Shown here: positions 1 through 64,000 of the stretch, in pieces | Layout of the letters: each line of letters starts with the position of its first letter | How positions within the stretch are numbered: the first letter of the stretch is position 1 | Assembly (NCBI RefSeq): GCF_040616545.1 | Contig: NZ_CP156688.1 | Coordinates: 682,001-746,000 of the forward strand | Direction: 5' to 3' | Length of the DNA: 64,000 nt | Origin: Akkermansia muciniphila | Lineage (GTDB): Bacteria; Verrucomicrobiota; Verrucomicrobiia; Verrucomicrobiales; Akkermansiaceae | Made by a program: the position numbers and the translations under genes | The notes under the pieces: generated by a model | What the model was told of the DNA's origin: nothing | Seen by the model: only the letters and a program-made list of their open reading frames with translations | Databases searched by the model: none

Positions 1-666
1 CTCCAGCTTGGCCACCAGGCGGCTGATGTTAGCGCGCTTCTGGCCGATGGCCACGTAAATGTTGTACAGCGGCCGGTGGTCCGGCAGCCTGCCTTCCTCC
101 GCCATGCGGTTCTGCTCCGCCTGGGCAATCATGGTGTCCATGGCAATGGCGGTTTTCCCGGTGGCGCGGTCCCCGATGATGAGCTCACGCTGGCCGCGGC
201 CGATGGGGATCATGGCGTCAATGGGGAGGATGCCCGTCTGCACGGGAACGGTGACGGGCTGGCGGGAAATAATGCCGGAGGCGATCTTTTCCACGGGGTA
301 GTAGGCTTCCGCCTTGATCGGCCCCTTGCCGTCAATCGGTTCCCCCAGCGTGTTCACCACGCGGCCCAGCAGGGAACGGCCCACAGGCACGGAGAGGAGG
401 CGGCCCGTGCATTTGACCAGGTCCCCTTCCTTCAAGTTGGAATCATCCCCCAGAATCACAGCGCCCACCTCATGTTCTTCCAGGTTCATCGCCAGGCCCA
501 TCACGCCGCCGGGGAATTCAATCATTTCATTGAGCATCACGTCGCTCAGCCCTTCGATCTTGGCGACGCCGTCCCCCACGGAACGAATGACGCCCACGTT
601 TTCCTGACTGACGGTAGCCGTGGCTTTTTTAATTTCTGCTTCGAGTTCTTGAAGTATGTTGCTCAT
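1..666 (-). CDS. atpA: ATP synthase F1 subunit alpha (N-terminal part, runs off the window)
   Basis: Alpha subunit of the F1 headpiece of the membrane ATP synthase. The visible 222 residues start [12 protein letters not shown] and contain the N-terminal beta-barrel region followed by the Walker A motif GDRATGKT. The segment [15 protein letters not shown] also fits alpha rather than beta. The gene follows atpH directly (18 nt gap) and is the last visible gene of the atpB-E-F-H-A operon; the C-terminal half lies beyond base 1. Family identity is clear from the P-loop and the conserved neighbours. Confidence 0.97.
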
Positions 667-684
667 GGAAAAAAAGTTCGTTGG

Positions 685-1092
685 TTAATTGGAAAGGGTG
701 CGGGCCAGGTCGGCCAGGCGGTCAATTTTGGAACGCACGGAGCCGTCCTTCACGTCGTCGCCCACCTGGATGCGGACGCCTCCCAGCAGGCCAGGCTCCA
801 CTTCCCAGTTGTAGTAAAGTCCGTCGCCGTATTTGGCCGCCAGTTTCGTCTGAATCCGGGAGCGTTCCTCCTCCGTCAGCGGCACGGCGCTTTGAATGGT
901 GGCCGTACGGCTTTTCACCGCATATTCCACCATGCGGGAGAAGGCTGTCAGCAGGGCCTCGTAATTGCGCGGCTTGCGCTCTGCAATTTTCCGGGCGATC
1001 AGGCGCACGCGGTCCTCCGCCACGGCATTCCCGTCCAGGCAGAGCCGGAACAGCCTGCGGGCGGCATTTTGCGTGTCCTTTCCGATTTTCAT
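685..1092 (-). CDS. atpH: ATP synthase F1 subunit delta
   Basis: Delta subunit (OSCP type), which ties the peripheral stalk to the top of the F1 head. The product has 135 residues, shorter than the usual 175-180. The C-terminal family signature is present (GLLGGVRIQVGDDVKDGSVRSKI), while the N-terminal helical domain is abbreviated. Position between atpF and atpA is the normal place for this subunit and supports the call. No promoter is visible between it and its neighbours, so it should be cotranscribed. Confidence 0.93.
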   Translation of the reverse strand: MKIGKDTQNAARRLFRLCLDGNAVAEDRVRLIARKIAERKPRNYEALLTAFSRMVEYAVKSRTATIQSAVPLTEEERSRIQTKLAAKYGDGLYYNWEVEPGLLGGVRIQVGDDVKDGSVRSKIDRLADLARTLSN

Positions 1093-1100
1093 AAATTATT

Positions 1101-1649
1101 TCAGGAATCCAGGCTGTCGATTGCTTCCCGGTTGATTCTCCGCTGGTCTTCTTCCGTCAGCACTTTCCCGGTGACCTGGGCCGTAGCCAAGGCCACCAGC
1201 TGGCCGAACTGCTCTTTCAGCGCGTCGCGTTCCTTCTGCTGTTCCAGTTCCGCAAGCTCCCGGGCTTTTTTGACAATTTCCTCCGCCTTCCGGGCAGCCT
1301 CCGCTTCCTGTTCCTCCAGCAGGCGGGAGGCGGCTTCCTTGGCGGCTTCTATTTTTTCCTGCCCCTTTTCCCCGGCCTCCACCAGCATTTCATGCGTCTG
1401 CTCCTTTACGGAAGCAAGCTGGCGTTCGCTTTCCTCACGCATTTCCTCCCCTTCTTCAATGCGCTGGCGCCTTTTTTCCAGAACGTTCTGGATAGGCTTG
1501 AACGCCAGGTAGCGCAGGATCACCACCATCAGGATGAAGGCGATCAGGTTGGCAAGAAAGGGCTCCCAGCTTGTCACCCCGAAGGGCGCAAAGGGATTCC
1601 AGGACTGGTCGGCTATGAGATTCAGCATAAAATGAACGGGTTGAAACAT
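1101..1649 (-). CDS. atpF: ATP synthase F0 subunit b
   Basis: Peripheral-stalk b subunit, 182 residues. A single membrane segment near residues 31-47 (FLANLIAFILMVVILRYLAF) is followed by a long charged, alanine- and glutamate-rich coiled coil typical of subunit b. Nine bases separate it from atpH. The first ATG (MFQPVHF) is used here; an in-frame ATG seven codons later (MLNLIAD) is an equally possible start. The coiled coil dimerises and holds the delta subunit. Confidence 0.94.
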   Translation of the reverse strand: MFQPVHFMLNLIADQSWNPFAPFGVTSWEPFLANLIAFILMVVILRYLAFKPIQNVLEKRRQRIEEGEEMREESERQLASVKEQTHEMLVEAGEKGQEKIEAAKEAASRLLEEQEAEAARKAEEIVKKARELAELEQQKERDALKEQFGQLVALATAQVTGKVLTEEDQRRINREAIDSLDS

Positions 1650-1730
1650 GCCGGAAGTTTTCCGGACCGGCAGGAACGGCTGCGCCGCCCCGGAGCGGAA
1701 GGAGTTCCCTCCGGGAACGGAGCGTCCGGA

Positions 1731-1952
1731 TTATTTCACAAAGATGGAGATCAGGGCCACGCCTTCAATCAGGGCGGCCAGCGTAATGGCAATCACCATG
1801 ATGGGGGAGGAGGCGCCGGGGTTGCGCCCGGTGGCTTCCGCGGCTTTCGCGCCGATGAGGCCTATGCCGATGCCGGCGCCGATGGTGACGAGGCCAAAGC
1901 CCACGTTGCCGGACAGTTCGGCCAGGGAGGTCATTGCAGTAGGATCAATCAT
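1731..1952 (-). CDS. atpE: ATP synthase F0 subunit c
   Basis: Rotor-ring proteolipid, 73 residues, two membrane helices joined by a polar loop (EATGRNPGA). The ion-carrying carboxylate is the Glu in helix 2 (ALIEGVAL). The residues after it are Gly-Val rather than Ser-Thr, and helix 1 lacks the Gln of Na+-binding rings, so I infer proton coupling. It lies between atpB (81 nt gap) and atpF (81 nt gap) in the operon. Confidence 0.95.
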   Translation of the reverse strand: MIDPTAMTSLAELSGNVGFGLVTIGAGIGIGLIGAKAAEATGRNPGASSPIMVIAITLAALIEGVALISIFVK

Positions 1953-2033
1953 GTTATTGTATGGTTTTATGTTTTTGTTGAACGTTCCCCCACAGGTTGC
2001 CCATGGTCCGGAACGGAAAGTTGGCGGTGCTGC

Positions 2034-2972
2034 TCATGAAGTCTTTCCGGGCGGCAGGCTGTCCGGTACAGGCGGCTCCTTTTGTTCATTCTTGTCCGCA
2101 TGGCTGTGGGAGTCGCCGTCCCCCACCTGGAGTTTCAGGAAAATGGCCGTCAGGAGCAGGAACACCAGCGCCTGGATGAAGCCCACCAGCAGTTCAATGG
2201 CCAGGAACGGCAGCACGCACAGGGAGCTGAGCACGGGGCCGAACATGTTGGCCATGGTCTCAATGATCGTTTCCCCGGCGTAAATGTTGCCGTAAAGACG
2301 GGCGCCCAGGGCAATCGGGCGGATCGTGATACTCAGGACCTCCACCAGGCCCACAAACAGGAAGATAAGCACCAGCACAAACCCCATGAAACCGGGCAGC
2401 CTGCCCTTGGGCCCGAACAAGTGGATGAAGAAGCCTTTCACCCCCTGCTCCCGGATGCACCAGTAAAGCCACATCAGCGCATAAAAGATTCCCAGGAACA
2501 TCGTCACGTTCATGTCCGCGTTCGCGCCGCGGAAGAGCAGCACCCCGTTGTAGGTAATGGTGCCCACCCCGGGGAGAAGCCCCATGTAGTTGCTGACCAG
2601 GATGATGGTGAAAATGGTTCCGAAGTACCAGAAGTACTTGCGCGTCAGGCGCGGCCCCAGCAGGGACTCCACAAAGTTGTACAGGGTCTCAAAAAAGTAT
2701 TCCACCGCATTTTGCAGCCGGGAGGGCAGGATACGCATGGCGCGGGTGGCGGACCATACCACAATGCCTATCAGGAGCACCGCCAGAAAGAGCATCAGCA
2801 TGGAGTTGGACACCGGCAGTTCAATGCCGCCGGGAAGCGGGATGGAAAACAACTGGGGGGCAGCCTGCTCCAGTCCGTGCCCCGCGCCTTCCTCCGCCGC
2901 ACAGGCGCTGCCGCCCATCATGCCGGGCACCGCCAACGCCGCCAACCACAGGAACTGGAAAAATCTGCTCAT
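2034..2972 (-). CDS. atpB: ATP synthase F0 subunit a
   Basis: Stator subunit a, which forms the ion half-channels beside the c ring. The 312-residue product begins with a cleavable-looking signal sequence ending around ACAAEE, then has about five or six hydrophobic helices. The essential arginine is visible in the penultimate helix region (LGARLYGN, equivalent to E. coli Arg210). A charged, histidine-containing tail (GDGDSHSHADKNEQKE) follows the last helix. It is first in the visible operon; no atpI is seen upstream. Confidence 0.95.
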   Translation of the reverse strand: MSRFFQFLWLAALAVPGMMGGSACAAEEGAGHGLEQAAPQLFSIPLPGGIELPVSNSMLMLFLAVLLIGIVVWSATRAMRILPSRLQNAVEYFFETLYNFVESLLGPRLTRKYFWYFGTIFTIILVSNYMGLLPGVGTITYNGVLLFRGANADMNVTMFLGIFYALMWLYWCIREQGVKGFFIHLFGPKGRLPGFMGFVLVLIFLFVGLVEVLSITIRPIALGARLYGNIYAGETIIETMANMFGPVLSSLCVLPFLAIELLVGFIQALVFLLLTAIFLKLQVGDGDSHSHADKNEQKEPPVPDSLPPGKTS

Positions 2973-3051
2973 CGTCTGTCTTTCACCATTACTCGCGCCA
3001 ACTCCTGTAAATACGGGAAAAGGGGAAACTTCCCTTTATTTGACGGTGTTA

Positions 3052-3080
3052 ATTGTGTACTCTCCCCGTTCCCTTGGCAA
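3052..3080 (-). promoter_or_regulatory. Candidate promoter of the atp operon
   Basis: On the minus strand TTGCCA (3075-3080) is followed after 17 bases by CACAAT (3052-3057), four or five of six matches at each box, about 80 bases upstream of atpB. The match is modest and was found by eye. Confidence 0.3.
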
Positions 3081-3223
3081 GTCCAAAACTTGGCACGCAT
3101 GCAAATTATGAACATTTGTATACAATCTTAAAGGGCTCCCAGGACACTCCTCGCATTTTCTTCCAGCCACCAGGGAATTTTCAAGCCCGGGTTCCGGAAC
3201 GGCACGAACGCCCAGCCAGCCAA

Positions 3224-3257
3224 CAAAAAGGCTTCCGGGAATTTCTTCCCGGAAGCC
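3224..3257 (-). terminator. Rho-independent terminator after the lipoprotein gene
   Basis: Minus-strand stem GGCTTCCGGGAA / TTCCCGGAAGCC with a four-base loop followed by TTTTTG, 25 bases past the stop codon of the 3282-5480 gene. Confidence 0.9.
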
Positions 3258-3281
3258 CGTCAGTTCAATTTGATGCCTCTG

Positions 3282-5480
3282 TTACTTGGCGGAAATCACG
3301 TGGATGTGGTACACGTCCCTGCCGTCCGCACCCTTGCGGCCGGTGGCGTGCATGCCCGTGACGTCGGAAGTGATCACGTCCAGCGTCTTCACGGCTTTCT
3401 GAATATCCTTGTTGCCTTCCGCGGCAGTCTTCAGGGCGTCCCGGACCGGAACCAGGTTAAGCTGGAATTCCAGCGGAGCCACCTGCCCCGGGGCTTTCAT
3501 GGATTCCTTGATGACTTCCATGCCGAAGGCCTTGGGCATGCTGACGGCCCAGCGGGTGTCGGTCACGGCCACCACCGGATTCAGGTCGGCGCCCAGCGGG
3601 CACTCGTAATCATACGTGGTGACATCCCCTTCCACGGAGGATTTGGGAGCGGGGAGTTCCGTCATCTTGCCCTGGCTGGCCAGGGTAACGATGGTCTTGG
3701 CGGCATCAGACACTTTCTGCCAGGCCTCACCCAGAGCGGCGCGGTTCTTCACTTCATATACCAGGGAGAAGCGCGGAGCCGGAACATTCTTAAGCATGGG
3801 GCTGGGAGCGCCCTTCATGTCCACAATGTAAGCGCCGGAGTCCGTGATGCCGGAAAGAGCGGTCTTGTACGCCTTCCAGAGTTCTTCAATGGTGGGCCGG
3901 GCCATCTGGAGCATGGGGGCAACCATGCGGATCTGGTCGCTTACGTCATGCTTCGGGTTGGAAATGTACGCATTGCCGTAATCCCAGACGATCTGCGCGA
4001 TGTTCTCATACAGGGTGCAGCCCATGTCAACAATCTGCGGATTGATGCGGAAGGAGGAATACAGCACCGTATCCGCACCGGGACGGACGGAGTTCATGGA
4101 GGAGGGGGCATCCAGCAGGTAGAATTCAAGCGGATACGTGCAGGCTTCCACATGCACCCCCTGGTCCTGCCACGCGTAGTAGGAAACGGGCGTGGCATTC
4201 TGCGCCACCTTTTCATACAGCCCGAGGAGGCTGCCCTTCATGGAATCAAGCGCGGCCATGGAAGGGGCCAGATCGGCAATCTTCCAGTCAGTGCCTACCG
4301 TCTGCATCAGGTCCTTCAACCCGGTAAACATGCCCTTGTAGTAGGCGATGTCCAGGTTAATAAGGCCCTTGGCGCAAGCCTTGTCCGCAAATATCAGGCC
4401 ATAGGCAGGATATTGGAGCTGGGCGTCAGCCATGGAGAAATCCGGACGCGCCAGAACGGAGTCCTGGGGGGAAGCGGCCAGACGGACCTGCTTTTCAGGA
4501 TTGGTGGTCACAAAGCCCACCAGGGTGTCGTCCACAAAGCCAACGGCTACATAAAGCTTGGATTCGTCCAGACGCTGGAGAGCAGCCTTGAGGCGGTTCA
4601 TGTTTTCCGGGGAAACCTTAATATTGTCTTTTGCTTTCTCCAGTTCTTCCTCCAGCTTCGCCCGCAGTTTTTTGCAGTCTACTTCCGCCACCTTGCAGGC
4701 CAGGCCGTTGTAGGTCTTGTCATACAGGGAAACAATGCCGTGCAGCTCCATGTCCTCCGGGAGGTTGGCATCCTTCAGGGTAGCCTTCGCCTGGGCAACG
4801 GCTTCCGGCGTCAATTTGGCGGCTACCATCACGGGAGCCGTCGCAGCCTGGGAGGGGCGCAAGTCGATGGAGTCAACCCACTGCACAAGCATTTCAGCAT
4901 ACCTGTTGACCATAGCCTCCATTTCCGCACTATTGTCTTTCTTGGCTCCATCCGCTGAGGCCTGGTAAAGTTTGTAGGCTGACAGCATCCCCTGCATCTG
5001 GTTCAGGCCCATGCCTGTAAAAGCGGACTGGGCGCTGTCCATCCACGGAGCCCATTCCGGACCGAAACCGATCATCGCGTCAATGACGGGGCTGTTGACG
5101 GAGCACTTGGCCCGGACGGGCTTGGGAGCGTCCTCTCCCGGAATGGCAACGGATTCATCAGCGTTCTGTTCCGCGGAGCAATTCCCCCAGGTTTTGACCA
5201 TGTTCAGATTCTGAACGCTTTTAATGATGCCGGGAATGTCGTAAACACCGGCCACCATGCCCATGTCCCTGGGGAACAGGGCAGCCAGCCCGAGCCGTTC
5301 GGCACGTTTCGCCACCAGATCGGAGGCAACGGGGGCGCAGGGATCAAGCGCGGCGGCGGGGGTTAAGCCGGCGGCGTCCTGTCCGGCCTTGGCGGAAGAG
5401 GATTTATTGTCGTCAGAGCAGGCGGCAAGAGCGCAAGTCAGCGCAAAACAGGGTATGGAGTAGAAATAATGCTTTTTCAT
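3282..5480 (-). CDS. Large predicted lipoprotein of unknown function
   Basis: The product starting at MKKHYFYSIPC has 732 residues and a classical lipoprotein signal: a basic start, hydrophobic stretch and lipobox LAAC (Cys21), so it should be lipid-anchored in the cell envelope. The longer open frame to 5549 adds 23 residues that would spoil the signal, hence the internal ATG. The mature part has about ten further cysteines, a lysine/glutamate-rich helical stretch around residues 250-290, and no motif I recognise. It ends VYHIHVISAK just before a strong terminator. PBP2 lies upstream (216 bp gap), so cotranscription is possible but unproven. Confidence 0.85.
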   Translation of the reverse strand: MKKHYFYSIPCFALTCALAACSDDNKSSSAKAGQDAAGLTPAAALDPCAPVASDLVAKRAERLGLAALFPRDMGMVAGVYDIPGIIKSVQNLNMVKTWGNCSAEQNADESVAIPGEDAPKPVRAKCSVNSPVIDAMIGFGPEWAPWMDSAQSAFTGMGLNQMQGMLSAYKLYQASADGAKKDNSAEMEAMVNRYAEMLVQWVDSIDLRPSQAATAPVMVAAKLTPEAVAQAKATLKDANLPEDMELHGIVSLYDKTYNGLACKVAEVDCKKLRAKLEEELEKAKDNIKVSPENMNRLKAALQRLDESKLYVAVGFVDDTLVGFVTTNPEKQVRLAASPQDSVLARPDFSMADAQLQYPAYGLIFADKACAKGLINLDIAYYKGMFTGLKDLMQTVGTDWKIADLAPSMAALDSMKGSLLGLYEKVAQNATPVSYYAWQDQGVHVEACTYPLEFYLLDAPSSMNSVRPGADTVLYSSFRINPQIVDMGCTLYENIAQIVWDYGNAYISNPKHDVSDQIRMVAPMLQMARPTIEELWKAYKTALSGITDSGAYIVDMKGAPSPMLKNVPAPRFSLVYEVKNRAALGEAWQKVSDAAKTIVTLASQGKMTELPAPKSSVEGDVTTYDYECPLGADLNPVVAVTDTRWAVSMPKAFGMEVIKESMKAPGQVAPLEFQLNLVPVRDALKTAAEGNKDIQKAVKTLDVITSDVTGMHATGRKGADGRDVYHIHVISAK

Positions 5481-5696
5481 TATCTTGAAACGTGGGGGGT
5501 CATGATGCCATCCGGCAAAAAGCGCCGTTCCTTGCGGAAGCAGTCTCATCGACGTGCATCATCCGCATATATAGGCAGTTCTCCCCAACCACGCAAGCAT
5601 AATGAAGAACAGCAATGACATGGGACGCCGCGGCATCCCGGGAAACACCGTACGAAAAACGCCCTTCCCGAGCAGGCGCTCCCAGCGGAAGCCGTC

Positions 5697-8162
5697 TTAA
5701 AGCGGCTCCGCCATGGGGATGTCATCCTCCGGCATGGGGGCCCTCGGCGCCGGGGCGGTCACAGGGGAAGAATGGTTGAGACTGCGGGGGATTTGCCGGG
5801 GAAGGCCCGGAATGTAGTCTGAATCACCGCGGCGGGGCCTCAGGGGAGCGGCGGAAGGTTCTTCCGAAAGGGGAGGCGCAGACGGCGCGGCGGAGCGGGA
5901 ACCGCCTACCGGAGTAGCCTTGATTTCCGCATCGGAAGAATCATCCAGGTCTGCGGGTATTTCATGAACCTTGATGGGCTCCATTCCTTCCGGATCATAC
6001 AGGCCGGGAGGCAGGTTGTCCGGCACCACGGCGGGGGATTCCCCGCGTTCCCGGAGAGCCGCAGCGGCCGTTTCAGGGGTTTCCTCCACCGGTTCCGCTA
6101 CAGGAATGTCATCCTTGGGAGGATCAATGATGGCCTTGATGTCCTTCTTTTCCGTCTCAAAAAATTCCTTCACGATGGGAGCCGCGGCAGCGCCGCCGCC
6201 CAGCCGCTCGTGGGCGCGGCCTTCATACAGCACCACATAGGCGAAACGGGGATTGTCACAAGGCATGAATCCGGCAAACCAGGCCAGGCGCTTGTCTTCC
6301 CGTTCCGGCCCCCACTGGGCCGTTCCGGACTTCCCGGCAATGCTGGAATAGGACAGGCGCGCGCGGCCCCCCGTGCCGTTTTCAATCACTTCCCTCATGC
6401 CCTTGCGCACGCTGGCCAGGGCGCGTTCATAAGCTGGCAGGGGGCGCTGGACCTCCTGGGGCTTGGGGGCGTATATGACGTTGGCGTTGCCGTCCTGAAT
6501 CTGCTTGATGAGCTGGAGCCGGGGCAGGTAGCCGTTCGCCACGCCGGACATCATGTGCGCCACCTGGAGCGGCGTGACCAGCAGGGTTCCCTGGCCGATG
6601 GACAGGTTGGCGGCGTCTCCGGACATGAAATCACGCTTGTAGTTGCGGATCATGTATTCACTGGTGGGCACCAGGCCGGGATCATCCGGAATGGGGAGGC
6701 CCGTCCGTTCCCCCAGGCCGAAGGCGCGGGCCGTATCCATCAGGGCTTCCGCCCCCAGCTTCAGGCCCATCTGGTACATGAACGGGTTGTTGGACATCGC
6801 CAGGGCGCGGATGCAGTTGATGTCCCCCAGAGGCGTCTTGCTCCAGTTGTTGAAGACGTGGTTACCGATCGTGATGGCCGCCGGGCAGTAAATCTGCGTA
6901 TTTTCCGTAATTTTGTTGTTCTTCAGCGCGCTGGCCACGGTCATCACCTTGAAGGTGGAGGCGGGGGGGTAGCGCCCCTGGAAGGCACGGGCGCCCAGGG
7001 GCCCGGCGGGGTCGTTGCGCAGGGCGTCGTAATCCTTCTGGGAAATGTTCGGGATGAACATGTTCGGGTCATAGGACGGCGTGGAGGCCATCACCAGCAC
7101 TTCACCCGTCACGCAGTCCAGCACCACCATGGCGCCGCGCCTCTTGCCGCGGGAAAGAATGCGTTCCGCGTCCTGCTGCCATTTCAGGTTCAGGGTAGTG
7201 ACGATCGCGCCGCCGGGCTTGGGCCGTATTTGCAGTTCGTCCAGAATCTTGTTGCCGTCCTCGTCAAACATCAGGCGCCACACGCCAGGCGTTCCTGTAA
7301 GGTCCTTGTTGAATTCCTTTTCCAGCCCCGCACGGCCTTCCACCTGTTCCCAGAGGGGGTCCATGTGGTTGATGGGGCCGGTGGGTAGTTTCCCCTTGGA
7401 CCCCACATAACCGATGATGTGCCCGGCAATCGCCTTTTCCGGGTAGGAACGGATGTAGATAGGCAGCAGTTGGAGGCCGCGCACCCCTTTCACCTTGTCC
7501 TTCATTTTTTCAGCTTCTTCCGCGCGAATGACGTTGGTGAGGGGAAGAGGCAGCCAGCGACGGTGCTCATAGTGCTTCCAGAGCTGGTCATCGGAAAAGG
7601 ACCACGCCTTTCCGGCAATTTTCTTGGCCTGTTCCAGGCAGTTGCGTCCGAACTCCACCACCCGGGAGCGGTCGGGATCTTCAAAGATTTCAAACCGCAG
7701 GGCCAGCTGGTAGGCCACAGTGGTCACGGCCAGTGGCTCTCCATGGCGGTCCAGGATGGGGCCGCGCGGGGCCGGAATCAGCAGGGCCATGGTCCGGGCG
7801 GAAGGCCGGGTGCTGGTATGCGCCTCCCGCGCCGCGTCCAGCCGGCCTCCATTCAGGGAAGGTATCAGGGACAGGGAGTCCAGGCCGTTCTGCTCCTTGT
7901 CCGTCTCCCTGGGCATTTCCGGGGCGTCGGCCACGCCTTCACGTTCACCGGAAGCCGTGCCGGGTTCCCTCTTCTTATCCCCCAGGTCCACCGTTTCCAC
8001 GGCGTCATCCTCTGCGCGCTGTTCCCCGGCGGCCTGGCGCACGGGCGTCCCCCCACGGGAAGACGAATGGCGGGCCGAGGACTGCCCCCAGGCCGTATCC
8101 GCCGTCCACGCGGCCAACCCGGCCAGCAATACCAGGGAACGTATCAGAACCTTCATTTTCAT
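5697..8162 (-). CDS. mrdA: Penicillin-binding protein 2-like transpeptidase
   Basis: Class B PBP that cross-links peptidoglycan, probably during elongation. An N-terminal hydrophobic anchor (residues 5-25) is followed by an unusual 90-residue charged linker. The dimerisation domain then begins at PRGPILDRHGEPLA (132-145). Transpeptidase motifs are all present: STFK with catalytic Ser402, SNN at 457-459 and KSGTAQW at 611. The last 150 residues are proline- and acid-rich low complexity ending PEDDIPMAEPL. At 821 residues it is longer than typical PBP2 (about 630), because of the linker and tail. An L,D-transpeptidase gene lies 60 bp upstream on the same strand, suggesting a cell-wall pair. Assignment to PBP2 rather than FtsI rests on the N-terminal motif and needs a tree. 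Confidence 0.85.
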   Translation of the reverse strand: MKMKVLIRSLVLLAGLAAWTADTAWGQSSARHSSSRGGTPVRQAAGEQRAEDDAVETVDLGDKKREPGTASGEREGVADAPEMPRETDKEQNGLDSLSLIPSLNGGRLDAAREAHTSTRPSARTMALLIPAPRGPILDRHGEPLAVTTVAYQLALRFEIFEDPDRSRVVEFGRNCLEQAKKIAGKAWSFSDDQLWKHYEHRRWLPLPLTNVIRAEEAEKMKDKVKGVRGLQLLPIYIRSYPEKAIAGHIIGYVGSKGKLPTGPINHMDPLWEQVEGRAGLEKEFNKDLTGTPGVWRLMFDEDGNKILDELQIRPKPGGAIVTTLNLKWQQDAERILSRGKRRGAMVVLDCVTGEVLVMASTPSYDPNMFIPNISQKDYDALRNDPAGPLGARAFQGRYPPASTFKVMTVASALKNNKITENTQIYCPAAITIGNHVFNNWSKTPLGDINCIRALAMSNNPFMYQMGLKLGAEALMDTARAFGLGERTGLPIPDDPGLVPTSEYMIRNYKRDFMSGDAANLSIGQGTLLVTPLQVAHMMSGVANGYLPRLQLIKQIQDGNANVIYAPKPQEVQRPLPAYERALASVRKGMREVIENGTGGRARLSYSSIAGKSGTAQWGPEREDKRLAWFAGFMPCDNPRFAYVVLYEGRAHERLGGGAAAAPIVKEFFETEKKDIKAIIDPPKDDIPVAEPVEETPETAAAALRERGESPAVVPDNLPPGLYDPEGMEPIKVHEIPADLDDSSDAEIKATPVGGSRSAAPSAPPLSEEPSAAPLRPRRGDSDYIPGLPRQIPRSLNHSSPVTAPAPRAPMPEDDIPMAEPL

Positions 8163-8221
8163 CAGCTTGCAGGAGTGTGACAGATGCGCCGTAAGGAATC
8201 AACGATTATTCACGCTCGCGC

Positions 8222-8851
8222 TTATTCCTGAATTATTACGGTTGTTCCCATGCCGCATTTGTCAAACAAAATGCGGCATGCCTCCACCGGCACCCGGATG
8301 CACCCGTGGGAGTTGGCGTCCCGGTACACGGTGCCCACATGCAGCCCTATTCCCCCGTGAATGCGCATCCACAGCGGCATCTTGGCGCCAATGAATTTGC
8401 CGCCGGACGGAACGCGGGAAGAAGAAGTGGCGTCCGAATTCACGCACACGCCGCTTGCATCAAACACGCTGCCGTAGGACCGGGAGCGGTAGTCCGCATC
8501 CTTCTGGATGATGGAGAACCTGCCGCGGGGCGTTTCATGGGTGGATTTGCCCGTGCACACGGGAAAATTCATGGCGGGTTCACCGTTCACCCACAGCACG
8601 CCGCGCTGGTCCTTCAGATGAACCACGATTTTGCTGTTTTTCGTCTGCGCCTGCCGGATGCGCCCGTCATGGTACCAGATGTCACGCGTAAAGCGGTACT
8701 GGGGGTCCGCCACAAAGGCGTCATAGGAAGAAACGTACCTGCCATCCTTCATCAGCGGCTTGCCATGCGGGGTCTTCGGCGTGGAGGAACAGGCGGCCAG
8801 CAGCAGGGAGACGCAGAGGAAAAGAAGAAAAGCGAGAGGGGCGCGCGGCAT
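8222..8851 (-). CDS. L,D-transpeptidase (YkuD fold) lipoprotein
   Basis: Predicted periplasmic L,D-transpeptidase acting on peptidoglycan (3-3 cross-links or protein attachment). The start MPRAPLAFLLF gives about 209 residues with lipobox LAAC. The YkuD signature is complete near the C terminus: HGGIGLHVGTV followed by SHGCIRV with the nucleophilic Cys. An upstream TTG would add 12 residues (start 8887) but weakens the signal peptide. It sits directly upstream of the PBP2-like gene and is divergent from the acyltransferase gene at 8982. Confidence 0.9.
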   Translation of the reverse strand: MPRAPLAFLLFLCVSLLLAACSSTPKTPHGKPLMKDGRYVSSYDAFVADPQYRFTRDIWYHDGRIRQAQTKNSKIVVHLKDQRGVLWVNGEPAMNFPVCTGKSTHETPRGRFSIIQKDADYRSRSYGSVFDASGVCVNSDATSSSRVPSGGKFIGAKMPLWMRIHGGIGLHVGTVYRDANSHGCIRVPVEACRILFDKCGMGTTVIIQE

Positions 8852-8981
8852 GCGGCCTGCTTTACCTTCTTCCCCCGTGGAAATCAAGCACGATTCCCCT
8901 CCGTTCCGGCATGTTTTCAGGAATCCTGATAAACCTGGCCTTTTCCTGCCGTACTTCTTGCCGTTCTACTTCCGCACCACC

Positions 8982-10079
8982 ATGAATTCCCCTTCTTCAG
9001 CTCCCATCCACCCCCCCAGGCTGCATTCCCTGGACGCCCTGCGCGGTCTGGACATGCTCATCATCCTGGGACTGGACGCCCTGGTCCTGTTGCTGGCCTC
9101 CAGAAACCCGGAAAGCGCCTTCCTTCAGGAAGCCGGACACCAGATGACCCACGCCGCCTGGGGCGGGCTGCGGCTGTATGACCTGGTGTTCCCCGTCTTC
9201 GTGTTCATCTCCGGCGTTTCCATGTCCTTCTCCCTGGCGAGGCATACGGACGGGAACGCCCCCGCCGCTCCGGGACTGCTCAAGATATGGAAACGCGCCC
9301 TCATCCTGGCCCTGCTGGGGATGCTGGTCAACGGAACGCTCACGTGGACGGAGGACATGCGGTATGCTTCCGTGCTGGGGCTGATCGGTTTTTCCTGCGC
9401 CATCGCGGGCACCTGCATTCTGCTGCTCCGGCGGCAGGGCTCCGTGGCCGCCGCGGGAGCCGCCCTGCTTGCCCTGGTGGCCGTTCTCCAATTCACGGGC
9501 GGCAATTTCACGCCAGGGGGCTCCGTCAATTCATGGGTGGACACACACTGGCTCCCCGGCCGCCTGCACGGGGGAACCTTTGATCCGGAAGGGCCGCTCT
9601 GCATCATCTCCGCCGCCGCGCTGTGCCTGGCTGGCTGGCTGGCGGGCAGCCTGCTCCGGAAAAACCGGGAACGGCCCGTGCGCTTCTGCCTTCTGACGCT
9701 GGCCGCGGGCAGCCTGCTGTTCTACGCCGCCCTGGCGCTGGACGGCGTTTATCCCATCATCAAAAACATGTGGACAGGCACCTTCATTCTGGCCGCCGCC
9801 GGGGCTTCCCTGATCGCCCTGTCCCTGTTCCACCTGGCCGTGGACGTGTGGAAGGGCGGCTCATGGGCCTTCCCCCTCCGCATCATCGGCCTGAACGCGC
9901 TGGCCGCGTACCTGATTCACGCCCTGGTGAACGTGCATGAACTCAACAGGCGCATTTTCAGCGGCGCGGCGGATTTCTTTCCTTCCGTTCAGCCCGTCTT
10001 TCTCGCCGTCTCCCTTCTGTTGCTGCAATGGCTGGTTTTATTCGCCTTCTTCCGGCGCAGCCTGTTCATTAAACTGTAA
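8982..10079 (+). CDS. Multi-pass acyltransferase-like membrane protein (DUF5009 / HGSNAT-like)
   Basis: The 365-residue product has about ten hydrophobic segments. Its N terminus (PPRLHSLDALRGLDMLIILGLD) matches bacterial relatives of heparan-alpha-glucosaminide N-acetyltransferase and YeiB-type proteins, which use the motif R-x-x-S-L-D-A-L-R-G. The histidines in the first loop (GHQMTHAAW) may be catalytic by analogy. The ATG at 8982 was chosen because upstream in-frame sequence lies antisense to the L,D-transpeptidase gene. Substrate is unknown; acetylation of an extracytoplasmic glycan is an inference from the family. Confidence 0.8.
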   Translation: MNSPSSAPIHPPRLHSLDALRGLDMLIILGLDALVLLLASRNPESAFLQEAGHQMTHAAWGGLRLYDLVFPVFVFISGVSMSFSLARHTDGNAPAAPGLLKIWKRALILALLGMLVNGTLTWTEDMRYASVLGLIGFSCAIAGTCILLLRRQGSVAAAGAALLALVAVLQFTGGNFTPGGSVNSWVDTHWLPGRLHGGTFDPEGPLCIISAAALCLAGWLAGSLLRKNRERPVRFCLLTLAAGSLLFYAALALDGVYPIIKNMWTGTFILAAAGASLIALSLFHLAVDVWKGGSWAFPLRIIGLNALAAYLIHALVNVHELNRRIFSGAADFFPSVQPVFLAVSLLLLQWLVLFAFFRRSLFIKL

Positions 10080-10174
10080 CAGCCTTTCCAGGGAACTTTT
10101 ACGGACCCCGTAAAACATAAAAACCGCCCCTTTCCCGGACCACGGGAAAACGGAGCCATGGACAGGCAGGCAAA

Positions 10175-10206
10175 CAAAAATGCCTCCCCCGTGCAGGGGG
10201 AAGCAT
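10175..10206 (-). terminator. Terminator after the first PEP-CTERM gene
   Basis: Minus-strand stem GCTTCCCCC / GGGGGAGGC with a four-base loop, then ATTTTTG; 33 bases beyond the stop codon of the 10239-11072 gene. Confidence 0.85.
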
Positions 10207-10238
10207 GTTCAAAAAATCAGGCTCAGGCCATGCCGGAC

Positions 10239-11072
10239 TCAGCGCATACGGCGGCGGCGCAGCAGGGCCAGCAACAGCCCGGCGGCGGAAAGGCCGGCCG
10301 CAGCAGGTTCCGGAACGGGAGCCGCCCCGGTGATATAATGAATCTTCACGTTGGCCCACGCTCCCCCATTGGTGGTAATCCAGTACTTGCCCACATTCTC
10401 AGCAGTGGCCTCCAAAGGACCGTCCGCACGGGTCAGGATATTCCCATCGGCATCCCTGACCACGTAGTCCACCGTATCAAAGCCGTTGCCGCCCGAGGAG
10501 GATGAAGCGTTCTGCCCCAGGAGTTCACGCACCACCGTCCCAAAGGCGCCCGTGGTGGTATACGGATCAATGATAGCCTGAATAGTACCCCCGTTTGCAT
10601 TGATCCAAAGGCTCGTCGTCGCAAGGCGCCCGTTCAGGCCGAAATCCCACACATACCCCTCGGACAGTCCCCCGCCCAAGGCTCCGGAATTAATCACGGA
10701 ATCAATCGCCAGGTTGCCCCAGAGCTGCGTATTGCTGGAATTCAGGGTGAAGGATTTATCCATCTCCACATTTCCCAGGATCAAGGCCCCGCCCGTGTTG
10801 TTGCTGAGGGTGCCCGTACCCTTCAGGACAAGCTGGTCAATGCCCTTGTAATTCAAGTTTCCGGCCCCGGCGGTGGATATGGAGGCATCACTGTTAATGA
10901 TGATGCTGTTTCCCGCACCAAGAGTGGTGGGAGGCACCCCGGATTCCGACCAGTTGCCCGCGTCCGTCCAGGAGGAGCCGTCACCGTTGCCCGTCCATTG
11001 ATAGGTTGCCGCCATGCTGAAACCGGATACGGCAGCCAGAGCGCAGCAGGCAATAATTAGAGTTTTCTTCAT
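10239..11072 (-). CDS. PEP-CTERM sorting-domain surface protein
   Basis: Secreted 277-residue protein: signal peptide MKKTLIIACCALAAVSGFSMA, then a Gly/Asn/Thr-rich, probably beta-stranded body (YQWTGNGDGSSWTDAGNW, as in autotransporter-like repeats). It ends with a PEP-CTERM tripartite tail, VPEPAAAGLSAAGLLLALLRRRRMR (motif, hydrophobic helix, arginine cluster). The family is processed by exosortase for export or surface attachment; no exosortase gene is in this window. Start chosen at the ATG giving the signal peptide. Its promoter region contains the predicted invertible segment at 11201-11381, in which the -35 currently points away, so expression may be phase-variable and OFF here. Confidence 0.9.
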   Translation of the reverse strand: MKKTLIIACCALAAVSGFSMAATYQWTGNGDGSSWTDAGNWSESGVPPTTLGAGNSIIINSDASISTAGAGNLNYKGIDQLVLKGTGTLSNNTGGALILGNVEMDKSFTLNSSNTQLWGNLAIDSVINSGALGGGLSEGYVWDFGLNGRLATTSLWINANGGTIQAIIDPYTTTGAFGTVVRELLGQNASSSSGGNGFDTVDYVVRDADGNILTRADGPLEATAENVGKYWITTNGGAWANVKIHYITGAAPVPEPAAAGLSAAGLLLALLRRRRMR

Positions 11073-11200
11073 GATATCAGGAATTAAAGATGGGCGCCAA
11101 CAGTTGCAAATATTGCCTCCATGCTTCACAAATCCGTTCCCGTGAGCGTTTTGCGATCAAAAATCCAGGCATGTAACCATAGCTCCGGGTTTTTCTATAT

Positions 11201-11215
11201 CGGATTGTGAATCCG
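11201..11215 (+). repeat. Inverted repeat A, left copy
   Basis: CGGATTGTGAATCCG: six-base palindromic arms around the centre GTG. Exact reverse complement of the copy at 11367-11381. Confidence 0.9.
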
Positions 11216-11366
11216 TAAAATTTCATCAATGATGTAATATATTCAACATGAAATTATTAATTTTATTTAGCCGGCATGTTTGCTTAAATCGGAAATGGCG
11301 TATGATCCATTTCCAATGGGTGAAATCATTGGAAAATCAGGAATTCATCTCTTTTTAAATTGACCC

Positions 11367-11381
11367 CGGATTCACAATCCG
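11367..11381 (-). repeat. Inverted repeat A, right copy
   Basis: Plus strand reads CGGATTCACAATCCG, centre CAC, the exact reverse complement of the left copy. Confidence 0.9.
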
Positions 11382-11530
11382 TCTTCACAGGAAAAAGGAG
11401 GGAACCGGAACGGAAAAATCATTTTTTGCTCGTCTCCGGGAAATGCTCTGCCATCATAACGCAACGTCTTTTTTCCTGAGAACAGAGGCGCGCATCCCTT
11501 CAACGGCTTCCTTAACTTAATGATGATCCC

Positions 11531-13558
11531 ATGAGAGCGTTCACCTTCCCGGCCCTTGTCCTGGCGGCCCTGACCGTCTGGACCGCCGCAGCCCAGACCC
11601 AGATATCCTCCATTACCCCTTTGCCGGGGAAAACCGCGCGGCCCCTTCCGGTCCCTCCCTACCAGTCCTTCTGCTGGTTTTCAGCGGACCGGGGCCGCTG
11701 GCCCGGAGACGGCAACCGGGTTCTGCCCTGGTTCGGCAAGACGGACCCCGGCAACCTGCTGGACAGCAAGCCGAACCCCAGCACTGCCAAGCCCGGGGAC
11801 CATGCCATGTTTGCACTGTTCCACCTGAAGGACGGGCGTTTCATGGCGGTGCTCCCCGTCGCTACTCCTGATTCTCTCGCGTGGCTGAAGCTTGATGGAA
11901 ACGGCAAATTCCTGGTGGAATACGGTACGCTGGGAACTTCCACGGTTAAGCCGCAGCCAGTGCTGGCCGTCACTGCCGTGGACAAGGATATTTACCGCGC
12001 CTGTTCCGCCGCATGGAGCAAAGCCCTCTCCCTCCCCTTCATCAAGGGAAGAACCTTCCCCCGTGAAAAAAAGGCCTACCCGGAACCGTTCAAATACCTG
12101 GGCTGGTGCAGCTGGGAGCAGTATAAAAAGAATATCTCCTCCAAACTGCTTGAACAGACGGCCAGCCAGCTGGAGGCCTCCCCCGTTCCCGTCCGGTGGA
12201 TCCTGGTGGACGACGGCTTCCAGACCCAGGAGGGCCTTAAACTGATCAGCTTCCAGACCAACAAGGGCAAGTTCCCCCAGGGATGGGCGCCACTGATGAA
12301 GCACAAGAGCCCCAAATTGAAGTGGATGGGGTTATGGCACTGCTACTACGGCCTCTGGAACGGCATCCACCCCAAACACCGGCTGGACGCCCAGACGGCC
12401 CGTGGGCTGGTCACCACCTCCAAGGGGAAAATCCTTCCCGGTGACGGTCCCGGAGGAGCCGGGGCGTTTTACGGCCCGTTCCTTCAGTCCGTCAAGGACG
12501 CCGGGTTCGACTTCGTGAAGATTGACGTGCAGGCGGAATACCTGAAGCACGCGGACGGTCTGGACAACCCGGTGCACCACAACACCAAGTGCTCGGAGGC
12601 CCTGGAGCAGGCCTGCCGGAAAATGGGGCTCAACCTGGTCAACTGCATGGCGCAGGGCACCGTCAATATCCAGAATACCCGCTACAGCGCCGTCACCCGG
12701 TGCAGTATTGACTACAAGCTGGGGGATGAAGCCATGGGCAAGTCCCACATCCTCCAGTCTTATGCCAATACGCTCTGGCTGGGGCAGACCGCGTGGCCGG
12801 ACCATGACATGTTCCACTCCACGGACCCCACCAGCGCGCGGCTCATGGCCGTCTCCAAAGCCGTTTCCGGCGGCCCGGTTTATCTTTCAGACCCCGCGGA
12901 CAAGCTGAACCCGGAACATATCATGCCCCTGGTGTGGTCTGACGGCCTGCTGCTGCGCCCGCTGGCTCCCGCCGTTCCCCTGCCGGACTCCGTCTTTCTG
13001 GACGCCATGAACGAGAACCGCCTTTACCGGGTGATCGCCCCCCTGCCCGGCCAAAGCGCCGCCGTAGTGCTGTACAACCTCAGGCACCCCTCCCCGGCGG
13101 AACCGGTCCGGGGCAGGATTTCCCTGACGGATTACAACAATGCCGCAGCCCTGTTGAACGGCAAGGCGGCGGAGGCGTATGCCAGCCTTCCCCCGGAAGG
13201 AATCGCGGCCTATTCCGCAGAAGGCGGCCGCGCCCTGACCCAGGAACAGCCGGAGCTGGACGTGGAGCTCACGGGCTTCAAGGACCGCCTGTTCATCATG
13301 GCCCCCATCGTCCGGGGCTGGGCCGTCATCGGCAGGGGTGACAAGTTCCTCTCCCCGTGCGCCCTGGCCGCCGCTCCGGAATACGGGGCGGACGCCCTGC
13401 GTTTCCGCGTGAAGGAGTCCGGCCCGGTGGTCGTCTGGCACGGGAAAAGCGCCGTCAAGGCGGGAAATACCCCTGTCAAAGACCTGGGGAACGGCTTTTA
13501 TGAATTGCAATTCCCCGTCTCCGACCGTCCGCTGGACATCACGGTGACGGCTGAATGA
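11531..13558 (+). CDS. Secreted GH36-type (Sip1/raffinose-synthase-like) alpha-galactosidase
   Basis: 675 residues with a signal peptide (MRAFTFPALVLAALTVWTAAAQ). The catalytic TIM-barrel region carries GWCSWEQYKKNIS, WILVDDGFQ, KWMGLWHCYYGLWNGI and FVKIDVQAEY, hallmarks of the Sip1/raffinose-synthase branch of GH36. Asp332 in FVKID is the likely nucleophile and Asp394 in RCSID the likely acid/base. The signal peptide points to hydrolysis of alpha-galactosides outside the cytoplasm, for example on host glycans or diet oligosaccharides. It is transcribed divergently from the PEP-CTERM gene, on the other side of invertible segment A. Exact substrate is not decidable from sequence. Confidence 0.85.
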   Translation: MRAFTFPALVLAALTVWTAAAQTQISSITPLPGKTARPLPVPPYQSFCWFSADRGRWPGDGNRVLPWFGKTDPGNLLDSKPNPSTAKPGDHAMFALFHLKDGRFMAVLPVATPDSLAWLKLDGNGKFLVEYGTLGTSTVKPQPVLAVTAVDKDIYRACSAAWSKALSLPFIKGRTFPREKKAYPEPFKYLGWCSWEQYKKNISSKLLEQTASQLEASPVPVRWILVDDGFQTQEGLKLISFQTNKGKFPQGWAPLMKHKSPKLKWMGLWHCYYGLWNGIHPKHRLDAQTARGLVTTSKGKILPGDGPGGAGAFYGPFLQSVKDAGFDFVKIDVQAEYLKHADGLDNPVHHNTKCSEALEQACRKMGLNLVNCMAQGTVNIQNTRYSAVTRCSIDYKLGDEAMGKSHILQSYANTLWLGQTAWPDHDMFHSTDPTSARLMAVSKAVSGGPVYLSDPADKLNPEHIMPLVWSDGLLLRPLAPAVPLPDSVFLDAMNENRLYRVIAPLPGQSAAVVLYNLRHPSPAEPVRGRISLTDYNNAAALLNGKAAEAYASLPPEGIAAYSAEGGRALTQEQPELDVELTGFKDRLFIMAPIVRGWAVIGRGDKFLSPCALAAAPEYGADALRFRVKESGPVVVWHGKSAVKAGNTPVKDLGNGFYELQFPVSDRPLDITVTAE

Positions 13559-13589
13559 TGCCGGTCCTCTCCAACCAATTCTTCTTCCT

Positions 13590-14495
13590 ATGCATACGCT
13601 GCGCTCCCTGCTGATTTCCTCCCTTCTGCTCCCGTTCTGCTGGCACGCTCCGGCCTCCGCCCTCCCGGCGCCGGAAACCGTGGAACCCAAACAGGCCATT
13701 GAACAATTCCTGGGCCTGACCGCCATCTGGATGCTGGAAATGGAATGGACCCACGCCTATGCCAACAAAACGCCCAAGGCGGAGGACTTCCGGAACGCCA
13801 TGCTGGCGGCGGGGCTCCAGCAATGCCCCGCGGACTTTCAGGAAGCATGGCTGCGGCAGGCGGACAAGCCGGGGCGCAATTACGCGGCCCCCGTCCTGCG
13901 CAAGTACGGCGTGAGCCTGAAGGACCTCCGGGAACGGCTCCAGGGCAAACTGTTCAAGATCAATCCCCAGGTGCGTCCGCCCATCCCCCTTTACGACGAG
14001 GATGAACAAATTCCCCGCATGGACCCGCGCACCTGCGGAGACCCCAAGGCCATTCTGAACGCCCTGGCCGTCCTGCGCGCGCAAATCATGGGCCTGACCC
14101 CGGCCCAGCTGGCCAAGGCCAGGCAGTCCATTGAACGGGTCATGCTGGAATTCACGCTGGCCTACATGGAAACCGCCATCTGCATGAACAGCGGAGGCAT
14201 CCGGGAAAGCCAGGTGAAGGCGCTCTTTTCCCCCATCAGCACGGAGGGATGCCCGGAGGATTTCCGGCGCGCCTGGCAGCACGACCTGCCGTTCTTCCTG
14301 AAAGGGCATTTTACAGGACCGGAACTGACCCTTTCCACCGTCTGCAAGAAATACGGCGCCAGCGAACAGGAGGCTTTCCTCAAGGTTCGCAGAAAGATGA
14401 AGGAATGGGATATCCAGCCGCCCACCCCGCAGACGCAGCCCGCCTTCCGCCGGGACATGCAGGAAATCCGGGAGAACATGCTGGGTGGACGCTGA
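13590..14495 (+). CDS. Secreted hypothetical protein with an internal duplication
   Basis: 301 residues with a signal peptide ending near HAPASA. I recognise no family. The mature protein contains two related halves: a helical stretch ending in QQCPADFQEAWL (about residues 72-84) and a later one ending in EGCPEDFRRAW (about 216-227), each followed by a KYG motif (VLRKYGVS, VCKKYGAS). This suggests an ancient tandem duplication of a roughly 130-residue helical unit. It follows the GH36-like gene by 31 bp and may be cotranscribed with it. Confidence 0.8.
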   Translation: MHTLRSLLISSLLLPFCWHAPASALPAPETVEPKQAIEQFLGLTAIWMLEMEWTHAYANKTPKAEDFRNAMLAAGLQQCPADFQEAWLRQADKPGRNYAAPVLRKYGVSLKDLRERLQGKLFKINPQVRPPIPLYDEDEQIPRMDPRTCGDPKAILNALAVLRAQIMGLTPAQLAKARQSIERVMLEFTLAYMETAICMNSGGIRESQVKALFSPISTEGCPEDFRRAWQHDLPFFLKGHFTGPELTLSTVCKKYGASEQEAFLKVRRKMKEWDIQPPTPQTQPAFRRDMQEIRENMLGGR

Positions 14496-14562
14496 CAGGA
14501 AAACACCCCACACCCTCCGCATATTTCACGGGCGGCACATCCACCGGACATTCCTCTCCGGG

Positions 14563-15438
14563 TCAGCCCAGCAATCCGGCATCCATCCCCTCGCTATACT
14601 CCCAGATGCCCTGCTCCACCATGAAGGAGCTCCAACTGTTGAGCAATTGCTCAAAGTAGGCGGCATTCACATTGAAATGGTAAAACGTGTGGTCCGCCAC
14701 ATCCAGAAGCTCAAATCTGGAGCGGTTCTTCTTTTTCCGCCACAGTTCCGCCAGCCGCTCGCTGTTGCGCCACGGCAGCAGCCTGTCCCTTCCGCCATGG
14801 CTGGCGAACAGGGGCGGCAGCCCTTTCTGCACGCGCCGCAGGGGATTGACGGCATCCCGCTGGTCCGGCGGCATCATGCCGCCCAGCTTAAAGGCGGACT
14901 GCGCCGCCAGGTCACACACGCCGCGGAACAGGGCCACGGCGGCGGGACCGGGAGGAAGGGGGGCCTTTTTACGGAACAGGGACCAGCGCGCGGGATGGTC
15001 CGGCAGGGCCGCATGCAGGGCCATCAGGCCGCCCGCATCACTCCCCGCCACGGTAATGCGGGCCGGGTCCAGCCCCAGCAAAGAGGCATTTTCATACACC
15101 CAGGCCCAGGCTTCCCGGCCCTCTTCCAGAATGTCCATGGGCTCTACCTCATAGGCGCCCCGGGTGCGGAACATGGGAATGATGCCCACAATACCCTGCT
15201 GCGCAAGGTGCAGCGCCCACGGGACAAAGTCCCCCAGGCTCTTGCCCACCCACATGCCGCCGTGGAAGAACAGCACGGAGGGCGCAGACGCGGCCGCATC
15301 ATGGCCGGGAGGAAAAAAGACATACGCCATCAGCTCCTCCCCGTCCGCAAACCGCCTCCACACAAAGCCGGGCTGGTCCCGCAACAGTTTCCTGTACCGG
15401 GCTTCCGCCAGATGATCGGCTTCCGTGAACAATTCCAT
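14563..15438 (-). CDS. Alpha/beta hydrolase of the HSL/esterase type with Asp at the nucleophile position
   Basis: About 291 residues, no signal peptide, so probably cytoplasmic. The oxyanion-hole motif HGG (residues 59-61) and the acid/base pair (Asp218 in HGGRDRL, His250 in VADH) fit the hormone-sensitive-lipase-like group. The nucleophile elbow reads AGSDAGG (131-137) instead of GDSAGG, so Asp134 sits where Ser is expected and Ser133 precedes it. Either Asp134 acts as nucleophile, or the enzyme is inactive or uses Ser133. The ATG at 15438 is preferred; a TTG seven codons upstream is possible. Convergent with 13590-14495. Confidence 0.8.
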   Translation of the reverse strand: MELFTEADHLAEARYRKLLRDQPGFVWRRFADGEELMAYVFFPPGHDAAASAPSVLFFHGGMWVGKSLGDFVPWALHLAQQGIVGIIPMFRTRGAYEVEPMDILEEGREAWAWVYENASLLGLDPARITVAGSDAGGLMALHAALPDHPARWSLFRKKAPLPPGPAAVALFRGVCDLAAQSAFKLGGMMPPDQRDAVNPLRRVQKGLPPLFASHGGRDRLLPWRNSERLAELWRKKKNRSRFELLDVADHTFYHFNVNAAYFEQLLNSWSSFMVEQGIWEYSEGMDAGLLG

Positions 15439-15503
15439 AAGAACGGCTTCATGATGCAATTGTGTTGCACTCCGCGCAAGTTTGATGTCTAAATAATCGT
15501 GTA

Positions 15504-16436
15504 ATGACTTTTCGTTCCCTTCTCACCATGGCGTGCTGCGCCGCAGCCCTTCTCACTTCCGCATCCGCCGCTCCGCAGCCCGGAGACGCCAAGCTGAGGG
15601 ACGATCTGGACGTAGCTTACAACACCTGGCGCCTGCATCTGCTGCGCGGCAACTATGACGGGTGGAGGGCCACCACCTCCGCCTACCGCCAGGTGAAAGT
15701 GCGCAATCTGGCCGTTTCCGAGAAACGCCCCTTCCCCGCCTCCCTGTTCCGGCAGCCCATGGCCCCCCCCGCGCTCGTCTCGCTGATGTACGTGGGCTCC
15801 GTGGTGGACGGCCCCACGGCAGCGGCCACCTATTACGGCAAGGTGGACCTGGGACTGGGCCAGGAACCTACGGACGCCAATGCCCTGGTCCTGCTGTTCA
15901 CCCATGAAAACGGCAAATGGAAATATGACCAGGCGCGCTTCTTCAACCTCACCCGCCTGCCCGCCGTCAAGGAACGCCTCAAGCGCGGAGACGCCACCGT
16001 CCTGATGGAGCAGGACGGCTTCCAGCCCCTTGGGAAAATTCCCGCCGTGCCGCCCGTCTGCCCGCCGCCCAAATACATCGCAAAAATTCTGGTGGACTGC
16101 CCCGGCCGCACCGTGAAGGCGAACGTGAATAATATTTCTCCTCATGAATTCGACAACACGCGCCTGGCGGAAGTCATCTCCGGCGGCCTGCGGGACGGTA
16201 CGAACTCGCTCACGCTGAACTTCTCGGACAGCCCGAACGGCAAGAAAGGCGCCGTCCTCGTGGAAGTGTACATCATGCCGGAAATCCCGGGGCAGCTTCC
16301 CGCCAGGGCGTTCTCCTACTTCGTGCCCCCGCAGGCGCACCCCAGGAGCGGCCCCGTGCTGATCAACGTCACCCCGGAGCTGCTGAAGACCATGGACCCG
16401 AAAAACACTCCCCAGGCGGCAGTCCCCGGCAAATAA
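15504..16436 (+). CDS. Secreted hypothetical protein
   Basis: 310 residues beginning with a signal peptide (MTFRSLLTMACCAAALLTSASA). The mature protein has an N-terminal helical segment (DDLDVAYNTWRLHLLRGNYDGWRATTSAYRQ), a middle region resembling a DUF4440/NTF2-like or lipocalin-sized fold (ALVLLFTHENGKWKYDQARFF), and a C-terminal beta-rich half. I could not assign a family. Starts 65 bp from the divergent hydrolase gene. Confidence 0.75.
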   Translation: MTFRSLLTMACCAAALLTSASAAPQPGDAKLRDDLDVAYNTWRLHLLRGNYDGWRATTSAYRQVKVRNLAVSEKRPFPASLFRQPMAPPALVSLMYVGSVVDGPTAAATYYGKVDLGLGQEPTDANALVLLFTHENGKWKYDQARFFNLTRLPAVKERLKRGDATVLMEQDGFQPLGKIPAVPPVCPPPKYIAKILVDCPGRTVKANVNNISPHEFDNTRLAEVISGGLRDGTNSLTLNFSDSPNGKKGAVLVEVYIMPEIPGQLPARAFSYFVPPQAHPRSGPVLINVTPELLKTMDPKNTPQAAVPGK

Positions 16437-16484
16437 AATCGTCATTCTTCAACGTTTCCGCTGCGGGTCCGGTCATACCGCCAT

Positions 16485-17033
16485 ATGACAACTCAACCTC
16501 AAGTCAGCAGCTCCTCGGTATCCGGCAACTCATGGTGGATGGGTATCCTTGGCGTCATCGAGCTATTTCTTGGCTTCATCGCCCTCGCTTCTCCCTGGAT
16601 TGTCGGGGCCAGCTTCATCTGGGTCATCGGCATCATGCTGATGATCCTGGCCGTCGTCCGGCTTATCCACACCTTCACCGTTCCCTCCTCCCGCTGGTGG
16701 AACCTGGTGACGGCCATCCTGTACGGCATCGCGGGCTGGTTCCTGTTCAAGGATCCCAATGTCTCCCTGGCCATCACCACGCTCATCATCGGGTGGGGGC
16801 TGGTCATCGCAGCCGTCTTCCAGGGTGCCATCTGGTTCCAGACCCGTTCCCTGCCCGCCAGCGGCTGGCGCCTGTTCAACGTCATCATCACGCTGATCCT
16901 GGGCCTCATGGTCATCTTCGGCTGGCCTGAATCCACAGCCTGGTTCATCGGCACCCTGATTGCGGTGGAACTGATCTTCTCCGGCTGGACACTGCTCCTG
17001 TACGCTTTCAGCGGCAGCTCCTCCCGCCGTTAA
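16485..17033 (+). CDS. HdeD family (DUF308) membrane protein
   Basis: 182 residues forming six closely spaced hydrophobic helices with the repeated pattern of DUF308 (GVIELFLGFIALASPWIV, IGIMLMILAVVRLI, ILYGIAGWFLFKDP, LIIGWGLVIAAVFQGAIW). HdeD itself is linked to acid resistance in E. coli; that role is only suggested here. Starts 48 bp after the preceding gene and 12 bp before the ThiF-like gene. Confidence 0.85.
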   Translation: MTTQPQVSSSSVSGNSWWMGILGVIELFLGFIALASPWIVGASFIWVIGIMLMILAVVRLIHTFTVPSSRWWNLVTAILYGIAGWFLFKDPNVSLAITTLIIGWGLVIAAVFQGAIWFQTRSLPASGWRLFNVIITLILGLMVIFGWPESTAWFIGTLIAVELIFSGWTLLLYAFSGSSSRR

Positions 17034-17045
17034 TCCCATAAGTCA

Positions 17046-17825
17046 ATGCCCCTCACCCAGGAAGAAACCGAACGCTACGCAAGGCATCTTTCCCTTCCGG
17101 AACTGGGTGAGGAGGGCCAGGAAAAACTCAAACGGGCGCACGTCGCCCTGACGGGCCTCGGGGGACTTGGTTCCCCCGCGGCCCTTTATCTTGCCGCCGC
17201 AGGTGTGGGCAGCATCACCCTGATTGACCCGGACACGGTCAGCCTCTCCAACCTCCAGCGGCAAATCCTGCACGCCACGGATGCGGAGGGTACGGCCAAG
17301 ACCGCCAGCGCCGCCCGGAGCCTACGCGCATTAAACCCCGCCGTGAACGTCATGGAAGTCCGCACCCGGCTCACGCCGGAGAACGCCGGGAGCCTGCTGG
17401 AGGGGTGCCACCTTGTCCTGGACGCTTCAGACAATTACGCGGCGCGCTTCGCCATGGCGGACGCCGCCTGCGCCCTGCGCCTTCCCCTGGTGTACGGAGC
17501 CGTGAAAGGGTTCCTGGGCCAGGTAGCCGTATTCGCCCCCCATGAGGGCACCGCCTGCTACCGCTGCCTCTTTCCCTCCGGCACGCCCATGGAGGAGGAA
17601 GACACCGCCTCCGCCGCCGGCATCCTGGGCGCGCATGCGGGCATGATCGGCTGCATCCAGGCGCTGGAAGCGGTAAAATACCTTGCCGGCATTCCCTCCC
17701 CGCTGGTGGGGGCCATGCTTTCCGCAGATACGCTGCGCATGCGTTTCACCACCGTTCCCCTGGCGCCCAATCCCGCGTGCAAATGCCGGGAAAACGGGCG
17801 TGAGGGAGCCGCAATGAAAAATTGA
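17046..17825 (+). CDS. HesA/MoeB/ThiF family adenylyltransferase
   Basis: E1-like enzyme that adenylates the C terminus of a ubiquitin-like sulfur carrier (ThiS or MoaD). 259 residues carry the Rossmann ATP site GLGGLGSPAALYLAAAGVG, the arginine finger region LQRQIL, and the DASDNYAAR segment. One zinc-ligand pair is CYRC; the second reads CKC near the C terminus, one residue tighter than the usual CxxC. No rhodanese domain follows. No thiamine or molybdopterin genes are adjacent, so which carrier it serves is undecided. Confidence 0.88.
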   Translation: MPLTQEETERYARHLSLPELGEEGQEKLKRAHVALTGLGGLGSPAALYLAAAGVGSITLIDPDTVSLSNLQRQILHATDAEGTAKTASAARSLRALNPAVNVMEVRTRLTPENAGSLLEGCHLVLDASDNYAARFAMADAACALRLPLVYGAVKGFLGQVAVFAPHEGTACYRCLFPSGTPMEEEDTASAAGILGAHAGMIGCIQALEAVKYLAGIPSPLVGAMLSADTLRMRFTTVPLAPNPACKCRENGREGAAMKN

Positions 17826-17861
17826 CGCCCACAGGGGCATCTGGCATCATTCCCGCCAGAT

Positions 17862-18833
17862 ATGAATCATTTAACACGCGCCAAATCCGTTTTTGAAATG
17901 GAGATTGAAGAACTGCGCGGCGTCCTGTCCCGGCTGGATGACAATTTCAACCAGGCCGTGGACCTCATGTCCCGGGCGCTGGACCGCGGCAACAAGATTG
18001 TCATTGTAGGCGTGGGCAAATCCGGCAACATCGGGGCCAAAATCGTAGCCACCCTGAATTCCACGGGAACGCCCACCGTCCTGCTGGATTCCCTGAACGC
18101 CCTGCACGGGGATCTGGGCATTGTCCAGGACGGGGACGTCTGCATCGCGATGTCCTTTTCCGGGGAGACCACGGAACTGCTGGCCCTTCTCCCCTTCATC
18201 AAACGCTTTGAACTGCCTATCATTTCCATGACGGGCAATACGGCCTCCTCCCTGGCGAAGTACTCAGACATCGTGCTGGACACGGGCGTTTCCCGTGAAG
18301 CCTGCCCGCTGAACCTGGCCCCCACCTCCAGTACTACGGCCATGCTCGTCATGGGGGACGCCCTGGCCATGGCCCTGGTGGAAGCGCGCCACTTCACCGC
18401 GCGGGACTTCGCCAAACGCCATCCCGGCGGCTCCCTGGGCCGCGCCCTGCTCACCAAGGTGGGCGACATCATGCGAAAGGGAGAAGAAATGGCCATCCTG
18501 CCGGAAACCGCCTCCGTGAACGACTGCCTGAAGGCCATGACCACCGCCCACACCGGCGCCTGCATCCTGCTGACGGCGGACAACAAGCTGGCCGGCATCT
18601 TCACCCACGGGGACTTTGTCCGGGCATACGGAGCCAATCCCCTCATCGGGGAGCAGCCCGTCAGCGGCCTGATGACCCGCAACCCCATCTACGTGATGGA
18701 AGACGACCTGGCCGCCGAGGCGGTAAAAGCCGTCAGCAACCGCCACATTGACGACCTGGTGGTGCTCAACGCAGAGATGGCTCCCGTAGGCATCATTGAC
18801 CTTCAGGACCTCGCCAGAATGAAACTGGTCTAA
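17862..18833 (+). CDS. kdsD: Arabinose-5-phosphate isomerase (KpsF/GutQ family)
   Basis: Converts ribulose-5-phosphate to arabinose-5-phosphate, the first step toward Kdo for lipopolysaccharide. 323 residues: an N-terminal SIS domain (GVGKSGNIGAKI, ALHGDLGIV, SFSGETTEL, and PTSSTTAMLVMGDALAMAL) followed by two CBS domains from about residue 205 to the end. Length matches KdsD. Other Kdo genes are not adjacent. A strong terminator follows. Confidence 0.92.
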   Translation: MNHLTRAKSVFEMEIEELRGVLSRLDDNFNQAVDLMSRALDRGNKIVIVGVGKSGNIGAKIVATLNSTGTPTVLLDSLNALHGDLGIVQDGDVCIAMSFSGETTELLALLPFIKRFELPIISMTGNTASSLAKYSDIVLDTGVSREACPLNLAPTSSTTAMLVMGDALAMALVEARHFTARDFAKRHPGGSLGRALLTKVGDIMRKGEEMAILPETASVNDCLKAMTTAHTGACILLTADNKLAGIFTHGDFVRAYGANPLIGEQPVSGLMTRNPIYVMEDDLAAEAVKAVSNRHIDDLVVLNAEMAPVGIIDLQDLARMKLV

Positions 18834-18855
18834 AACCGCCCCCTCCCACTTCTTT

Positions 18856-18904
18856 AAGGCATCCGTGATTCAAAAGTAACAAATCAATCACGGATGCCTT
18901 TTTC
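18856..18904 (+). terminator. Terminator after kdsD
   Basis: Perfect 15-base stem AAGGCATCCGTGATT / AATCACGGATGCCTT with a 15-base loop, followed by TTTC. Confidence 0.9.
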
Positions 18905-18947
18905 ATTGAACCGAAGCTTTCCTTTTTACAATCTAATTCCCATAAAT

Positions 18948-19733
18948 ATGTTCCTGAAATTTACGATCACCCTGCTTGCCTGCTCCTGGGGCCTTGCCCA
19001 TGCGCAGGACGTCTCCACCCCCGCGGGCGCCCCGGAGGCCCCTGCGCCGGAGGAAGCCCCGCGGGAAATCCCCCTGCCGGACGGCAAAACGGTCCCCAAG
19101 TTCGAGCCCCTGGACGAGCACCGCATCAAGATCGGCAACGTGATCGTGAACCACAAGGAACGCACCGTCAGCTTCCAGGCCCAGGTGAACATGAAAGAGG
19201 GCATTCTGGAATACGTCTGCTGCATGCCCAACGGCAAGCTGCATGAATCCCTGCTGGTGACGGAGGCGGACCCCCTGCACATCAGCCTGGGCATGACGCT
19301 GCTCAAATTCCACCGCTTTGAAAAGTTCTTCCCCGTGCGGGATGAAAACTTTGAATGGCTCCCCTTCACGGAGCCCAAGCCCGCGGACTATGCGGACTGC
19401 TACGTGCAGGTCGTCATGACCTACACGGAGAACGGCAAGGAGCAGAAGAGCGACTTTTCCGACATCGTCGTAAATTCCCAGACGCGGAAGGGGCTGGACC
19501 CCAACGACTGGCTTTACACCAACTCCTTCTTTTACGAAGGCGCCTACCAGGCCAGCCTGAGCGGTGAAGTAATCTCCATCTTCGCCAGCCGCACTTCCCC
19601 CATCAACTACATCGGCGACTTCCATGACGGCGTCAACGACACGGGCTGGATCGTCAACCCGAAGAAGAACCTGCCCCTGGGCACGAACGTCACCGTCACC
19701 ATTTCCCAGAAACCGGTCCAACCCAAGCAATAA
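18948..19733 (+). CDS. Secreted YdjY-domain-like protein
   Basis: 261 residues from MFLKFTITLLACSWGLAHAQ, a signal peptide, then a short Pro/Ala/Glu-rich linker. The core (VNHKERTVSFQAQVNMKEGILEYVCC, GKLHESLLVTEADPLHISLGMTLL, a DWLYTNS segment, and a C-terminal VTVTISQ) follows the pattern of YdjY-like domains found in Planctomycetes and Verrucomicrobia. An upstream frame from 18894 would lie in the terminator and lacks a signal, so the internal ATG is chosen. Six bases before the next gene, so the two are almost certainly cotranscribed. Confidence 0.78.
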   Translation: MFLKFTITLLACSWGLAHAQDVSTPAGAPEAPAPEEAPREIPLPDGKTVPKFEPLDEHRIKIGNVIVNHKERTVSFQAQVNMKEGILEYVCCMPNGKLHESLLVTEADPLHISLGMTLLKFHRFEKFFPVRDENFEWLPFTEPKPADYADCYVQVVMTYTENGKEQKSDFSDIVVNSQTRKGLDPNDWLYTNSFFYEGAYQASLSGEVISIFASRTSPINYIGDFHDGVNDTGWIVNPKKNLPLGTNVTVTISQKPVQPKQ

Positions 19734-19739
19734 AACATC

Positions 19740-20918
19740 ATGTTTAAATCTGTACTTACATTAACGCTGGCCGCCGCGCTGGGCACAGCCGCCTTCGGCC
19801 AGACCACCCTGACGGCCGTTCCCGGAGAAGCGGCCTCCTCCAAATACGCCTCCATCAGCCAGGAAATCCTGCGCGCCATTGAAAAGGGAAACGAATACCT
19901 GAAGAGCAAGCAGAACCCGGAAGGCTACTGGGCGCAGCCCTCCTACCCGGCCCTGACGGCCCTGGCAGTCACCGCCTACATGCGCGACCCCGCCAACCAG
20001 GGCAAGCCCGTTCCGGAATACATCCGGAAGGGGTATGACTTCATCCTGAAATCCCAGAAGGAGGACGGCTCCATCTTCAACCGCGGCATGTCCTCCTATA
20101 ACACCGCCGTGTGCATGATGGCCCTGCTGGCCGCCAACAAGGAGGAATACGCCCCCGCCATCCTCAAGGGCCGCGCCTACCTCATCAAGCAGCAGAACCA
20201 CTTTGCCCCGGACAACCCCTACAACGGCGGCATCGGCTACGGGGACAAGCAGGCCCCCCCCATCGCGGACCTTTCCAACACCTCCCTGGCGCTGGAAGCC
20301 ATTTACTACTCCCAGAAGCTGGCCAAGGACGGAAAGTACGGGGAACAGCCGGACCTGGACTGGAACGCCGCCACGGAATTCATCAACCGCTGCCAGCAGA
20401 ACCCCGCCGTGAACAAGGAACCCTGGGTGTCTGATGACAAATCCCAGCTCGGCGGCTTCGTGTACCGTCCGGGCGTAGCCAGCGCCAAGGATAAAAAGAG
20501 CGCCGCGTTTGACAAGGCGGAGCCGCCCAAGGCCTACGGCAGCATGACGTATGCCGGCATGCAGTCCCTCATTTACGCCAATGTGGACAAGAATGACCCC
20601 CGCGTCAAGCTGGCCCTCAAATGGCTGGAAAACAGCTACAACCTGGATGAAAACCCCGGCATGGGCGTCCAGGGCCTTTACTATTACTACCAGGCCATGT
20701 CCAAGGCGCTGAGCGCCATGGGTATTGACACTCTGACGCTGGAAGACGGCCGCAAGGTGGACTGGCGGGATGAACTGGCCGGCAAGCTCATCTCCATCCA
20801 GAAGAGCGACGGCTCCTGGGTAAACACCAACAACCGCTGGTGGGAGGCGGACCCCGTGCTGGTCACCGCCTACTGCGTGCTGGCTCTGGAACAACTGTAC
20901 CACTCCATTCCCCGGTAA
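19740..20918 (+). CDS. Secreted prenyltransferase/squalene-cyclase-fold protein
   Basis: 392 residues with signal peptide MFKSVLTLTLAAALGTAAFGQ. The body consists of alpha/alpha-barrel repeats of the terpene cyclase/prenyltransferase fold, each with QxxDGS/W-like motifs: LKSKQNPEGYWAQPSYP, LKSQKEDGSIFNRG, and IQKSDGSWVNTNN. Secretion and the absence of an obvious DxDD protonation motif argue against a true hopene cyclase. A binding or structural role is possible. Paired with the YdjY-like gene upstream. Confidence 0.82.
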   Translation: MFKSVLTLTLAAALGTAAFGQTTLTAVPGEAASSKYASISQEILRAIEKGNEYLKSKQNPEGYWAQPSYPALTALAVTAYMRDPANQGKPVPEYIRKGYDFILKSQKEDGSIFNRGMSSYNTAVCMMALLAANKEEYAPAILKGRAYLIKQQNHFAPDNPYNGGIGYGDKQAPPIADLSNTSLALEAIYYSQKLAKDGKYGEQPDLDWNAATEFINRCQQNPAVNKEPWVSDDKSQLGGFVYRPGVASAKDKKSAAFDKAEPPKAYGSMTYAGMQSLIYANVDKNDPRVKLALKWLENSYNLDENPGMGVQGLYYYYQAMSKALSAMGIDTLTLEDGRKVDWRDELAGKLISIQKSDGSWVNTNNRWWEADPVLVTAYCVLALEQLYHSIPR

Positions 20919-20945
20919 CCGAACCGTCCGCAACAATTCCGCTTC

Positions 20946-20990
20946 AAAGGCCGGAAAGGAAGGCAATGACCTTCTTTTCCGGCCTTTCCT
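20946..20990 (+). terminator. Terminator after the cyclase-fold gene
   Basis: Long stem AAAGGCCGGAAAGGAAGG / CCTTCTTTTCCGGCCTTT with a six-base loop; followed by only a short pyrimidine run. Confidence 0.75.
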
Positions 20991-21050
20991 ATTCTACGCA
21001 ATGAACGGCGCAGACAAGAAAAGGGTCTTTTCTTCAATCATTTCAAATTC

Positions 21051-21515
21051 ATGGATACCATTGATTCCATTACCATCATCGCGGCGGCATGGGGGCTGCT
21101 GGTCCTCCGGCTTACTCTGGCCATGATCCTGTGGCCCCACGGCGCCCAGAAGGTGCTCGGCTGGTTCGGCGGCGCGGGATGGAATGGAACCTACCTGGCC
21201 TTTACGGAAAAAATGGGCATTCCGCCCTTCTTTGCGAAAGTGGCCATGGTCACGGAATTCGTCGCGCCCATCTGCATGGCGCTGGGCTTCTTCACCCGCC
21301 TAGCGGCCCTGGGCGCCATCATCCTGATGGCCGTCGCCATGACCAAGCACGTCAAGAATGGCTACTTTGCCAACTGGTCCGGGAAAAAGGCCGGGGAAGG
21401 CGTGGAATTCCACCTTCTTTATGCGGGCTGCGCCCTTGCCCTGCTGCTGACAGGCCCCGGCCCATGGTCCGTGGACGCCTGGTTCATGAACATTTTCCAC
21501 GTGATCTTCGGCTAA
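21051..21515 (+). CDS. DoxX family membrane protein
   Basis: 154 residues with four hydrophobic helices and the DoxX pattern (LRLTLAMILWPHGAQKVLGWFGG, VTEFVAPICMALGFFTRLAALGAII). DoxX proteins are linked to quinone/thiosulfate redox chemistry or stress response in some bacteria, but function here is not determined. Monocistronic between two terminators. Confidence 0.88.
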   Translation: MDTIDSITIIAAAWGLLVLRLTLAMILWPHGAQKVLGWFGGAGWNGTYLAFTEKMGIPPFFAKVAMVTEFVAPICMALGFFTRLAALGAIILMAVAMTKHVKNGYFANWSGKKAGEGVEFHLLYAGCALALLLTGPGPWSVDAWFMNIFHVIFG

Positions 21516-21585
21516 CGGGCAAATCCTGCGCGGCGCCATAGGACGTACTTTCCAGTTCTCAAACGCGGCGCACTCTGGTACTCAT

Positions 21586-21629
21586 GAAGGAGCGGCCTTC
21601 CAGCCCGGAAGGCCGCTCCTTCCTTTTTC
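21586..21629 (+). terminator. Terminator after doxX-like gene
   Basis: 15-base stem GAAGGAGCGGCCTTC / GAAGGCCGCTCCTTC with a seven-base loop and CTTTTTC tail. Confidence 0.9.
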
Positions 21630-21645
21630 AACCTTTCCGCCAGCC

Positions 21646-22473
21646 ATGACCAGCCTGAAACGCACAAAACTCCGCCGCTGCACCAATTGCGAATGCGTGA
21701 TCAACGGAGTATGGGACTGGGTGGTGGAATGCGCCCGTGAGGCGGCGGAGGAAGAACCCGCCATGCGCGGCATTCTGGATGACGTGTGCCTGTCCCGCAA
21801 CTCCCTGGCCACCTCCATCGCGGCGCGGCTGGCGCGCAAGCTTTCCCGCCGGGACATGCCGCGGGAGCTGATTGAACCCCTCATCCGGGAGGCGCTGGCG
21901 GAAGACCAGAACATCCTCAGCCAGATCGCCCATGACCTGATCGCCATCGTGGACCGGGACCCCGCGTGCCGCACGCCGCTGGAGCCCCTGCTCTTTTACA
22001 AAGGGTTCCACGCCATCACCACGTACCGCATCTCCCACTGGCTGTGGAAGCACGGGCGCACGATCATGGCCCTTCAGTTCCAGAGCCTGGCCAGTGAAGT
22101 CTTTGCGGTGGACATCCACCCGGCGGCCGTCATCGGCTGCGGCATCCTGCTGGACCACGCCACCAGCTTCGTGGTGGGGGAAACCGCCATCATCCGGGAC
22201 AACGTATCCATCCTGCATGAGGTCACGCTGGGCGGCACGGGCAAGGAAGAAGGAGACCGCCACCCCATTGTGGAATCCGGCGTCCTGATCGGCGCCGGGG
22301 CCAAAATCCTGGGCCGCGTCACCATCGGCGCCTGCGCCAAGATCGCCGCCTGCTCCGTCGTTCTGGAAGACGTCCCGCCCCATACCACGGTAGCTGGCGT
22401 TCCCGCCGTCATCGTCAGCGACTCCATTCCGGACAATCCCGCGCTGGACATGAACCAGTGCCTTTGCGATTAA
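21646..22473 (+). CDS. cysE: Serine O-acetyltransferase
   Basis: Makes O-acetylserine from serine and acetyl-CoA for cysteine synthesis. 275 residues: an N-terminal helical domain followed by the left-handed beta-helix with VDIHPAAVIGCGILLDHATSFVVGETA and VSILHEVTLGGTGKEEGDRHP, the CysE active-site region (His in DHA and LHEVTLGG). Length is typical. Stop codon lies eight bases before the left repeat of invertible segment B. Confidence 0.95.
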   Translation: MTSLKRTKLRRCTNCECVINGVWDWVVECAREAAEEEPAMRGILDDVCLSRNSLATSIAARLARKLSRRDMPRELIEPLIREALAEDQNILSQIAHDLIAIVDRDPACRTPLEPLLFYKGFHAITTYRISHWLWKHGRTIMALQFQSLASEVFAVDIHPAAVIGCGILLDHATSFVVGETAIIRDNVSILHEVTLGGTGKEEGDRHPIVESGVLIGAGAKILGRVTIGACAKIAACSVVLEDVPPHTTVAGVPAVIVSDSIPDNPALDMNQCLCD

Positions 22474-22481
22474 TGCGGCAA

Positions 22482-22496
22482 CGGATTAGGAATCCG
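22482..22496 (+). repeat. Inverted repeat B, left copy
   Basis: CGGATTAGGAATCCG, centre AGG; reverse complement of the right copy except for one arm base. Confidence 0.85.
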
Positions 22497-22646
22497 TTAT
22501 TTACCGCTGAAAACACGGTGGAGCGGCAGCCCTGCAAAAATCAGGGGAAAAAGCAAGCTTTAAAAAGACCAGTCGTAGGACAATAGTCTCAATCTCAATG
22601 TATTGGAATCTATAATATACTAATCTTCAACATTTTGAGTTGAGGA

Positions 22647-22661
22647 CGGATTCCTAATTCG
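22647..22661 (-). repeat. Inverted repeat B, right copy
   Basis: Plus strand reads CGGATTCCTAATTCG, centre CCT; its reverse complement differs from the left copy at one position. Confidence 0.85.
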
Positions 22662-22675
22662 CATACTGCTAGGAT

Positions 22676-25600
22676 ATGCGTTTAAGATTACCCCTCTCTC
22701 TGAGATACGTTTTACTGGCGTGCGCCGCCCTGTTTACCACTGTGGCCTCCGCCTCCGTTTCCAACGGGGACCTGGGCAACGTCATGTATGTGGGGGACTC
22801 CGTCACCCATGGCGTCAATGGCGGTTCCTGGCGGTGGGCCATGCACAAAATTTTTGCGGATAACGGCATCAGCTATACCGAAAAAGGTATCATGACCGGC
22901 AACCATAGCGGCGGAGTGGCTGCGGGAACCTCCTACGGCGGCAGGGTTTTCCAGAATCTGCATTCCTCCGCGGCCAGCGCGCGCGCCTATGAAATAGCCG
23001 GCAGGGCGGACGGCAGCAGCTACGGGCGGTTTAACGGTTCCAACCTCAAGAACTGGCTGGGCCTGAGCACGGAAAAGACCAAGGGGGGAACCTACACGGG
23101 CCAGACCCTCACCGGGGCCAACACGCCGGATACGTTTTTCCTGCTGGCCGGGACCAACGACCTCCTTTCCGACAATAACAACAGTACGCTGCACCTGCGC
23201 CTGGACGGAGTGACCTACCTTCTGCTGAACGATATGGATTCCATGGTTTCCTCCATCCGCACTGCCAACAGCAAGGCGGACATTTTCGTGATGACCGTCC
23301 CCTGCTGGACGCAGCACGCCAACGGGAACATGGATGAAACGCACCAGGCCGTAGCCACGTACAACGAATCCCTGAAAGAATGGGGCGCCAAAAACGCCGC
23401 CAACGGAGTGAAGGTGATTGATATTAATGCAGGCATCATTGACGTGGCCAGCTCCAACCCCTTCTTCGGGGTGCATTCCATGTTCAACAATCCCACGGCG
23501 GACGGCCTGCATCCCAATGCCCAGGGAGACCTCCTGATGGCCGGCAACATGGCCAAGGGCATGGGCTACGCCGGGCGTTCCGCCGGACAGGCCAGGAAGG
23601 CCGCCCACGAGCTGGGCGTCAACTTCGGGCAGGCCCCGGCCATCACCCAGCAGACGCTGACGGCCAAAGGCTTTACCGCCAACAACGTCACCATCTCCAA
23701 CAACACGATCAACTTCAACAAGTCCGGCAGCAGCACCCTCACCTACAACTGGGGCGCCTCCCAGGGACAGTCCGGGGGGTACACGGTAGATTTCACCCTG
23801 CGCCTGGGCAACGGCGCCACGGGCGGCTGGGACACCACGAACAATTTCTCCCTGAATCTGGGCAACGGAACACTGAACGTCAATGAGGCGTACATCCAGT
23901 GGGGAAGCACCATCCTGTACTCCAAGGACATGTCCGCCAATGCGGACGCCATCCGCGTGGCCTACGTGGCGGGAGACAATGCCAACGGCCTGGGCGCGGG
24001 CTACTACATCTGGCTGGGGGACGTCCTCATCGGTGAAGCGCAGACGGCGGCGGGAGCCAGCTCCTCCGGACTCACCTTCAGTTATTCCGGCACGCTGGAC
24101 GCCATCCTCTCCAATCTGGCGCTGGACGGCTCCCTTTCCTACGCTCCCGCCACCGCCGGCATCACCGGCCCGGAAGCCCTCTACCTGGTAAACGGAGGAA
24201 AACCATCCCTCCTTAAACCGGGCATGATTGAATGGACCACGGATGCCGCCGCCACCGCCATAGCCACGGCCGGGGCCAACGCCACGTACAATGTCCGCAA
24301 CGGCACCAGCTCCAACATTGCCGTCATCACGGGAACGGGAAGCACCAAATTCATTTACGCCAACAACGGAGCCTACGGCAGCGCGGACAGCCACCAGGAC
24401 CTGTGGGTGACGCTGGGGGAAGGCATTAGCAGCAATAACGGCTGGATAGGCGGCCACACGTCGGGCGACCTGTACGGGGACATCCACCTGCGGCTGGCGG
24501 AAGGAGCCATCGGCAAATCCACGGTATTCGGCGTCGTCAACGGCGGTACCGTCCACGGGGACATTTACCTGGAATTCTCCTCCTCCACGGGAACCTATGA
24601 CACCTCCTTCACCAACGGGGAGGCGGACCGCACCTCCGTGGCGGGAGCCTATGCCACCGCCGTGGACGGAGACATCACCCTGGTGTTCAATGACGGCGTG
24701 TTCTCCCACCGCATCTTCGGCGGCCTTTACACCGGGACCCAGGTCATCTCCGGCTCCACCTCCATTTACATCAATGGCGGGACGTTCATGAATGAAATTT
24801 ATGCCGGGAACAAGACGCAGGGCACCATTTCCGGGGGAACCAGCCTGACCATTACCGGAACGGACGCCATCCTGGGGAAGGCGGACGGCGACACTTGGGC
24901 ATGGACGCTCCTGTGCGGCGGCAACAAGGCCAGCGGCACCATCAACGGAGGCACCACCATCACCCTGAAGGATATTGCCGCCACCACCGGAGACGGGTCC
25001 GAACACAAGTTTGACAAATACGCCGGCACCATCGACGGCAAGGGGGGCGGAACGGTGAACGGGGAAAAGAAGCTCGTCTTCAACCACTACGCCGCCAGCT
25101 TCCTGGGAACGCTCCAGAACTTTGACAAGGTGCAGGTCACCGGAAATTCGGACCTGGCGCTGGACCTGGCCCTGGGCGATACGGTTACCTCCCTGGCCGT
25201 GGATGAAGGCTCCGCCCTACGGTTCAACCGGGACCAGGGGGCCACGCTGGACATCACCAACAACGGCACGATCCGCACCTCGCACAACCTGACCCTCAAA
25301 TCCGCAGACACCGGAACCGGAACCTACCGGGTGGAGGGAGGAACGCTGGACCTGGCCGGGCAGGCCGTATCCGGCAGCATCTCCATCTCCGCCGGGGCGC
25401 TTGCCAACACGGCGGGACTGGGAGCCAAAAGCGTTTCCGTCTCCGGCATCACCGGAAACATCAACCTGGGGGGCCTGGACGGCAGCAAGCTGAACTCCAT
25501 CAACATGGGAGCGGGCGCCGGAACCATCTCCGGACTGGCGGGCCATGCGGACCTGTCCGGTGCGGATACCCAGTTAAGGCTTTCCGCCGCCAACATGGGC

Positions 25601-28498
25601 GCGGACGGCGCGGGAGCCATTCTGTTCAACGACCCGTCCGGTTCCAGCCTGACGCTGGGGAATCTGACCCTGACGCTGACGGCGGATGCCGTGGCCCTGC
25701 TCACCGCTCCGGGGGATTACGCCTTCCACATCACCAACGGCACGCTGCATGCGGATACCAACCACATTACGCTGAGCGAATACAACGGCATGGCGTGGGA
25801 CATCACCCGGACAGAAGGCGGCCAGGTGATTATCTCCTTCGGCCAGCTGGACGCCCTGATTATTGACAAAGGAGGCATCAAGACCATCACCTCCTCCGAC
25901 ACGCTGGGGGCAACGCCCAGCGTCACCAACAACGGAACGCTGAATATCAACCTGTCCGGGGCAACCGCACCGGAAGACAAGAAGACCACCCTCCGTTACC
26001 TGGCGGGAACGGAATCGGATGCCATGGTGAATACCGGGACGGACAGCAGCGTGGTTATCACGCTGCTGAATGAGACCTCCGCAGACCCGGACAAACCCGG
26101 CAATACCGCTTACGCAGGCTCCATTGAAGGGGCGGCACAACTTGTCAAGGACGGTGGCCAGAGGCTGACCATTGACGGCCGGGTCACCGCTGCCGCGCTG
26201 GACGTGCAGGCCGGGGAGCTGGTGCTGCAAAACCGGACGCAAAGCTCCATCATTTCCGGCGCGCTGAATGTGGAACAGGATGCCGCGCTGACCCTGAATT
26301 CCGCCTCCCTGGCCGCTACGGACCTGACGGGCTCCGGAACCGTCAACCTGAACGGGGGGGCCCTGCTCACCATCACCAGGGACACGCTTTCAGACCTGAT
26401 GCTTAACGCTGCCATCACCGGCACGGGAACCTTGAAGCTGGATAACTGCAACCTGATTCTGGGCGCGGACAGCAACCTGGGAGAAGACGTACTGCTCCAT
26501 CTGGGCGGCGGCAGCCTGCGCCTGCGGGACGGCTCCACGATTGCCCTGGAAGGGCTCCACCAGGACCGGGAGGGCGGCGCGCTCCACCTGGGGGCGGACG
26601 GCCATCTGGAACTGGCCTCCGGCGACGGCAAAACCTACTCCTTCAAGGGGGACATCACCGGCACAGGCTCCATCACCCACCGCGGGGAAGGCACGCAGAT
26701 CATCCTCTCCTCCGGGAACGGCCATGTGGACGTCAGCCATACGCAGGCGGGAGGCCACCTGGTCCTGGGAGACAGCGGCCTGGCCGCTGGCGGCTCCATG
26801 GCCTACCGGGACATCTCCCTGGGCAGCAATACCCGTGACGCCGCCAATCCGGACGTCACGGCGGACCTTTCCCTGCTGAACGACACCACGGCCAATACGC
26901 TTTCCGTCGCCTCCAACGGCAAGCTGTACCTGGGCGGCAATCCCAACCAGAGGGCCGTGCAGCTGGTGCTGACCGGCAATAACGGCGGCGTGGCGGCGGA
27001 CCTGGCTTCCGGCTCCACCCTGGATATTACCGTGAATACGGAAACGCTGGCCCGCACGGCGGACAACGCCTGGGCCTCCGTGAAGGCGGAAAACGGCTCC
27101 ATCCGCATCACCGGGGCGGAACCGTCCATCAATGTCAACATTTACGGCCTCGGCACCGCCGGGGACTGGGCCATTCTGCCGGAATTCACCGTCAACGCCC
27201 TTTATGCGGAAAACGGCCTGGTCACGGCTGACGGGGATACCTGGACCGCGGACATGGTGAATCTGACTTATGCGGGCTTCGCCAACCTGGTTTACGGTAT
27301 TGACAAGCTGGTCTCCGGCGACGGCAAGCTGTTCCAGGTCCACTTCACCAAACTGGGGGACAGCCCGCTGAAAGGCTACGCCTCCACGGACAACCAGAAA
27401 GCCGCGGCGGCCAGCCTGTGGGCCGTTACCTCCTCCCCGGAAAACATCACCCCGGCCATGCTGGAATTCCTGAACGCCGTGGGAACGGCCCAGGCCCTGG
27501 GAGACGCCGGCACCATCCAATCCGCCCTTTCCTCTTATGCGGGGAGCGGCGTGACCGCCCTGCACTCCGCCCAGAAGGGAGCCCTGAAGGACCAGGTGCT
27601 GCACCTGCGCAACCGTCTCACCCAGATGGGAGCCTCCACACAGTACATCAATGACGACCTGCCCCGCTTCAACGCCTGGATTGAAGGGGAAGGCGGCTAC
27701 CGCAAGCGGGACGACCGCACGGACGAATCAGGCTACAAGCTCAACACCTGGGGCGGCACCTTCGGCTTTGACGTCACGTGCAGCGACAGCTTCGTGTGGG
27801 GCGCGGCCTTCTCCGCCAGCTACGGCGACCTGGACGCCTACATGGCGAACGGCGATCTGGACTCCTATTACGGCAACCTGTTCTTCCGCATTCAGTCCGG
27901 CCGCTGGGCCCACAACGTCATTCTCACCTACGGGTGGAATGATGCCTCCCTGGACCGCACGGCGGGCGTTCCCGGCGCCATGTACACCATGCACGGCAGC
28001 ACCAGCGGCAGCAGCTACGGCGTGTTTTATGAAGGCACCTATGACCTGTACCTGAACGAAAACAAGACCTCCGTGTTCCAGCCCCTGGCAAACGCCTCCG
28101 TCTACAGGAGCCGCATGGACGGCTTTACGGAATCCGGCGGCCTGGGCATGAGCGTGGACGACATGGAATCCACCTACGGCACCGTGGGGCTGGGCGGCAG
28201 GCTGCGGGGGGAACTCTCCAGCAACCTGGCGGGCCGCGCCTGCATGGGCGAACTGCGGGCACAGGTGGTTCAGAACCTGGGCGACCGGAAGGCGGCGGCT
28301 GCGCTGACGCCCGTAGGCGCGCCGGGAGCGGGTTTCCGCGTGAACGGCTCCCGGGAAGAAGCCACCGGCTTACAAGTGGGCGCGGGGCTCACCATTCCGG
28401 TGGGTTACACAAGCTCCGTCTTTGCGGACGTTAATGCGGACTTCCGCAGCCGGGCCAGCAGCGTCAACGGCAGCATCGGCTACCGGATGACGTTCTGA
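22676..28498 (+). CDS. Autotransporter with N-terminal SGNH/GDSL esterase domain
   Basis: 1940-residue surface protein. After a signal peptide ending near VASA (about residue 26) comes an SGNH hydrolase: GDS at 40-42 (Ser42 nucleophile), GTND at 159-162, and DGLHP at 276-280 supplying Asp276 and His279. A lectin-like segment and a long Gly/Ser/Thr/Asn-rich beta-helix passenger follow. The C-terminal 280 residues (from about WIEGEGGYRKRDD) form an autotransporter beta-barrel ending in ...GYRMTF with terminal Phe. This predicts an outer-membrane-anchored esterase, possibly removing acyl groups from mucin or other glycans (inference). The start ATG is only 14 bases from the right repeat of segment B, so expression is probably phase-variable. 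Confidence 0.92.
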   Translation: MRLRLPLSLRYVLLACAALFTTVASASVSNGDLGNVMYVGDSVTHGVNGGSWRWAMHKIFADNGISYTEKGIMTGNHSGGVAAGTSYGGRVFQNLHSSAASARAYEIAGRADGSSYGRFNGSNLKNWLGLSTEKTKGGTYTGQTLTGANTPDTFFLLAGTNDLLSDNNNSTLHLRLDGVTYLLLNDMDSMVSSIRTANSKADIFVMTVPCWTQHANGNMDETHQAVATYNESLKEWGAKNAANGVKVIDINAGIIDVASSNPFFGVHSMFNNPTADGLHPNAQGDLLMAGNMAKGMGYAGRSAGQARKAAHELGVNFGQAPAITQQTLTAKGFTANNVTISNNTINFNKSGSSTLTYNWGASQGQSGGYTVDFTLRLGNGATGGWDTTNNFSLNLGNGTLNVNEAYIQWGSTILYSKDMSANADAIRVAYVAGDNANGLGAGYYIWLGDVLIGEAQTAAGASSSGLTFSYSGTLDAILSNLALDGSLSYAPATAGITGPEALYLVNGGKPSLLKPGMIEWTTDAAATAIATAGANATYNVRNGTSSNIAVITGTGSTKFIYANNGAYGSADSHQDLWVTLGEGISSNNGWIGGHTSGDLYGDIHLRLAEGAIGKSTVFGVVNGGTVHGDIYLEFSSSTGTYDTSFTNGEADRTSVAGAYATAVDGDITLVFNDGVFSHRIFGGLYTGTQVISGSTSIYINGGTFMNEIYAGNKTQGTISGGTSLTITGTDAILGKADGDTWAWTLLCGGNKASGTINGGTTITLKDIAATTGDGSEHKFDKYAGTIDGKGGGTVNGEKKLVFNHYAASFLGTLQNFDKVQVTGNSDLALDLALGDTVTSLAVDEGSALRFNRDQGATLDITNNGTIRTSHNLTLKSADTGTGTYRVEGGTLDLAGQAVSGSISISAGALANTAGLGAKSVSVSGITGNINLGGLDGSKLNSINMGAGAGTISGLAGHADLSGADTQLRLSAANMGADGAGAILFNDPSGSSLTLGNLTLTLTADAVALLTAPGDYAFHITNGTLHADTNHITLSEYNGMAWDITRTEGGQVIISFGQLDALIIDKGGIKTITSSDTLGATPSVTNNGTLNINLSGATAPEDKKTTLRYLAGTESDAMVNTGTDSSVVITLLNETSADPDKPGNTAYAGSIEGAAQLVKDGGQRLTIDGRVTAAALDVQAGELVLQNRTQSSIISGALNVEQDAALTLNSASLAATDLTGSGTVNLNGGALLTITRDTLSDLMLNAAITGTGTLKLDNCNLILGADSNLGEDVLLHLGGGSLRLRDGSTIALEGLHQDREGGALHLGADGHLELASGDGKTYSFKGDITGTGSITHRGEGTQIILSSGNGHVDVSHTQAGGHLVLGDSGLAAGGSMAYRDISLGSNTRDAANPDVTADLSLLNDTTANTLSVASNGKLYLGGNPNQRAVQLVLTGNNGGVAADLASGSTLDITVNTETLARTADNAWASVKAENGSIRITGAEPSINVNIYGLGTAGDWAILPEFTVNALYAENGLVTADGDTWTADMVNLTYAGFANLVYGIDKLVSGDGKLFQVHFTKLGDSPLKGYASTDNQKAAAASLWAVTSSPENITPAMLEFLNAVGTAQALGDAGTIQSALSSYAGSGVTALHSAQKGALKDQVLHLRNRLTQMGASTQYINDDLPRFNAWIEGEGGYRKRDDRTDESGYKLNTWGGTFGFDVTCSDSFVWGAAFSASYGDLDAYMANGDLDSYYGNLFFRIQSGRWAHNVILTYGWNDASLDRTAGVPGAMYTMHGSTSGSSYGVFYEGTYDLYLNENKTSVFQPLANASVYRSRMDGFTESGGLGMSVDDMESTYGTVGLGGRLRGELSSNLAGRACMGELRAQVVQNLGDRKAAAALTPVGAPGAGFRVNGSREEATGLQVGAGLTIPVGYTSSVFADVNADFRSRASSVNGSIGYRMTF

Positions 28499-28525
28499 CC
28501 GGACCTCTTCAGGGGTGTGTACAAG

Positions 28526-28563
28526 CGGGAGCATCGCGGCCATGCTGCGGTGCTCCCTTTTTC
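28526..28563 (+). terminator. Terminator after the autotransporter gene
   Basis: Imperfect stem GGGAGCATCGC / GCTGCGGTGCTCCC followed by TTTTTC. Confidence 0.8.
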
Positions 28564-28580
28564 ATGGCGGGCGGCCCTGT

Positions 28581-29870
28581 TCAGGCGCGGTTCTTCCCCG
28601 GAATCCGGGAGGGGTCTTTCATTTGTCCACTGCCTTCAATAACGTACTTGTAGGAGGTCAGCTCCCGCAGGGCCATCGGCCCGCGCGCATGGAACTTGTC
28701 CGTGCCTATGCCTATCTCCGCGCCGAAGCCGAACTCCTCCCCGTCACTGAACCGCGTGGAGCAATTATGGTAAACGCAGGCGCTGTCCACCCGGCGCATG
28801 AAATAATCACGGGCCTGCGCATCCTCCGTCACAATGGAATCACTGTGGTGGGAGCCGTAGCGGTTCACATGCTCCACCGCGCCGCGAACGCCGTCCACCA
28901 CCTTTACGGACAGGATCAGGTCTTCATACTCCGCGGACCAGTCTTCCTCTGACGCGGCGGCGGCTTCCGGACCGAAAAACGGCCTGCTCCGTCCGCACAC
29001 GCGGCACTCCACGCCGCGCAGGCGCATGCGTTCCGCCGCCATGGGAAGAAAACGTTCCGCCACGGCGGCATCCACCAGCAGGGTTTCCGCCGCGTTGCAG
29101 ACGCCCGGCCTCTGCGTCTTGGCGTCGTCCAGGATGTTGACGGCCATCTCCAGGTCCGCCGCGGCGTCCACGTACACATGGCAAACGCCGTCCAAATGCT
29201 TCAGCACGGGCACTCTGGCGTACTCCATGACAGTGCGGATGAGCCCCTTCCCGCCACGCGGAATAATGACATTCAGGCAGGAATCCAGCTCACACAACTG
29301 CCGTACCTCGTCACGGCTGCCTGAAGCCAGAAGCTGGAGGGCGTCCACCGGAACGGCGGACTCCTTTAACGCGCCGCGCAGCGCCTCCGCCAGAACGCGG
29401 TTGGTGCGCAGGGACTCGCTCCCGCCGCGCAGAATGACCGCGTTGCCGGACTTCAGGCACAGGGCGGCGGCGTCACAGGTCACCGTGCCGCGGCTCTCAT
29501 AAATAAAGCCGATCACCCCCAGGGGCACGCGCACCTGGCTGATATGCAGCCCGTTCGGGCGCGTCCACTCACGGATGCACTCGCCCGCGGGGTCGGGCAA
29601 TTCCGCCACCTGCTCCATGCCGTGCGCCATGCGCTCCACGCGGTCAGGGGTCAGTAGCAGCCTGTCCAGAAACGCGGCATTGCGCCCGGCGGCCCCGGCC
29701 TCCTCCATGTCCAGCGCGTTCTCCTGCAAGACGCGCGGCGCGGCGGCGCGTACCGCCGCGGCCATGAGGCGCAGGGCCTCCGCCTTTTCCTCCGGCCCTA
29801 GGGCCAGCATCTCCCGGGAAGCCGCCAGGGCGGCGCGCCCCACCGGTTCAAGAGGATTTTCCGCAGTCAT
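28581..29870 (-). CDS. proA: Glutamate-5-semialdehyde dehydrogenase (gamma-glutamyl phosphate reductase)
   Basis: Second step of proline synthesis: NADPH reduction of gamma-glutamyl phosphate. 429 residues with the aldehyde-dehydrogenase-type fold; the catalytic Cys lies in RPGVCNAAETLLV, with GLIYESRGTVTCDAAALCLKSGNA-like cofactor region (here GFIYESRGTVT) and NRYGSHHSDSIVT. It overlaps the end of proB by four bases (ATGA), a translationally coupled proBA operon. Confidence 0.96.
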   Translation of the reverse strand: MTAENPLEPVGRAALAASREMLALGPEEKAEALRLMAAAVRAAAPRVLQENALDMEEAGAAGRNAAFLDRLLLTPDRVERMAHGMEQVAELPDPAGECIREWTRPNGLHISQVRVPLGVIGFIYESRGTVTCDAAALCLKSGNAVILRGGSESLRTNRVLAEALRGALKESAVPVDALQLLASGSRDEVRQLCELDSCLNVIIPRGGKGLIRTVMEYARVPVLKHLDGVCHVYVDAAADLEMAVNILDDAKTQRPGVCNAAETLLVDAAVAERFLPMAAERMRLRGVECRVCGRSRPFFGPEAAAASEEDWSAEYEDLILSVKVVDGVRGAVEHVNRYGSHHSDSIVTEDAQARDYFMRRVDSACVYHNCSTRFSDGEEFGFGAEIGIGTDKFHARGPMALRELTSYKYVIEGSGQMKDPSRIPGKNRA

Positions 29871-30634
29871 CTTCCCGCTCCTTTCGGCACAAAAAACGTT
29901 CCGGCGCTTTCCGAACCACCCTCCAGCAGCAGGCCGATGCGTTCCGGATGGCGCCCATGCATCATGTAAGTGCCTATGCCCGCATTCACGGCCTCCCGCA
30001 CGGCCTGGAGCTTGGCGCTCATGCCGCCCATGGAAAAACGTCCACGGTCGTCCTCCGCAAACGCCAGGACGGCGTCCACATCCTCCACCCGGGGAATGAT
30101 GGCGTCACGGCTGCCGCCGGGGGGATACAGGCCGTCCACGCTCGTCAGGATGAACAGGGCGTCCGCCCCCACCATGCGCGCCATGTGGACGGAAAGAATG
30201 TCGTTATCCCCAAACTTCAGCTCTTCCACGGAAACGGTGTCATTTTCATTCACGATCGGGATAATCCTGCCGTGCTCAAACAGGCGCATCAGCGTGGCCT
30301 GCACGTTGGGGCGGCGGCGTTTCAAATCCTCTGCCGTCAGCAAAAGCTGGGCCACGTCCACATCAAAATGGCTGAAAAGATTCTCATACGTCTGCATCAG
30401 CCGCGTCTGCCCCACCGCCGCGCAGGCCTGCTTCAATGACAACTCCTGCGGATAAGACGGCAGCCCCAGCACGGACACTCCGGAACCGACGGCGCCGGAA
30501 CTCACCAGAACCACCTGGTGCCCCTGCTGCATCAGGTCCGCCAGGGCGCTCACCAGATGCACGATGGAAGAACCGTCCAATGTCCCGTTTTCACGGGTCA
30601 GCACGCCCGTCCCTACCTTCACTACGATTTTCAT
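29867..30634 (-). CDS. proB: Glutamate 5-kinase
   Basis: First step of proline synthesis, ATP-dependent phosphorylation of glutamate. 255 residues, the amino-acid-kinase domain only: KVGTGVL at the start, VSSGAVGSG, IVNENDTVS, FGDNDILSVHMA, FILTSVDGLY, GGMSAKLQA. The PUA domain found at the C terminus of many ProB proteins is absent. Feedback inhibition by proline is usual for the family. Coupled to proA downstream. Confidence 0.95.
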   Translation of the reverse strand: MKIVVKVGTGVLTRENGTLDGSSIVHLVSALADLMQQGHQVVLVSSGAVGSGVSVLGLPSYPQELSLKQACAAVGQTRLMQTYENLFSHFDVDVAQLLLTAEDLKRRRPNVQATLMRLFEHGRIIPIVNENDTVSVEELKFGDNDILSVHMARMVGADALFILTSVDGLYPPGGSRDAIIPRVEDVDAVLAFAEDDRGRFSMGGMSAKLQAVREAVNAGIGTYMMHGRHPERIGLLLEGGSESAGTFFVPKGAGR

Positions 30635-30647
30635 ACGTCTGCCCCCT

Positions 30648-30653
30648 ATTATA
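30648..30653 (-). promoter_or_regulatory. Candidate -10 box for proBA
   Basis: Perfect TATAAT on the minus strand, 14 bases upstream of the proB ATG, with a purine-rich GGGGG between them acting as ribosome binding site. No good -35 is visible at 16-18 bases, and the leader would be very short. Confidence 0.35.
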
Positions 30654-31060
30654 CATCACACGCCGTTCCCGCGGGAAGGAGAAAGCACGTTCTTCCCGGC
30701 CAAAGTCCCATCCGCACGGCGGTGCCGTCCCTTCCCTGAAAAACGGCTGCCGCATGGCTCAGGAATCAGGAACGGTTTCCCTCCATCAAAAAAACCTTGC
30801 GAATCCCGCCCTCTCTTTCCCCCGGGAGGTTTCATTCAAAATAACTTTTGAGTAACAAAGACTTCCGGCAAAAGACAACCGTTGACACGACCACATGCAG
30901 GGAGCATGGTGGAACCATGCCCGTGGCCCTTTCCCTTCTGCACGCCGGAGCTGTGCGCTTTTCTTCCATTTTCGCGGAAGAAGGGCAGAAGGGCCTCCGG
31001 GGTCCGGAACATCTGTGAACCTCCTCCCGGCAAGCGCCGGACAGGGCGCCCCAACACCAG

Positions 31061-31105
31061 AAAAAACCGGACGGGAGCTTCCGCAACAGGAAGCTTCCGT
31101 CCGGG
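31061..31105 (-). terminator. Terminator after catalase
   Basis: Minus-strand stem CCGGACGGAAGCTTCC / GGAAGCTCCCGTCCGG, six-base loop, followed by TTTTTTC. Confidence 0.9.
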
Positions 31106-31125
31106 AAAGGTTCTAGCGGGTACGG

Positions 31126-32574
31126 CTACCCTTGAAACATGCCCAGGGCCCTGGCGACGCCTTCCCCGTATTCCGGATCGCATTCCATGCAGTGGTCAAT
31201 GTGGCGCTGCTTGATGAAATCCGGCGCATCCCCCATGGCGCGGGCCGTATTGCCGTACAGGGCTTCCCTCTGTTCCGGCGTCATCAGGCGGAACAGGGCG
31301 CGGGGCTGGGAATAGTAGTCATGGTCGTCCTCATGGAAATCCCAGTGCCAGGCCGCGCCGTCCAGCTCAAGCGGCGGTTCACGGAACTCCGGCTGTTCCT
31401 TCCATTCCCCGTAGCTGTTCGGTTCATAACCCAGCGTGCTTCCCGCATTGTCGTCCACGCGCATCATGCCGTCCCGGTGGTAGCTGTGGAACGGACAGCG
31501 GGGAGCATTCACGGGAATCTGGTTATGGTTCACGCCCAGCCTGTACCGCTGGGCGTCCCCGTAGGAAAACAGGCGCCCCTGGAGCATCTTGTCCGGGGAA
31601 AAACCGATGCCGGGCACGACGTTGGCCGGATTGAACGCCGCCTGCTCAATCTGGGCGAAGTAGTTGTCCGGGTTCCGGTTGAGTTCCAGCACGCCCACTT
31701 CCATGAGGGGGTAATCCCCGTGCGGCCATACCTTGGTCAGGTCAAACGGATTGAAGGGGCATGCCTTCGCCTGCTCCTGGGTCATCACCTGGATGTACAT
31801 CGTCCAGCGCGGGAAGTCTTTCCGTTCAATGCTTTCATACAAATCCCGCTGATGGCTTTCCCGGTCCTTCGCGATGATCGCTTCCGCCTCCGCATCCGTC
31901 AGGTTCCTGATGCCCTGCTGGGTTTTGAAATGGAATTTCACCCACACCCGTTCGTTATCCGCATTCAGCATGCTGAACGCATGGCTGCCGAAGCCGTGCA
32001 TGTGGCGGTAGGAGGCTGGAATGCCGCGGTCGCTCATGACCACGGTAACCTGGTGGAAGGCTTCCGGAAGGGAGGTCCAGAAGTCCCAGTTGTTGCGCGC
32101 GCTCCTCATGTTGGTGCGCGGATCACGCTTGATAGCGTGGTTCAGGTCCGGGAACTTGAGCGGGTCACGCAGGAAGAAAACCGGCGTATTGTTGCCCACC
32201 AGGTCCCAGTTGCCTTCCTCCGTGTAAAACTTGATGGCAAAGCCGCGGATATCCCGTTCCGCGTCCGCCGCGCCCCTCTCCCCGGCCACCGTGGAAAACC
32301 GCACCAGCAGGTCCGTCTTCCTGCCCACCCCGGAAAACAGTGCCGCCCTGGTATACCGGGTGATGTCATGAGTCACCGTAAAGGTGCCGAAAGCTCCGGA
32401 GCCCTTGGCGTGCATGCGCCTTTCCGGAATAACTTCACGGTCAAAATGGGCCAGCTTTTCCAAGAACCATACGTCCTGCAACAGCATGGGGCCGCGGGGG
32501 CCGGCCGTAAGCACGTTTTCATTATCAGAAACGGGAGCCCCGACCGACGTTGTCAAATTCTTTTGATCGCTCAT
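31126..32574 (-). CDS. katA: Heme catalase (clade 3 type)
   Basis: Breaks down hydrogen peroxide in the cytoplasm. 482 residues, the small-subunit length. The catalytic His is in [16 protein letters not shown]; the heme-ligand Tyr is in [14 protein letters not shown]; the Asn of the distal pocket is in [12 protein letters not shown]. It is a single-gene unit with its own terminator and a consensus promoter overlapped by a PerR-type operator, so peroxide-inducible expression is expected. Confidence 0.97.
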
Positions 32575-32584
32575 GGTTTTTTAT

Positions 32585-32599
32585 TTATAATTATTATAA
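32585..32599 (-). promoter_or_regulatory. PerR box overlapping the katA -10
   Basis: TTATAATAATTATAA, a perfect 7-1-7 inverted repeat identical to the Bacillus PerR consensus TTATAATNATTATAA. It covers the -10 element, the usual place for a repressor. PerR is a Fur-family peroxide sensor; no perR gene lies in this window. A Fur relative is an alternative binder. Confidence 0.8.
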
Positions 32600-32622
32600 A
32601 CTAATTTTTTCAATGGTGTCAA
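32593..32622 (-). promoter_or_regulatory. Sigma-70-type promoter of katA
   Basis: Minus strand: TTGACA (32617-32622), 18 bases, TATAAT (32593-32598), both exact consensus. The transcription start would fall close to 32586, about 12 bases before the ATG. Confidence 0.85.
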
Positions 32623-32820
32623 CAAAGTTTCTTTCAAATCCCGGGAAGGAAGGCAGCCTGCCTCCGGCCTCCTTCCGCGGAGGGGAAAACGGACCTGGGA
32701 ATGCCGTTCCGCCTGGAAAACCGGCGTTCCGGAGGTGGCCCGTTCCGCCATTTTTCCACTTGACCCTGAATGGAGAATCCGGGACAGTGCTTTTCTCGAT
32801 GAAGAATCGGGGTTTTCATC

Positions 32821-33564
32821 ATGAACCGTTTTCTTGCAGCAATCTATTGCAGCCTCTCTTTTTCTTCGCAAACCAGAAAAAAACGCCGTATCCGCCTGGG
32901 CTTGAAGTCAGGGGGAGAAGGGTACGTGAACCCGGAAGGGAACCGTATTTTTCTCATTCATCCTTCCGGAGAAAAACAGCTTGTGGAGCCGTTCCAGATT
33001 CCCGGCTCCGTCCGGCTGAACATTGAGGGGGAACACAACACGCTCATCTTCCATGCCCCGCTCTCCTTAAACAATGTTTCCATCCACATCTGGAAGCATG
33101 TCCGCGGCGTGAAAATGGAATTCGGCTCTTCCGCGGCCGATCACAGCCACTGGAACAATGTGAGCATTCTGGCGGCGGCATCCGGAAGCGCCCTGTCCAT
33201 CGGCCATTCAACGAGCATCGAAGGACTAACGGTCGTCCTTGCGGGCGGCCAATGCCATATTGGGAACGATTGCATGCTGTCTTCCAAAATCACCATTTGG
33301 GCAAACGATTCCCATCGCCTGATGGACGCGGACACCGGGGAACTGCTCAACGGCCGGCCGCAGGGCGTCTTCATTGGCGACCACTGCTGGATTGGGCAGG
33401 GAGCCGTCTTCACCAAAAACGCCATCATCCCGGCAAATACGGTTGTAGGCCTGCAAGCGGTCGTCACCAAACCCTTCCGGGAGGAATTCACCGTTCTGGC
33501 GGGGAACCCGGCCAGAGCCATCAAAAACAGGGTCAAATGGAGCCGTGAAAGAGAAATGGGGTAA
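32821..33564 (+). CDS. Left-handed beta-helix acyltransferase
   Basis: 247 residues. The C-terminal 150 residues show hexapeptide repeats and the acyltransferase pattern: SIGHSTSIEGLTVVLAGGQCHIGNDCMLSSKITIWANDSHRLMDADTG, then GVFIGDHCWIGQGAVFTKNAIIPANTVVGLQAVVTKPF, and the family ending VLAGNPARAIKNRVKW. The His in NDSHRL is the likely catalytic base. Such enzymes O-acetylate polysaccharides or LPS sugars; no glycosyltransferase neighbours help narrow this. The first 100 residues are more divergent. Confidence 0.85.
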   Translation: MNRFLAAIYCSLSFSSQTRKKRRIRLGLKSGGEGYVNPEGNRIFLIHPSGEKQLVEPFQIPGSVRLNIEGEHNTLIFHAPLSLNNVSIHIWKHVRGVKMEFGSSAADHSHWNNVSILAAASGSALSIGHSTSIEGLTVVLAGGQCHIGNDCMLSSKITIWANDSHRLMDADTGELLNGRPQGVFIGDHCWIGQGAVFTKNAIIPANTVVGLQAVVTKPFREEFTVLAGNPARAIKNRVKWSREREMG

Positions 33565-33751
33565 GGCGCCCGCCACGCTACCCCGCAGCACCATGGCCTG
33601 AACCGTCTGCGCATGCCGGGCGGGCTGCCTGGGGCTTCCGGGAGGGAATGTCCGGCGCTTCCATCTTCAACGCTTTCCGCGTTTCCGCCCTGTTGCCGGA
33701 GACGCATTTTAGGCTTTCAATATGTGGCTGATCTGCTCATATTGCCCGGGC

Positions 33752-35755
33752 ATGAATCTTGACCTTCTCCAAAAAGCCGCCAACCAGGCGCGGGGACTTG
33801 CCATGGATGCCGTTCACGACTGCGCGTCCGGCCACCTGGGCCTGCCGCTGGGATGCGCAGAAATCGGGGCCGTCCTGTTCGGCGATCTGCTCAACATCTG
33901 TCCCGCGCAGCCCCGCTGGCTCAACCGTGACCGCTTCATTCTCTCTGCCGGCCACGGCTCCATGTTCCTTTACGGCTGGCTGCACCTGTCGGGATTCAAC
34001 ATCAGCATTGAAGACCTCAAAGGCTTCCGCCACAAGGGGTCCATCACGCCCGGCCACCCGGAATTCCGGGATACGGAGGGTGTGGAATGCACCACGGGGC
34101 CCCTGGGCCAGGGCATTGCGAACGCCGTAGGCTTCGCCCTTTCCGCCAGGCGCGCCGCCGCCCGGTTCAACAGGCCCGGCATGGACATCTTCACCCAGCA
34201 CGTTTTCTGCCTGACGGGGGACGGCTGCCTTCAGGAAGGCGTGGCCCGCGAATCCATTGCCCTGGCCGCCGTCCTGAAACTGGACAACCTCATTCTCATT
34301 TACGATTCCAACGACATCACGCTGGACGCCCCGGCGGACCGCACCCAGATTGCGGACCCGCGCGCCATGTATGAAGCCCTGGGCTGGGACGTGCGCCAGA
34401 TTGACGGCCATGACCTCAAGGCCATCGCGGAAGCGGTGGAAGCCGCCAAGGCGGCCAAAAACGGCAAGCCCCAGCTCATCATTGCCAAGACCGTCATCGG
34501 CAAAGGCATTCCCGGCATTGAAGGCACCACCAAGGGCCACGGGGAAGGCGGCGCCAAGCTCCAGGAGGAAGCGCACGCCAACTGGGGAATTCCCGCGGGA
34601 GAACGCTATTATGTATCTGAAGACGTCCGCAGCTTCTTCAACGGCCTCCGGGCCGGGAGGGAAGCCGCCTTCACCGCCTGGGAAGCCACGTACCGGAAAT
34701 GGCGCGCCGCCTATCCGGAACTGGCCGCAGAGCTGGACTCCGGCATGGACGCCTGCGCCAGGGGCGTGGACGCCGCCATCACGGACAAGGACATTCCCCC
34801 CTTCCCCGCAGATTACAGTGACGCCACCCGTTCCGCCGGTTCCGTGGCCATCAACGCCGTTGCCAAGGCGGACCCGTGGTTCCTGACCACCAGCGCGGAC
34901 CTGTACAGCTCCAACAAGAATTACCTTTCCGGCGCGGGGGATTTCTCCGCGGAAAATCCGGAAGGCCGCAACTTCTGGTTCGGTATCCGCGAACATGCCA
35001 TGGCCGCCATCTGCAACGGCATGGCCTATGACGGGCTGTTCCGCGTGAGCGCCGCCACGTTCTGCGTGTTTGTGGACTACATGCGCGGCGCCATCCGCGT
35101 GGCCGCCCTCAGCGGCCTGCCCGTCACCTACATCCTGACGCACGATTCCGTGGCCGTGGGCGAAGACGGCCCCACCCACCAGCCGGTGGAAACCGTTTCC
35201 GGCCTCCGCGTGATTCCCAACCTGGACGTCATCCGTCCGGCAGACCCGGAAGAAACCGCCGGAGCTTGGATGGCCGCCCTGCAACGCGCCGAGGGTCCCA
35301 CCGCCCTGATCCTGACCCGGCAGAAGGTCGCCACCCTGAATGACATTCCCGTGGAAACGCGCCGCCAGGGCGTGTTGAAAGGCGGCTACATCGCCCGGCG
35401 GGAACAGGGGGAACTGAAAGCCGTCATTATGGCCAGCGGTTCGGAACTGGAACTGGCCCTGAAAGCCGCGGAACAGGTGGGAGAAGGAATCCGCGTGGTT
35501 TCCATGCCCAGCTTCTTCCGCTTTGACGCCCAGCCCGCGGAATACCGGGAAAGCGTGATCCCCTCCTCCTGCGTGAAGAGGGTGTCCGTGGAAGCCGGGA
35601 TCACGGACCTCTGGTGGAAATACCTGGGCTGCCAGGGTGAAGCCGTGGGCATCAACCGCTTCGGCTTCTCCGCACCCGGCGCACAGGTGCTGGAAGAACT
35701 CGGCATGAACGTGGACAACGTCGTCGCCGCCGTTCAAAAAGTGCTCGCCAAATAA
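33752..35755 (+). CDS. tkt: Transketolase
   Basis: Thiamine-diphosphate enzyme of the pentose phosphate pathway moving two-carbon units between sugar phosphates. 667 residues from [15 protein letters not shown]. Visible motifs: GHLGLPLG and [17 protein letters not shown] in the N-terminal domain, the TPP motif [18 protein letters not shown]...[17 protein letters not shown]-like [11 protein letters not shown] in the pyrimidine domain with the conserved Glu just before it. Full length. An upstream in-frame ATG at 33722 would add ten unconserved residues. Confidence 0.95.
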
Positions 35756-35785
35756 CTTGCGGCGTTTTGCCGTTATTCCTTTTCA

Positions 35786-35818
35786 GGGGCTGTTTCACCG
35801 CGTGTGAAACAGCCCTTT
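35786..35818 (+). terminator. Terminator after transketolase
   Basis: Stem GGGCTGTTTCAC / GTGAAACAGCCC with a short loop and TTTGC tail. Confidence 0.8.
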
Positions 35819-35925
35819 GCTTATGGCGGTTCAGAACGGGAGCAGGGCTGGCCGCTCCTGTCCTGAAGCCCCGTAGAGCCTGCGCCGCATCTATGTGCGC
35901 CCGGAGAATGAGCGGGGAAGGCGGT

Positions 35926-37506
35926 CTATTCCCTGGTCACCTTCAGCCGTAAAAACCTCCGCGCCGGAGCATTGCCGTCTATCACCACCGTATCAAGGTA
36001 TTCAGCCCGGTTTCCGGATGGCTCAATCACCGCCTCTTCTCTCCAGGAAACCAGGTCTTCCGAGCTTTCCACGCTGAACGTCACGTCCGTGGCCGCAGGG
36101 TTCACGGGCCATTCCAGCGCCAGGCGGCGCTCACCGTTTTCCTCCCTGGCCACCAGCGTTGTGACGCTTCCGCAGGGCTTGTCCGGATCCAGCCCCGTGG
36201 CGTACTTCATCAGGTTGGTAATGCCGTCGCCCGCCGGGCAGGAATCCGGGGCCGTCTGGTCCTCTGGCGTTCCATCGGGAAAATGGTCCTTCTTCCACTG
36301 GTCATAGGGGGAAGGCGTGCGCGTCCAGGCCAGCACCAGGGCGCTTTTACCCGCCGTATTCTCCTGTTTCAGGGAAAAACCGCCCGCCTGCTTCCAGGCT
36401 TCCGCGCTGGCGGCGTCATAGGAAACGGAGGGAAGCGCCGCCATGGAAAGAGTGGTACCCTCCACCAGCTTCCAGCTCTGCTCCCGTTCCTTCCCGTCCA
36501 TGGCAGGGAGAGCCACATGGACCTCCGCGCCGCCGTCCAGGGAGACCGGACCCTCCGCGCTCCACTTGGCCTCCCGGCCGGGGTCCCGGGGAAGAGAAAA
36601 GGACAGGCATGCTCCTGCAGCCACGTCCAGCCGCGTCATTCCCCGTATGGCGGCATTCGTGCCGAGCCGCACCGTCCCGCCTTCCACGCTTACCGGAAAA
36701 TGGCACAGGGAAACGCCGTCGCCGAAGCCCAGCGTTCCGTCCCCCGTCTTCCTCAGGCTGGAGGTGGAGGAATACCCGGCGAAGGAATAAAGCGGATCTT
36801 CCATGCTGACCAGGCAGTCCCGGTCCGCATGCGCCACCATGCGCACATGGCCCATGACTGTGATGGAGTTGGGCACGCCGCCCGATGAAGCCCCCACGGA
36901 ACGCCCCCGGAAATTGCCGCTGAAGGAAACGGGACGGGAAGAATCCGTGGAACGGAGATTGAGCACGGTGGGAGCCGCGGCGCTGTTGCCGGAGACATAA
37001 ACGGCACCGCCCAGATTGCCGGCGCTGTTGCCGGAAAAGGTACAGCCGCCTTCCACACTCACGGTGCGCTCATCCTCGCCGTCATTGGCGTCCAGGCACA
37101 GGGCGCCCCCATTATGGCCGGCCGCGTTGCCGGAAAAGGAAGAACCCGCGGCTATCTGCACGTTTCCACGGCTGTACATGGCCCCGCCGCTGCCCTGCTC
37201 CGCCCTGTTGCCGGAAAAGGAAACGGCGGCCTGCTGCACCACGGAGCCGGCATAAACCGCTCCGCCCTGGGAGAAGCCGCGCACCGTATTGTTGTCATAG
37301 GAGGCGGAACCGGAGAACGTGACCCGGCCGTAATCCAGCGTGCCGCCGCCGTTGCCGGTTTTATCCGCATTGCTGGAACCTCCGCCTGCATTGACCAGCA
37401 CATCCGCCAGCAAAAGCGCCCCGGAAAGAAGGGCGGCGGCCCCAAGGGCAACCCCGGGAAGGCCCAGACGGCCGGAAAGAACGGAAAAACAACGTGTTTT
37501 CTTCAT
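35926..37506 (-). CDS. Secreted protein with chlamydial Pmp-like repeats
   Basis: 526 residues from MKKTRCFSVLSG, with a hydrophobic signal or anchor at residues 14-36. Residues roughly 50-220 carry repeats of the type FSGNxA...GGA(V/L)Y (SFSGNRAEQGSGGAMYS, FSGNAAGHNGGALCL, FSGNSAGNLGGAVYV), the pattern of chlamydial polymorphic outer-membrane proteins and related beta-helices. The C-terminal part has a GDGITNLMKYATGLDP segment common in secreted PVC-group proteins, then a beta-sandwich-like end. There is no autotransporter barrel. It follows the sulfatase by 25 bp and is the third gene of the cluster behind invertible segment C. A longer frame to 37728 overlaps the sulfatase and is rejected. 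Confidence 0.83.
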   Translation of the reverse strand: MKKTRCFSVLSGRLGLPGVALGAAALLSGALLLADVLVNAGGGSSNADKTGNGGGTLDYGRVTFSGSASYDNNTVRGFSQGGAVYAGSVVQQAAVSFSGNRAEQGSGGAMYSRGNVQIAAGSSFSGNAAGHNGGALCLDANDGEDERTVSVEGGCTFSGNSAGNLGGAVYVSGNSAAAPTVLNLRSTDSSRPVSFSGNFRGRSVGASSGGVPNSITVMGHVRMVAHADRDCLVSMEDPLYSFAGYSSTSSLRKTGDGTLGFGDGVSLCHFPVSVEGGTVRLGTNAAIRGMTRLDVAAGACLSFSLPRDPGREAKWSAEGPVSLDGGAEVHVALPAMDGKEREQSWKLVEGTTLSMAALPSVSYDAASAEAWKQAGGFSLKQENTAGKSALVLAWTRTPSPYDQWKKDHFPDGTPEDQTAPDSCPAGDGITNLMKYATGLDPDKPCGSVTTLVAREENGERRLALEWPVNPAATDVTFSVESSEDLVSWREEAVIEPSGNRAEYLDTVVIDGNAPARRFLRLKVTRE

Positions 37507-37531
37507 AAGTCTTGTCCAGTTGGTGAGAGGT

Positions 37532-40402
37532 TTACTGCCGGATGGGAACCACGGAGGAGGCATCGTCCGGGTCCGTTTCCCCGGGATCGACAAGGCCGTT
37601 TCCATTGGCGTCTTCCACAAGGTCGGGAACGCCGTCCCCGTCGGAATCCACGTCCGGAAGATCGGGCATGCGGATGTAGGCCGTGCCGACCGCCTGGCCG
37701 TTCCTGGTAAGCACGGGATACTGCGCATCCACCTGCCGGAGCTCCCGGATCAGGGCGCGCGCCATGCGCATCAGGCGTTCCTGCTGCGCCGGGTCCCGGG
37801 CCAGGTCATTGCTCTCTCCTATGTCGTCCTTCAGGTTGAAGAGCTGCCACGGGAAGCGGCCCGCCGTCTTGTAGCCGTTGCCGGAATACAGGTCCGTATG
37901 GGCGTACTGGTCCATGTAATTGTAAATGACTTTCCAGTCCCCATCCCGGTAGGTGGAATAGAAATTGGCGTAGGAATGGTGGTGGGGGAAATGCTGGAAT
38001 ATCTTCTGGGTGCGGTGGAAGGAGGCGTCTCCCCTGAAATAGGGGCTGATGTCCTCCCCGTCCACCTGCTGGCCCACCGGAACCTTCAGCTTCAGCATAT
38101 TCAGGATAGTGGGATAAATATCCCAAATAGCCACGATGTCATGGTTTACGGCATTCTGCCGAATGGGGTATTCCTGCTGGATGGAGCTGGAGGGGTCCGC
38201 CTCCGCCCATCCCACGATCATCGGGATGCGCGTTCCCCCTTCATAACGGCTGCCCTTGCGTCCTCTCAGGGGGGCCACGGCGCTTATCTTCTCAAGCCAC
38301 GGAATATTCCCGTCATAGCTCTGCTGGATGGGTGCGTCCCCGCCGTTGTCAGACATGAAAATGACCAGCGTCCTGTTGGCGACGCCCAGCTCCTTGAGGT
38401 AATCCATCAGATCCCCCAGGGACTTGTCCATGCCCCCGATCAGGGTGCCGAAGTTGCGGAGGTTGCCGCCGATGGAAACTCCCGGTTCAAACGTCGTTCC
38501 CGAGGGGTAGGTATCATAATCCCCGTTGGGGTCCGGCTGGTCGTGCCTCTGGTGCACGGCGTAATGGGTCATGTACGCGAAGAAAGGCGCATTATCATCC
38601 ACGGCGGCCTTGATCTGCTTCTTCATCTCCAGCGTCAGGGCATTTGTCAGGAAGTTCTTCTTCCTGTCTTCCGCCGTGGTCGTTCCGTAATATTCCTCCA
38701 GGTCCGGAACATGGGTATTCCCGGAGCCGAAATGGTCTTCTCCCCGGTAGGAGGCGGGCTGCCCGGCGGAACAGCCGGCAATGTTGACGTCAAATCCCAG
38801 ATTGGCCGGATTGGAATAACGCTGGTTGGACGGAGCAAAGTGGGCCTTCCCTACCGTAATCGTCCTGTAACCCGCTTCCTGAAGAACCCGGGGGAGGGGA
38901 ATCTCCTGCTGGCTCATCCCGGCCATGTTCCACTGGGGAGCCCGGATGTGGGGGAGCCCGCCGCTGAATTCATTCAGCGTGGGGGCATTCACGGCCGTCC
39001 AGTTGGTAACCCGGTGGCGGGCGGAGGTCTTCCCCGTCATCAGAGACGTGCGGCCCGGGGAACACAGGGGGCACGAGTAGGCGTTCGTGAACTTCATCCC
39101 CTGCACCGCCAGTCTTTCCATGGAGGGCGTTTTGTAAAACGAGTTCAACTCCGTGACGACGGGCTGGCCGTCCTTATAGTAAAATGGCACGGACGTATCC
39201 TGCCAGCCCATGTCGTCCACCAGGAACACCAGAACGTTGGGCGCATTCTCCGCCAGAACGGAAATGATCAGGGACTTGCTTTTCTCCGTGCCGTCCGCCG
39301 CGGTCAGCGTCAGCGTGTACTGCGTGGTTTCCGCAGGAGCTACCTGCACGCTGCCGGCGCCCGCCGTGCTGGTGACGGGCACCTCCGTTCCATTGGCGGT
39401 CAGGGTGAGTGTTTGCGCCTTCACCGTACTCCACGTCAGGGTGGCCTTTTCATGACTGCCGGGAGTAATCCTCTTTTTGTCCGATTCAAAGAGAAGTATC
39501 TCCGGCTCCTGCTTCTTGACGGTCACCGTTACTTCTTCCGCGGAAGCGGTCCCGTCCTCACAAGCGGCGCGGAGAACGTAAGTCGTCGTGGTCCCGGGCT
39601 TTACCGTGACGGAGCCTGCGCCGTTCTCCGTGGTGGCCGGAATGTCCTGCCCGTCCCTGGTGCTCAGCGTGACCGCTCCGCATTTCCAGGTTTTCCAGCT
39701 CAGCACGGCTCCGGAAGCCGAATCTTCCATGATTTCCGCAGGAGTAGCCGTAAAGGACACGATGCCGGGAGAGGGCGCCGCCAGGCGGACGGCATTAATG
39801 GCGGAACGGGTCAGGGAAGCCCCGTTTCCCGTGATGGTGATGGTCCCGTTCGTTACCGGAACATATTTCAGCGTCAGCTTGTTGGCTCCTTCCTGAAAAG
39901 CGCCGGAAAACGTGCCGCGGTCCTGAATGACGCCGGAGAGGCCGTTGGCCGTATAAACCATGTCCCGGTCCGAATCATTGCAATCCCCGTAAATTTCCAC
40001 ATGGCAGTATTCCGCCATGGACTCCGGAAGCTGGGAAATCACGACATTTTCCGTCCCCCGGATGCCTGCCCAGGAATCCATGAGAACATAATCGCGGTTT
40101 TTGCCGGGCGCAAAGACGCCGTTGCTGGCGCAGTAACCCGGCTTGATGGCGCAGGAGGCTTCCGTGGACACTCCCTCCGTAGTTTTCAGGGCGGAGGCGG
40201 TCGTCGTGGCATTGGCCGCGGGCTTGATGAAATTCCAGGTTTTCCCTTCCTCCGCCACAGTCCCGGGCTGCGCCTGCTGGAACGCCGTCTCCGTGGCAGC
40301 AGCTCCGTTCAGCACCCCTATCCCTATTTCTTCCGCATGAGCCAGACAGCAGGCGGCCACTGCGGCCGGAATCCATCCGCACCAATTCAGTTTTCTCATC
40401 AT
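37532..40402 (-). CDS. Secreted sulfatase (FGly type) with N-terminal accessory domains
   Basis: 956 residues with a signal peptide ending near CLAHA. The N-terminal 205 residues look like a carbohydrate-binding beta-sandwich (LTLKYVPVTNGTITITGNG). Residues about 215-385 form two Ig-like repeats. The sulfatase domain starts at NVLVFLVDDMGWQD (metal-binding Asp pair). The formylglycine site is C447-S-P-G-R451, the cysteine-type C-x-P-x-R motif, which needs a maturase not found here. Near the C terminus is a calcium-binding type repeat DSDGDGVPD...DANGNGLVD. Likely removes sulfate from extracellular glycans, plausibly mucin, but the substrate is not readable. Lies 75 bp after the PEP-CTERM gene, in the cluster behind invertible segment C. 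Confidence 0.93.
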   Translation of the reverse strand: MMRKLNWCGWIPAAVAACCLAHAEEIGIGVLNGAAATETAFQQAQPGTVAEEGKTWNFIKPAANATTTASALKTTEGVSTEASCAIKPGYCASNGVFAPGKNRDYVLMDSWAGIRGTENVVISQLPESMAEYCHVEIYGDCNDSDRDMVYTANGLSGVIQDRGTFSGAFQEGANKLTLKYVPVTNGTITITGNGASLTRSAINAVRLAAPSPGIVSFTATPAEIMEDSASGAVLSWKTWKCGAVTLSTRDGQDIPATTENGAGSVTVKPGTTTTYVLRAACEDGTASAEEVTVTVKKQEPEILLFESDKKRITPGSHEKATLTWSTVKAQTLTLTANGTEVPVTSTAGAGSVQVAPAETTQYTLTLTAADGTEKSKSLIISVLAENAPNVLVFLVDDMGWQDTSVPFYYKDGQPVVTELNSFYKTPSMERLAVQGMKFTNAYSCPLCSPGRTSLMTGKTSARHRVTNWTAVNAPTLNEFSGGLPHIRAPQWNMAGMSQQEIPLPRVLQEAGYRTITVGKAHFAPSNQRYSNPANLGFDVNIAGCSAGQPASYRGEDHFGSGNTHVPDLEEYYGTTTAEDRKKNFLTNALTLEMKKQIKAAVDDNAPFFAYMTHYAVHQRHDQPDPNGDYDTYPSGTTFEPGVSIGGNLRNFGTLIGGMDKSLGDLMDYLKELGVANRTLVIFMSDNGGDAPIQQSYDGNIPWLEKISAVAPLRGRKGSRYEGGTRIPMIVGWAEADPSSSIQQEYPIRQNAVNHDIVAIWDIYPTILNMLKLKVPVGQQVDGEDISPYFRGDASFHRTQKIFQHFPHHHSYANFYSTYRDGDWKVIYNYMDQYAHTDLYSGNGYKTAGRFPWQLFNLKDDIGESNDLARDPAQQERLMRMARALIRELRQVDAQYPVLTRNGQAVGTAYIRMPDLPDVDSDGDGVPDLVEDANGNGLVDPGETDPDDASSVVPIRQ

Positions 40403-40477
40403 GATTTTCCCTTCCGTAAACAGACAGGCGCCGGCTGTCCCTTTTACGAACCGCCGGCGCCTGCATGAAGAACAACA
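40403..40477 (-). repeat. Intergenic hairpin between PEP-CTERM and sulfatase genes
   Basis: Stem AGGCGCCGGC / GCCGGCGCCT with a loop of about 17 bases on the minus strand. It lacks a T tract, so it is more likely an mRNA-stabilising or attenuating hairpin than a full terminator. Confidence 0.5.
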
Positions 40478-41272
40478 TTACGCGCGCCTGCGGCGCATCA
40501 GCAGAGCGCCCAGGCCCAGCAGGCCGAGACTGGCCGTGGCCGGCTCCGGAACGGAGGCCAGCGCCAGGGTATTGATGTTGCCGGTACCCCCCTGGGACTT
40601 GATATTAAGCTGGGTGCCGTCCTCCGCCACGTCAAACGTGTAAGTAATCAGCATCCAGTCCCCGGTATGCGTGCTGCCCGTGACGGTTGTACCGTTCAGG
40701 GTGGCGCCGGAACCGGTGGAATAATCATCCAGACTGGCGGAAATGTTGGAGATGCCGCTGCCGTCAATGCTGAAGGAAGAGGTATTGCCCGTACCGTAGT
40801 TGTTTCCGCGTCCCACCAGCATGGTGAGCGTGTAGGTGCCGGAGGACAGATTGTTCAGGGACATCGTGAAGTTGCCATTCGCGGAGCCGCTGGTATTGAC
40901 CGCTCCGCCCATGGGATTCCCCGTGGTCATATCCTGGCCGAAAACGTCGTAAAACTTGTTGTCCTGGCCCAGGGCTGAGCCTTTGGCGGTGGAATCGGTC
41001 ATGACACCGGGTCCGCCGCAGCAGAGCCCTCCGGTCGTCAGGGTAATGCCGGTTCCGTCCCCCCCGGTAGTGACCAAAGTGCCGGAAGTATAGGAGTTGC
41101 TCTGTCCGGTGGAAATTTTGTTCACTTTCTGTCCGGACTCTCCAAGATACGTGCCATCCACAACGGCAGTGCCATTGCCTGAATTGATCCCGAAGGAGAT
41201 CAGAACCGTAGAGGCTTCAGCCGCCACGGCCGCCGCAACCATGGTTGCCAGAATGAATAATGTTTTCTTCAT
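40478..41272 (-). CDS. PEP-CTERM sorting-domain surface protein
   Basis: 264 residues from MKKTLFILATMVAAAVAAEA, a signal peptide. The body resembles a beta-sandwich (VLISFGINSGNGTAVVDGTYLG, GNFTMSLNNLSSGTYTLTMLVGRGNN, WMLITYTFDVAEDGTQLNIKS). It ends with VPEPATASLGLLGLGALLMRRRRA, a complete PEP-CTERM anchor. An upstream frame start at 41329 would lose the signal peptide. It is first of three minus-strand genes (then sulfatase, Pmp-like protein), and its 5' region ends in predicted invertible segment C. Confidence 0.9.
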   Translation of the reverse strand: MKKTLFILATMVAAAVAAEASTVLISFGINSGNGTAVVDGTYLGESGQKVNKISTGQSNSYTSGTLVTTGGDGTGITLTTGGLCCGGPGVMTDSTAKGSALGQDNKFYDVFGQDMTTGNPMGGAVNTSGSANGNFTMSLNNLSSGTYTLTMLVGRGNNYGTGNTSSFSIDGSGISNISASLDDYSTGSGATLNGTTVTGSTHTGDWMLITYTFDVAEDGTQLNIKSQGGTGNINTLALASVPEPATASLGLLGLGALLMRRRRA

Positions 41273-41333
41273 GGTGTCTATGGGATATGTGGTTGGAAAT
41301 GATGAAACGCCACTTCCATTCCGCGACAAATAA

Positions 41334-41348
41334 CGAATTTAGAATCCG
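41334..41348 (+). repeat. Inverted repeat C, left copy
   Basis: CGAATTTAGAATCCG, centre TAG; exact reverse complement of the right copy. Confidence 0.88.
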
Positions 41349-41541
41349 TTATGTATGTTAGAAGAAAAATCTAGGAAATGTGTTATATATTTCATTGAAA
41401 ATGAGTCAGTTTTGTTTTTCGCGCCTTGAAAGGCAAGTCTTTGCCTGAGAGATTATCTAGCCCCTCAATCAATGAGCTATTTGATTAAGGCATTCATACT
41501 AATGAAATAATAATCGGAGCTCTGGTCTTTTTTGTTGACCC

Positions 41542-41556
41542 CGGATTCTAAATTCG
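41542..41556 (-). repeat. Inverted repeat C, right copy
   Basis: Plus strand CGGATTCTAAATTCG, centre CTA, exact reverse complement of the left copy. Confidence 0.88.
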
Positions 41557-41585
41557 CAAAACAACGGAAGGCTTTTCCATGAACA

Positions 41586-41624
41586 ACAAAAAAGCTCCCC
41601 TTCTCTCTGGAAGGGGAGCTTTTT
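41586..41624 (-). terminator. Bidirectional-looking terminator after the GreA-like gene
   Basis: Stem AAAAAGCTCCCCTTC / GAAGGGGAGCTTTTT with a six-base loop, with T tracts on both strands; 33 bases past the minus-strand stop. Confidence 0.9.
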
Positions 41625-41656
41625 AAAGGCCTAAGTCAAAAAAGAAAGCGGCTTTC

Positions 41657-43516
41657 CTAAAAAGCGGCTTCAATCTTCGTGATCGTGAACACCTTCTTCT
41701 TGTCTCCGTCCATCGGGACGATCTTCACCTGGTCTCCCACGCTCTTGCCCGTCAGCTCCTTGCCCACCTGGGAAAGATAGGAGACAATGTGTTTTTCCGG
41801 ATTCGTGTCCCATGCCCCCAGAATGGTGTATACCACGGCATCTCCCCCGGCCAGGGGCTGGAGGGTCACCTTCATCCCCATGGCGGCTCTGGAGGTATCC
41901 GTCACGGCAAAGTCCGTGCCGCGGGCCAGCGCCAGCGCGTGCTCCAGTTCGGAGCGGCGGCGGTTGAGCACCTTTTCCACTTCCTTGGCGTCTTGGTAGC
42001 CGCCGTTTTCACGGAGGTCCCCCTCCGCACGGGAAATCTTCTTGTTGTGCAGGTTTTCCGGAATCTTCACGTTTACCAGTTCCTCCAGCTCCTTCTTGCG
42101 GGCTTCCAGGCTGTCCCAGGAAACGAAGATCGGTTCCGGCTTGTCGGAGGTATCCACCATGGCGTCCAGCACGATGGAGTGCAGATTCGGGAAAACGCCG
42201 ATCACGCGGGCCATCAGCGCGCCGCGGTCCTGTTCGGAGAAGGCGGACGTATTGTACAGCATCTTGGCGAACTGGCGCACTTCCGCCACGTCCTGCCCCT
42301 TGATCATTTCCTGGATGATGTTCTTGTCCTCCATGAACAGGTTCTTCAGGCGCAGCATGCGGTTGGGGCCCCCGTCCATGTGGTCCTGCTCAATCAGGGA
42401 GAGCATGGCGATGCCCACCGGAAGCCCGAAGAGGGGCTTGGAGGCGTCATGGCGCTGGCGGCAGATCCAGATCAGGGATTCCGCCGGAAGGGTCTGGCGC
42501 AGCAGTTCATGCTTCAGATGCTTGACCAGGGCCTTGTCCTGCCCCTCTTCAATCAGGAATTTGGCTATTTCACCCACGGCGCGGGCGCCGCTTGCGTCAA
42601 ACAGCTCCAGGGCCTTCTGCGTCCACTCCTCGCCAAAGATGGCTGGCAGCGTCATATACACGCGCTTCTGGCGTACAGCAGGCATGGAATTGAGCACTTC
42701 CGCCAAGTGTTCCACATCGCCGATGTTGGCTTCCACGATGGAGCGGAGGGGATAGGCTTCCCCGGCCGCCTCCGTGTCCTTCACGGCAGCGATCAGGTCG
42801 TCCCGGAGCACGGCCAGTTCCAGCACCTGCTGGAGAGCCAGGCTGCCGCCGTTGCGCACATCCGCGTCCACTGCCTGAACCAGGGCCTTGACGGCGTCCG
42901 GCTCCGTCATGACCGCTTCCATCTTGATGGCGTCCAGCACGCGCACCTTGGCTTTCAGGTCGGCGGCCTTGTTGTAATCCTCCAGGGCGGCCTGGGCGCG
43001 GGAAAGAATATTCGTGCGGAGCGTGATGCGCTCTCCCTTGCGGGTGGGCATCATGAACTGGACGTTGGAACGGAGCATGGCGCGCACCTTGTCCCACCAG
43101 TTCTTCCATTTATCCTCCGCGATCACGGTGCCTTTCAGAGCGGATTCCAGCTTTTCCGGGGTAAGGGAATTGCCGTAGCCCTGCAGGGTAACGCGGACCA
43201 ATTCCACCGGATCATCCACAGACAGGTTGATGAGGGATTCCGTATCTTCATACCGCCTGGCCAGGAAATGGTCATCATGGAGGAACTCCAAAATTTTGGG
43301 AGCAAATTCCAGGGCAACTTCATGTTCCGGATTTTCCTCAAAATCAATAACCAGCTTTTTGGCGGCCAGGTTCCAGGAAATGACTTTGCCGGCGCCCCAT
43401 GAAGAATGGAAGCAGTAACGGCCAGGTGCGATGCGATCAAGTTTTTCAGCGAGAGAGGGGGTGATTTTCCCCAGAGACAATAATTTCTCCAAGTCGGCGT
43501 GCATACTAAAGCACAT
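41657..43516 (-). CDS. greA: GreA/GreB-type transcript cleavage factor with long N-terminal extension
   Basis: 619 residues, four times the size of E. coli GreA. The last 126 residues are Gre-like: ISRAEGDLRENGGYQDAKE (494-512) is the tip of the coiled coil with acidic Asp500 and Glu503, and VVYTILGAWDTNPEKHIVSYLSQVGKELTGKSVGDQVKI is the RNA-polymerase-binding domain. The first 490 residues are mostly helical with no motif I can name, apart from a GAGKVISW segment resembling a CarD/Tudor-like start. Chlamydial GreA is also greatly extended, so this may be a PVC-group form. It should rescue backtracked RNA polymerase. Start at 43516 preferred for an AGGGG upstream; 43504 is possible. Confidence 0.85.
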   Translation of the reverse strand: MCFSMHADLEKLLSLGKITPSLAEKLDRIAPGRYCFHSSWGAGKVISWNLAAKKLVIDFEENPEHEVALEFAPKILEFLHDDHFLARRYEDTESLINLSVDDPVELVRVTLQGYGNSLTPEKLESALKGTVIAEDKWKNWWDKVRAMLRSNVQFMMPTRKGERITLRTNILSRAQAALEDYNKAADLKAKVRVLDAIKMEAVMTEPDAVKALVQAVDADVRNGGSLALQQVLELAVLRDDLIAAVKDTEAAGEAYPLRSIVEANIGDVEHLAEVLNSMPAVRQKRVYMTLPAIFGEEWTQKALELFDASGARAVGEIAKFLIEEGQDKALVKHLKHELLRQTLPAESLIWICRQRHDASKPLFGLPVGIAMLSLIEQDHMDGGPNRMLRLKNLFMEDKNIIQEMIKGQDVAEVRQFAKMLYNTSAFSEQDRGALMARVIGVFPNLHSIVLDAMVDTSDKPEPIFVSWDSLEARKKELEELVNVKIPENLHNKKISRAEGDLRENGGYQDAKEVEKVLNRRRSELEHALALARGTDFAVTDTSRAAMGMKVTLQPLAGGDAVVYTILGAWDTNPEKHIVSYLSQVGKELTGKSVGDQVKIVPMDGDKKKVFTITKIEAAF

Positions 43517-43602
43517 GATACGCGCACCCCTACCGGTATCAAGACTAAATTCCCGTAGGAGCGCACGGCCAGCGTATCCAGGGCTGCCTGCCCCCTTTCC
43601 CC

Positions 43603-45372
43603 CTACCAGTTAAAACGGCTCCCATTGATTCCGAAGCACTCTTTGCAGGGGTAGCCTTCCGCCGGCGGCTCCTTCCCCTGCAACATATCATAGTACTTCA
43701 TGATATATCCCACACTGTCCGTCACGCTTTCATTCTGGCAGGCGCTGTACGCACACTCCAGCAGCTTCTCCATGGTCTCAAACCCCTCTTCCTGCGGCGT
43801 CAGTATCCTGGTTTTTCCGTCCGTTCCACGGATGATCACCATGCCCACGGAATCCGGGTCTGAATCACCCTCCGCCTTCCCGGCGGCAATCTCTCCGGAA
43901 GCGGCATGGTTCAGCACCCGGATGACCAGCCGGGACAGGACCTTCCCCATATCCATCCACGCCCGTTTTACCCTGGGTGAATAATCCCAGCCCAGGCCCG
44001 CGCCATCCTCCCAGAGTGGTTCGCCTTCATAGGGAACAAGGCGCCTTTCAGGGGTTCCTTCAAAAAACCAATTGCAGTACATCTGGGCGGGGTTCAAATT
44101 CAGGGAAGAAGCCCGGGCCATCATCGTCCCGTCCAGATAAAAGCCCGTCAGTCCCTTTTCCCCAAACCAAAGGGCTCCGGCCTTCCCCTCCGAACCTTTC
44201 GGAAACAGGTCATTCCACAGGGGATTCTTCTCCAGGGGATGGAAAAAGCGCTCCCGGTGCCCTTTGGCATATCTTGCCCGTTCCACGGCTTCCTTCCTTT
44301 CATCTTTCTTCTCTTCCTGCTGCGCCAATTCCTCCGTATCTTTTTTCTCCTCCTTGGGAACGACCAGGCCCTGCTCTATCAGCTCCTTTTTCCTGTTTGC
44401 AGCAGCCTGCTTCTTCTCAAGGTTGTCAAAAAACCGGTCCGCAAACCCCTGTGCCCATTCGTCCGACGCCATGGGGGGAAGAGCATCCCCCAGCTCAAGA
44501 GCATTCCGGCGCACCATGGAGCATTGCTCCATCAGCCAACGCTCCGCCTCCGGGTTCAAATCATCCATCATCATGATATCGATCAACCCATGGGCCAAAT
44601 CCATCATGGAGGCTTTCATCTTTCCGCTGGTGCAGCATAAATCCTCCCCCACCGGACCTGAAGCCCCGCGGAAATAACAATAATTGCCATCCGTCCCTTG
44701 CAGCAAGCCCCGGTACACCCGCATGAAACAAGTCCGCCCGGTCACGGCTTGATCCCAGGTTTGGCGCAGGGACTCCGCCAGCGCCGGACTCAATGCCCGC
44801 CGCCCCCTCCTGACGTACCATCTGGAATACACGAACGGATTAACCACGGATTCCACGAATGCGGCCATCATCCCGACTCCATCTTCAGAACGGAATACAT
44901 ACCGCATTTCCTCTCCCTTCCCCAGTAGGAAACCGGGGTTTATTTTCACCAGCCAGTCCCATCCATCCAGCAGAGTTCCTCCGGCAGGCGCCCACAAGTG
45001 CACAAGCAGCTGCACTCCGCGGAACACATCCATGGTCTGCAAATCCACTACAGGTTTCTGGCTCAGCATCTGGATGCTCTGAAAGCCTGCAGACTGCGCC
45101 CAGTGCAGCTTGTCCCCATCCAGGTAAAAGCCGAACTCCTGGTCAAAGGACCCCAGGTAAATGCAGGCATACGTGAAAGGAGGATTTTCCGGGAAAAGCA
45201 TTTCCCAATAAACGCGGGCGTCCCCCCAATAGGCCTCCTCCCACGTGCATGCGAAATATTGACCGGGGCAGATGAGGGACATTCCTTCCTCAGCCTCCCC
45301 GTCTGCCGCCGATGGGGAAGGAACCAGAAAAAAAGCCATCCAGAGCCAGAGTAGTTGTTTGAACATCAGCAT
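43603..45372 (-). CDS. Secreted hypothetical protein, paralogue 2 of a tandem pair
   Basis: 589 residues with a signal peptide ending near PSPSAADG. No known domain recognised. It shares many blocks with the upstream gene at 45532: FPENPPFTYACIYLGSFDQEFGFYLDGD, DGNYCYFRG, MMDDLNPEAERWLMEQC, NPLWNDLFPKGSEGKAG and GFYLDG. A charged Lys/Glu coiled-coil-like stretch lies in the middle (about residues 330-375). It ends with a cysteine pair (YPCKECFG). The duplication suggests a lineage-specific surface or periplasmic family. Confidence 0.8.
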   Translation of the reverse strand: MLMFKQLLWLWMAFFLVPSPSAADGEAEEGMSLICPGQYFACTWEEAYWGDARVYWEMLFPENPPFTYACIYLGSFDQEFGFYLDGDKLHWAQSAGFQSIQMLSQKPVVDLQTMDVFRGVQLLVHLWAPAGGTLLDGWDWLVKINPGFLLGKGEEMRYVFRSEDGVGMMAAFVESVVNPFVYSRWYVRRGRRALSPALAESLRQTWDQAVTGRTCFMRVYRGLLQGTDGNYCYFRGASGPVGEDLCCTSGKMKASMMDLAHGLIDIMMMDDLNPEAERWLMEQCSMVRRNALELGDALPPMASDEWAQGFADRFFDNLEKKQAAANRKKELIEQGLVVPKEEKKDTEELAQQEEKKDERKEAVERARYAKGHRERFFHPLEKNPLWNDLFPKGSEGKAGALWFGEKGLTGFYLDGTMMARASSLNLNPAQMYCNWFFEGTPERRLVPYEGEPLWEDGAGLGWDYSPRVKRAWMDMGKVLSRLVIRVLNHAASGEIAAGKAEGDSDPDSVGMVIIRGTDGKTRILTPQEEGFETMEKLLECAYSACQNESVTDSVGYIMKYYDMLQGKEPPAEGYPCKECFGINGSRFNW

Positions 45373-45531
45373 TTTTTAAACCGGCAAAATACCATGGGCA
45401 AGTTAATAAGGGAAATTCATCTCCGGGCCTGCCGCTGCGGACCCATGAACCGGACGTTCCGGGAAAAGGCATAGGGAGCAGTCCTCCCGGTCCCGGACTA
45501 AAACCGCCGGGCCCGGCCTCTCCTTGCTGCT

Positions 45532-47259
45532 TCACAGGGCGCCTGCGCGGGGATACTCCCGCTCCCCTTCCTCCGGAGTTCTTCCCTGCAGCGCGGCACG
45601 CTTCTGTGCAATTCCCTGCAAATAATCCTCATCGCAAGTGAACAACAGGTCCATGGTATACAATAAATCCATCAGCTCCACCACGGCGCCCAAATCCGCA
45701 TCAGCGGCAGACATGATCCTCTCCGTTCCGTCAGCTCCGCGCACGATGCAAAAGTCAATGGCATCCGCATCATGGGTAGTTTTCCCCTTTCCGGCGCCCA
45801 GCTCCCCCCTCGCAATCCCGGTGAGCAGCCCTTCCATCAAACCGCCTGTTTCCTTTCCAACGGTGAGCCACTCCCTCTTCACCCTGGCCTCACAATCCCC
45901 CTGCGCATCCGGAATGCCCTCATAAGGGAACAGCTCTTTCTCCGGCTCCCGGCGGGAAAACCAGCCGTCATACACCTCCCAGGGATGGTGTGACCGGGAT
46001 TCCGCACGCCCCATGAGGGGACCGTCCAGATAAAAACCGCAGATGCCGCGCCCGGGAAGCAAACAGCACACGCCGGGTTTCCCCTCTGTTCCCACCGGGA
46101 ACAAATCCTTCCAAAAGGGATTCTCTCCCAAAGGCTTTAGAAAACGCTCCCGGAAGCCACGGACATATTTTCCCCCTGAATACGGGGAAGGAGCTTTTTC
46201 CACCGGCTTCTTTTCCACGGCCGCATCCTCCCCGTGAACGCCTTTTTCCCGTTCCCGGGCGGCTTTCTCCTCCCGCTCCATTCGTTCCCAAACCCGTTTG
46301 GCGAATCCCTTCACCCATTCCCCGGACACCATGGGGGGAGGCTCGTCACCCACTTCTGCGGCGTACTCCCGGACGGCGGCGCACTGCTTCATCAGCCATT
46401 GCTCCCCCGCCGGGGTCAAATCATCCATCATGGTCATATCCGCCAGTCCCCAGGCCAGGAACCTCATGGCCGGCCTCATCCTGCCCGCTCCGATGCACCG
46501 GTCTTCCGCCACAGCGCCGGACTTCCCGCGGAAATAACAGTAATTCCCGTCGCATCCGGTTACGTACTCGCGGTACAGGTCCATGGGAAAGGTTCTGCGC
46601 GCAACCGCTTCATCCCAAGTCCTGCGAAGTTCGTCCGCCACGGCAGGGGGCAATGCCATCCGGCCCCTTTTAACGAATAAATGACTGTAAAGAACGGGAT
46701 TGACCACGGCCTCCGCCCAGGCGGCAGAAAGCTCGCAATACTCCCGGAATTGGGGAAGATTCGGAACCATACTCTTTGTGCTCCCGGCAAAAGGGTCGCA
46801 TTCCGCCGTGCTGTCGGCAAAAGAGCCGCATTCCGCTGTGCTGCCGGCAAGACAGTCCCAGCCTTCCAAAAGATTTCCTAACACGGGAAATTGCAGGCGG
46901 GTCACCAGCACGGCAGCCTTCGCCACCCCCGAGTTCTGGAAATCCGCCACCGGAAACTGGGACAGCATCTGCATGCTGCACGGCCCGACGGCCCTGGCCC
47001 AGCACAGTTCGTTTCCGTCCAGATAAAAGCCGAATTCCCGGTCAAATGAAGGCAGGTACAGGCACGCGTAGACAAACGGCGGATTGTCCGGAAAAAGAGT
47101 CGTCCAATAATGACCATCCTGGGACTCCACCGCAAAATACTGGACCGGGCACCGCAGAGTACTCCAGCTTTCCACATCGGAATAACAGGAGTCCTGCGCC
47201 CGGGACGGCAGTGCGAGAGCGAGAGCCGTGCAGAAACATGCAGCCAGTTTGAACATCAA
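45532..47259 (-). CDS. Secreted hypothetical protein, paralogue 1 of a tandem pair
   Basis: 575 residues; signal peptide MMFKLAACFCTALALALPSRAQ. Homologous along its length to the 43603-45372 product (FPDNPPFVYACLYLPSFDREFGFYLDGN, DGNYCYFRGKSG, MMDDLTPAGEQWLMKQC, NPFWKDLFPVGTEGKPG). It differs by an insertion of a short repeated motif (GSTAECGSFADSTAECDPFAGSTKS) encoded by a 30-bp tandem repeat at 46786-46855. Function unknown. Separated from its paralogue by 159 bp. Confidence 0.8.
   Translation of the reverse strand: MMFKLAACFCTALALALPSRAQDSCYSDVESWSTLRCPVQYFAVESQDGHYWTTLFPDNPPFVYACLYLPSFDREFGFYLDGNELCWARAVGPCSMQMLSQFPVADFQNSGVAKAAVLVTRLQFPVLGNLLEGWDCLAGSTAECGSFADSTAECDPFAGSTKSMVPNLPQFREYCELSAAWAEAVVNPVLYSHLFVKRGRMALPPAVADELRRTWDEAVARRTFPMDLYREYVTGCDGNYCYFRGKSGAVAEDRCIGAGRMRPAMRFLAWGLADMTMMDDLTPAGEQWLMKQCAAVREYAAEVGDEPPPMVSGEWVKGFAKRVWERMEREEKAAREREKGVHGEDAAVEKKPVEKAPSPYSGGKYVRGFRERFLKPLGENPFWKDLFPVGTEGKPGVCCLLPGRGICGFYLDGPLMGRAESRSHHPWEVYDGWFSRREPEKELFPYEGIPDAQGDCEARVKREWLTVGKETGGLMEGLLTGIARGELGAGKGKTTHDADAIDFCIVRGADGTERIMSAADADLGAVVELMDLLYTMDLLFTCDEDYLQGIAQKRAALQGRTPEEGEREYPRAGAL
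46786..46855. repeat. 30-bp tandem repeat inside a secreted-protein gene
   Basis: About 2.3 copies of a 30-bp unit starting GGCAAAAG, in frame (ten codons per unit), with a few substitutions between copies. Absent from the neighbouring paralogue. Confidence 0.85.
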
Positions 47260-47808
47260 TCATCTTCCTAACATCCGCCGGGACAGGTGGCAAGTTGATT
47301 ATCACCTTTCCTTCACAGGGGATATGGACCAGTCGGCCCTGCCTTTAAAAATTCCCTGCGGCGCTTCGGGATAGATTGGCCGGAAAACCGGGTTTCCCGG
47401 TTGGACGGAAAGCGAAGCTTGAAGTCCGAAGGGCAAGCGAACCTGAAAGATGAGCGCATCAAACCTCCTTTCCCAACTGGCGGCATACTGTTCAAACCAT
47501 GGCGGCATGCCCTTCTACGCTGCCCTCTGGCAGCCGCGCTGCCGGGATCAAGGGCCTCCCGGCCCTTGTAATCATTTGGACGGCCGCAAGGGCCTGCGGC
47601 TCCCCCCTTCCGGTTCTTCTCCACGTAACGGCGCCCTGCATAAGGCGGGGAATCCGCCTTCCTTCCTGTTTTTTCTTCCATTCCTTTTCCGTAAAGCCCC
47701 GTTTTTGACGCGCAAAGCCGCTCCCTCCTTCGTCCAGTTGCGGCTTGACCCTGCGGGGAGGGTGGCGTAACATCCCCGCACGCATTCAACCCCTGCGCAA
47801 CACGTATC
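47260..47808. other. Intergenic region upstream of purC (549 bp)
   Basis: Divergent region between paralogue 1 and purC. Contains the purC promoter candidate near its right end and a small hairpin around AACCGGGTTTCCCGGTT near 47383. Open frames on both strands lack domain signals and conflict with each other; no gene is supported. Confidence 0.5.
47745..47773 (+). promoter_or_regulatory. Candidate promoter of the pur cluster
   Basis: TTGACC (47745-47750), 17 bases, TAACAT (47768-47773), with the purC ATG 36 bases further. Five of six and four of six consensus matches. Confidence 0.5.
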
Positions 47809-48519
47809 ATGGAACCTATCTACGAAGGCAAGGCCAAACGGCTTTATACGACCGACAATCCCAACGTCCTCCGCATGGAATACAAGGACGACGCTACCGC
47901 CGGAAACGGCGCCAAGAAAGCCCAGTTTGAGAACAAGGGCAGGATGAACAAGGCCATCACCCTGGTCATCTACCGCATGCTGGAAAGCAAGGGCGTGAAG
48001 ACCCACCTGGTCGCCGACGTGGACGACATCAACATTGACGTGAAAAAGGTTTCCATCCTCCCTCTGGAAGTGATCGTGCGCAACATCGCCGCCGGTTCCT
48101 TCAGCCGCCGCATGGGCGTCAAGGAAGGCACCCCCTTCAAGAAGCCGATTGTGGAGTTCTCCTACAAGGACGACGATCTGGGCGATCCCTTCATCAATGA
48201 CGATTACGCCCGCGAACTGAACGCCGCCACGGAAGAGGAATGCGCCTTCCTGAAGGACCAGGCCCGCATCGTAAACGACGTGCTGATTGATTTCTTCAAG
48301 CAGGTAGGCCTGACGCTGGTGGACTTCAAGATCGAATTCGGCCGTCTGGCGGAAGACCCCTCCCAGATCGTGCTGGCGGACGAGATTTCCCCGGACACCT
48401 GCCGCCTGTGGGACATCAAGACCGGCGAGAAGATGGACAAGGACCGCTTCCGCCAGGACCTGGGCAACGTGATGGAAGCCTACGAGGAAGTCCTCTCCCG
48501 GCTCCAGAACAAGGCCTGA
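47809..48519 (+). CDS. purC: Phosphoribosylaminoimidazole-succinocarboxamide synthase
   Basis: SAICAR synthetase of purine synthesis, joining aspartate to CAIR with ATP. 236 residues, family length. The start EPIYEGKAKRLYTTDNP is the ATP-binding signature, followed by DDATAGNGAKKAQF, LPLEVIVRNIAAGS and LVDFKIEFGR...LADEISPDTCRLWD. First gene of a purC-S-L-Q cluster; a hairpin with T tract lies between purC and purS and may attenuate downstream expression. Confidence 0.97.
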   Translation: MEPIYEGKAKRLYTTDNPNVLRMEYKDDATAGNGAKKAQFENKGRMNKAITLVIYRMLESKGVKTHLVADVDDINIDVKKVSILPLEVIVRNIAAGSFSRRMGVKEGTPFKKPIVEFSYKDDDLGDPFINDDYARELNAATEEECAFLKDQARIVNDVLIDFFKQVGLTLVDFKIEFGRLAEDPSQIVLADEISPDTCRLWDIKTGEKMDKDRFRQDLGNVMEAYEEVLSRLQNKA

Positions 48520-48534
48520 GCCCCTTCCCCTTCA

Positions 48535-48569
48535 TGGGAGCCGGTTGTCTGACCGGCCCCCATTTTTCA
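48535..48569 (+). terminator. Terminator or attenuator between purC and purS
   Basis: Stem TGGGAGCCGGT / ACCGGCCCCCA with a six-base loop, followed by TTTTTC; the downstream pur genes continue on the same strand, so partial readthrough or a second promoter is expected. Confidence 0.75.
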
Positions 48570-48592
48570 TTTTACCAACATTCTTGAGCGAT

Positions 48593-49039
48593 ATGACCCT
48601 CCACTTTGAAGTTATCAGCCGATTCCAGGCCGCGGCCAATGCCGACGCCCTGCTCTACACTCCCCTGAACGCCGGGCTCACCTTCCGCCGCAGCCGCGTT
48701 TACACCGTGGAAATCAGCGGAGATGAACAGAAAGCCCGCGAGTACCTCCTGAGTGTGCTGGTGGACCCCATCGCCCAGGAATGCAGCGAACAGGACGCCC
48801 CCATCCTGAAAGACGCCCTGTTCACCATTGACTACGGCATGAAGGCCGGTGCCTTGGACCTGGAGAAGGAAGCCATCCTGCAAAATTACCGCGGCCGCAA
48901 GAACATGGGTTTTACCCTGGACGGCCTGAAAATCACCCAGCGCGTGTACGTCTTCGGCCAGGGGGACAAGGAATCCCTGGCGGCGCTCTTCGCCAAGGAC
49001 GTCTGCAACCCCGCCATCCATAACTGGACCATCGCCTAA
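48593..49039 (+). CDS. purS: PurS-like subunit of FGAM synthase
   Basis: 148 residues from MTLHFEVISRFQ. Position directly before purL and the C-terminal segment KDVCNPAIHNWTI, together with RVYTVEISGD, indicate the PurS-type dimerisation subunit that links PurL and PurQ. It is nearly twice as long as the usual 80-residue PurS and may hold two PurS-like halves, as in the N-terminal part of the single-chain enzyme. Start chosen at ATG; the upstream TTG frame lies in the hairpin region. Confidence 0.75.
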   Translation: MTLHFEVISRFQAAANADALLYTPLNAGLTFRRSRVYTVEISGDEQKAREYLLSVLVDPIAQECSEQDAPILKDALFTIDYGMKAGALDLEKEAILQNYRGRKNMGFTLDGLKITQRVYVFGQGDKESLAALFAKDVCNPAIHNWTIA

Positions 49040-49063
49040 CCCCCCTTTCCCCTTTCTCAGAAC

Positions 49064-51466
49064 ATGTCCGCCAAAACCTACCGCACCGTTCCCGTGAGGG
49101 ACCTGAGCAGCGACGAACTGCTTGAACTCAGCAAGAAGCAGAAGCTTTCCCTGTCCCGCGAAGACATGGAAGTGGTCCAGCAGATTTTCCGTGAAATCGA
49201 CCGCGACCCCACGGACGTGGAGCTGGAAGTGATCGCCCAGACCTGGTCCGAGCACTGCAAACACCGCATTTTCTCCGCAGACATCAGCCACAGCGTGAAC
49301 GGCGGCGCACCGGAAACCGTCAACAGCCTGTTCAAGACGTTCATCAAGAAGCCGTCTGAAAAGATCATGGAACGCAAGCCGGGCTTCGTGCTCAGCGCGT
49401 TTGACGACAACGCCGGCTTCATTGCCCTGGACGACAAGCTGGCCGTCTGCCTGAAGGCGGAAACGCACAACCATCCCTCCGCCATTGAACCGTACGCCGG
49501 GGCCAATACCGGCCTGGGCGGCGTCATCCGCGACATCCTGGGCGCGGGCAAGGGCGCCAAGCCCATCGCCTCCCTGGACGTCTTCTGCTTTGGCGCTCCG
49601 GATACGGACCCCGCCTCCATCACCGCCCCGGACGTCATCCATCCGCTGGGCATCATGCGCGGCGTGGTACGCGGCGTGCGGGATTACGGCAACCGCATGG
49701 GCATTCCCACCGTGAACGGCGCCATCCAGTTTGACCCCACTTACATTTACAATCCGCTCGTATTCTGCGGCACCGCCGGCGTCATTCCCCGCGAGGACAT
49801 CCTGAAGGAGATGCGCCCGGGCCTCAAGGTGATCGTCATCGGCGGACGGACGGGCCGCGACGGCCTGAAGGGAGCCACCTTCTCCTCCGCCGCCTTGGAC
49901 GAAGCCTCCCATGAAGAGGATTTCACCGCCGTGCAGATCGGCAACCCGATTGAAGAAAAGAAAACGCTGGACTTCATCATGGAAGCGCGGGAACGCGGCC
50001 TGATCGTCTTCATCACGGACTGCGGCGCGGGCGGCTTCTCCTCCGCAGCCGGGGAAATGCTCTCCGTCACGGGCGGGGAAATCTTCCTGGACAACGCCCC
50101 CCTGAAAGAACCGGGCCTTATCTCCTGGGAAATCTTCCTGTCGGAGTCCCAGGAGCGCATGGTCATCGCCGTGGAGGAAAAGGACCTGCCGGAACTCCAA
50201 AAGCTGGCCGATACGTTCCAGACGGAGCTGACCGTCCTGGGCCATTCCGACGACACCGGCATCCTCAAGGTCTGGCACAACGGGGAACTGGTCTGCTCCC
50301 TGGACAATTCCAAACTGCATGACGCCCCCATCAAGAAACTGGAATCCGTCTTCACCCCCGGCAAGGGCCTTACCGGCCAGCCGCTGCCGGACAAGGACCT
50401 GAACAAGTCCATGGAAACCATCATGGGGGACTTCGCCATCGTCTCCCGCGAGCCCATCATCCGCGAGTACGACCACGAGGTGCAGGGCAACACCATCCTG
50501 AAGCCCCTGGCAGGCGCCCAGTCCGACGCTCCGCAGGACGGCTCCGTGGTGGACATTGACGGTTCCGACAAGTGCATGGCCATGGCCTGCGCCATTCTTC
50601 CGGAATGGGGCAAGACGGACCCGTACGCCATGGGGACCGGCACGGTGGACGAATGCGTGCGCCAGCTCATCCTGGTGGGGTCCAACCCGGACAAGATCGG
50701 CCTCCTGGACAACTTCTGCATGGGCAACCCGGAAGACCCCAGGGAGCTCGGCCGCCTGGTGGAATGCGTGAAGGCCATCGCCCATGCGGCGGACGCCTAC
50801 AACGCCCCCTTCATCTCCGGCAAGGACTCCTTCTACAATTACTTTGAAACGGAAGACGGCCCCATCAACGTGCCCGTCACCTTCCTCTGCTCCGGCTTCG
50901 GCGTGGTGGAAAGCCCGGAACATGCCACCGGTTCCTCCCTGCGCCGCACGGACAGCCTGCTGTACCTCATCGGCAACACGGAAGATGAAATGGGCGGTTC
51001 CGTCTTCGCCCGCACCCACGGCGTGGAAGACGCCAAAGTGCCCCAGACGGACTGCGCCAGGAACATGGCCCTGTACAAGGCTTATTACGATGCCCTGACC
51101 TCCGGCCTGGTGCTCTCCGCACACGACGTTTCCGAAGGCGGCCTGGCCGTCACGGCGGCGGAGATGGCCTTCTCCGGCAAGGGCGGCGTTCAACTGGACC
51201 TGACCAAGGTGCCGACCGCCGGCGGATGGAAATCCCCCGCAGTCCCCCTGTTCAGTGAAAGCACCGGACGCATTCTGGTGGAGGTGGACCCGGAATTTGC
51301 CGCGGACTTTGAGGCGGCCATGAACGGCTTCCCCTGCGCCTGCATCGGCAAGGCAACGGAAGAAAAACTCCTCACGGCCACCTGCTGCGGCGGGGAAAAG
51401 GTGCTGGAGTGCGACGCAGCCAAGCTCAAGAAGCTCTGGAAGGACGGCCTCACCCCCTACTATTGA
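49064..51466 (+). CDS. purL: Phosphoribosylformylglycinamidine synthase, large subunit
   Basis: ATP-dependent amidation of FGAR to FGAM in purine synthesis. 800 residues. Signatures include QTWSEHCKHRIF near residue 65, CLKAETHNHPSAIEPYAGANTGLGGVIRD with the catalytic His region, ITDCGAGGFSSAAGEM, and SAHDVSEGGLAVTAAEM in the C-terminal half. The glutaminase is separate (purQ), so this is the split PurSLQ system. Confidence 0.96.
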   Translation: MSAKTYRTVPVRDLSSDELLELSKKQKLSLSREDMEVVQQIFREIDRDPTDVELEVIAQTWSEHCKHRIFSADISHSVNGGAPETVNSLFKTFIKKPSEKIMERKPGFVLSAFDDNAGFIALDDKLAVCLKAETHNHPSAIEPYAGANTGLGGVIRDILGAGKGAKPIASLDVFCFGAPDTDPASITAPDVIHPLGIMRGVVRGVRDYGNRMGIPTVNGAIQFDPTYIYNPLVFCGTAGVIPREDILKEMRPGLKVIVIGGRTGRDGLKGATFSSAALDEASHEEDFTAVQIGNPIEEKKTLDFIMEARERGLIVFITDCGAGGFSSAAGEMLSVTGGEIFLDNAPLKEPGLISWEIFLSESQERMVIAVEEKDLPELQKLADTFQTELTVLGHSDDTGILKVWHNGELVCSLDNSKLHDAPIKKLESVFTPGKGLTGQPLPDKDLNKSMETIMGDFAIVSREPIIREYDHEVQGNTILKPLAGAQSDAPQDGSVVDIDGSDKCMAMACAILPEWGKTDPYAMGTGTVDECVRQLILVGSNPDKIGLLDNFCMGNPEDPRELGRLVECVKAIAHAADAYNAPFISGKDSFYNYFETEDGPINVPVTFLCSGFGVVESPEHATGSSLRRTDSLLYLIGNTEDEMGGSVFARTHGVEDAKVPQTDCARNMALYKAYYDALTSGLVLSAHDVSEGGLAVTAAEMAFSGKGGVQLDLTKVPTAGGWKSPAVPLFSESTGRILVEVDPEFAADFEAAMNGFPCACIGKATEEKLLTATCCGGEKVLECDAAKLKKLWKDGLTPYY

Positions 51467-51514
51467 TTTCCGGAGCCAGGATTCACCCCTATCAACGATT
51501 TACCATCTAACGAC

Positions 51515-52222
51515 ATGCCTCACGCACTTTTACTGAAATACCCCGGCACCAACTGTGATGCGGAAACGGAACGCGCCCTGCGCGCAGCCGGCTTCTCCAC
51601 GCAGGTCCAGCCCATCGCCACGGCCACGCAGGAACACGTCGCCAAATCCCAGCTCGTCGTCCTCAGCGGCGGTTTCAGCTACGGAGACTACGTCACCAGC
51701 GGACGCCTGGCCCAGCTGGAGACGGAACGCTTCCTGGGCGACTCCCTGCACAGGCACCATGCCAATGACGGCCTGATTCTGGGCATCTGCAACGGGTTCC
51801 AGATCCTTACCAAAATGGGCATCCTGCCTTCCTCCAGCCTCATTGACAACAAGAAGGAACGCTTTGAATGCGTGTGGGCCAAACTGGTGAAGGTGGCCAA
51901 GGATTCCCCTTTCCTGCAAGGGCTGCCGGATGAATTTGAACTGCCTTCCGCCCACGCGGAAGGGCGCCTGGTAACCAAACCCGGCGACGCGGAAAAATAC
52001 CTGGCCGCCGGCAACGTGGCCCTGCAATACGTGGACAACCGGGACGGCTGCGAATGCAGCATCGCCGGCCTTCAGGACTCCACCGGCCGCGCCATGGGCC
52101 TGATGCCCCATCCGGAACGCTTCCTGCTGCCCCGCCACCATTACGACAAGGACTGGGCGGGCAATGAAGACTGGGGCTGGGGCTACTTCCTCTTCAAGTC
52201 CGCCTTTGACGCCCTCAAATAA
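51515..52222 (+). CDS. purQ: Phosphoribosylformylglycinamidine synthase, glutaminase subunit
   Basis: Class I glutamine amidotransferase feeding ammonia to PurL. 235 residues; LLKYPGTNCDAETERAL at the N terminus, GGFSYGDYV, nucleophile Cys in LGICNGFQIL and catalytic His/Glu in LMPHPERF. Follows purL by 48 bp. Confidence 0.95.
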   Translation: MPHALLLKYPGTNCDAETERALRAAGFSTQVQPIATATQEHVAKSQLVVLSGGFSYGDYVTSGRLAQLETERFLGDSLHRHHANDGLILGICNGFQILTKMGILPSSSLIDNKKERFECVWAKLVKVAKDSPFLQGLPDEFELPSAHAEGRLVTKPGDAEKYLAAGNVALQYVDNRDGCECSIAGLQDSTGRAMGLMPHPERFLLPRHHYDKDWAGNEDWGWGYFLFKSAFDALK

Positions 52223-52261
52223 CGGCACCATCCCATTCAACCGCCCAGCCTCCGCACCCTC

Positions 52262-53041
52262 ATGACAGACACGGCACTCATCGGTTCCACCTGCGCCCTC
52301 GGCGCCTTCTGGTCCTCAAAAAGGTACTTTGACTACCTGATTGATGAAAGCAACCTGCCCATACTGCGCGGCAAGGACTTCGGGCAGGCCGTCATCATCT
52401 GCCCCTCCCTCTGGGAAGGGTGCAGCGCAAGCCGGAAGGATCCGGCGCGCTTCGCGGCTCAGGTGGACAACCTGGTCAACATCCTCCATGAAGTGAAGGC
52501 GGAACGGGTGACGTACGCCACCTGCATTGACACCCAGCCGGAAGCGGGCAATGAACTCTCCCCCCTGCTTCATGAAGCAGAAGATCCATGGCTTGCGGCC
52601 CTGGCGGAGCTGAGGGACTTCATTAACCTCCGCTTCGGGCGCGTGCTGAACGTGTACCTGCCGGAAATCACCGGAACGGGCGCGGAGATGAGCGTGGCGG
52701 ACCTGCTGGTGAACGCCGCGGAAGGAACCGGGGAACTGGAAGTATTCCTGCTGGAGCGCCACCAGCTCTACCCCATGCACCGCCTGGTGAGGGACGTGGA
52801 GAAAGCGTGGGAATGCGGCATCTTCTCCGTGAACCTGGTTCCGGAACCCGTCACCACCTTTGAACTGGTGGAAAGCTGCTTCCCCTCCCTGTCGGACCGG
52901 CTCCCCGTCGCCAGGGAAGCGGACCCCTACGGCAGCGCCAGAACTTCCGTGTACTCCACGCAGTACCATGACCCGGACACCGGGTACATCATGGACAAGC
53001 AGGACGTGCTGGCGGGACTTTCCGCAGACAGGCAGGCCTGA
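52262..53041 (+). CDS. Degenerate NAD-dependent epimerase-like (SDR) protein
   Basis: 259 residues. The pattern resembles a small group of extended-SDR proteins: an N-terminal GSTCALGAFW (poor match to the NAD motif GxxGxxG), QVDNLVNILHEVKAERVTYATCIDTQPEA (where relatives have a STVDVYxxP segment), and FLLERHQLYPMHRLVRDVEKAWECGIFSVNLVPEPVTTFELV (YxxxxL substrate helix and NLxPEPxxTxEL). The nucleotide-binding glycine motif is weak, so catalysis is doubtful. It lies 39 bp after purQ and may be cotranscribed. Confidence 0.55.
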   Translation: MTDTALIGSTCALGAFWSSKRYFDYLIDESNLPILRGKDFGQAVIICPSLWEGCSASRKDPARFAAQVDNLVNILHEVKAERVTYATCIDTQPEAGNELSPLLHEAEDPWLAALAELRDFINLRFGRVLNVYLPEITGTGAEMSVADLLVNAAEGTGELEVFLLERHQLYPMHRLVRDVEKAWECGIFSVNLVPEPVTTFELVESCFPSLSDRLPVAREADPYGSARTSVYSTQYHDPDTGYIMDKQDVLAGLSADRQA

Positions 53042-53068
53042 CGCCTCCCTGCCCTGCCTTATTTTCCA

Positions 53069-53105
53069 GGCCCCGCCGCAGTCCATGCGGGCGGGGCCTT
53101 TATTA
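53069..53105 (+). terminator. Terminator after the pur cluster
   Basis: Stem GGCCCCGCC / GGCGGGGCC with a short loop and TTTATT tail. Confidence 0.85.
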
Positions 53106-53185
53106 TGGCGGGCATGCTCCCCGCCCCCATGCCGCAGCCGTCCTTTCCTGTTGAGCGCTTCCCGGACCAGTGCTATTATATCGGC

Positions 53186-54265
53186 ATGAAGATCAGCGAC
53201 GACAGCCTTGAATTTTTAACGGAACTTCTGGAAACGCCCAGCCCCTCCGGGTTTGAAATAGACGCCCAGCGCATCTGGGCGGATGAATTGCGCAAGTACA
53301 CGGAAGACGTTCAGTGCGATACCTACGGCAATACCTGGGCCGTCTTCCCCGCGGATGCGGAAGACGCCCCCACGCTGATGATTGAAGCCCATGCGGATGA
53401 AATAGGCTTCATGATCCGCCATATCACCAAGGACGGCTTCCTGTACGTGGAACGCGTGGGCGGCACGGACACGGCCATCGCCCGCGGACGCCGCGTGCGT
53501 TTCCTGGGATCCCAGGGTGAAGTAATGGGCGTGACCGGAAACACGGCCATCCATCTGAGGGAACCCGGGGAGAAGGAACCCAAAATCTGGGAAATCTACG
53601 TGGACGTAGGAGCCTCTTCCGACAAGGAAGTGGCGGAGCTCGGCCTGCGCATAGGCCATGTGGGCGTTTATTGCGACGGCCCCATGCTGATGAATGAAAG
53701 CAAACTGGTATGCCGCGCCCTGGACAACCGGTTGAGCGGTTTTGTCCTGGCGGAGATAGCCAGAAAACTGTGCAAGCTGAAAAAACCCCTGGCCTGGAAT
53801 GTTGCGCTCGTGAACGCCGTTCAGGAGGAAGTGGGCTGCATCGGCGCGGGAATGATTACCCACCGTTTGCGTCCGGACGCCGCCATCTGCATTGACGTGA
53901 CGCACGCCACGGACTCCCCCGGACTGGACAAGGGCAAATTTGGAGACATCAAGCTGGGCGGCGGACCCGCGGTCATCCACGGCACGGCCAACCATCCCAA
54001 CCTGGTGGCCCGCCTGGAAATCGTGGCGGACAAGAACAAAATTCCGCTCCAGCATGAAGCCGCCGGACGCCGCACCGGAACGGATACGGACAGCATTTAC
54101 ACCTCCCGCAACGGCGTAGCCTCCGCCCTGGTATCCGTACCCCTGCGCTACATGCACTCCCCGGTGGAAACGGCCGCCCTCGCGGACGTGGAAGCCACCA
54201 TCAAGCTTCTGCTGGAACTGGTCAAGTCCCTGAAGCCGGAAGACTCCTTCGGCCACAAGCTGTAA
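53186..54265 (+). CDS. M42 family metallo-aminopeptidase
   Basis: Cytoplasmic, probably oligomeric dizinc aminopeptidase. 359 residues from MKISDDSLEFLTELLETPSPSGFE. Metal ligands and catalytic residues are in place: His69 in EAHADEIG, Asp180 in CRALDNRLSG, the Glu214-Glu215 pair in AVQEEVGCIGA, and Asp237 in CIDVTHATDSPG; a C-terminal MHSPVE segment supplies the last histidine. An upstream frame to 53105 crosses the terminator and is rejected. Confidence 0.92.
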   Translation: MKISDDSLEFLTELLETPSPSGFEIDAQRIWADELRKYTEDVQCDTYGNTWAVFPADAEDAPTLMIEAHADEIGFMIRHITKDGFLYVERVGGTDTAIARGRRVRFLGSQGEVMGVTGNTAIHLREPGEKEPKIWEIYVDVGASSDKEVAELGLRIGHVGVYCDGPMLMNESKLVCRALDNRLSGFVLAEIARKLCKLKKPLAWNVALVNAVQEEVGCIGAGMITHRLRPDAAICIDVTHATDSPGLDKGKFGDIKLGGGPAVIHGTANHPNLVARLEIVADKNKIPLQHEAAGRRTGTDTDSIYTSRNGVASALVSVPLRYMHSPVETAALADVEATIKLLLELVKSLKPEDSFGHKL

Positions 54266-54294
54266 TACCAGTAAAAGTGCGGGTAAATATTTTC

Positions 54295-54327
54295 AGGGCA
54301 GCTTCTGCGGAGGCTGCCCTGCTTTTA
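54295..54327 (+). terminator. Terminator after the M42 peptidase gene
   Basis: Stem GGGCAGC / GCTGCCC with flanking TCTGCGGA loop and GCTTTTA tail. Confidence 0.75.
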
Positions 54328-54455
54328 CCTGCATGGGAAAGAACGGCGGCAGAAATAAAGCGTTTTCTTAAAAGCCCCCTGCCGCCCTCCGGAGAAGATT
54401 CAAGTATGAAGGAAAAGAGAACTCCACTCTGAACTCCCGTCACGCCGCCCTTCCC

Positions 54456-54926
54456 TCACATTTCACTGAAATCCAGCCGCGTTACATTGAAATACGTTTT
54501 CCCCTTGCGGCAGGAGTTCCACAGGATCACCAGCATCAGCAGGAACAGTCCCAGCCTCCATGCCACTTCAAAGGGATAGCTGGTCACCTCCCTTTCCACG
54601 CCGATACAGTTGCAGGAGAGGGCAAGCCCCCTGATCCAGCCCTGCACGAAGAGGGCCACGAACGTGAACGTGAGCGCACTGCCCAGCAGGGCGGCACCGG
54701 CGCAAGTTCTGCGGAACAGGAGCCCCAGCCCCACCACTATCTCGCACGCCACCCCCAGGCAGGCCAGGGGATGCCCCCAGGCTTCCGGGAAAATGGCGAA
54801 CCGGTCAATGGTCGCCTGGAGCTGGTCCAGGTGAAACAGCTTGCGCCCCGCCACAAAGAGGAAAAAGCCCCCCATCCCCAGCCGGAGCAGGAGCAGGCAG
54901 ATACGGACTATTTTTTCTCTCAGCAT
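54456..54926 (-). CDS. MauE/DoxX-like membrane protein
   Basis: 156 residues, four hydrophobic helices (LLLLRLGMGGFFLFVAGRKLF, LACLGVACEIVVGLGLLF, AALLGSALTFTFVALFV, LGLFLLMLVILWN). The pattern fits MauE/DoxX-like proteins, which support disulfide formation or redox steps in the envelope. A SCNC motif lies in the loop before helix 4. It sits 14 bp downstream of the GH2 gene and may be cotranscribed with it. Confidence 0.8.
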   Translation of the reverse strand: MLREKIVRICLLLLRLGMGGFFLFVAGRKLFHLDQLQATIDRFAIFPEAWGHPLACLGVACEIVVGLGLLFRRTCAGAALLGSALTFTFVALFVQGWIRGLALSCNCIGVEREVTSYPFEVAWRLGLFLLMLVILWNSCRKGKTYFNVTRLDFSEM

Positions 54927-54940
54927 GGAGCGGCCTTCCT

Positions 54941-57679
54941 TTATTCAAAGTGTGTCTGCTGGGCGCTTACCTTGTCATTGCGCAGGGAGTTGAGTTCATG
55001 GCGCACCTTTTCCAGCTCCAGCTGGAGGGATTTCTCCCGTTCTGAGGCAGGAGCTTCCGCGGAAGACGGCGCGCCGGCGTTCTTCTTCACCTTGCCTAAG
55101 GCATCTTCCGTGAAGAGCATTTTCAACCCGGGGGCCTTCGTGTCAAACTTTAAGACGCCGGAGACGGGTTTTTGGGAGCCCGGGTGCTTCACGGAGGCCT
55201 TCACCGTCACCGTGCCGGGCTTCGTGCCCAGGCGCACCAGCGCCGGAGCGGAACCCCACTTGACGGGCTGGGTGAGGGTACCGTCCGGTGAATCCGTCAG
55301 CAGCTCGGCAGGGCCTTCCACGGTGAAGACAAGTTCCTCGTCATTCAGACGCTTCACCGTTCCGCGGTTGTCCGTAACTTCCGCCACCACGGCAAACACG
55401 TCGGAACCGTTGGCGCACAGGTCCACGCCTTCCTCACGGTCCAGGCGCAGCCGGATTTTTTCCGCCCTGCGGGCCGGCCGCACTTCATGCCTGGTCACCA
55501 CCTTGCCGCCTATCAGGCCTTCCGCCACCAGCTTCACCGCGCCTTCCTTGCCGCCGCGGGAGAGCTTCTTGTTTTCCATGAAATCCCAGGCCTTCGGGAA
55601 CACGACGGGAACGCGCCTGAGGCCGTTGGGATAGGAAGCCACCTTCTTTTCCACCGGGGCGCCGCCGTTGACGCTCAGGCGAACGGAATCACAGTTGGAA
55701 AACACGGTCACATCCTCCGGAGAAAAGGGCGTGCACTCGTTGGCGATGTACACCACGGGACCGGAACCAAGTTCGTTGCGCGTCTTCTGGGGCCGCTGGG
55801 ACATGAAGGCGTAATAGGAGGTCTTGGGCTGCCGGAAGGCATCCAGAATGCCGCCGTAGAACGGGTCCGGATGATAGCCGCGCTGGTGGTCGAAGGGGTG
55901 CCACAGGCAGCCGCCGAAGTGATAGGCCGGAGCGGCGTTCAGCGTATCATACGTGGTGAAGGGAAAGGAAGTCTTGAGGTAATGGAGCGCCTGCACCATC
56001 ATAGGGCCTTCCCCCCAGTGCCGCGCCGCGCGGGAGGTGGAATTGTGGGCGGACCAGGTATCCACGTTATCCCCGAATTCACGGGTAAAGTACGGCTTGC
56101 TGTCCTTCCGCTCCTTGATGGACCAGTGCTTGTCCCCCGTGGCCGGGTGGGCGTACAGCACCTCGTAATGCTGGTTCCCCTGGGCCACCGCGTCACAAGC
56201 GGTGTAACAGCCCTTGTACGGATATTCCTCATGCACCAGGTCGCGGGCCTTCTTGGCGAAATCCGCCGGGTAATGGGTCTCGTTCAGAATGGGCTCCCAC
56301 ATCATCACGGAGGGGTGGTTCCTGTCCCGGCGCACCATCTGGCGGATGTCGTCATACACCCGGTCCGCAAAAGGCCCCTTGCCCCAGAACTGCCAGCCCG
56401 GCGTAGCGACGATGACGAACAGGCCCAAACGGTCGCAGGCATCCATGAAGGCCGGATCCTGCGGATAGTGGGCGCTCCGGATCACGCGCATGCCCGCCTT
56501 CCTCAGCTTCACGGCGTCCTGCCATTGCAGGTTGTTGGGCGCGGCATTCCCCAGCCGGGCAAAATCCTGGTGCCTGTTGCCGCCGATCAGCTTTTCAGGG
56601 AACAAGGAGCCGTTCAGCACCAGCCCCTTATCCGTAATTTCCACCGTGCGGACGCCCACCCTCATGGAGCGGTTGTCCAGCAGGTGGGCCGGATCCTTGG
56701 CATTCTTTCCGCCCGCGGCGTTCCACACTTCCACGCTCAGGGTGTACAAATTGGGATTATCCGGGGACCACGGCTTCACATTGGATATTTCCAGGGGAAT
56801 GTCCACTTCACCCGTGGAGTGGGGCGGGATGACCAAGGGAGCGGTCTCCCCGACGGGGTCCACGCCCTTGGGGTCCGTCATCAACGCCTGCACGCGCACC
56901 TTCTGCTCCTTGTCCGTCTGGTTGGCCACCTGCACCTTCACTCCCACCTTGCCCTTGCGGGTGCGGGGATCAAGCGATTCCGTACGGAAAAAGACGCCGC
57001 CGCCGGCCACGGTTCCGGCCTCGTTCGCGTCCGTGATGTACACGGGGCCGGTGGAAATCAGGTAAACGTCACGGTAAATGCCCCCGAAGTAGGAGAAATC
57101 CAGATTCTCCTGGGGCTTGCCGGGAGGATAGGAACCGTCGTTGGAATTGTCCGTCTTCACGACGATGACGTTCTTTTGCCCCGGCTTCAGCCACTTGTCC
57201 AGATTAACGATCACGGGAAGATACCCGCCAAAATGCTCCGCGGCCTTTTCCCCGTTCACCCAAACCTCGCTCTTTCCCATGATGCCTTCAAAATACAGGG
57301 TGTTCCTCTTTCCTTCCAGCTGGGCGGGGGGCGTGAACGTCTTCCGGTACCATGCCGGCCCCTGGTAGTTGGAACAGCCGCTGGCCTCTTCCGGGAGAAG
57401 CTCAATGCCGTTGGGAAGGTTGACGGATTCCCAGGAGGAATCGTTAAAATCCGGACTGGTTATTCCCTCCGGGGCATTCTTCCCCTTGAACAGCTTCCAG
57501 CCCACGTTCATGCCGTAGACATCCCTTTTCGTTATATTCTCCGGCAGGCGGAGGGCTCCCGCCACGGAATAGGCTCCCGTGGATGACGCAGCTTCTTCCT
57601 GGTCGGAAACCGTATCGGCATAAAGAGAGAAGGAACCGGCTACGCAAGCCGCCGCGACTAGGATGTTAGTGACTTTCAT
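54941..57679 (-). CDS. Secreted glycoside hydrolase family 2 enzyme (beta-galactosidase-like)
   Basis: 912 residues with signal peptide MKVTNILVAAACVAGSFSLYA. GH2 architecture is visible: N-terminal jelly roll (GPAWYRKTFTPP, SEVWVNGEKAAEHFGGYLPV), Ig-like domain, TIM barrel (GLVLNGSLFPEKLIGGNRHQDF, RVIRSAHYPQDPAFMDACDRLGLFV) with acid/base Glu467 in LNETH and likely nucleophile Glu534 in TREFGD. Additional beta domains follow, then a charged C-terminal helix. The acid/base motif NET instead of the usual GNE is divergent. Substrate is likely a host or dietary glycan, by genus habit. The longer frame to 57772 lacks a signal peptide. Confidence 0.92.
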   Translation of the reverse strand: MKVTNILVAAACVAGSFSLYADTVSDQEEAASSTGAYSVAGALRLPENITKRDVYGMNVGWKLFKGKNAPEGITSPDFNDSSWESVNLPNGIELLPEEASGCSNYQGPAWYRKTFTPPAQLEGKRNTLYFEGIMGKSEVWVNGEKAAEHFGGYLPVIVNLDKWLKPGQKNVIVVKTDNSNDGSYPPGKPQENLDFSYFGGIYRDVYLISTGPVYITDANEAGTVAGGGVFFRTESLDPRTRKGKVGVKVQVANQTDKEQKVRVQALMTDPKGVDPVGETAPLVIPPHSTGEVDIPLEISNVKPWSPDNPNLYTLSVEVWNAAGGKNAKDPAHLLDNRSMRVGVRTVEITDKGLVLNGSLFPEKLIGGNRHQDFARLGNAAPNNLQWQDAVKLRKAGMRVIRSAHYPQDPAFMDACDRLGLFVIVATPGWQFWGKGPFADRVYDDIRQMVRRDRNHPSVMMWEPILNETHYPADFAKKARDLVHEEYPYKGCYTACDAVAQGNQHYEVLYAHPATGDKHWSIKERKDSKPYFTREFGDNVDTWSAHNSTSRAARHWGEGPMMVQALHYLKTSFPFTTYDTLNAAPAYHFGGCLWHPFDHQRGYHPDPFYGGILDAFRQPKTSYYAFMSQRPQKTRNELGSGPVVYIANECTPFSPEDVTVFSNCDSVRLSVNGGAPVEKKVASYPNGLRRVPVVFPKAWDFMENKKLSRGGKEGAVKLVAEGLIGGKVVTRHEVRPARRAEKIRLRLDREEGVDLCANGSDVFAVVAEVTDNRGTVKRLNDEELVFTVEGPAELLTDSPDGTLTQPVKWGSAPALVRLGTKPGTVTVKASVKHPGSQKPVSGVLKFDTKAPGLKMLFTEDALGKVKKNAGAPSSAEAPASEREKSLQLELEKVRHELNSLRNDKVSAQQTHFE

Positions 57680-57952
57680 CAATGAATAGGTAAATGTGAT
57701 TTTGATATACGGAGAAACATTGCCGCCATCTTTCATTCCTATAGTACATCCTTGCAGATAATGCAAATACATATGTCATCCGGCATCTTCCGCTTGACCT
57801 GGAAGGCATGTTTTTTCATAGTCGATTCGTCCTGTACGGGATTATCCCGCAGCCCCGGTCCGGGTGCCAGGCTTTCAGTCCCGTGAAAAGGAAAAAGCGT
57901 GGCGTTCCTCCTCCGGCTGTTTCAGGACTACGCCTTTATCCACTAGTTTTTT

Positions 57953-58984
57953 ATGTCATCTTTCTTTCAGAAAATTGTCAAACTTTTCTCCTATGACATT
58001 GGCATTGACCTGGGAACCGCCAATACGCTGGTCAACGTCAAGGACCAGGGCATTGTTCTGCGCGAGCCCTCGGTCGTCGCCGTCAAGGGGGACAAGGTTC
58101 TGGCCGTGGGGGACGAAGCCAAGCGCATGCTGGGCCGCACCCCCGGCTCCGTCACGGCCATCCGGCCGCTGAAGGACGGCGTCATTGCCGACTTCTACAT
58201 CACGGAGGAAATGCTCCGTTACTTCATCAAAAAGGCTACCGCCAGGTATTACCTGATCAAGCCCCGCGTGCTGATCGCCATCCCCTCCGGCATTACGGAA
58301 GTGGAACGCAGGGCCGTCAAGGAATCCGCGGAGGCGGCAGGCGCGCGCCGCGTGCACCTGATTGAGGAACCCATGGCCGCCGCCATCGGCGTAGGCCTTC
58401 CGGTACAGGAGGCCGCGGGCAACATGATCGTGGACATCGGCGGCGGCACCACGGAAGTGGCGCTCATTTCCCTCTCCGGCATCGTTTACAGCCGTTCCGT
58501 GCGCTGCGCCGGGGATGAGCTGGATGACGCCATCATCTCCTACATGAGGAGAACCTACAATCTTATGGTCGGGGAACGCACCGCCGAGGACATCAAAATC
58601 CGCATCGGCTCCGCTTATCCCCTGCCCCAGGAACTCTCTATCGAGGTCAAGGGCCGCGACCTGGTCGCGGGCCTGCCCAAGACAGTGACAATCCGATCAG
58701 AAGAAGTGCGTGAAGCGCTCACGGAACAACTCAACACGATTGTTGACGCCGTGCGGACGACTTTGGAACGCTGCCCCCCCGAACTGGCCGCCGACCTTGT
58801 GGACCGGGGGATCGTTCTGGCCGGCGGAGGCGCCCTGCTGCGCGGGCTGGACCAGCTCCTTCACGAGCAGACCGGCCTGCCCATCCACATTGCGGAAGAT
58901 CCGCTGAGCGCCGTTGCGGAAGGTACCGGAAAGGCCCTTCAGGAACTGGACTTCTTCACTAATGTTACTGACGCGGAAGACTGA
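57953..58984 (+). CDS. mreB: Rod-shape-determining protein MreB
   Basis: Actin-like filament protein that directs lateral wall synthesis. 343 residues with an N-terminal amphipathic helix ([12 protein letters not shown]), [13 protein letters not shown] (phosphate 1), [18 protein letters not shown] (phosphate 2) and [18 protein letters not shown] (adenosine site). MreC/MreD are not downstream; RNase E/G is. The PBP2-like and L,D-transpeptidase genes lie some 50 kb away. Confidence 0.97.
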
Positions 58985-59182
58985 AGACGAAATCTCCGGA
59001 GCCCCATCGCTCCGGGCTTGCCCCTGACGTACTGCCGCATCACATCCACGCATCTGCCTGCATGACTCCTTTCCGGCCATCTCCACAGCTTGAATTCCAG
59101 CCTCTCCTGACGGGAGACGGCCCCCCGGGAACATTGCGGGCAATAGCACACCCTAGCTTACTCACACCCCGTGTTTACAAAA

Positions 59183-60778
59183 ATGCTTAAAAAAATTAAA
59201 AGAGCCTTCGGCTTCGGATCCTGTGATCCCATGGAAGGCTCCACCATCATCATCAATGCCGAGAAACTTGAACGCCGCGTAGCCCTTCTGGAAAACGGCG
59301 TACTGGAAGAATACACCATCGAGCGCGAAGGCGAAGACAACATCGTAGGCGGCATCTTCAAGGGCCGCGTCAAAAACATCGAGCCGGGCCTGAAGGCCAT
59401 GTTCGTGGACATCGGCCAGGAAAAGAACGCCTTCCTCCACTTCTGGGACGCCCTGCCCGCCGCGCTGGATTCCAGCCTGGAAGAAATCGAACGCGAAGGG
59501 CGCCCGAAGAAGCAGCAGCGCAAAATCACGTCCAAGGACATTCCGGACATCTACCCCATCGGCTCCGAAATCATGGTGCAGGTCACCAAGGGTCCCATCG
59601 GCACCAAGGGCCCCCGCGTCACCACGAACGTCTCCCTGGCGGGCCGCTACCTGGTCCTGATGCCCTTCACGGACCAGTTCGGCATTTCCCGCAAGATTGA
59701 AGACCCCAAGGAACGCCTGCGCCTGCGCCAAATCATGCAGAAGCTGAACGTGCCGGACGGCATGGGCATCATCATGCGCACGGTGGCCCAGGGCCAGCGC
59801 TACCGCCACTTTGTCCGCGACCTCGCCATGCTGCTGGAGCAATGGTACGGCGTGGAGGAAAAGAAGGAGGCCAATGCCGCCCCCGTCTGCGTGTACAAGG
59901 AACCGGACCTGATTGAACGCACGGCCCGGGACTTCCTGACGGACACCGTGGACAACATCATCTGCGACGACGCGGAAACCACGGAGCACATGCGCTCCAT
60001 TGCGGGGAAAATCTCCCGCCGCGCCAAGCGCCATATCCAGCACTTCCCCGTGCGCACGCCCATCTTTGAAGAACTGGGGATTGAAAAGCAAATCAATGAA
60101 GCCTTCCAGCGGCAGGTGCTCCTGCCCTGCGGCGGCTACCTGGTGATTGACGAGACGGAAGCCCTGATCGCCATTGACGTGAACACCGGGCGCAACAAAG
60201 GCACCAAGGACCTGGACAAGACCATTCTGGACACCAACCTGGAAGCCGCGTATGAAATCGCCCGCCAGCTCCGCCTGCGCAACATCGGCGGCCTGGTGGT
60301 GGTGGACTTCATCGACATGCGCCACCGGAAGGACCAGCAGGCCGTGTACAAGGCCATGAAGGACCGCCTGAAGCGTGACAAGGCCAAGACCCAGGTGCTC
60401 CAGATCACCCCCATCGGCCTGATGGAAATGACCCGCCAGCGGCTCAATGAAAGCCTCCGGGAATCCGTCCATGATCCATGCCCGTACTGCGCAGGCCGCG
60501 GCCGCGTCAAATCCGTGATGACCATGAGCGTGGAAATCCAGCGCCAGATTTACGCCTGCATCCAGAAATACCGGGACACCATCGGGGACATGGTCATCGT
60601 CGTGAACTCGGAAGTGCTCTCCCGCTTCAAGAATGAAGACGCCAGCCTCCTCATGGAGCTGGAACGCCAGCACAGCGGCAGGCTGATCTTCCGCGGAGAC
60701 CACAACCAGCACCGCGAATCCTTCGCCATTTACGACGCCCGGTACGACAACAAGGCCCTGTACCAGTCCGGGCAGTAA
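59183..60778 (+). CDS. rng: Ribonuclease E/G family endoribonuclease
   Basis: Single-strand-specific endonuclease for rRNA maturation and mRNA decay. About 531 residues from the ATG (a GTG four codons upstream at 59171 is an alternative). An S1 domain with GGIFKGRVKNIEPGLKAMFVDIGQEKNAFLHF comes first; the catalytic metal-binding aspartates are Asp332 in AIDVNTGRNKG and Asp375 in VVVDFIDM; the zinc-link cysteines are Cys433 and Cys436 in CPYC. It lacks the long disordered tail of RNase E, so RNase G type is preferred. Confidence 0.93.
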   Translation: MLKKIKRAFGFGSCDPMEGSTIIINAEKLERRVALLENGVLEEYTIEREGEDNIVGGIFKGRVKNIEPGLKAMFVDIGQEKNAFLHFWDALPAALDSSLEEIEREGRPKKQQRKITSKDIPDIYPIGSEIMVQVTKGPIGTKGPRVTTNVSLAGRYLVLMPFTDQFGISRKIEDPKERLRLRQIMQKLNVPDGMGIIMRTVAQGQRYRHFVRDLAMLLEQWYGVEEKKEANAAPVCVYKEPDLIERTARDFLTDTVDNIICDDAETTEHMRSIAGKISRRAKRHIQHFPVRTPIFEELGIEKQINEAFQRQVLLPCGGYLVIDETEALIAIDVNTGRNKGTKDLDKTILDTNLEAAYEIARQLRLRNIGGLVVVDFIDMRHRKDQQAVYKAMKDRLKRDKAKTQVLQITPIGLMEMTRQRLNESLRESVHDPCPYCAGRGRVKSVMTMSVEIQRQIYACIQKYRDTIGDMVIVVNSEVLSRFKNEDASLLMELERQHSGRLIFRGDHNQHRESFAIYDARYDNKALYQSGQ

Positions 60779-60804
60779 AACCAAAAAAACAACTCCGGCT
60801 TTCC

Positions 60805-60837
60805 GGGCCGGGCGACACCATCGCCCGGCCCTTTTTT
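60805..60837 (+). terminator. Terminator after rng
   Basis: Stem GGGCCGGGCGA / TCGCCCGGCCC, five-base loop, TTTTTT tail. Confidence 0.92.
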
Positions 60838-60845
60838 AACCCGTC

Positions 60846-61967
60846 ATGAACAGCATTCCCTCCTCTCCGAACGATCCCGTCAACACAGACATCCTGATGG
60901 TGGCGGAAGACCGCGTCAAGGGTTTCCGCCGCCTGCCCTTTCATGCTATTTCCGAACAATGCGGACATCCCGTCCCGGTGGTCATTGAGCGCCTGAAAGC
61001 CATGATGGAGGCCGGGGTGGTGCGCCGCGTGCGCCAGACGCTGCTGGCTACCAAGCTGGCGCAGGGAGCCCTGGTGGCCTGGTCCCTGCCGGAGGAGAAC
61101 CTGGATGCTGCCTTTGACTGGATGAAGGAGCAGGACCCCTTCACGGGCCACGTGGTGCTCCGCAACACGGATGCCTCCAATCCCGGCTCCCATTACAGGC
61201 TCTGGACCACGGTCAAGGTGCCCGTGGGCTGCGGAACACTGGAGGAACACTGCGATATTCTCAAGCATCACATCGGCGCGGAGAACTACGTTCTGCTGCC
61301 CGCACGCGGCGTCTTTGCGCTGGGGGTGGGTCACATGCGCCGCAGGGGCCTTCAACCGGGGGACAAGACCCCGGACCCGGCCCCCATGCAGGAAACGAAA
61401 ACCGTTTCCCTCTCTGGTCAGGAATGGAAGGTGCTCCTTTCCGTGAAAGAACAGCTCAGACCGGAGGAAATGGTGGAAGACCCCTGGTCCCTCCGGGCCG
61501 CCCAGGCTGGCCTGGAAACGGAGGAATACTGCCGCACGGCGGAAGAACTGGACCGGAAGCAGGTGATAGGCCGCTTTGCCACCTTCCTGGAACACGTACG
61601 GGCCAAAACGGATGACGGCCCCGTCACCAAATACAACGGGCTGTTCCACTGGACGGTTCCCGCCGGCATGGAAATCCGGGCGGGAGCGGAATGCGGCCGC
61701 CACATCTGCATGACCCACTGCTATTGGAGAACCGGCGGAGACATCTTCGGCGGCGCGCAGATCATGGGCGTGGTGCACGGCCTGGAAAAAAATGCCGTGC
61801 TTGAGCATAAGGCGGCCATTGACCGCCATCTGGAAGCCGTGGGCATTCCCGTGCTGCACACGGCGGTCTTCTGGGGAGAGCGTTCGGAAATCAAGCCCTC
61901 TGAAATCTCCCCGGACCTGTACAGGAAATGGATGGAGGACGTGAAAAGCGCTCCTGTCCTGGGGTAA
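60846..61967 (+). CDS. Lrp/AsnC-like protein related to siroheme decarboxylase AhbAB (two-domain fusion)
   Basis: 373 residues. Two similar halves, about 1-175 and 190-370, each have a winged-helix-like start (PFHAISEQCGHPVPVVIERLKAMMEAGVVRRVRQTL; EDPWSLRAAQAGLETEEYCRTAEELDRKQVIGRFATFLEH) followed by a RAM/AsnC-type ferredoxin-like domain. This matches the AhbA and AhbB family, which removes acetate groups from siroheme in the alternative heme pathway, except that the two subunits are fused. The RRVRQTL and GRFATFLEHV positions are where family members have RRFGAxLxHR. Heme-pathway neighbours are absent, so a regulatory role cannot be excluded. Confidence 0.7.
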   Translation: MNSIPSSPNDPVNTDILMVAEDRVKGFRRLPFHAISEQCGHPVPVVIERLKAMMEAGVVRRVRQTLLATKLAQGALVAWSLPEENLDAAFDWMKEQDPFTGHVVLRNTDASNPGSHYRLWTTVKVPVGCGTLEEHCDILKHHIGAENYVLLPARGVFALGVGHMRRRGLQPGDKTPDPAPMQETKTVSLSGQEWKVLLSVKEQLRPEEMVEDPWSLRAAQAGLETEEYCRTAEELDRKQVIGRFATFLEHVRAKTDDGPVTKYNGLFHWTVPAGMEIRAGAECGRHICMTHCYWRTGGDIFGGAQIMGVVHGLEKNAVLEHKAAIDRHLEAVGIPVLHTAVFWGERSEIKPSEISPDLYRKWMEDVKSAPVLG

Positions 61968-62564
61968 GCCCTTCTTCCCCGCCGTTCCCCGTGGCCAACT
62001 TGTTGCACGAACGGGGTTCCCCTCCGTGCACCCGTTCCGGCATGGCAGCCCTCCCGGCCACCTGCGGAGCATGTTACCATGAAGGCACGCCACTTTATTC
62101 CACAGCCATAATGCCGTCCGCGGCCGCCCTGCGCCTGCCTGGCTTCTCCCTGTCTGTGCTACACCGCCGCGCCTCGGCTTGACGCCGCCCTCCAGACCAT
62201 ATACTACAGAAAAACCTCGCGCCCCTGTTCTCCAGCCAGCGGGTTTTACCTGCCACGCCGTCGGTCCATGCGGGATTCTTCATTCCCTCCTCCCAACTTG
62301 AAGGAGGGGAGGCCCAGGCCGCCATTGAAGCTTTAAACGGCCATGCCGTTTTTCCGTATTCCGGACCAGAACGGAACAAAGCACGGGCCTGCGTTTCCAG
62401 AAAAACATGCCTCAGCCCGTACGGCACGGCCTCCTTTCCGGAATTCCGAATGCTCCTTCATGAAGAAACGGCCGAAGAACGGCAAAAGGGCTGCCTCCCT
62501 TCACAGGAAGACAGCCCCTGGTAAATGATAGGCGGCTAGGGGGAAAACCTGCCGCGCCAGTTTA
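61968..62564. other. Intergenic region (597 bp)
   Basis: Holds the terminator at 62484-62518. A start-less plus-strand frame at about 62210-62524 has reasonable-looking codons but no start and runs through the terminator. No gene is supported. Confidence 0.5.
62484..62518 (-). terminator. Terminator after the 62565-63620 gene
   Basis: Minus-strand imperfect stem GGGCTGTCTTCC / GGGAGGCAGCCC followed by TTTTGCC. Confidence 0.75.
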
Positions 62565-63620
62565 TTACTGCTTTTTCTCCGGCTGGGCGGGAGCCTGCGC
62601 AGGAGCCTTAGCGGCATCCTGGGCCGCTGCGGGCGCAGAAGGATGCTTGTAGGAAACCGCAAAGCCGTCATACTTGGCCGGCAGCTTCCTGTCCGGAAGC
62701 ATCAGTTCATGCAGACGGTACAACGCCGCCGCTTCCTTGACATGAGCGGGCCGCGCCTTCATCTGCATGTCCGGGATCACGGTTTCAGGATTATGCTTTC
62801 TGGCTTCCACGGCAGCCGCCACGGCGGAGTCTTCAAGGAACTTGGCCACGTCCGGCATGCGCAGGTAGGCATCCAGGGAACGGACCACGCAGGCGGAGGC
62901 CAGTTCTTCATCGGAACCATGCAGCAGCACCAGGGCTTCCGCAAAGTCATCCAGAGCCTTGTTCCAATCCTGGGCCACCATGGCGGCGGCGCCCAGGGCG
63001 TACTTCATCCGCGCCTGCTGAAGGCGGGTGGCGTTCTTCTTGGTCGCCAGGAAGGACGCAGCGCGGCTTTTCAGGCCGTTCCAGTCCTTGTCCGGGATGA
63101 GGGCCATGATTTTGGCTACCTCCAGATCATCCTGGGCGGAGGGAGACAGGTTGCCGGCCCTCACGGGGAACCTGGCCACCAGGGCTTTCACCCCGGCCCA
63201 GTCCATCATGCGCATGGCGGCTTCCAATTCATAAACGGCCGCCCGGGCGGACAGGCTGTCCTTGATGGAAAGGGTGGAGGCATATTTGTTAACCAGGGCG
63301 TGGAACTTGTTGCGCGCCTCCTGGTATTTCCGGTTTTCCATGGCCACCTTGGCGTCCACAAAGTCATCCGTTTCAAAAATGTACAGCGTCTTGAAGGCGC
63401 TGGCCATCTGCTGGAGAACTTCCTGGGACTCCCTGGTTTCCACAAACTGGACCGTAGGGCCATTGGAGGAAAGGATGAAAATATCCGTAGGGCGTCCATT
63501 CTTGATGCTCTGGGCGGATACCCGGGCGCGCAGGCGCTGGGCGTTCTGGACATTCTGCGCCATGGCCGGAACCAGGGTGGACAGGCCGGCCAGTACCATT
63601 ATTACTGAAAGTGCTTTCAT
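62565..63620 (-). CDS. Secreted helical-repeat (TPR-like) hypothetical protein
   Basis: 351 residues with signal peptide MKALSVIMVLAGLSTLVPAMAQ. The mature part is helical and repeat-like (AMENRKYQEARNKFHALVNKYAS, AQDWNKALDDFAEALVLLHGS), resembling tetratricopeptide repeats in a periplasmic protein. It ends in an Ala/Pro/Gln-rich tail. It follows the partial gene at 63647 by 26 bp, so the two are likely cotranscribed. Function not recognised. Confidence 0.78.
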   Translation of the reverse strand: MKALSVIMVLAGLSTLVPAMAQNVQNAQRLRARVSAQSIKNGRPTDIFILSSNGPTVQFVETRESQEVLQQMASAFKTLYIFETDDFVDAKVAMENRKYQEARNKFHALVNKYASTLSIKDSLSARAAVYELEAAMRMMDWAGVKALVARFPVRAGNLSPSAQDDLEVAKIMALIPDKDWNGLKSRAASFLATKKNATRLQQARMKYALGAAAMVAQDWNKALDDFAEALVLLHGSDEELASACVVRSLDAYLRMPDVAKFLEDSAVAAAVEARKHNPETVIPDMQMKARPAHVKEAAALYRLHELMLPDRKLPAKYDGFAVSYKHPSAPAAAQDAAKAPAQAPAQPEKKQ

Positions 63621-63646
63621 ATTGTTGATTGCTAAACCTTTTGTTG

Positions 63647-64000
63647 TTACTTCTGGCCCTTGGCGCCGCGGATGGCGGCTTCATAGGCGGCGATGTCCGC
63701 CCGTTCCTGGCTGACGGCGGGATCGGAACCGAACTTGGCGGTCTTATCCTTCACCTCATTGACCAGGGCGCTGTCTTCCGCAGTCATCTTCTTGCGGTTG
63801 GCGGGAGTATCCAGCAACTGGACGTACTGGGTGCCGGCCTTCCAGGCAACATACCTGTCGGAGGGCTGCTTGCCCGCGCCCTGGGACATGTTGTTCCGTT
63901 TCCAGAGCGTATCCATCTGGGCCAGTACGGCGGGAGCGGACCACTTCACGAGGCCCTTGTATGTGCCCGTGATGTTCATGAAGTTGATCAGGGCCTTGTC
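63647..64000 (-). CDS. C-terminal part of a hypothetical protein (continues past the window)
   Basis: The frame is open to the last base of the window (DKALINFMNITGTYKGLVKWSAP...), so the apparent ATG at 63979 need not be the start. The visible 117 residues end GAKGQK. The composition is charged and helical, with no recognised motif. Probably cotranscribed with the downstream TPR-like gene. Confidence 0.7.
   Translation of the reverse strand, partial: DKALINFMNITGTYKGLVKWSAPAVLAQMDTLWKRNNMSQGAGKQPSDRYVAWKAGTQYVQLLDTPANRKKMTAEDSALVNEVKDKTAKFGSDPAVSQERADIAAYEAAIRGAKGQK

Follow-up and report, generated by a model that had tools for sequence, protein, structure and literature searches.

The capsule promoters of Bacteroides fragilis are numerous small invertible promoters on which a single recombinase acts in trans; that enzyme, Mpi, is a serine recombinase, and each promoter is carried inside its segment. 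E. coli fimS, in which tyrosine recombinases act on short inverted repeats to turn a surface structure ON or OFF, is a single locus with the whole promoter inside the segment and with FimB and FimE encoded beside it. In the circular intermediates of insertion sequences such as IS2 and IS21, recombination joins a -35 and a -10 from different ends of the element at promoter spacing, in the course of transposon circularisation rather than of a reversible chromosomal inversion. The locus considered here (locus A), a 181-bp segment bounded by inverted repeats upstream of a PEP-CTERM-like gene in Akkermansia muciniphila, is very probably a site-specific DNA-inversion switch with a split promoter, for which an orphan tyrosine recombinase, L021, would be the probable flipper in trans. 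It would resemble the Mpi system in its many small promoters and single trans-acting enzyme, fimS in its tyrosine recombinase, short repeats and surface target, and the IS junctions in the way in which a promoter is put together; it would differ from the first in the class of enzyme, from the second in the number of loci and in having its recombinase elsewhere, from both in keeping part of the promoter outside the segment, and from the third in its reversibility.

Because its arm motif is the published repeat of Akkermansia invertons, CGGATT..AATCCG, the kind of element to which locus A belongs is already known. The motif is credited to Jiang et al., 2019 in a study (PMC13343947) in which the cps1 inverton was found to flip and to track capsule by PCR digestion, qPCR and density gradients, and in whose main text the word 'recombinase' occurs 0 times. 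Another study (PMC11892184) places 32 A. muciniphila invertons in its group 138, near which PEP-CTERM genes are enriched, and gives one MucT inverton at 2092093-2092283; the Akkermansia promoter motif missed its p<0.001 promoter cutoff, and the available part of its text connects group 138 with no invertase. In G005, the genome taken for MucT, arms were not found at 2092093-2092283, and a pair spanning 190 bp lies about 2 kb further on. Locus A is like these published invertons in its repeat, in its genus and in being a short segment of the sort found near PEP-CTERM, autotransporter and capsule genes, but the accounts, as far as their available text goes, include no split promoter, complementary three-base centre or recombinase. 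Neither a split layout nor an address (the three-base centre described below) nor a recombinase for Akkermansia invertons was found among the literature listed, in which Jiang et al. is represented by the papers that cite it. Measured against the available parts of these sources, what is new here is the split-promoter layout of the family, an address that changes on both arms together and a recombinase candidate; the inverton family itself is known. A -10 that lies outside the segment would explain the weak promoter-motif result of a search confined to segments (PMC11892184).

Locus A and its divided promoter

The window, that is, the whole 64-kb stretch of DNA analysed, comprises positions 682001-746000 of the genome under study (G000; 3,055,113 bp, one contig) and holds three segments of this sort, A, B and C. 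The initial annotation had read segment A as an invertible promoter that is OFF for a PEP-CTERM gene, without relating it to a known family. Its parts and neighbours, in window coordinates, are:

10239-11072 (-): target gene, 277 aa, with the PEP-CTERM-like C terminus VPEPAAAGLSAAGLLLALLRRRRMR
11194-11199 (-): TATAGA, the -10 hexamer, 1 bp beyond the left arm and directed toward the PEP-CTERM-like gene
11201-11215 (+): left arm, CGGATTGTGAATCCG, that is CGGATT-GTG-AATCCG, address GTG
11216-11366: putatively invertible interior, 151 bp, between the arms
11360-11365 (+): TTGACC, the -35 hexamer, within the segment and 1 bp short of the right arm, directed away from the PEP-CTERM-like gene
11367-11381 (-): right arm, which is the left arm in exact reverse complement; + strand CGGATT-CAC-AATCCG
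11531-13558 (+): gene on the other side, 675 aa, Raffinose_syn/Sip1 (PF05691)

The repeats that had been described, exact over 15 bp and bounding 181 bp, are present, as are both hexamers in the places and orientations claimed for them, TTGACC one base inside the right repeat and TATAGA beyond the left repeat and directed toward the PEP-CTERM-like gene; TATAGA agrees with the -10 consensus in four of six positions. The assertion that ideal 17-bp spacing arises only after inversion also holds: the arm plus one base on either side gives 1 + 15 + 1 = 17, and in the present orientation there is no good -10 toward the 675-aa gene at 16-18 bp, the best hexamer there, TCTTCA, being poor. Nor, as had been stated, do direct repeats flank 11201-11381, and the target-site duplication of a MITE or transposon is absent. 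The target gene has no Pfam match at E 1e-3, and its PEP-CTERM-like label comes from a C-terminal motif that we take, by eye, to be of that type. The initial annotation does not mention that the arms are near-palindromic in their own right, of the form CGGATT-NNN-AATCCG; the three bases at the centre are free to vary and are here called the address (GTG/CAC at locus A).

In the mechanism that we propose, a tyrosine recombinase would pair the two arms and exchange strands within the central bases, TTNNNAA being the presumed overlap, of which the three N would have to match, and recombination would turn over the interior between the arms. The interior would contribute the -35, TTGACC, alone, with the -10, TATAGA, fixed before the PEP-CTERM-like gene; in the sequenced orientation the two halves would lie apart (OFF), and inversion would join them, with the arm and its two neighbouring bases as the spacer, into a promoter from which the gene would be transcribed (ON). 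About 38 loci with shared arms, mostly of the same promoter layout, would be operated in this way, probably in trans by L021. With a recombination site serving as the spacer of a split promoter, ON and OFF should be readable from an assembly. An invertible split promoter, OFF for the PEP-CTERM-like gene, is still the best reading of the locus, on the strength of the family layout, of inverted interiors elsewhere and of the published repeat.

The repeat family, its addresses and inverted interiors

With up to three mismatches allowed, the arm is matched 11 times in the window, far more often than by chance (100 shuffles average 2.46 matches and never exceed 8), and genome-wide the pattern CGRATTNNNAATCCG occurs 81 times forward and 79 times reverse, with 0/0 for the reversed control pattern. 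The window and 38 stretches around listed genome sites yield 38 pairs in inverted orientation, together with 10 solo sites; locus A, whose arms are the published motif in inverted orientation, is one of the pairs. Complementary centres are found in 38 of the 43 neighbouring site pairs, where the address had played no part in the pairing and chance would supply a match in 1 of 64 for each.

The promoter elements of these pairs are placed asymmetrically. TTGA[CG] adjoins exactly one arm in 31 of the 38 (1 bp off in 28, 2 bp in 3) and both arms in none, and 23 of these 31 loci have 'TA' starting at the second exterior base of a single end, while no locus has it at both. By comparison, TA is found in 0-7 of the 31 at 25 other offsets tested, and its background frequency further outside is 5.3% (85/1596); the full TANNNT is less common, being present in 8 of the 31 at the expected offset as against 0-3 at other offsets. 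The common layout of the family is, on this evidence, a predicted -35 inside, the arm as spacer and a predicted -10 outside one end. Because the arm-adjacent -35 is inside but the TA of the -10 outside in 23 of the 31 loci, locus A included, the family departs from the textbook invertible promoter, in which both elements lie within the segment. The misfits are seven of the 38 pairs, which have no -35 beside an arm, and eight of the 31, segment B among them, which have no TA at the expected place. By the TA rule nine loci are ON and 14 OFF among the 23 that can be called, and locus A belongs to the OFF group. A PEP-CTERM-like ending, recognised by eye, is present in 11 of the 23 TA-side products, and others resemble secreted or autotransporter-like proteins, or glycosyltransferases.

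The other two segments of the window are composed as follows:

22482-22661: segment B, address AGG/CCT, with -35 TTGAGG at 22640-22645
22662-22667: possible -10 of segment B, CATACT, at 16-bp spacing, facing a 1940-aa ORF at 22676-28498
41334-41556: segment C, address TAG/CTA, with -35 TTGACC at 41535-41540 facing right
41327-41332 (-): -10-like TATTTG of segment C, beyond the left arm and ahead of a PEP-CTERM-like gene at 40478-41272 (-)

Segment B is probably ON for the 1940-aa ORF, though it has no TA in the usual position two bases outside an arm, and segment C is, by its predicted hexamers, OFF in the present orientation.

Some members of the family are unusual in other ways. L039 (G000:C1:242799-244042) and L057 (1711796-1712991) span about 1.2 kb, the other 36 pairs spanning 164-359 bp; they have no usual -35 at an arm, their interiors are 92% identical over 907 bp and open frames read out from the arms, and they are possibly switches that exchange coding ends instead of promoters. 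At L059 (G000:C1:1915159-1915489) and L061 (2015901-2016231) the interiors are 97% identical over all 301 bp and the address is the same, with unmatched flanks; it is the cassette that seems to have changed place, perhaps through exchange between sites that share an address. The 10 solo sites in G000:C1, for example those at 141975 and 1036312, have no partner arm; CGGATTTTCAATCCG, the solo site at 141975, is solo in several other genomes as well, and the other solo sites may be scars of segment deletion.

Loci were compared by their matching flanks with those of the same-species genome G009 and of G004, G005, G006 and G010, in stretches chosen for holding sites among the sites listed per genome; a few of the flank rows near 75% identity may be paralogues. 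The 43 comparisons cover 26 of the 38 loci (listed sites), and the interior has the same orientation in 25, is inverted in 7 and finds no match in 11; inverted interiors were thus seen in 7 of the 32 comparisons in which the interior is readable, representing five loci. Within the species (listed sites) the corresponding numbers are 14 same, 2 inverted and 3 without match, and in the two inversions, at 807006 and 1113226, the interiors are 98% and 99% identical, turned over. In G000 itself, the paralogues at 1998618 and 2592966 have flanks that are 96% and 92% identical and interiors that are 95% identical and opposite. These five loci and the paralogue pair, along with the published cps1 member (PMC13343947), show that other members of the family invert. 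Three draft contigs begin exactly at an arm (G009:C9:1-15, G009:C15:1-15 and G044:C50:1-15), as would be expected if the assembler had met both orientations; the last is the orthologue of locus A, where the contig starts at the right arm, with address ATC, and leaves the orientation unreadable.

At locus A, both orientations had been proposed as the thing to look for in other Akkermansia genomes, and the search returned OFF alone, in all four genomes in which the locus is readable (G000, G009, G004 and G010). In G009 the arms are intact with an interior merely 86% identical; in G005, G006 and G007 the matching stretch is 43-45 bases of the right flank only, and G008 has lost the target gene and almost the whole element. 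Because the orientation is OFF in four of four, flipping at locus A itself is something that we infer.

The addresses in the same comparisons (listed sites) are complementary in all 38 rows with two arms, the other five having one arm (four) or three (one), and wherever the address has changed it is altered on both arms together (16 of 16 rows, 11 loci, locus A included). Locus A carries GTG/CAC in G000 as against GCT/AGC in G004 and G010, segment B AGG/CCT as against AAG/CTT in G009, and the locus at 2735368 CGT/ACG as against CGC/GCG in G009, a change of one base within a segment that is 96% identical; this last co-change, in the aligned sequences, shows how fine the match between arms is. 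Co-change of the arms is expected if the centre is the overlap of the crossover. The 38 loci use 21 of the 32 possible address classes, and no avoidance of shared addresses was found, with 30 same-address pairs among the 703 locus pairs against 22 expected with equal classes; because such pairs are not avoided, insulation by address is so far without statistical support. A three-base address would offer a simple rule for the number of switches that one enzyme can serve without scrambling the chromosome.

A candidate recombinase

The recombinase matches in G000 are four to Phage_integrase and one to resolvase, comprising a XerD-like and a XerC-like protein, an integrase among phage-like genes (L020), the tyrosine recombinase L021 and an Mpi-family serine recombinase. 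The fourth of these is encoded as follows:

G000:C1:2196297-2197385: L021, orphan tyrosine recombinase, 363 aa, beside a gene taken to be that of arginine decarboxylase

L021 has a Phage_integrase domain (PF00589, 39 bits), and R206, K233, D293, R296, H319 and Y329 are invariant in 21 aligned sequences. We take R206, K233, R296, H319 and Y329 to be the catalytic R-K-R-H-Y, which together with the domain marks a tyrosine recombinase; the usual H of HxxR is replaced by the invariant D. A structure model (mean pLDDT 85.7, pTM 0.66) has Tn1549 and lambda integrases as its best PDB matches.

Across 152 genomes the sites are distributed very unevenly: 12 genomes have 36-88, G002, G142, G099 and G057 have 11-22, and the rest 0-8. 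Among the matches listed, orthologues at least 90% identical to L021 occur in 11 of the 152, every one with 36 or more sites, and the other matches listed are at most 49% identical. The 11 are thus all but one of the 12 genomes with at least 36 sites; the twelfth, G045, has 88 sites and no L021 orthologue among the matches listed, which counts against a one-enzyme rule. Arginine decarboxylase is the neighbour of all 11 orthologues and also of five named loci, among them one from A. muciniphila CSUN-56 AmIII. The orthologue in G005 lies at C1:2006220-2007302. Because the 11 genomes form one clade (100/100), the co-occurrence of L021 and sites amounts to one evolutionary event and not to independent ones.

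Relatives of L021 in other Akkermansia genomes, here called cousins and 38-46% identical to it at the loci examined, often have the same kind of switch directly upstream, with a span of 160-202 bp, a three-base centre and half-sites CGGATT, CGCATT, CCCATT, CGAATT or AGGATT. A switch (arms within 700 bp) lies beside 8 of 17 recombinase loci that were not selected by sites, seven of the 17 having been hand-picked among the matches listed from genomes with at least 3 sites, a mild bias; the other 9 have none, and for one of them the contig offers just 169 bases upstream. None of 420 mononucleotide shuffles used as controls gave a hit, and the 4 hits among 174 tiles of the window all fall on the known segments A, B and C. 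In the reverse test, 7 of 15 site loci from six low-count genomes, among those listed, are within about 300 bases of a cousin match, and the eight without a cousin are five occurrences of the recurring solo CGGATTTTCAATCCG (on either strand), two other solos and one pair at a contig start. None of three regions examined in G002 (22 sites) is beside a recombinase, and none of the 11 L021 orthologues has adjacent arms. At L203, L205, L209 and L221 the cousin switches have TTGAC within the segment and, beyond the far arm, CTATAC or CTATGC.

We infer from these loci that L021 descends from a recombinase-plus-switch module and now acts in trans. G000 has a single member of this recombinase family, among the matches listed, and 38 pairs, which suggests one enzyme for many unlinked sites. 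L021 is a strong candidate for the enzyme that flips the family, and we think it probable that it does so; that enzyme is likely to be a single, previously unlinked recombinase, the predicted targets of which are often surface-protein genes. With a candidate in hand, the whole inverton set becomes testable through the removal of one gene. We lean, if only slightly, toward a fuller scenario in which an orphan recombinase, derived from self-contained modules that survive in other Akkermansia, runs the roughly 38 switches, most with split promoters, through shared half-sites (CGGATT/AATCCG) and addresses in the crossover that insulate most loci, hold the near-palindromic arms back from deletion pairing and drift on both arms together, a match between the two being imposed by recombination or selection.

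The cousin switches at L230, L231 and L222 (G057 and G061) have the half-sites CGAATT, AGGATT and CGCATT with the same type of three-base centre, and would be natural material for a study of recombinase site specificity. In G045 the sites, among those listed, all have the address TTG/CAA, and the nine regions examined are copies of one element (for example L192-L200) of about 195 bp, with a -35 at one arm (TTGACAG in several copies) and similar flanks; the element seems to be inverton-like and to have multiplied like a MITE. G045 has a cousin recombinase of its own, beside arms of a different address, and none of the nine element regions is beside a recombinase.

Other readings of the segments and of the enzyme

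The uniform OFF orientation in the four readable genomes, and the loss from G008 of the gene and almost all of the element, could mean that the switch at locus A is a fossil, or is locked, with intact arms but with flipping at an end or OFF fixed. We judge this improbable: the arms are exact, they have stayed intact in G009 despite an interior identity of 86%, and in G004/G010 the address differs from that of this species on both arms at once, a co-change that requires recombination to go on or to be selected for. Very unlikely, in our view, is that the segments are MITEs with TTGAC in their terminal repeats by accident and that the differences in orientation reflect independent insertions. 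Such elements would account for the near-identical interiors at 1915159 and 2015901 between non-homologous flanks, for the 19 locus pairs, of 703 within the genome, whose interiors share some similarity (19 of the 38 loci are involved) and for the 88 sites of G045 with their one listed address, but not readily for the missing target-site duplication at locus A, for inverted interiors that sit between matching flanks (twice within the species), for central bases that co-change on both arms, or for a -10 that is outside one end only and in register with the -35. It is scarcely credible that the arms are the paired operators of a DNA-looping dimeric regulator with no inversion at all; each arm has the near-perfect palindromy of dimer operators, but a regulator has no need of complementary, co-changing variable centres, and the interiors are seen inverted between genomes and between paralogues.

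If the invertons flip, as we favour, another enzyme than the orphan might be responsible, be it XerC/XerD, the Mpi-type serine recombinase or some other. This is unlikely. In its favour, XerC-like, XerD-like, prophage-type and Mpi-type proteins are all encoded in the genome, and Bacteroides Mpi is a known trans-acting promoter inverter. XerC and XerD, against this, are housekeeping recombinases, and it is the cousins of the orphan that often adjoin the switch. The Mpi-type protein, attractive by name (an NCBIfam equivalog), was rejected on its distribution: among the 152 genomes 77% matches occur in G045, G037 and G028 alone, of which G037 and G028 have 1 site each, and in the remaining high-count genomes there are matches in G044 and G046 alone, at 27-28%. 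The prophage-type integrase L020 has orthologues of at least 90% identity in G004, G008 and G012 only, and no match to an IS110/Piv inverter was found in the genome. A phage origin was likewise set aside; one viral contig matched TTGACNNCGGATTNNNAATCCG, and the match is taken as chance because it is a lone site with no partner in 14,893 bases. The Mpi-family gene itself (L022, G000:C1:2343210-2343827) precedes an open frame that resembles, by eye, part of a restriction-modification protein.
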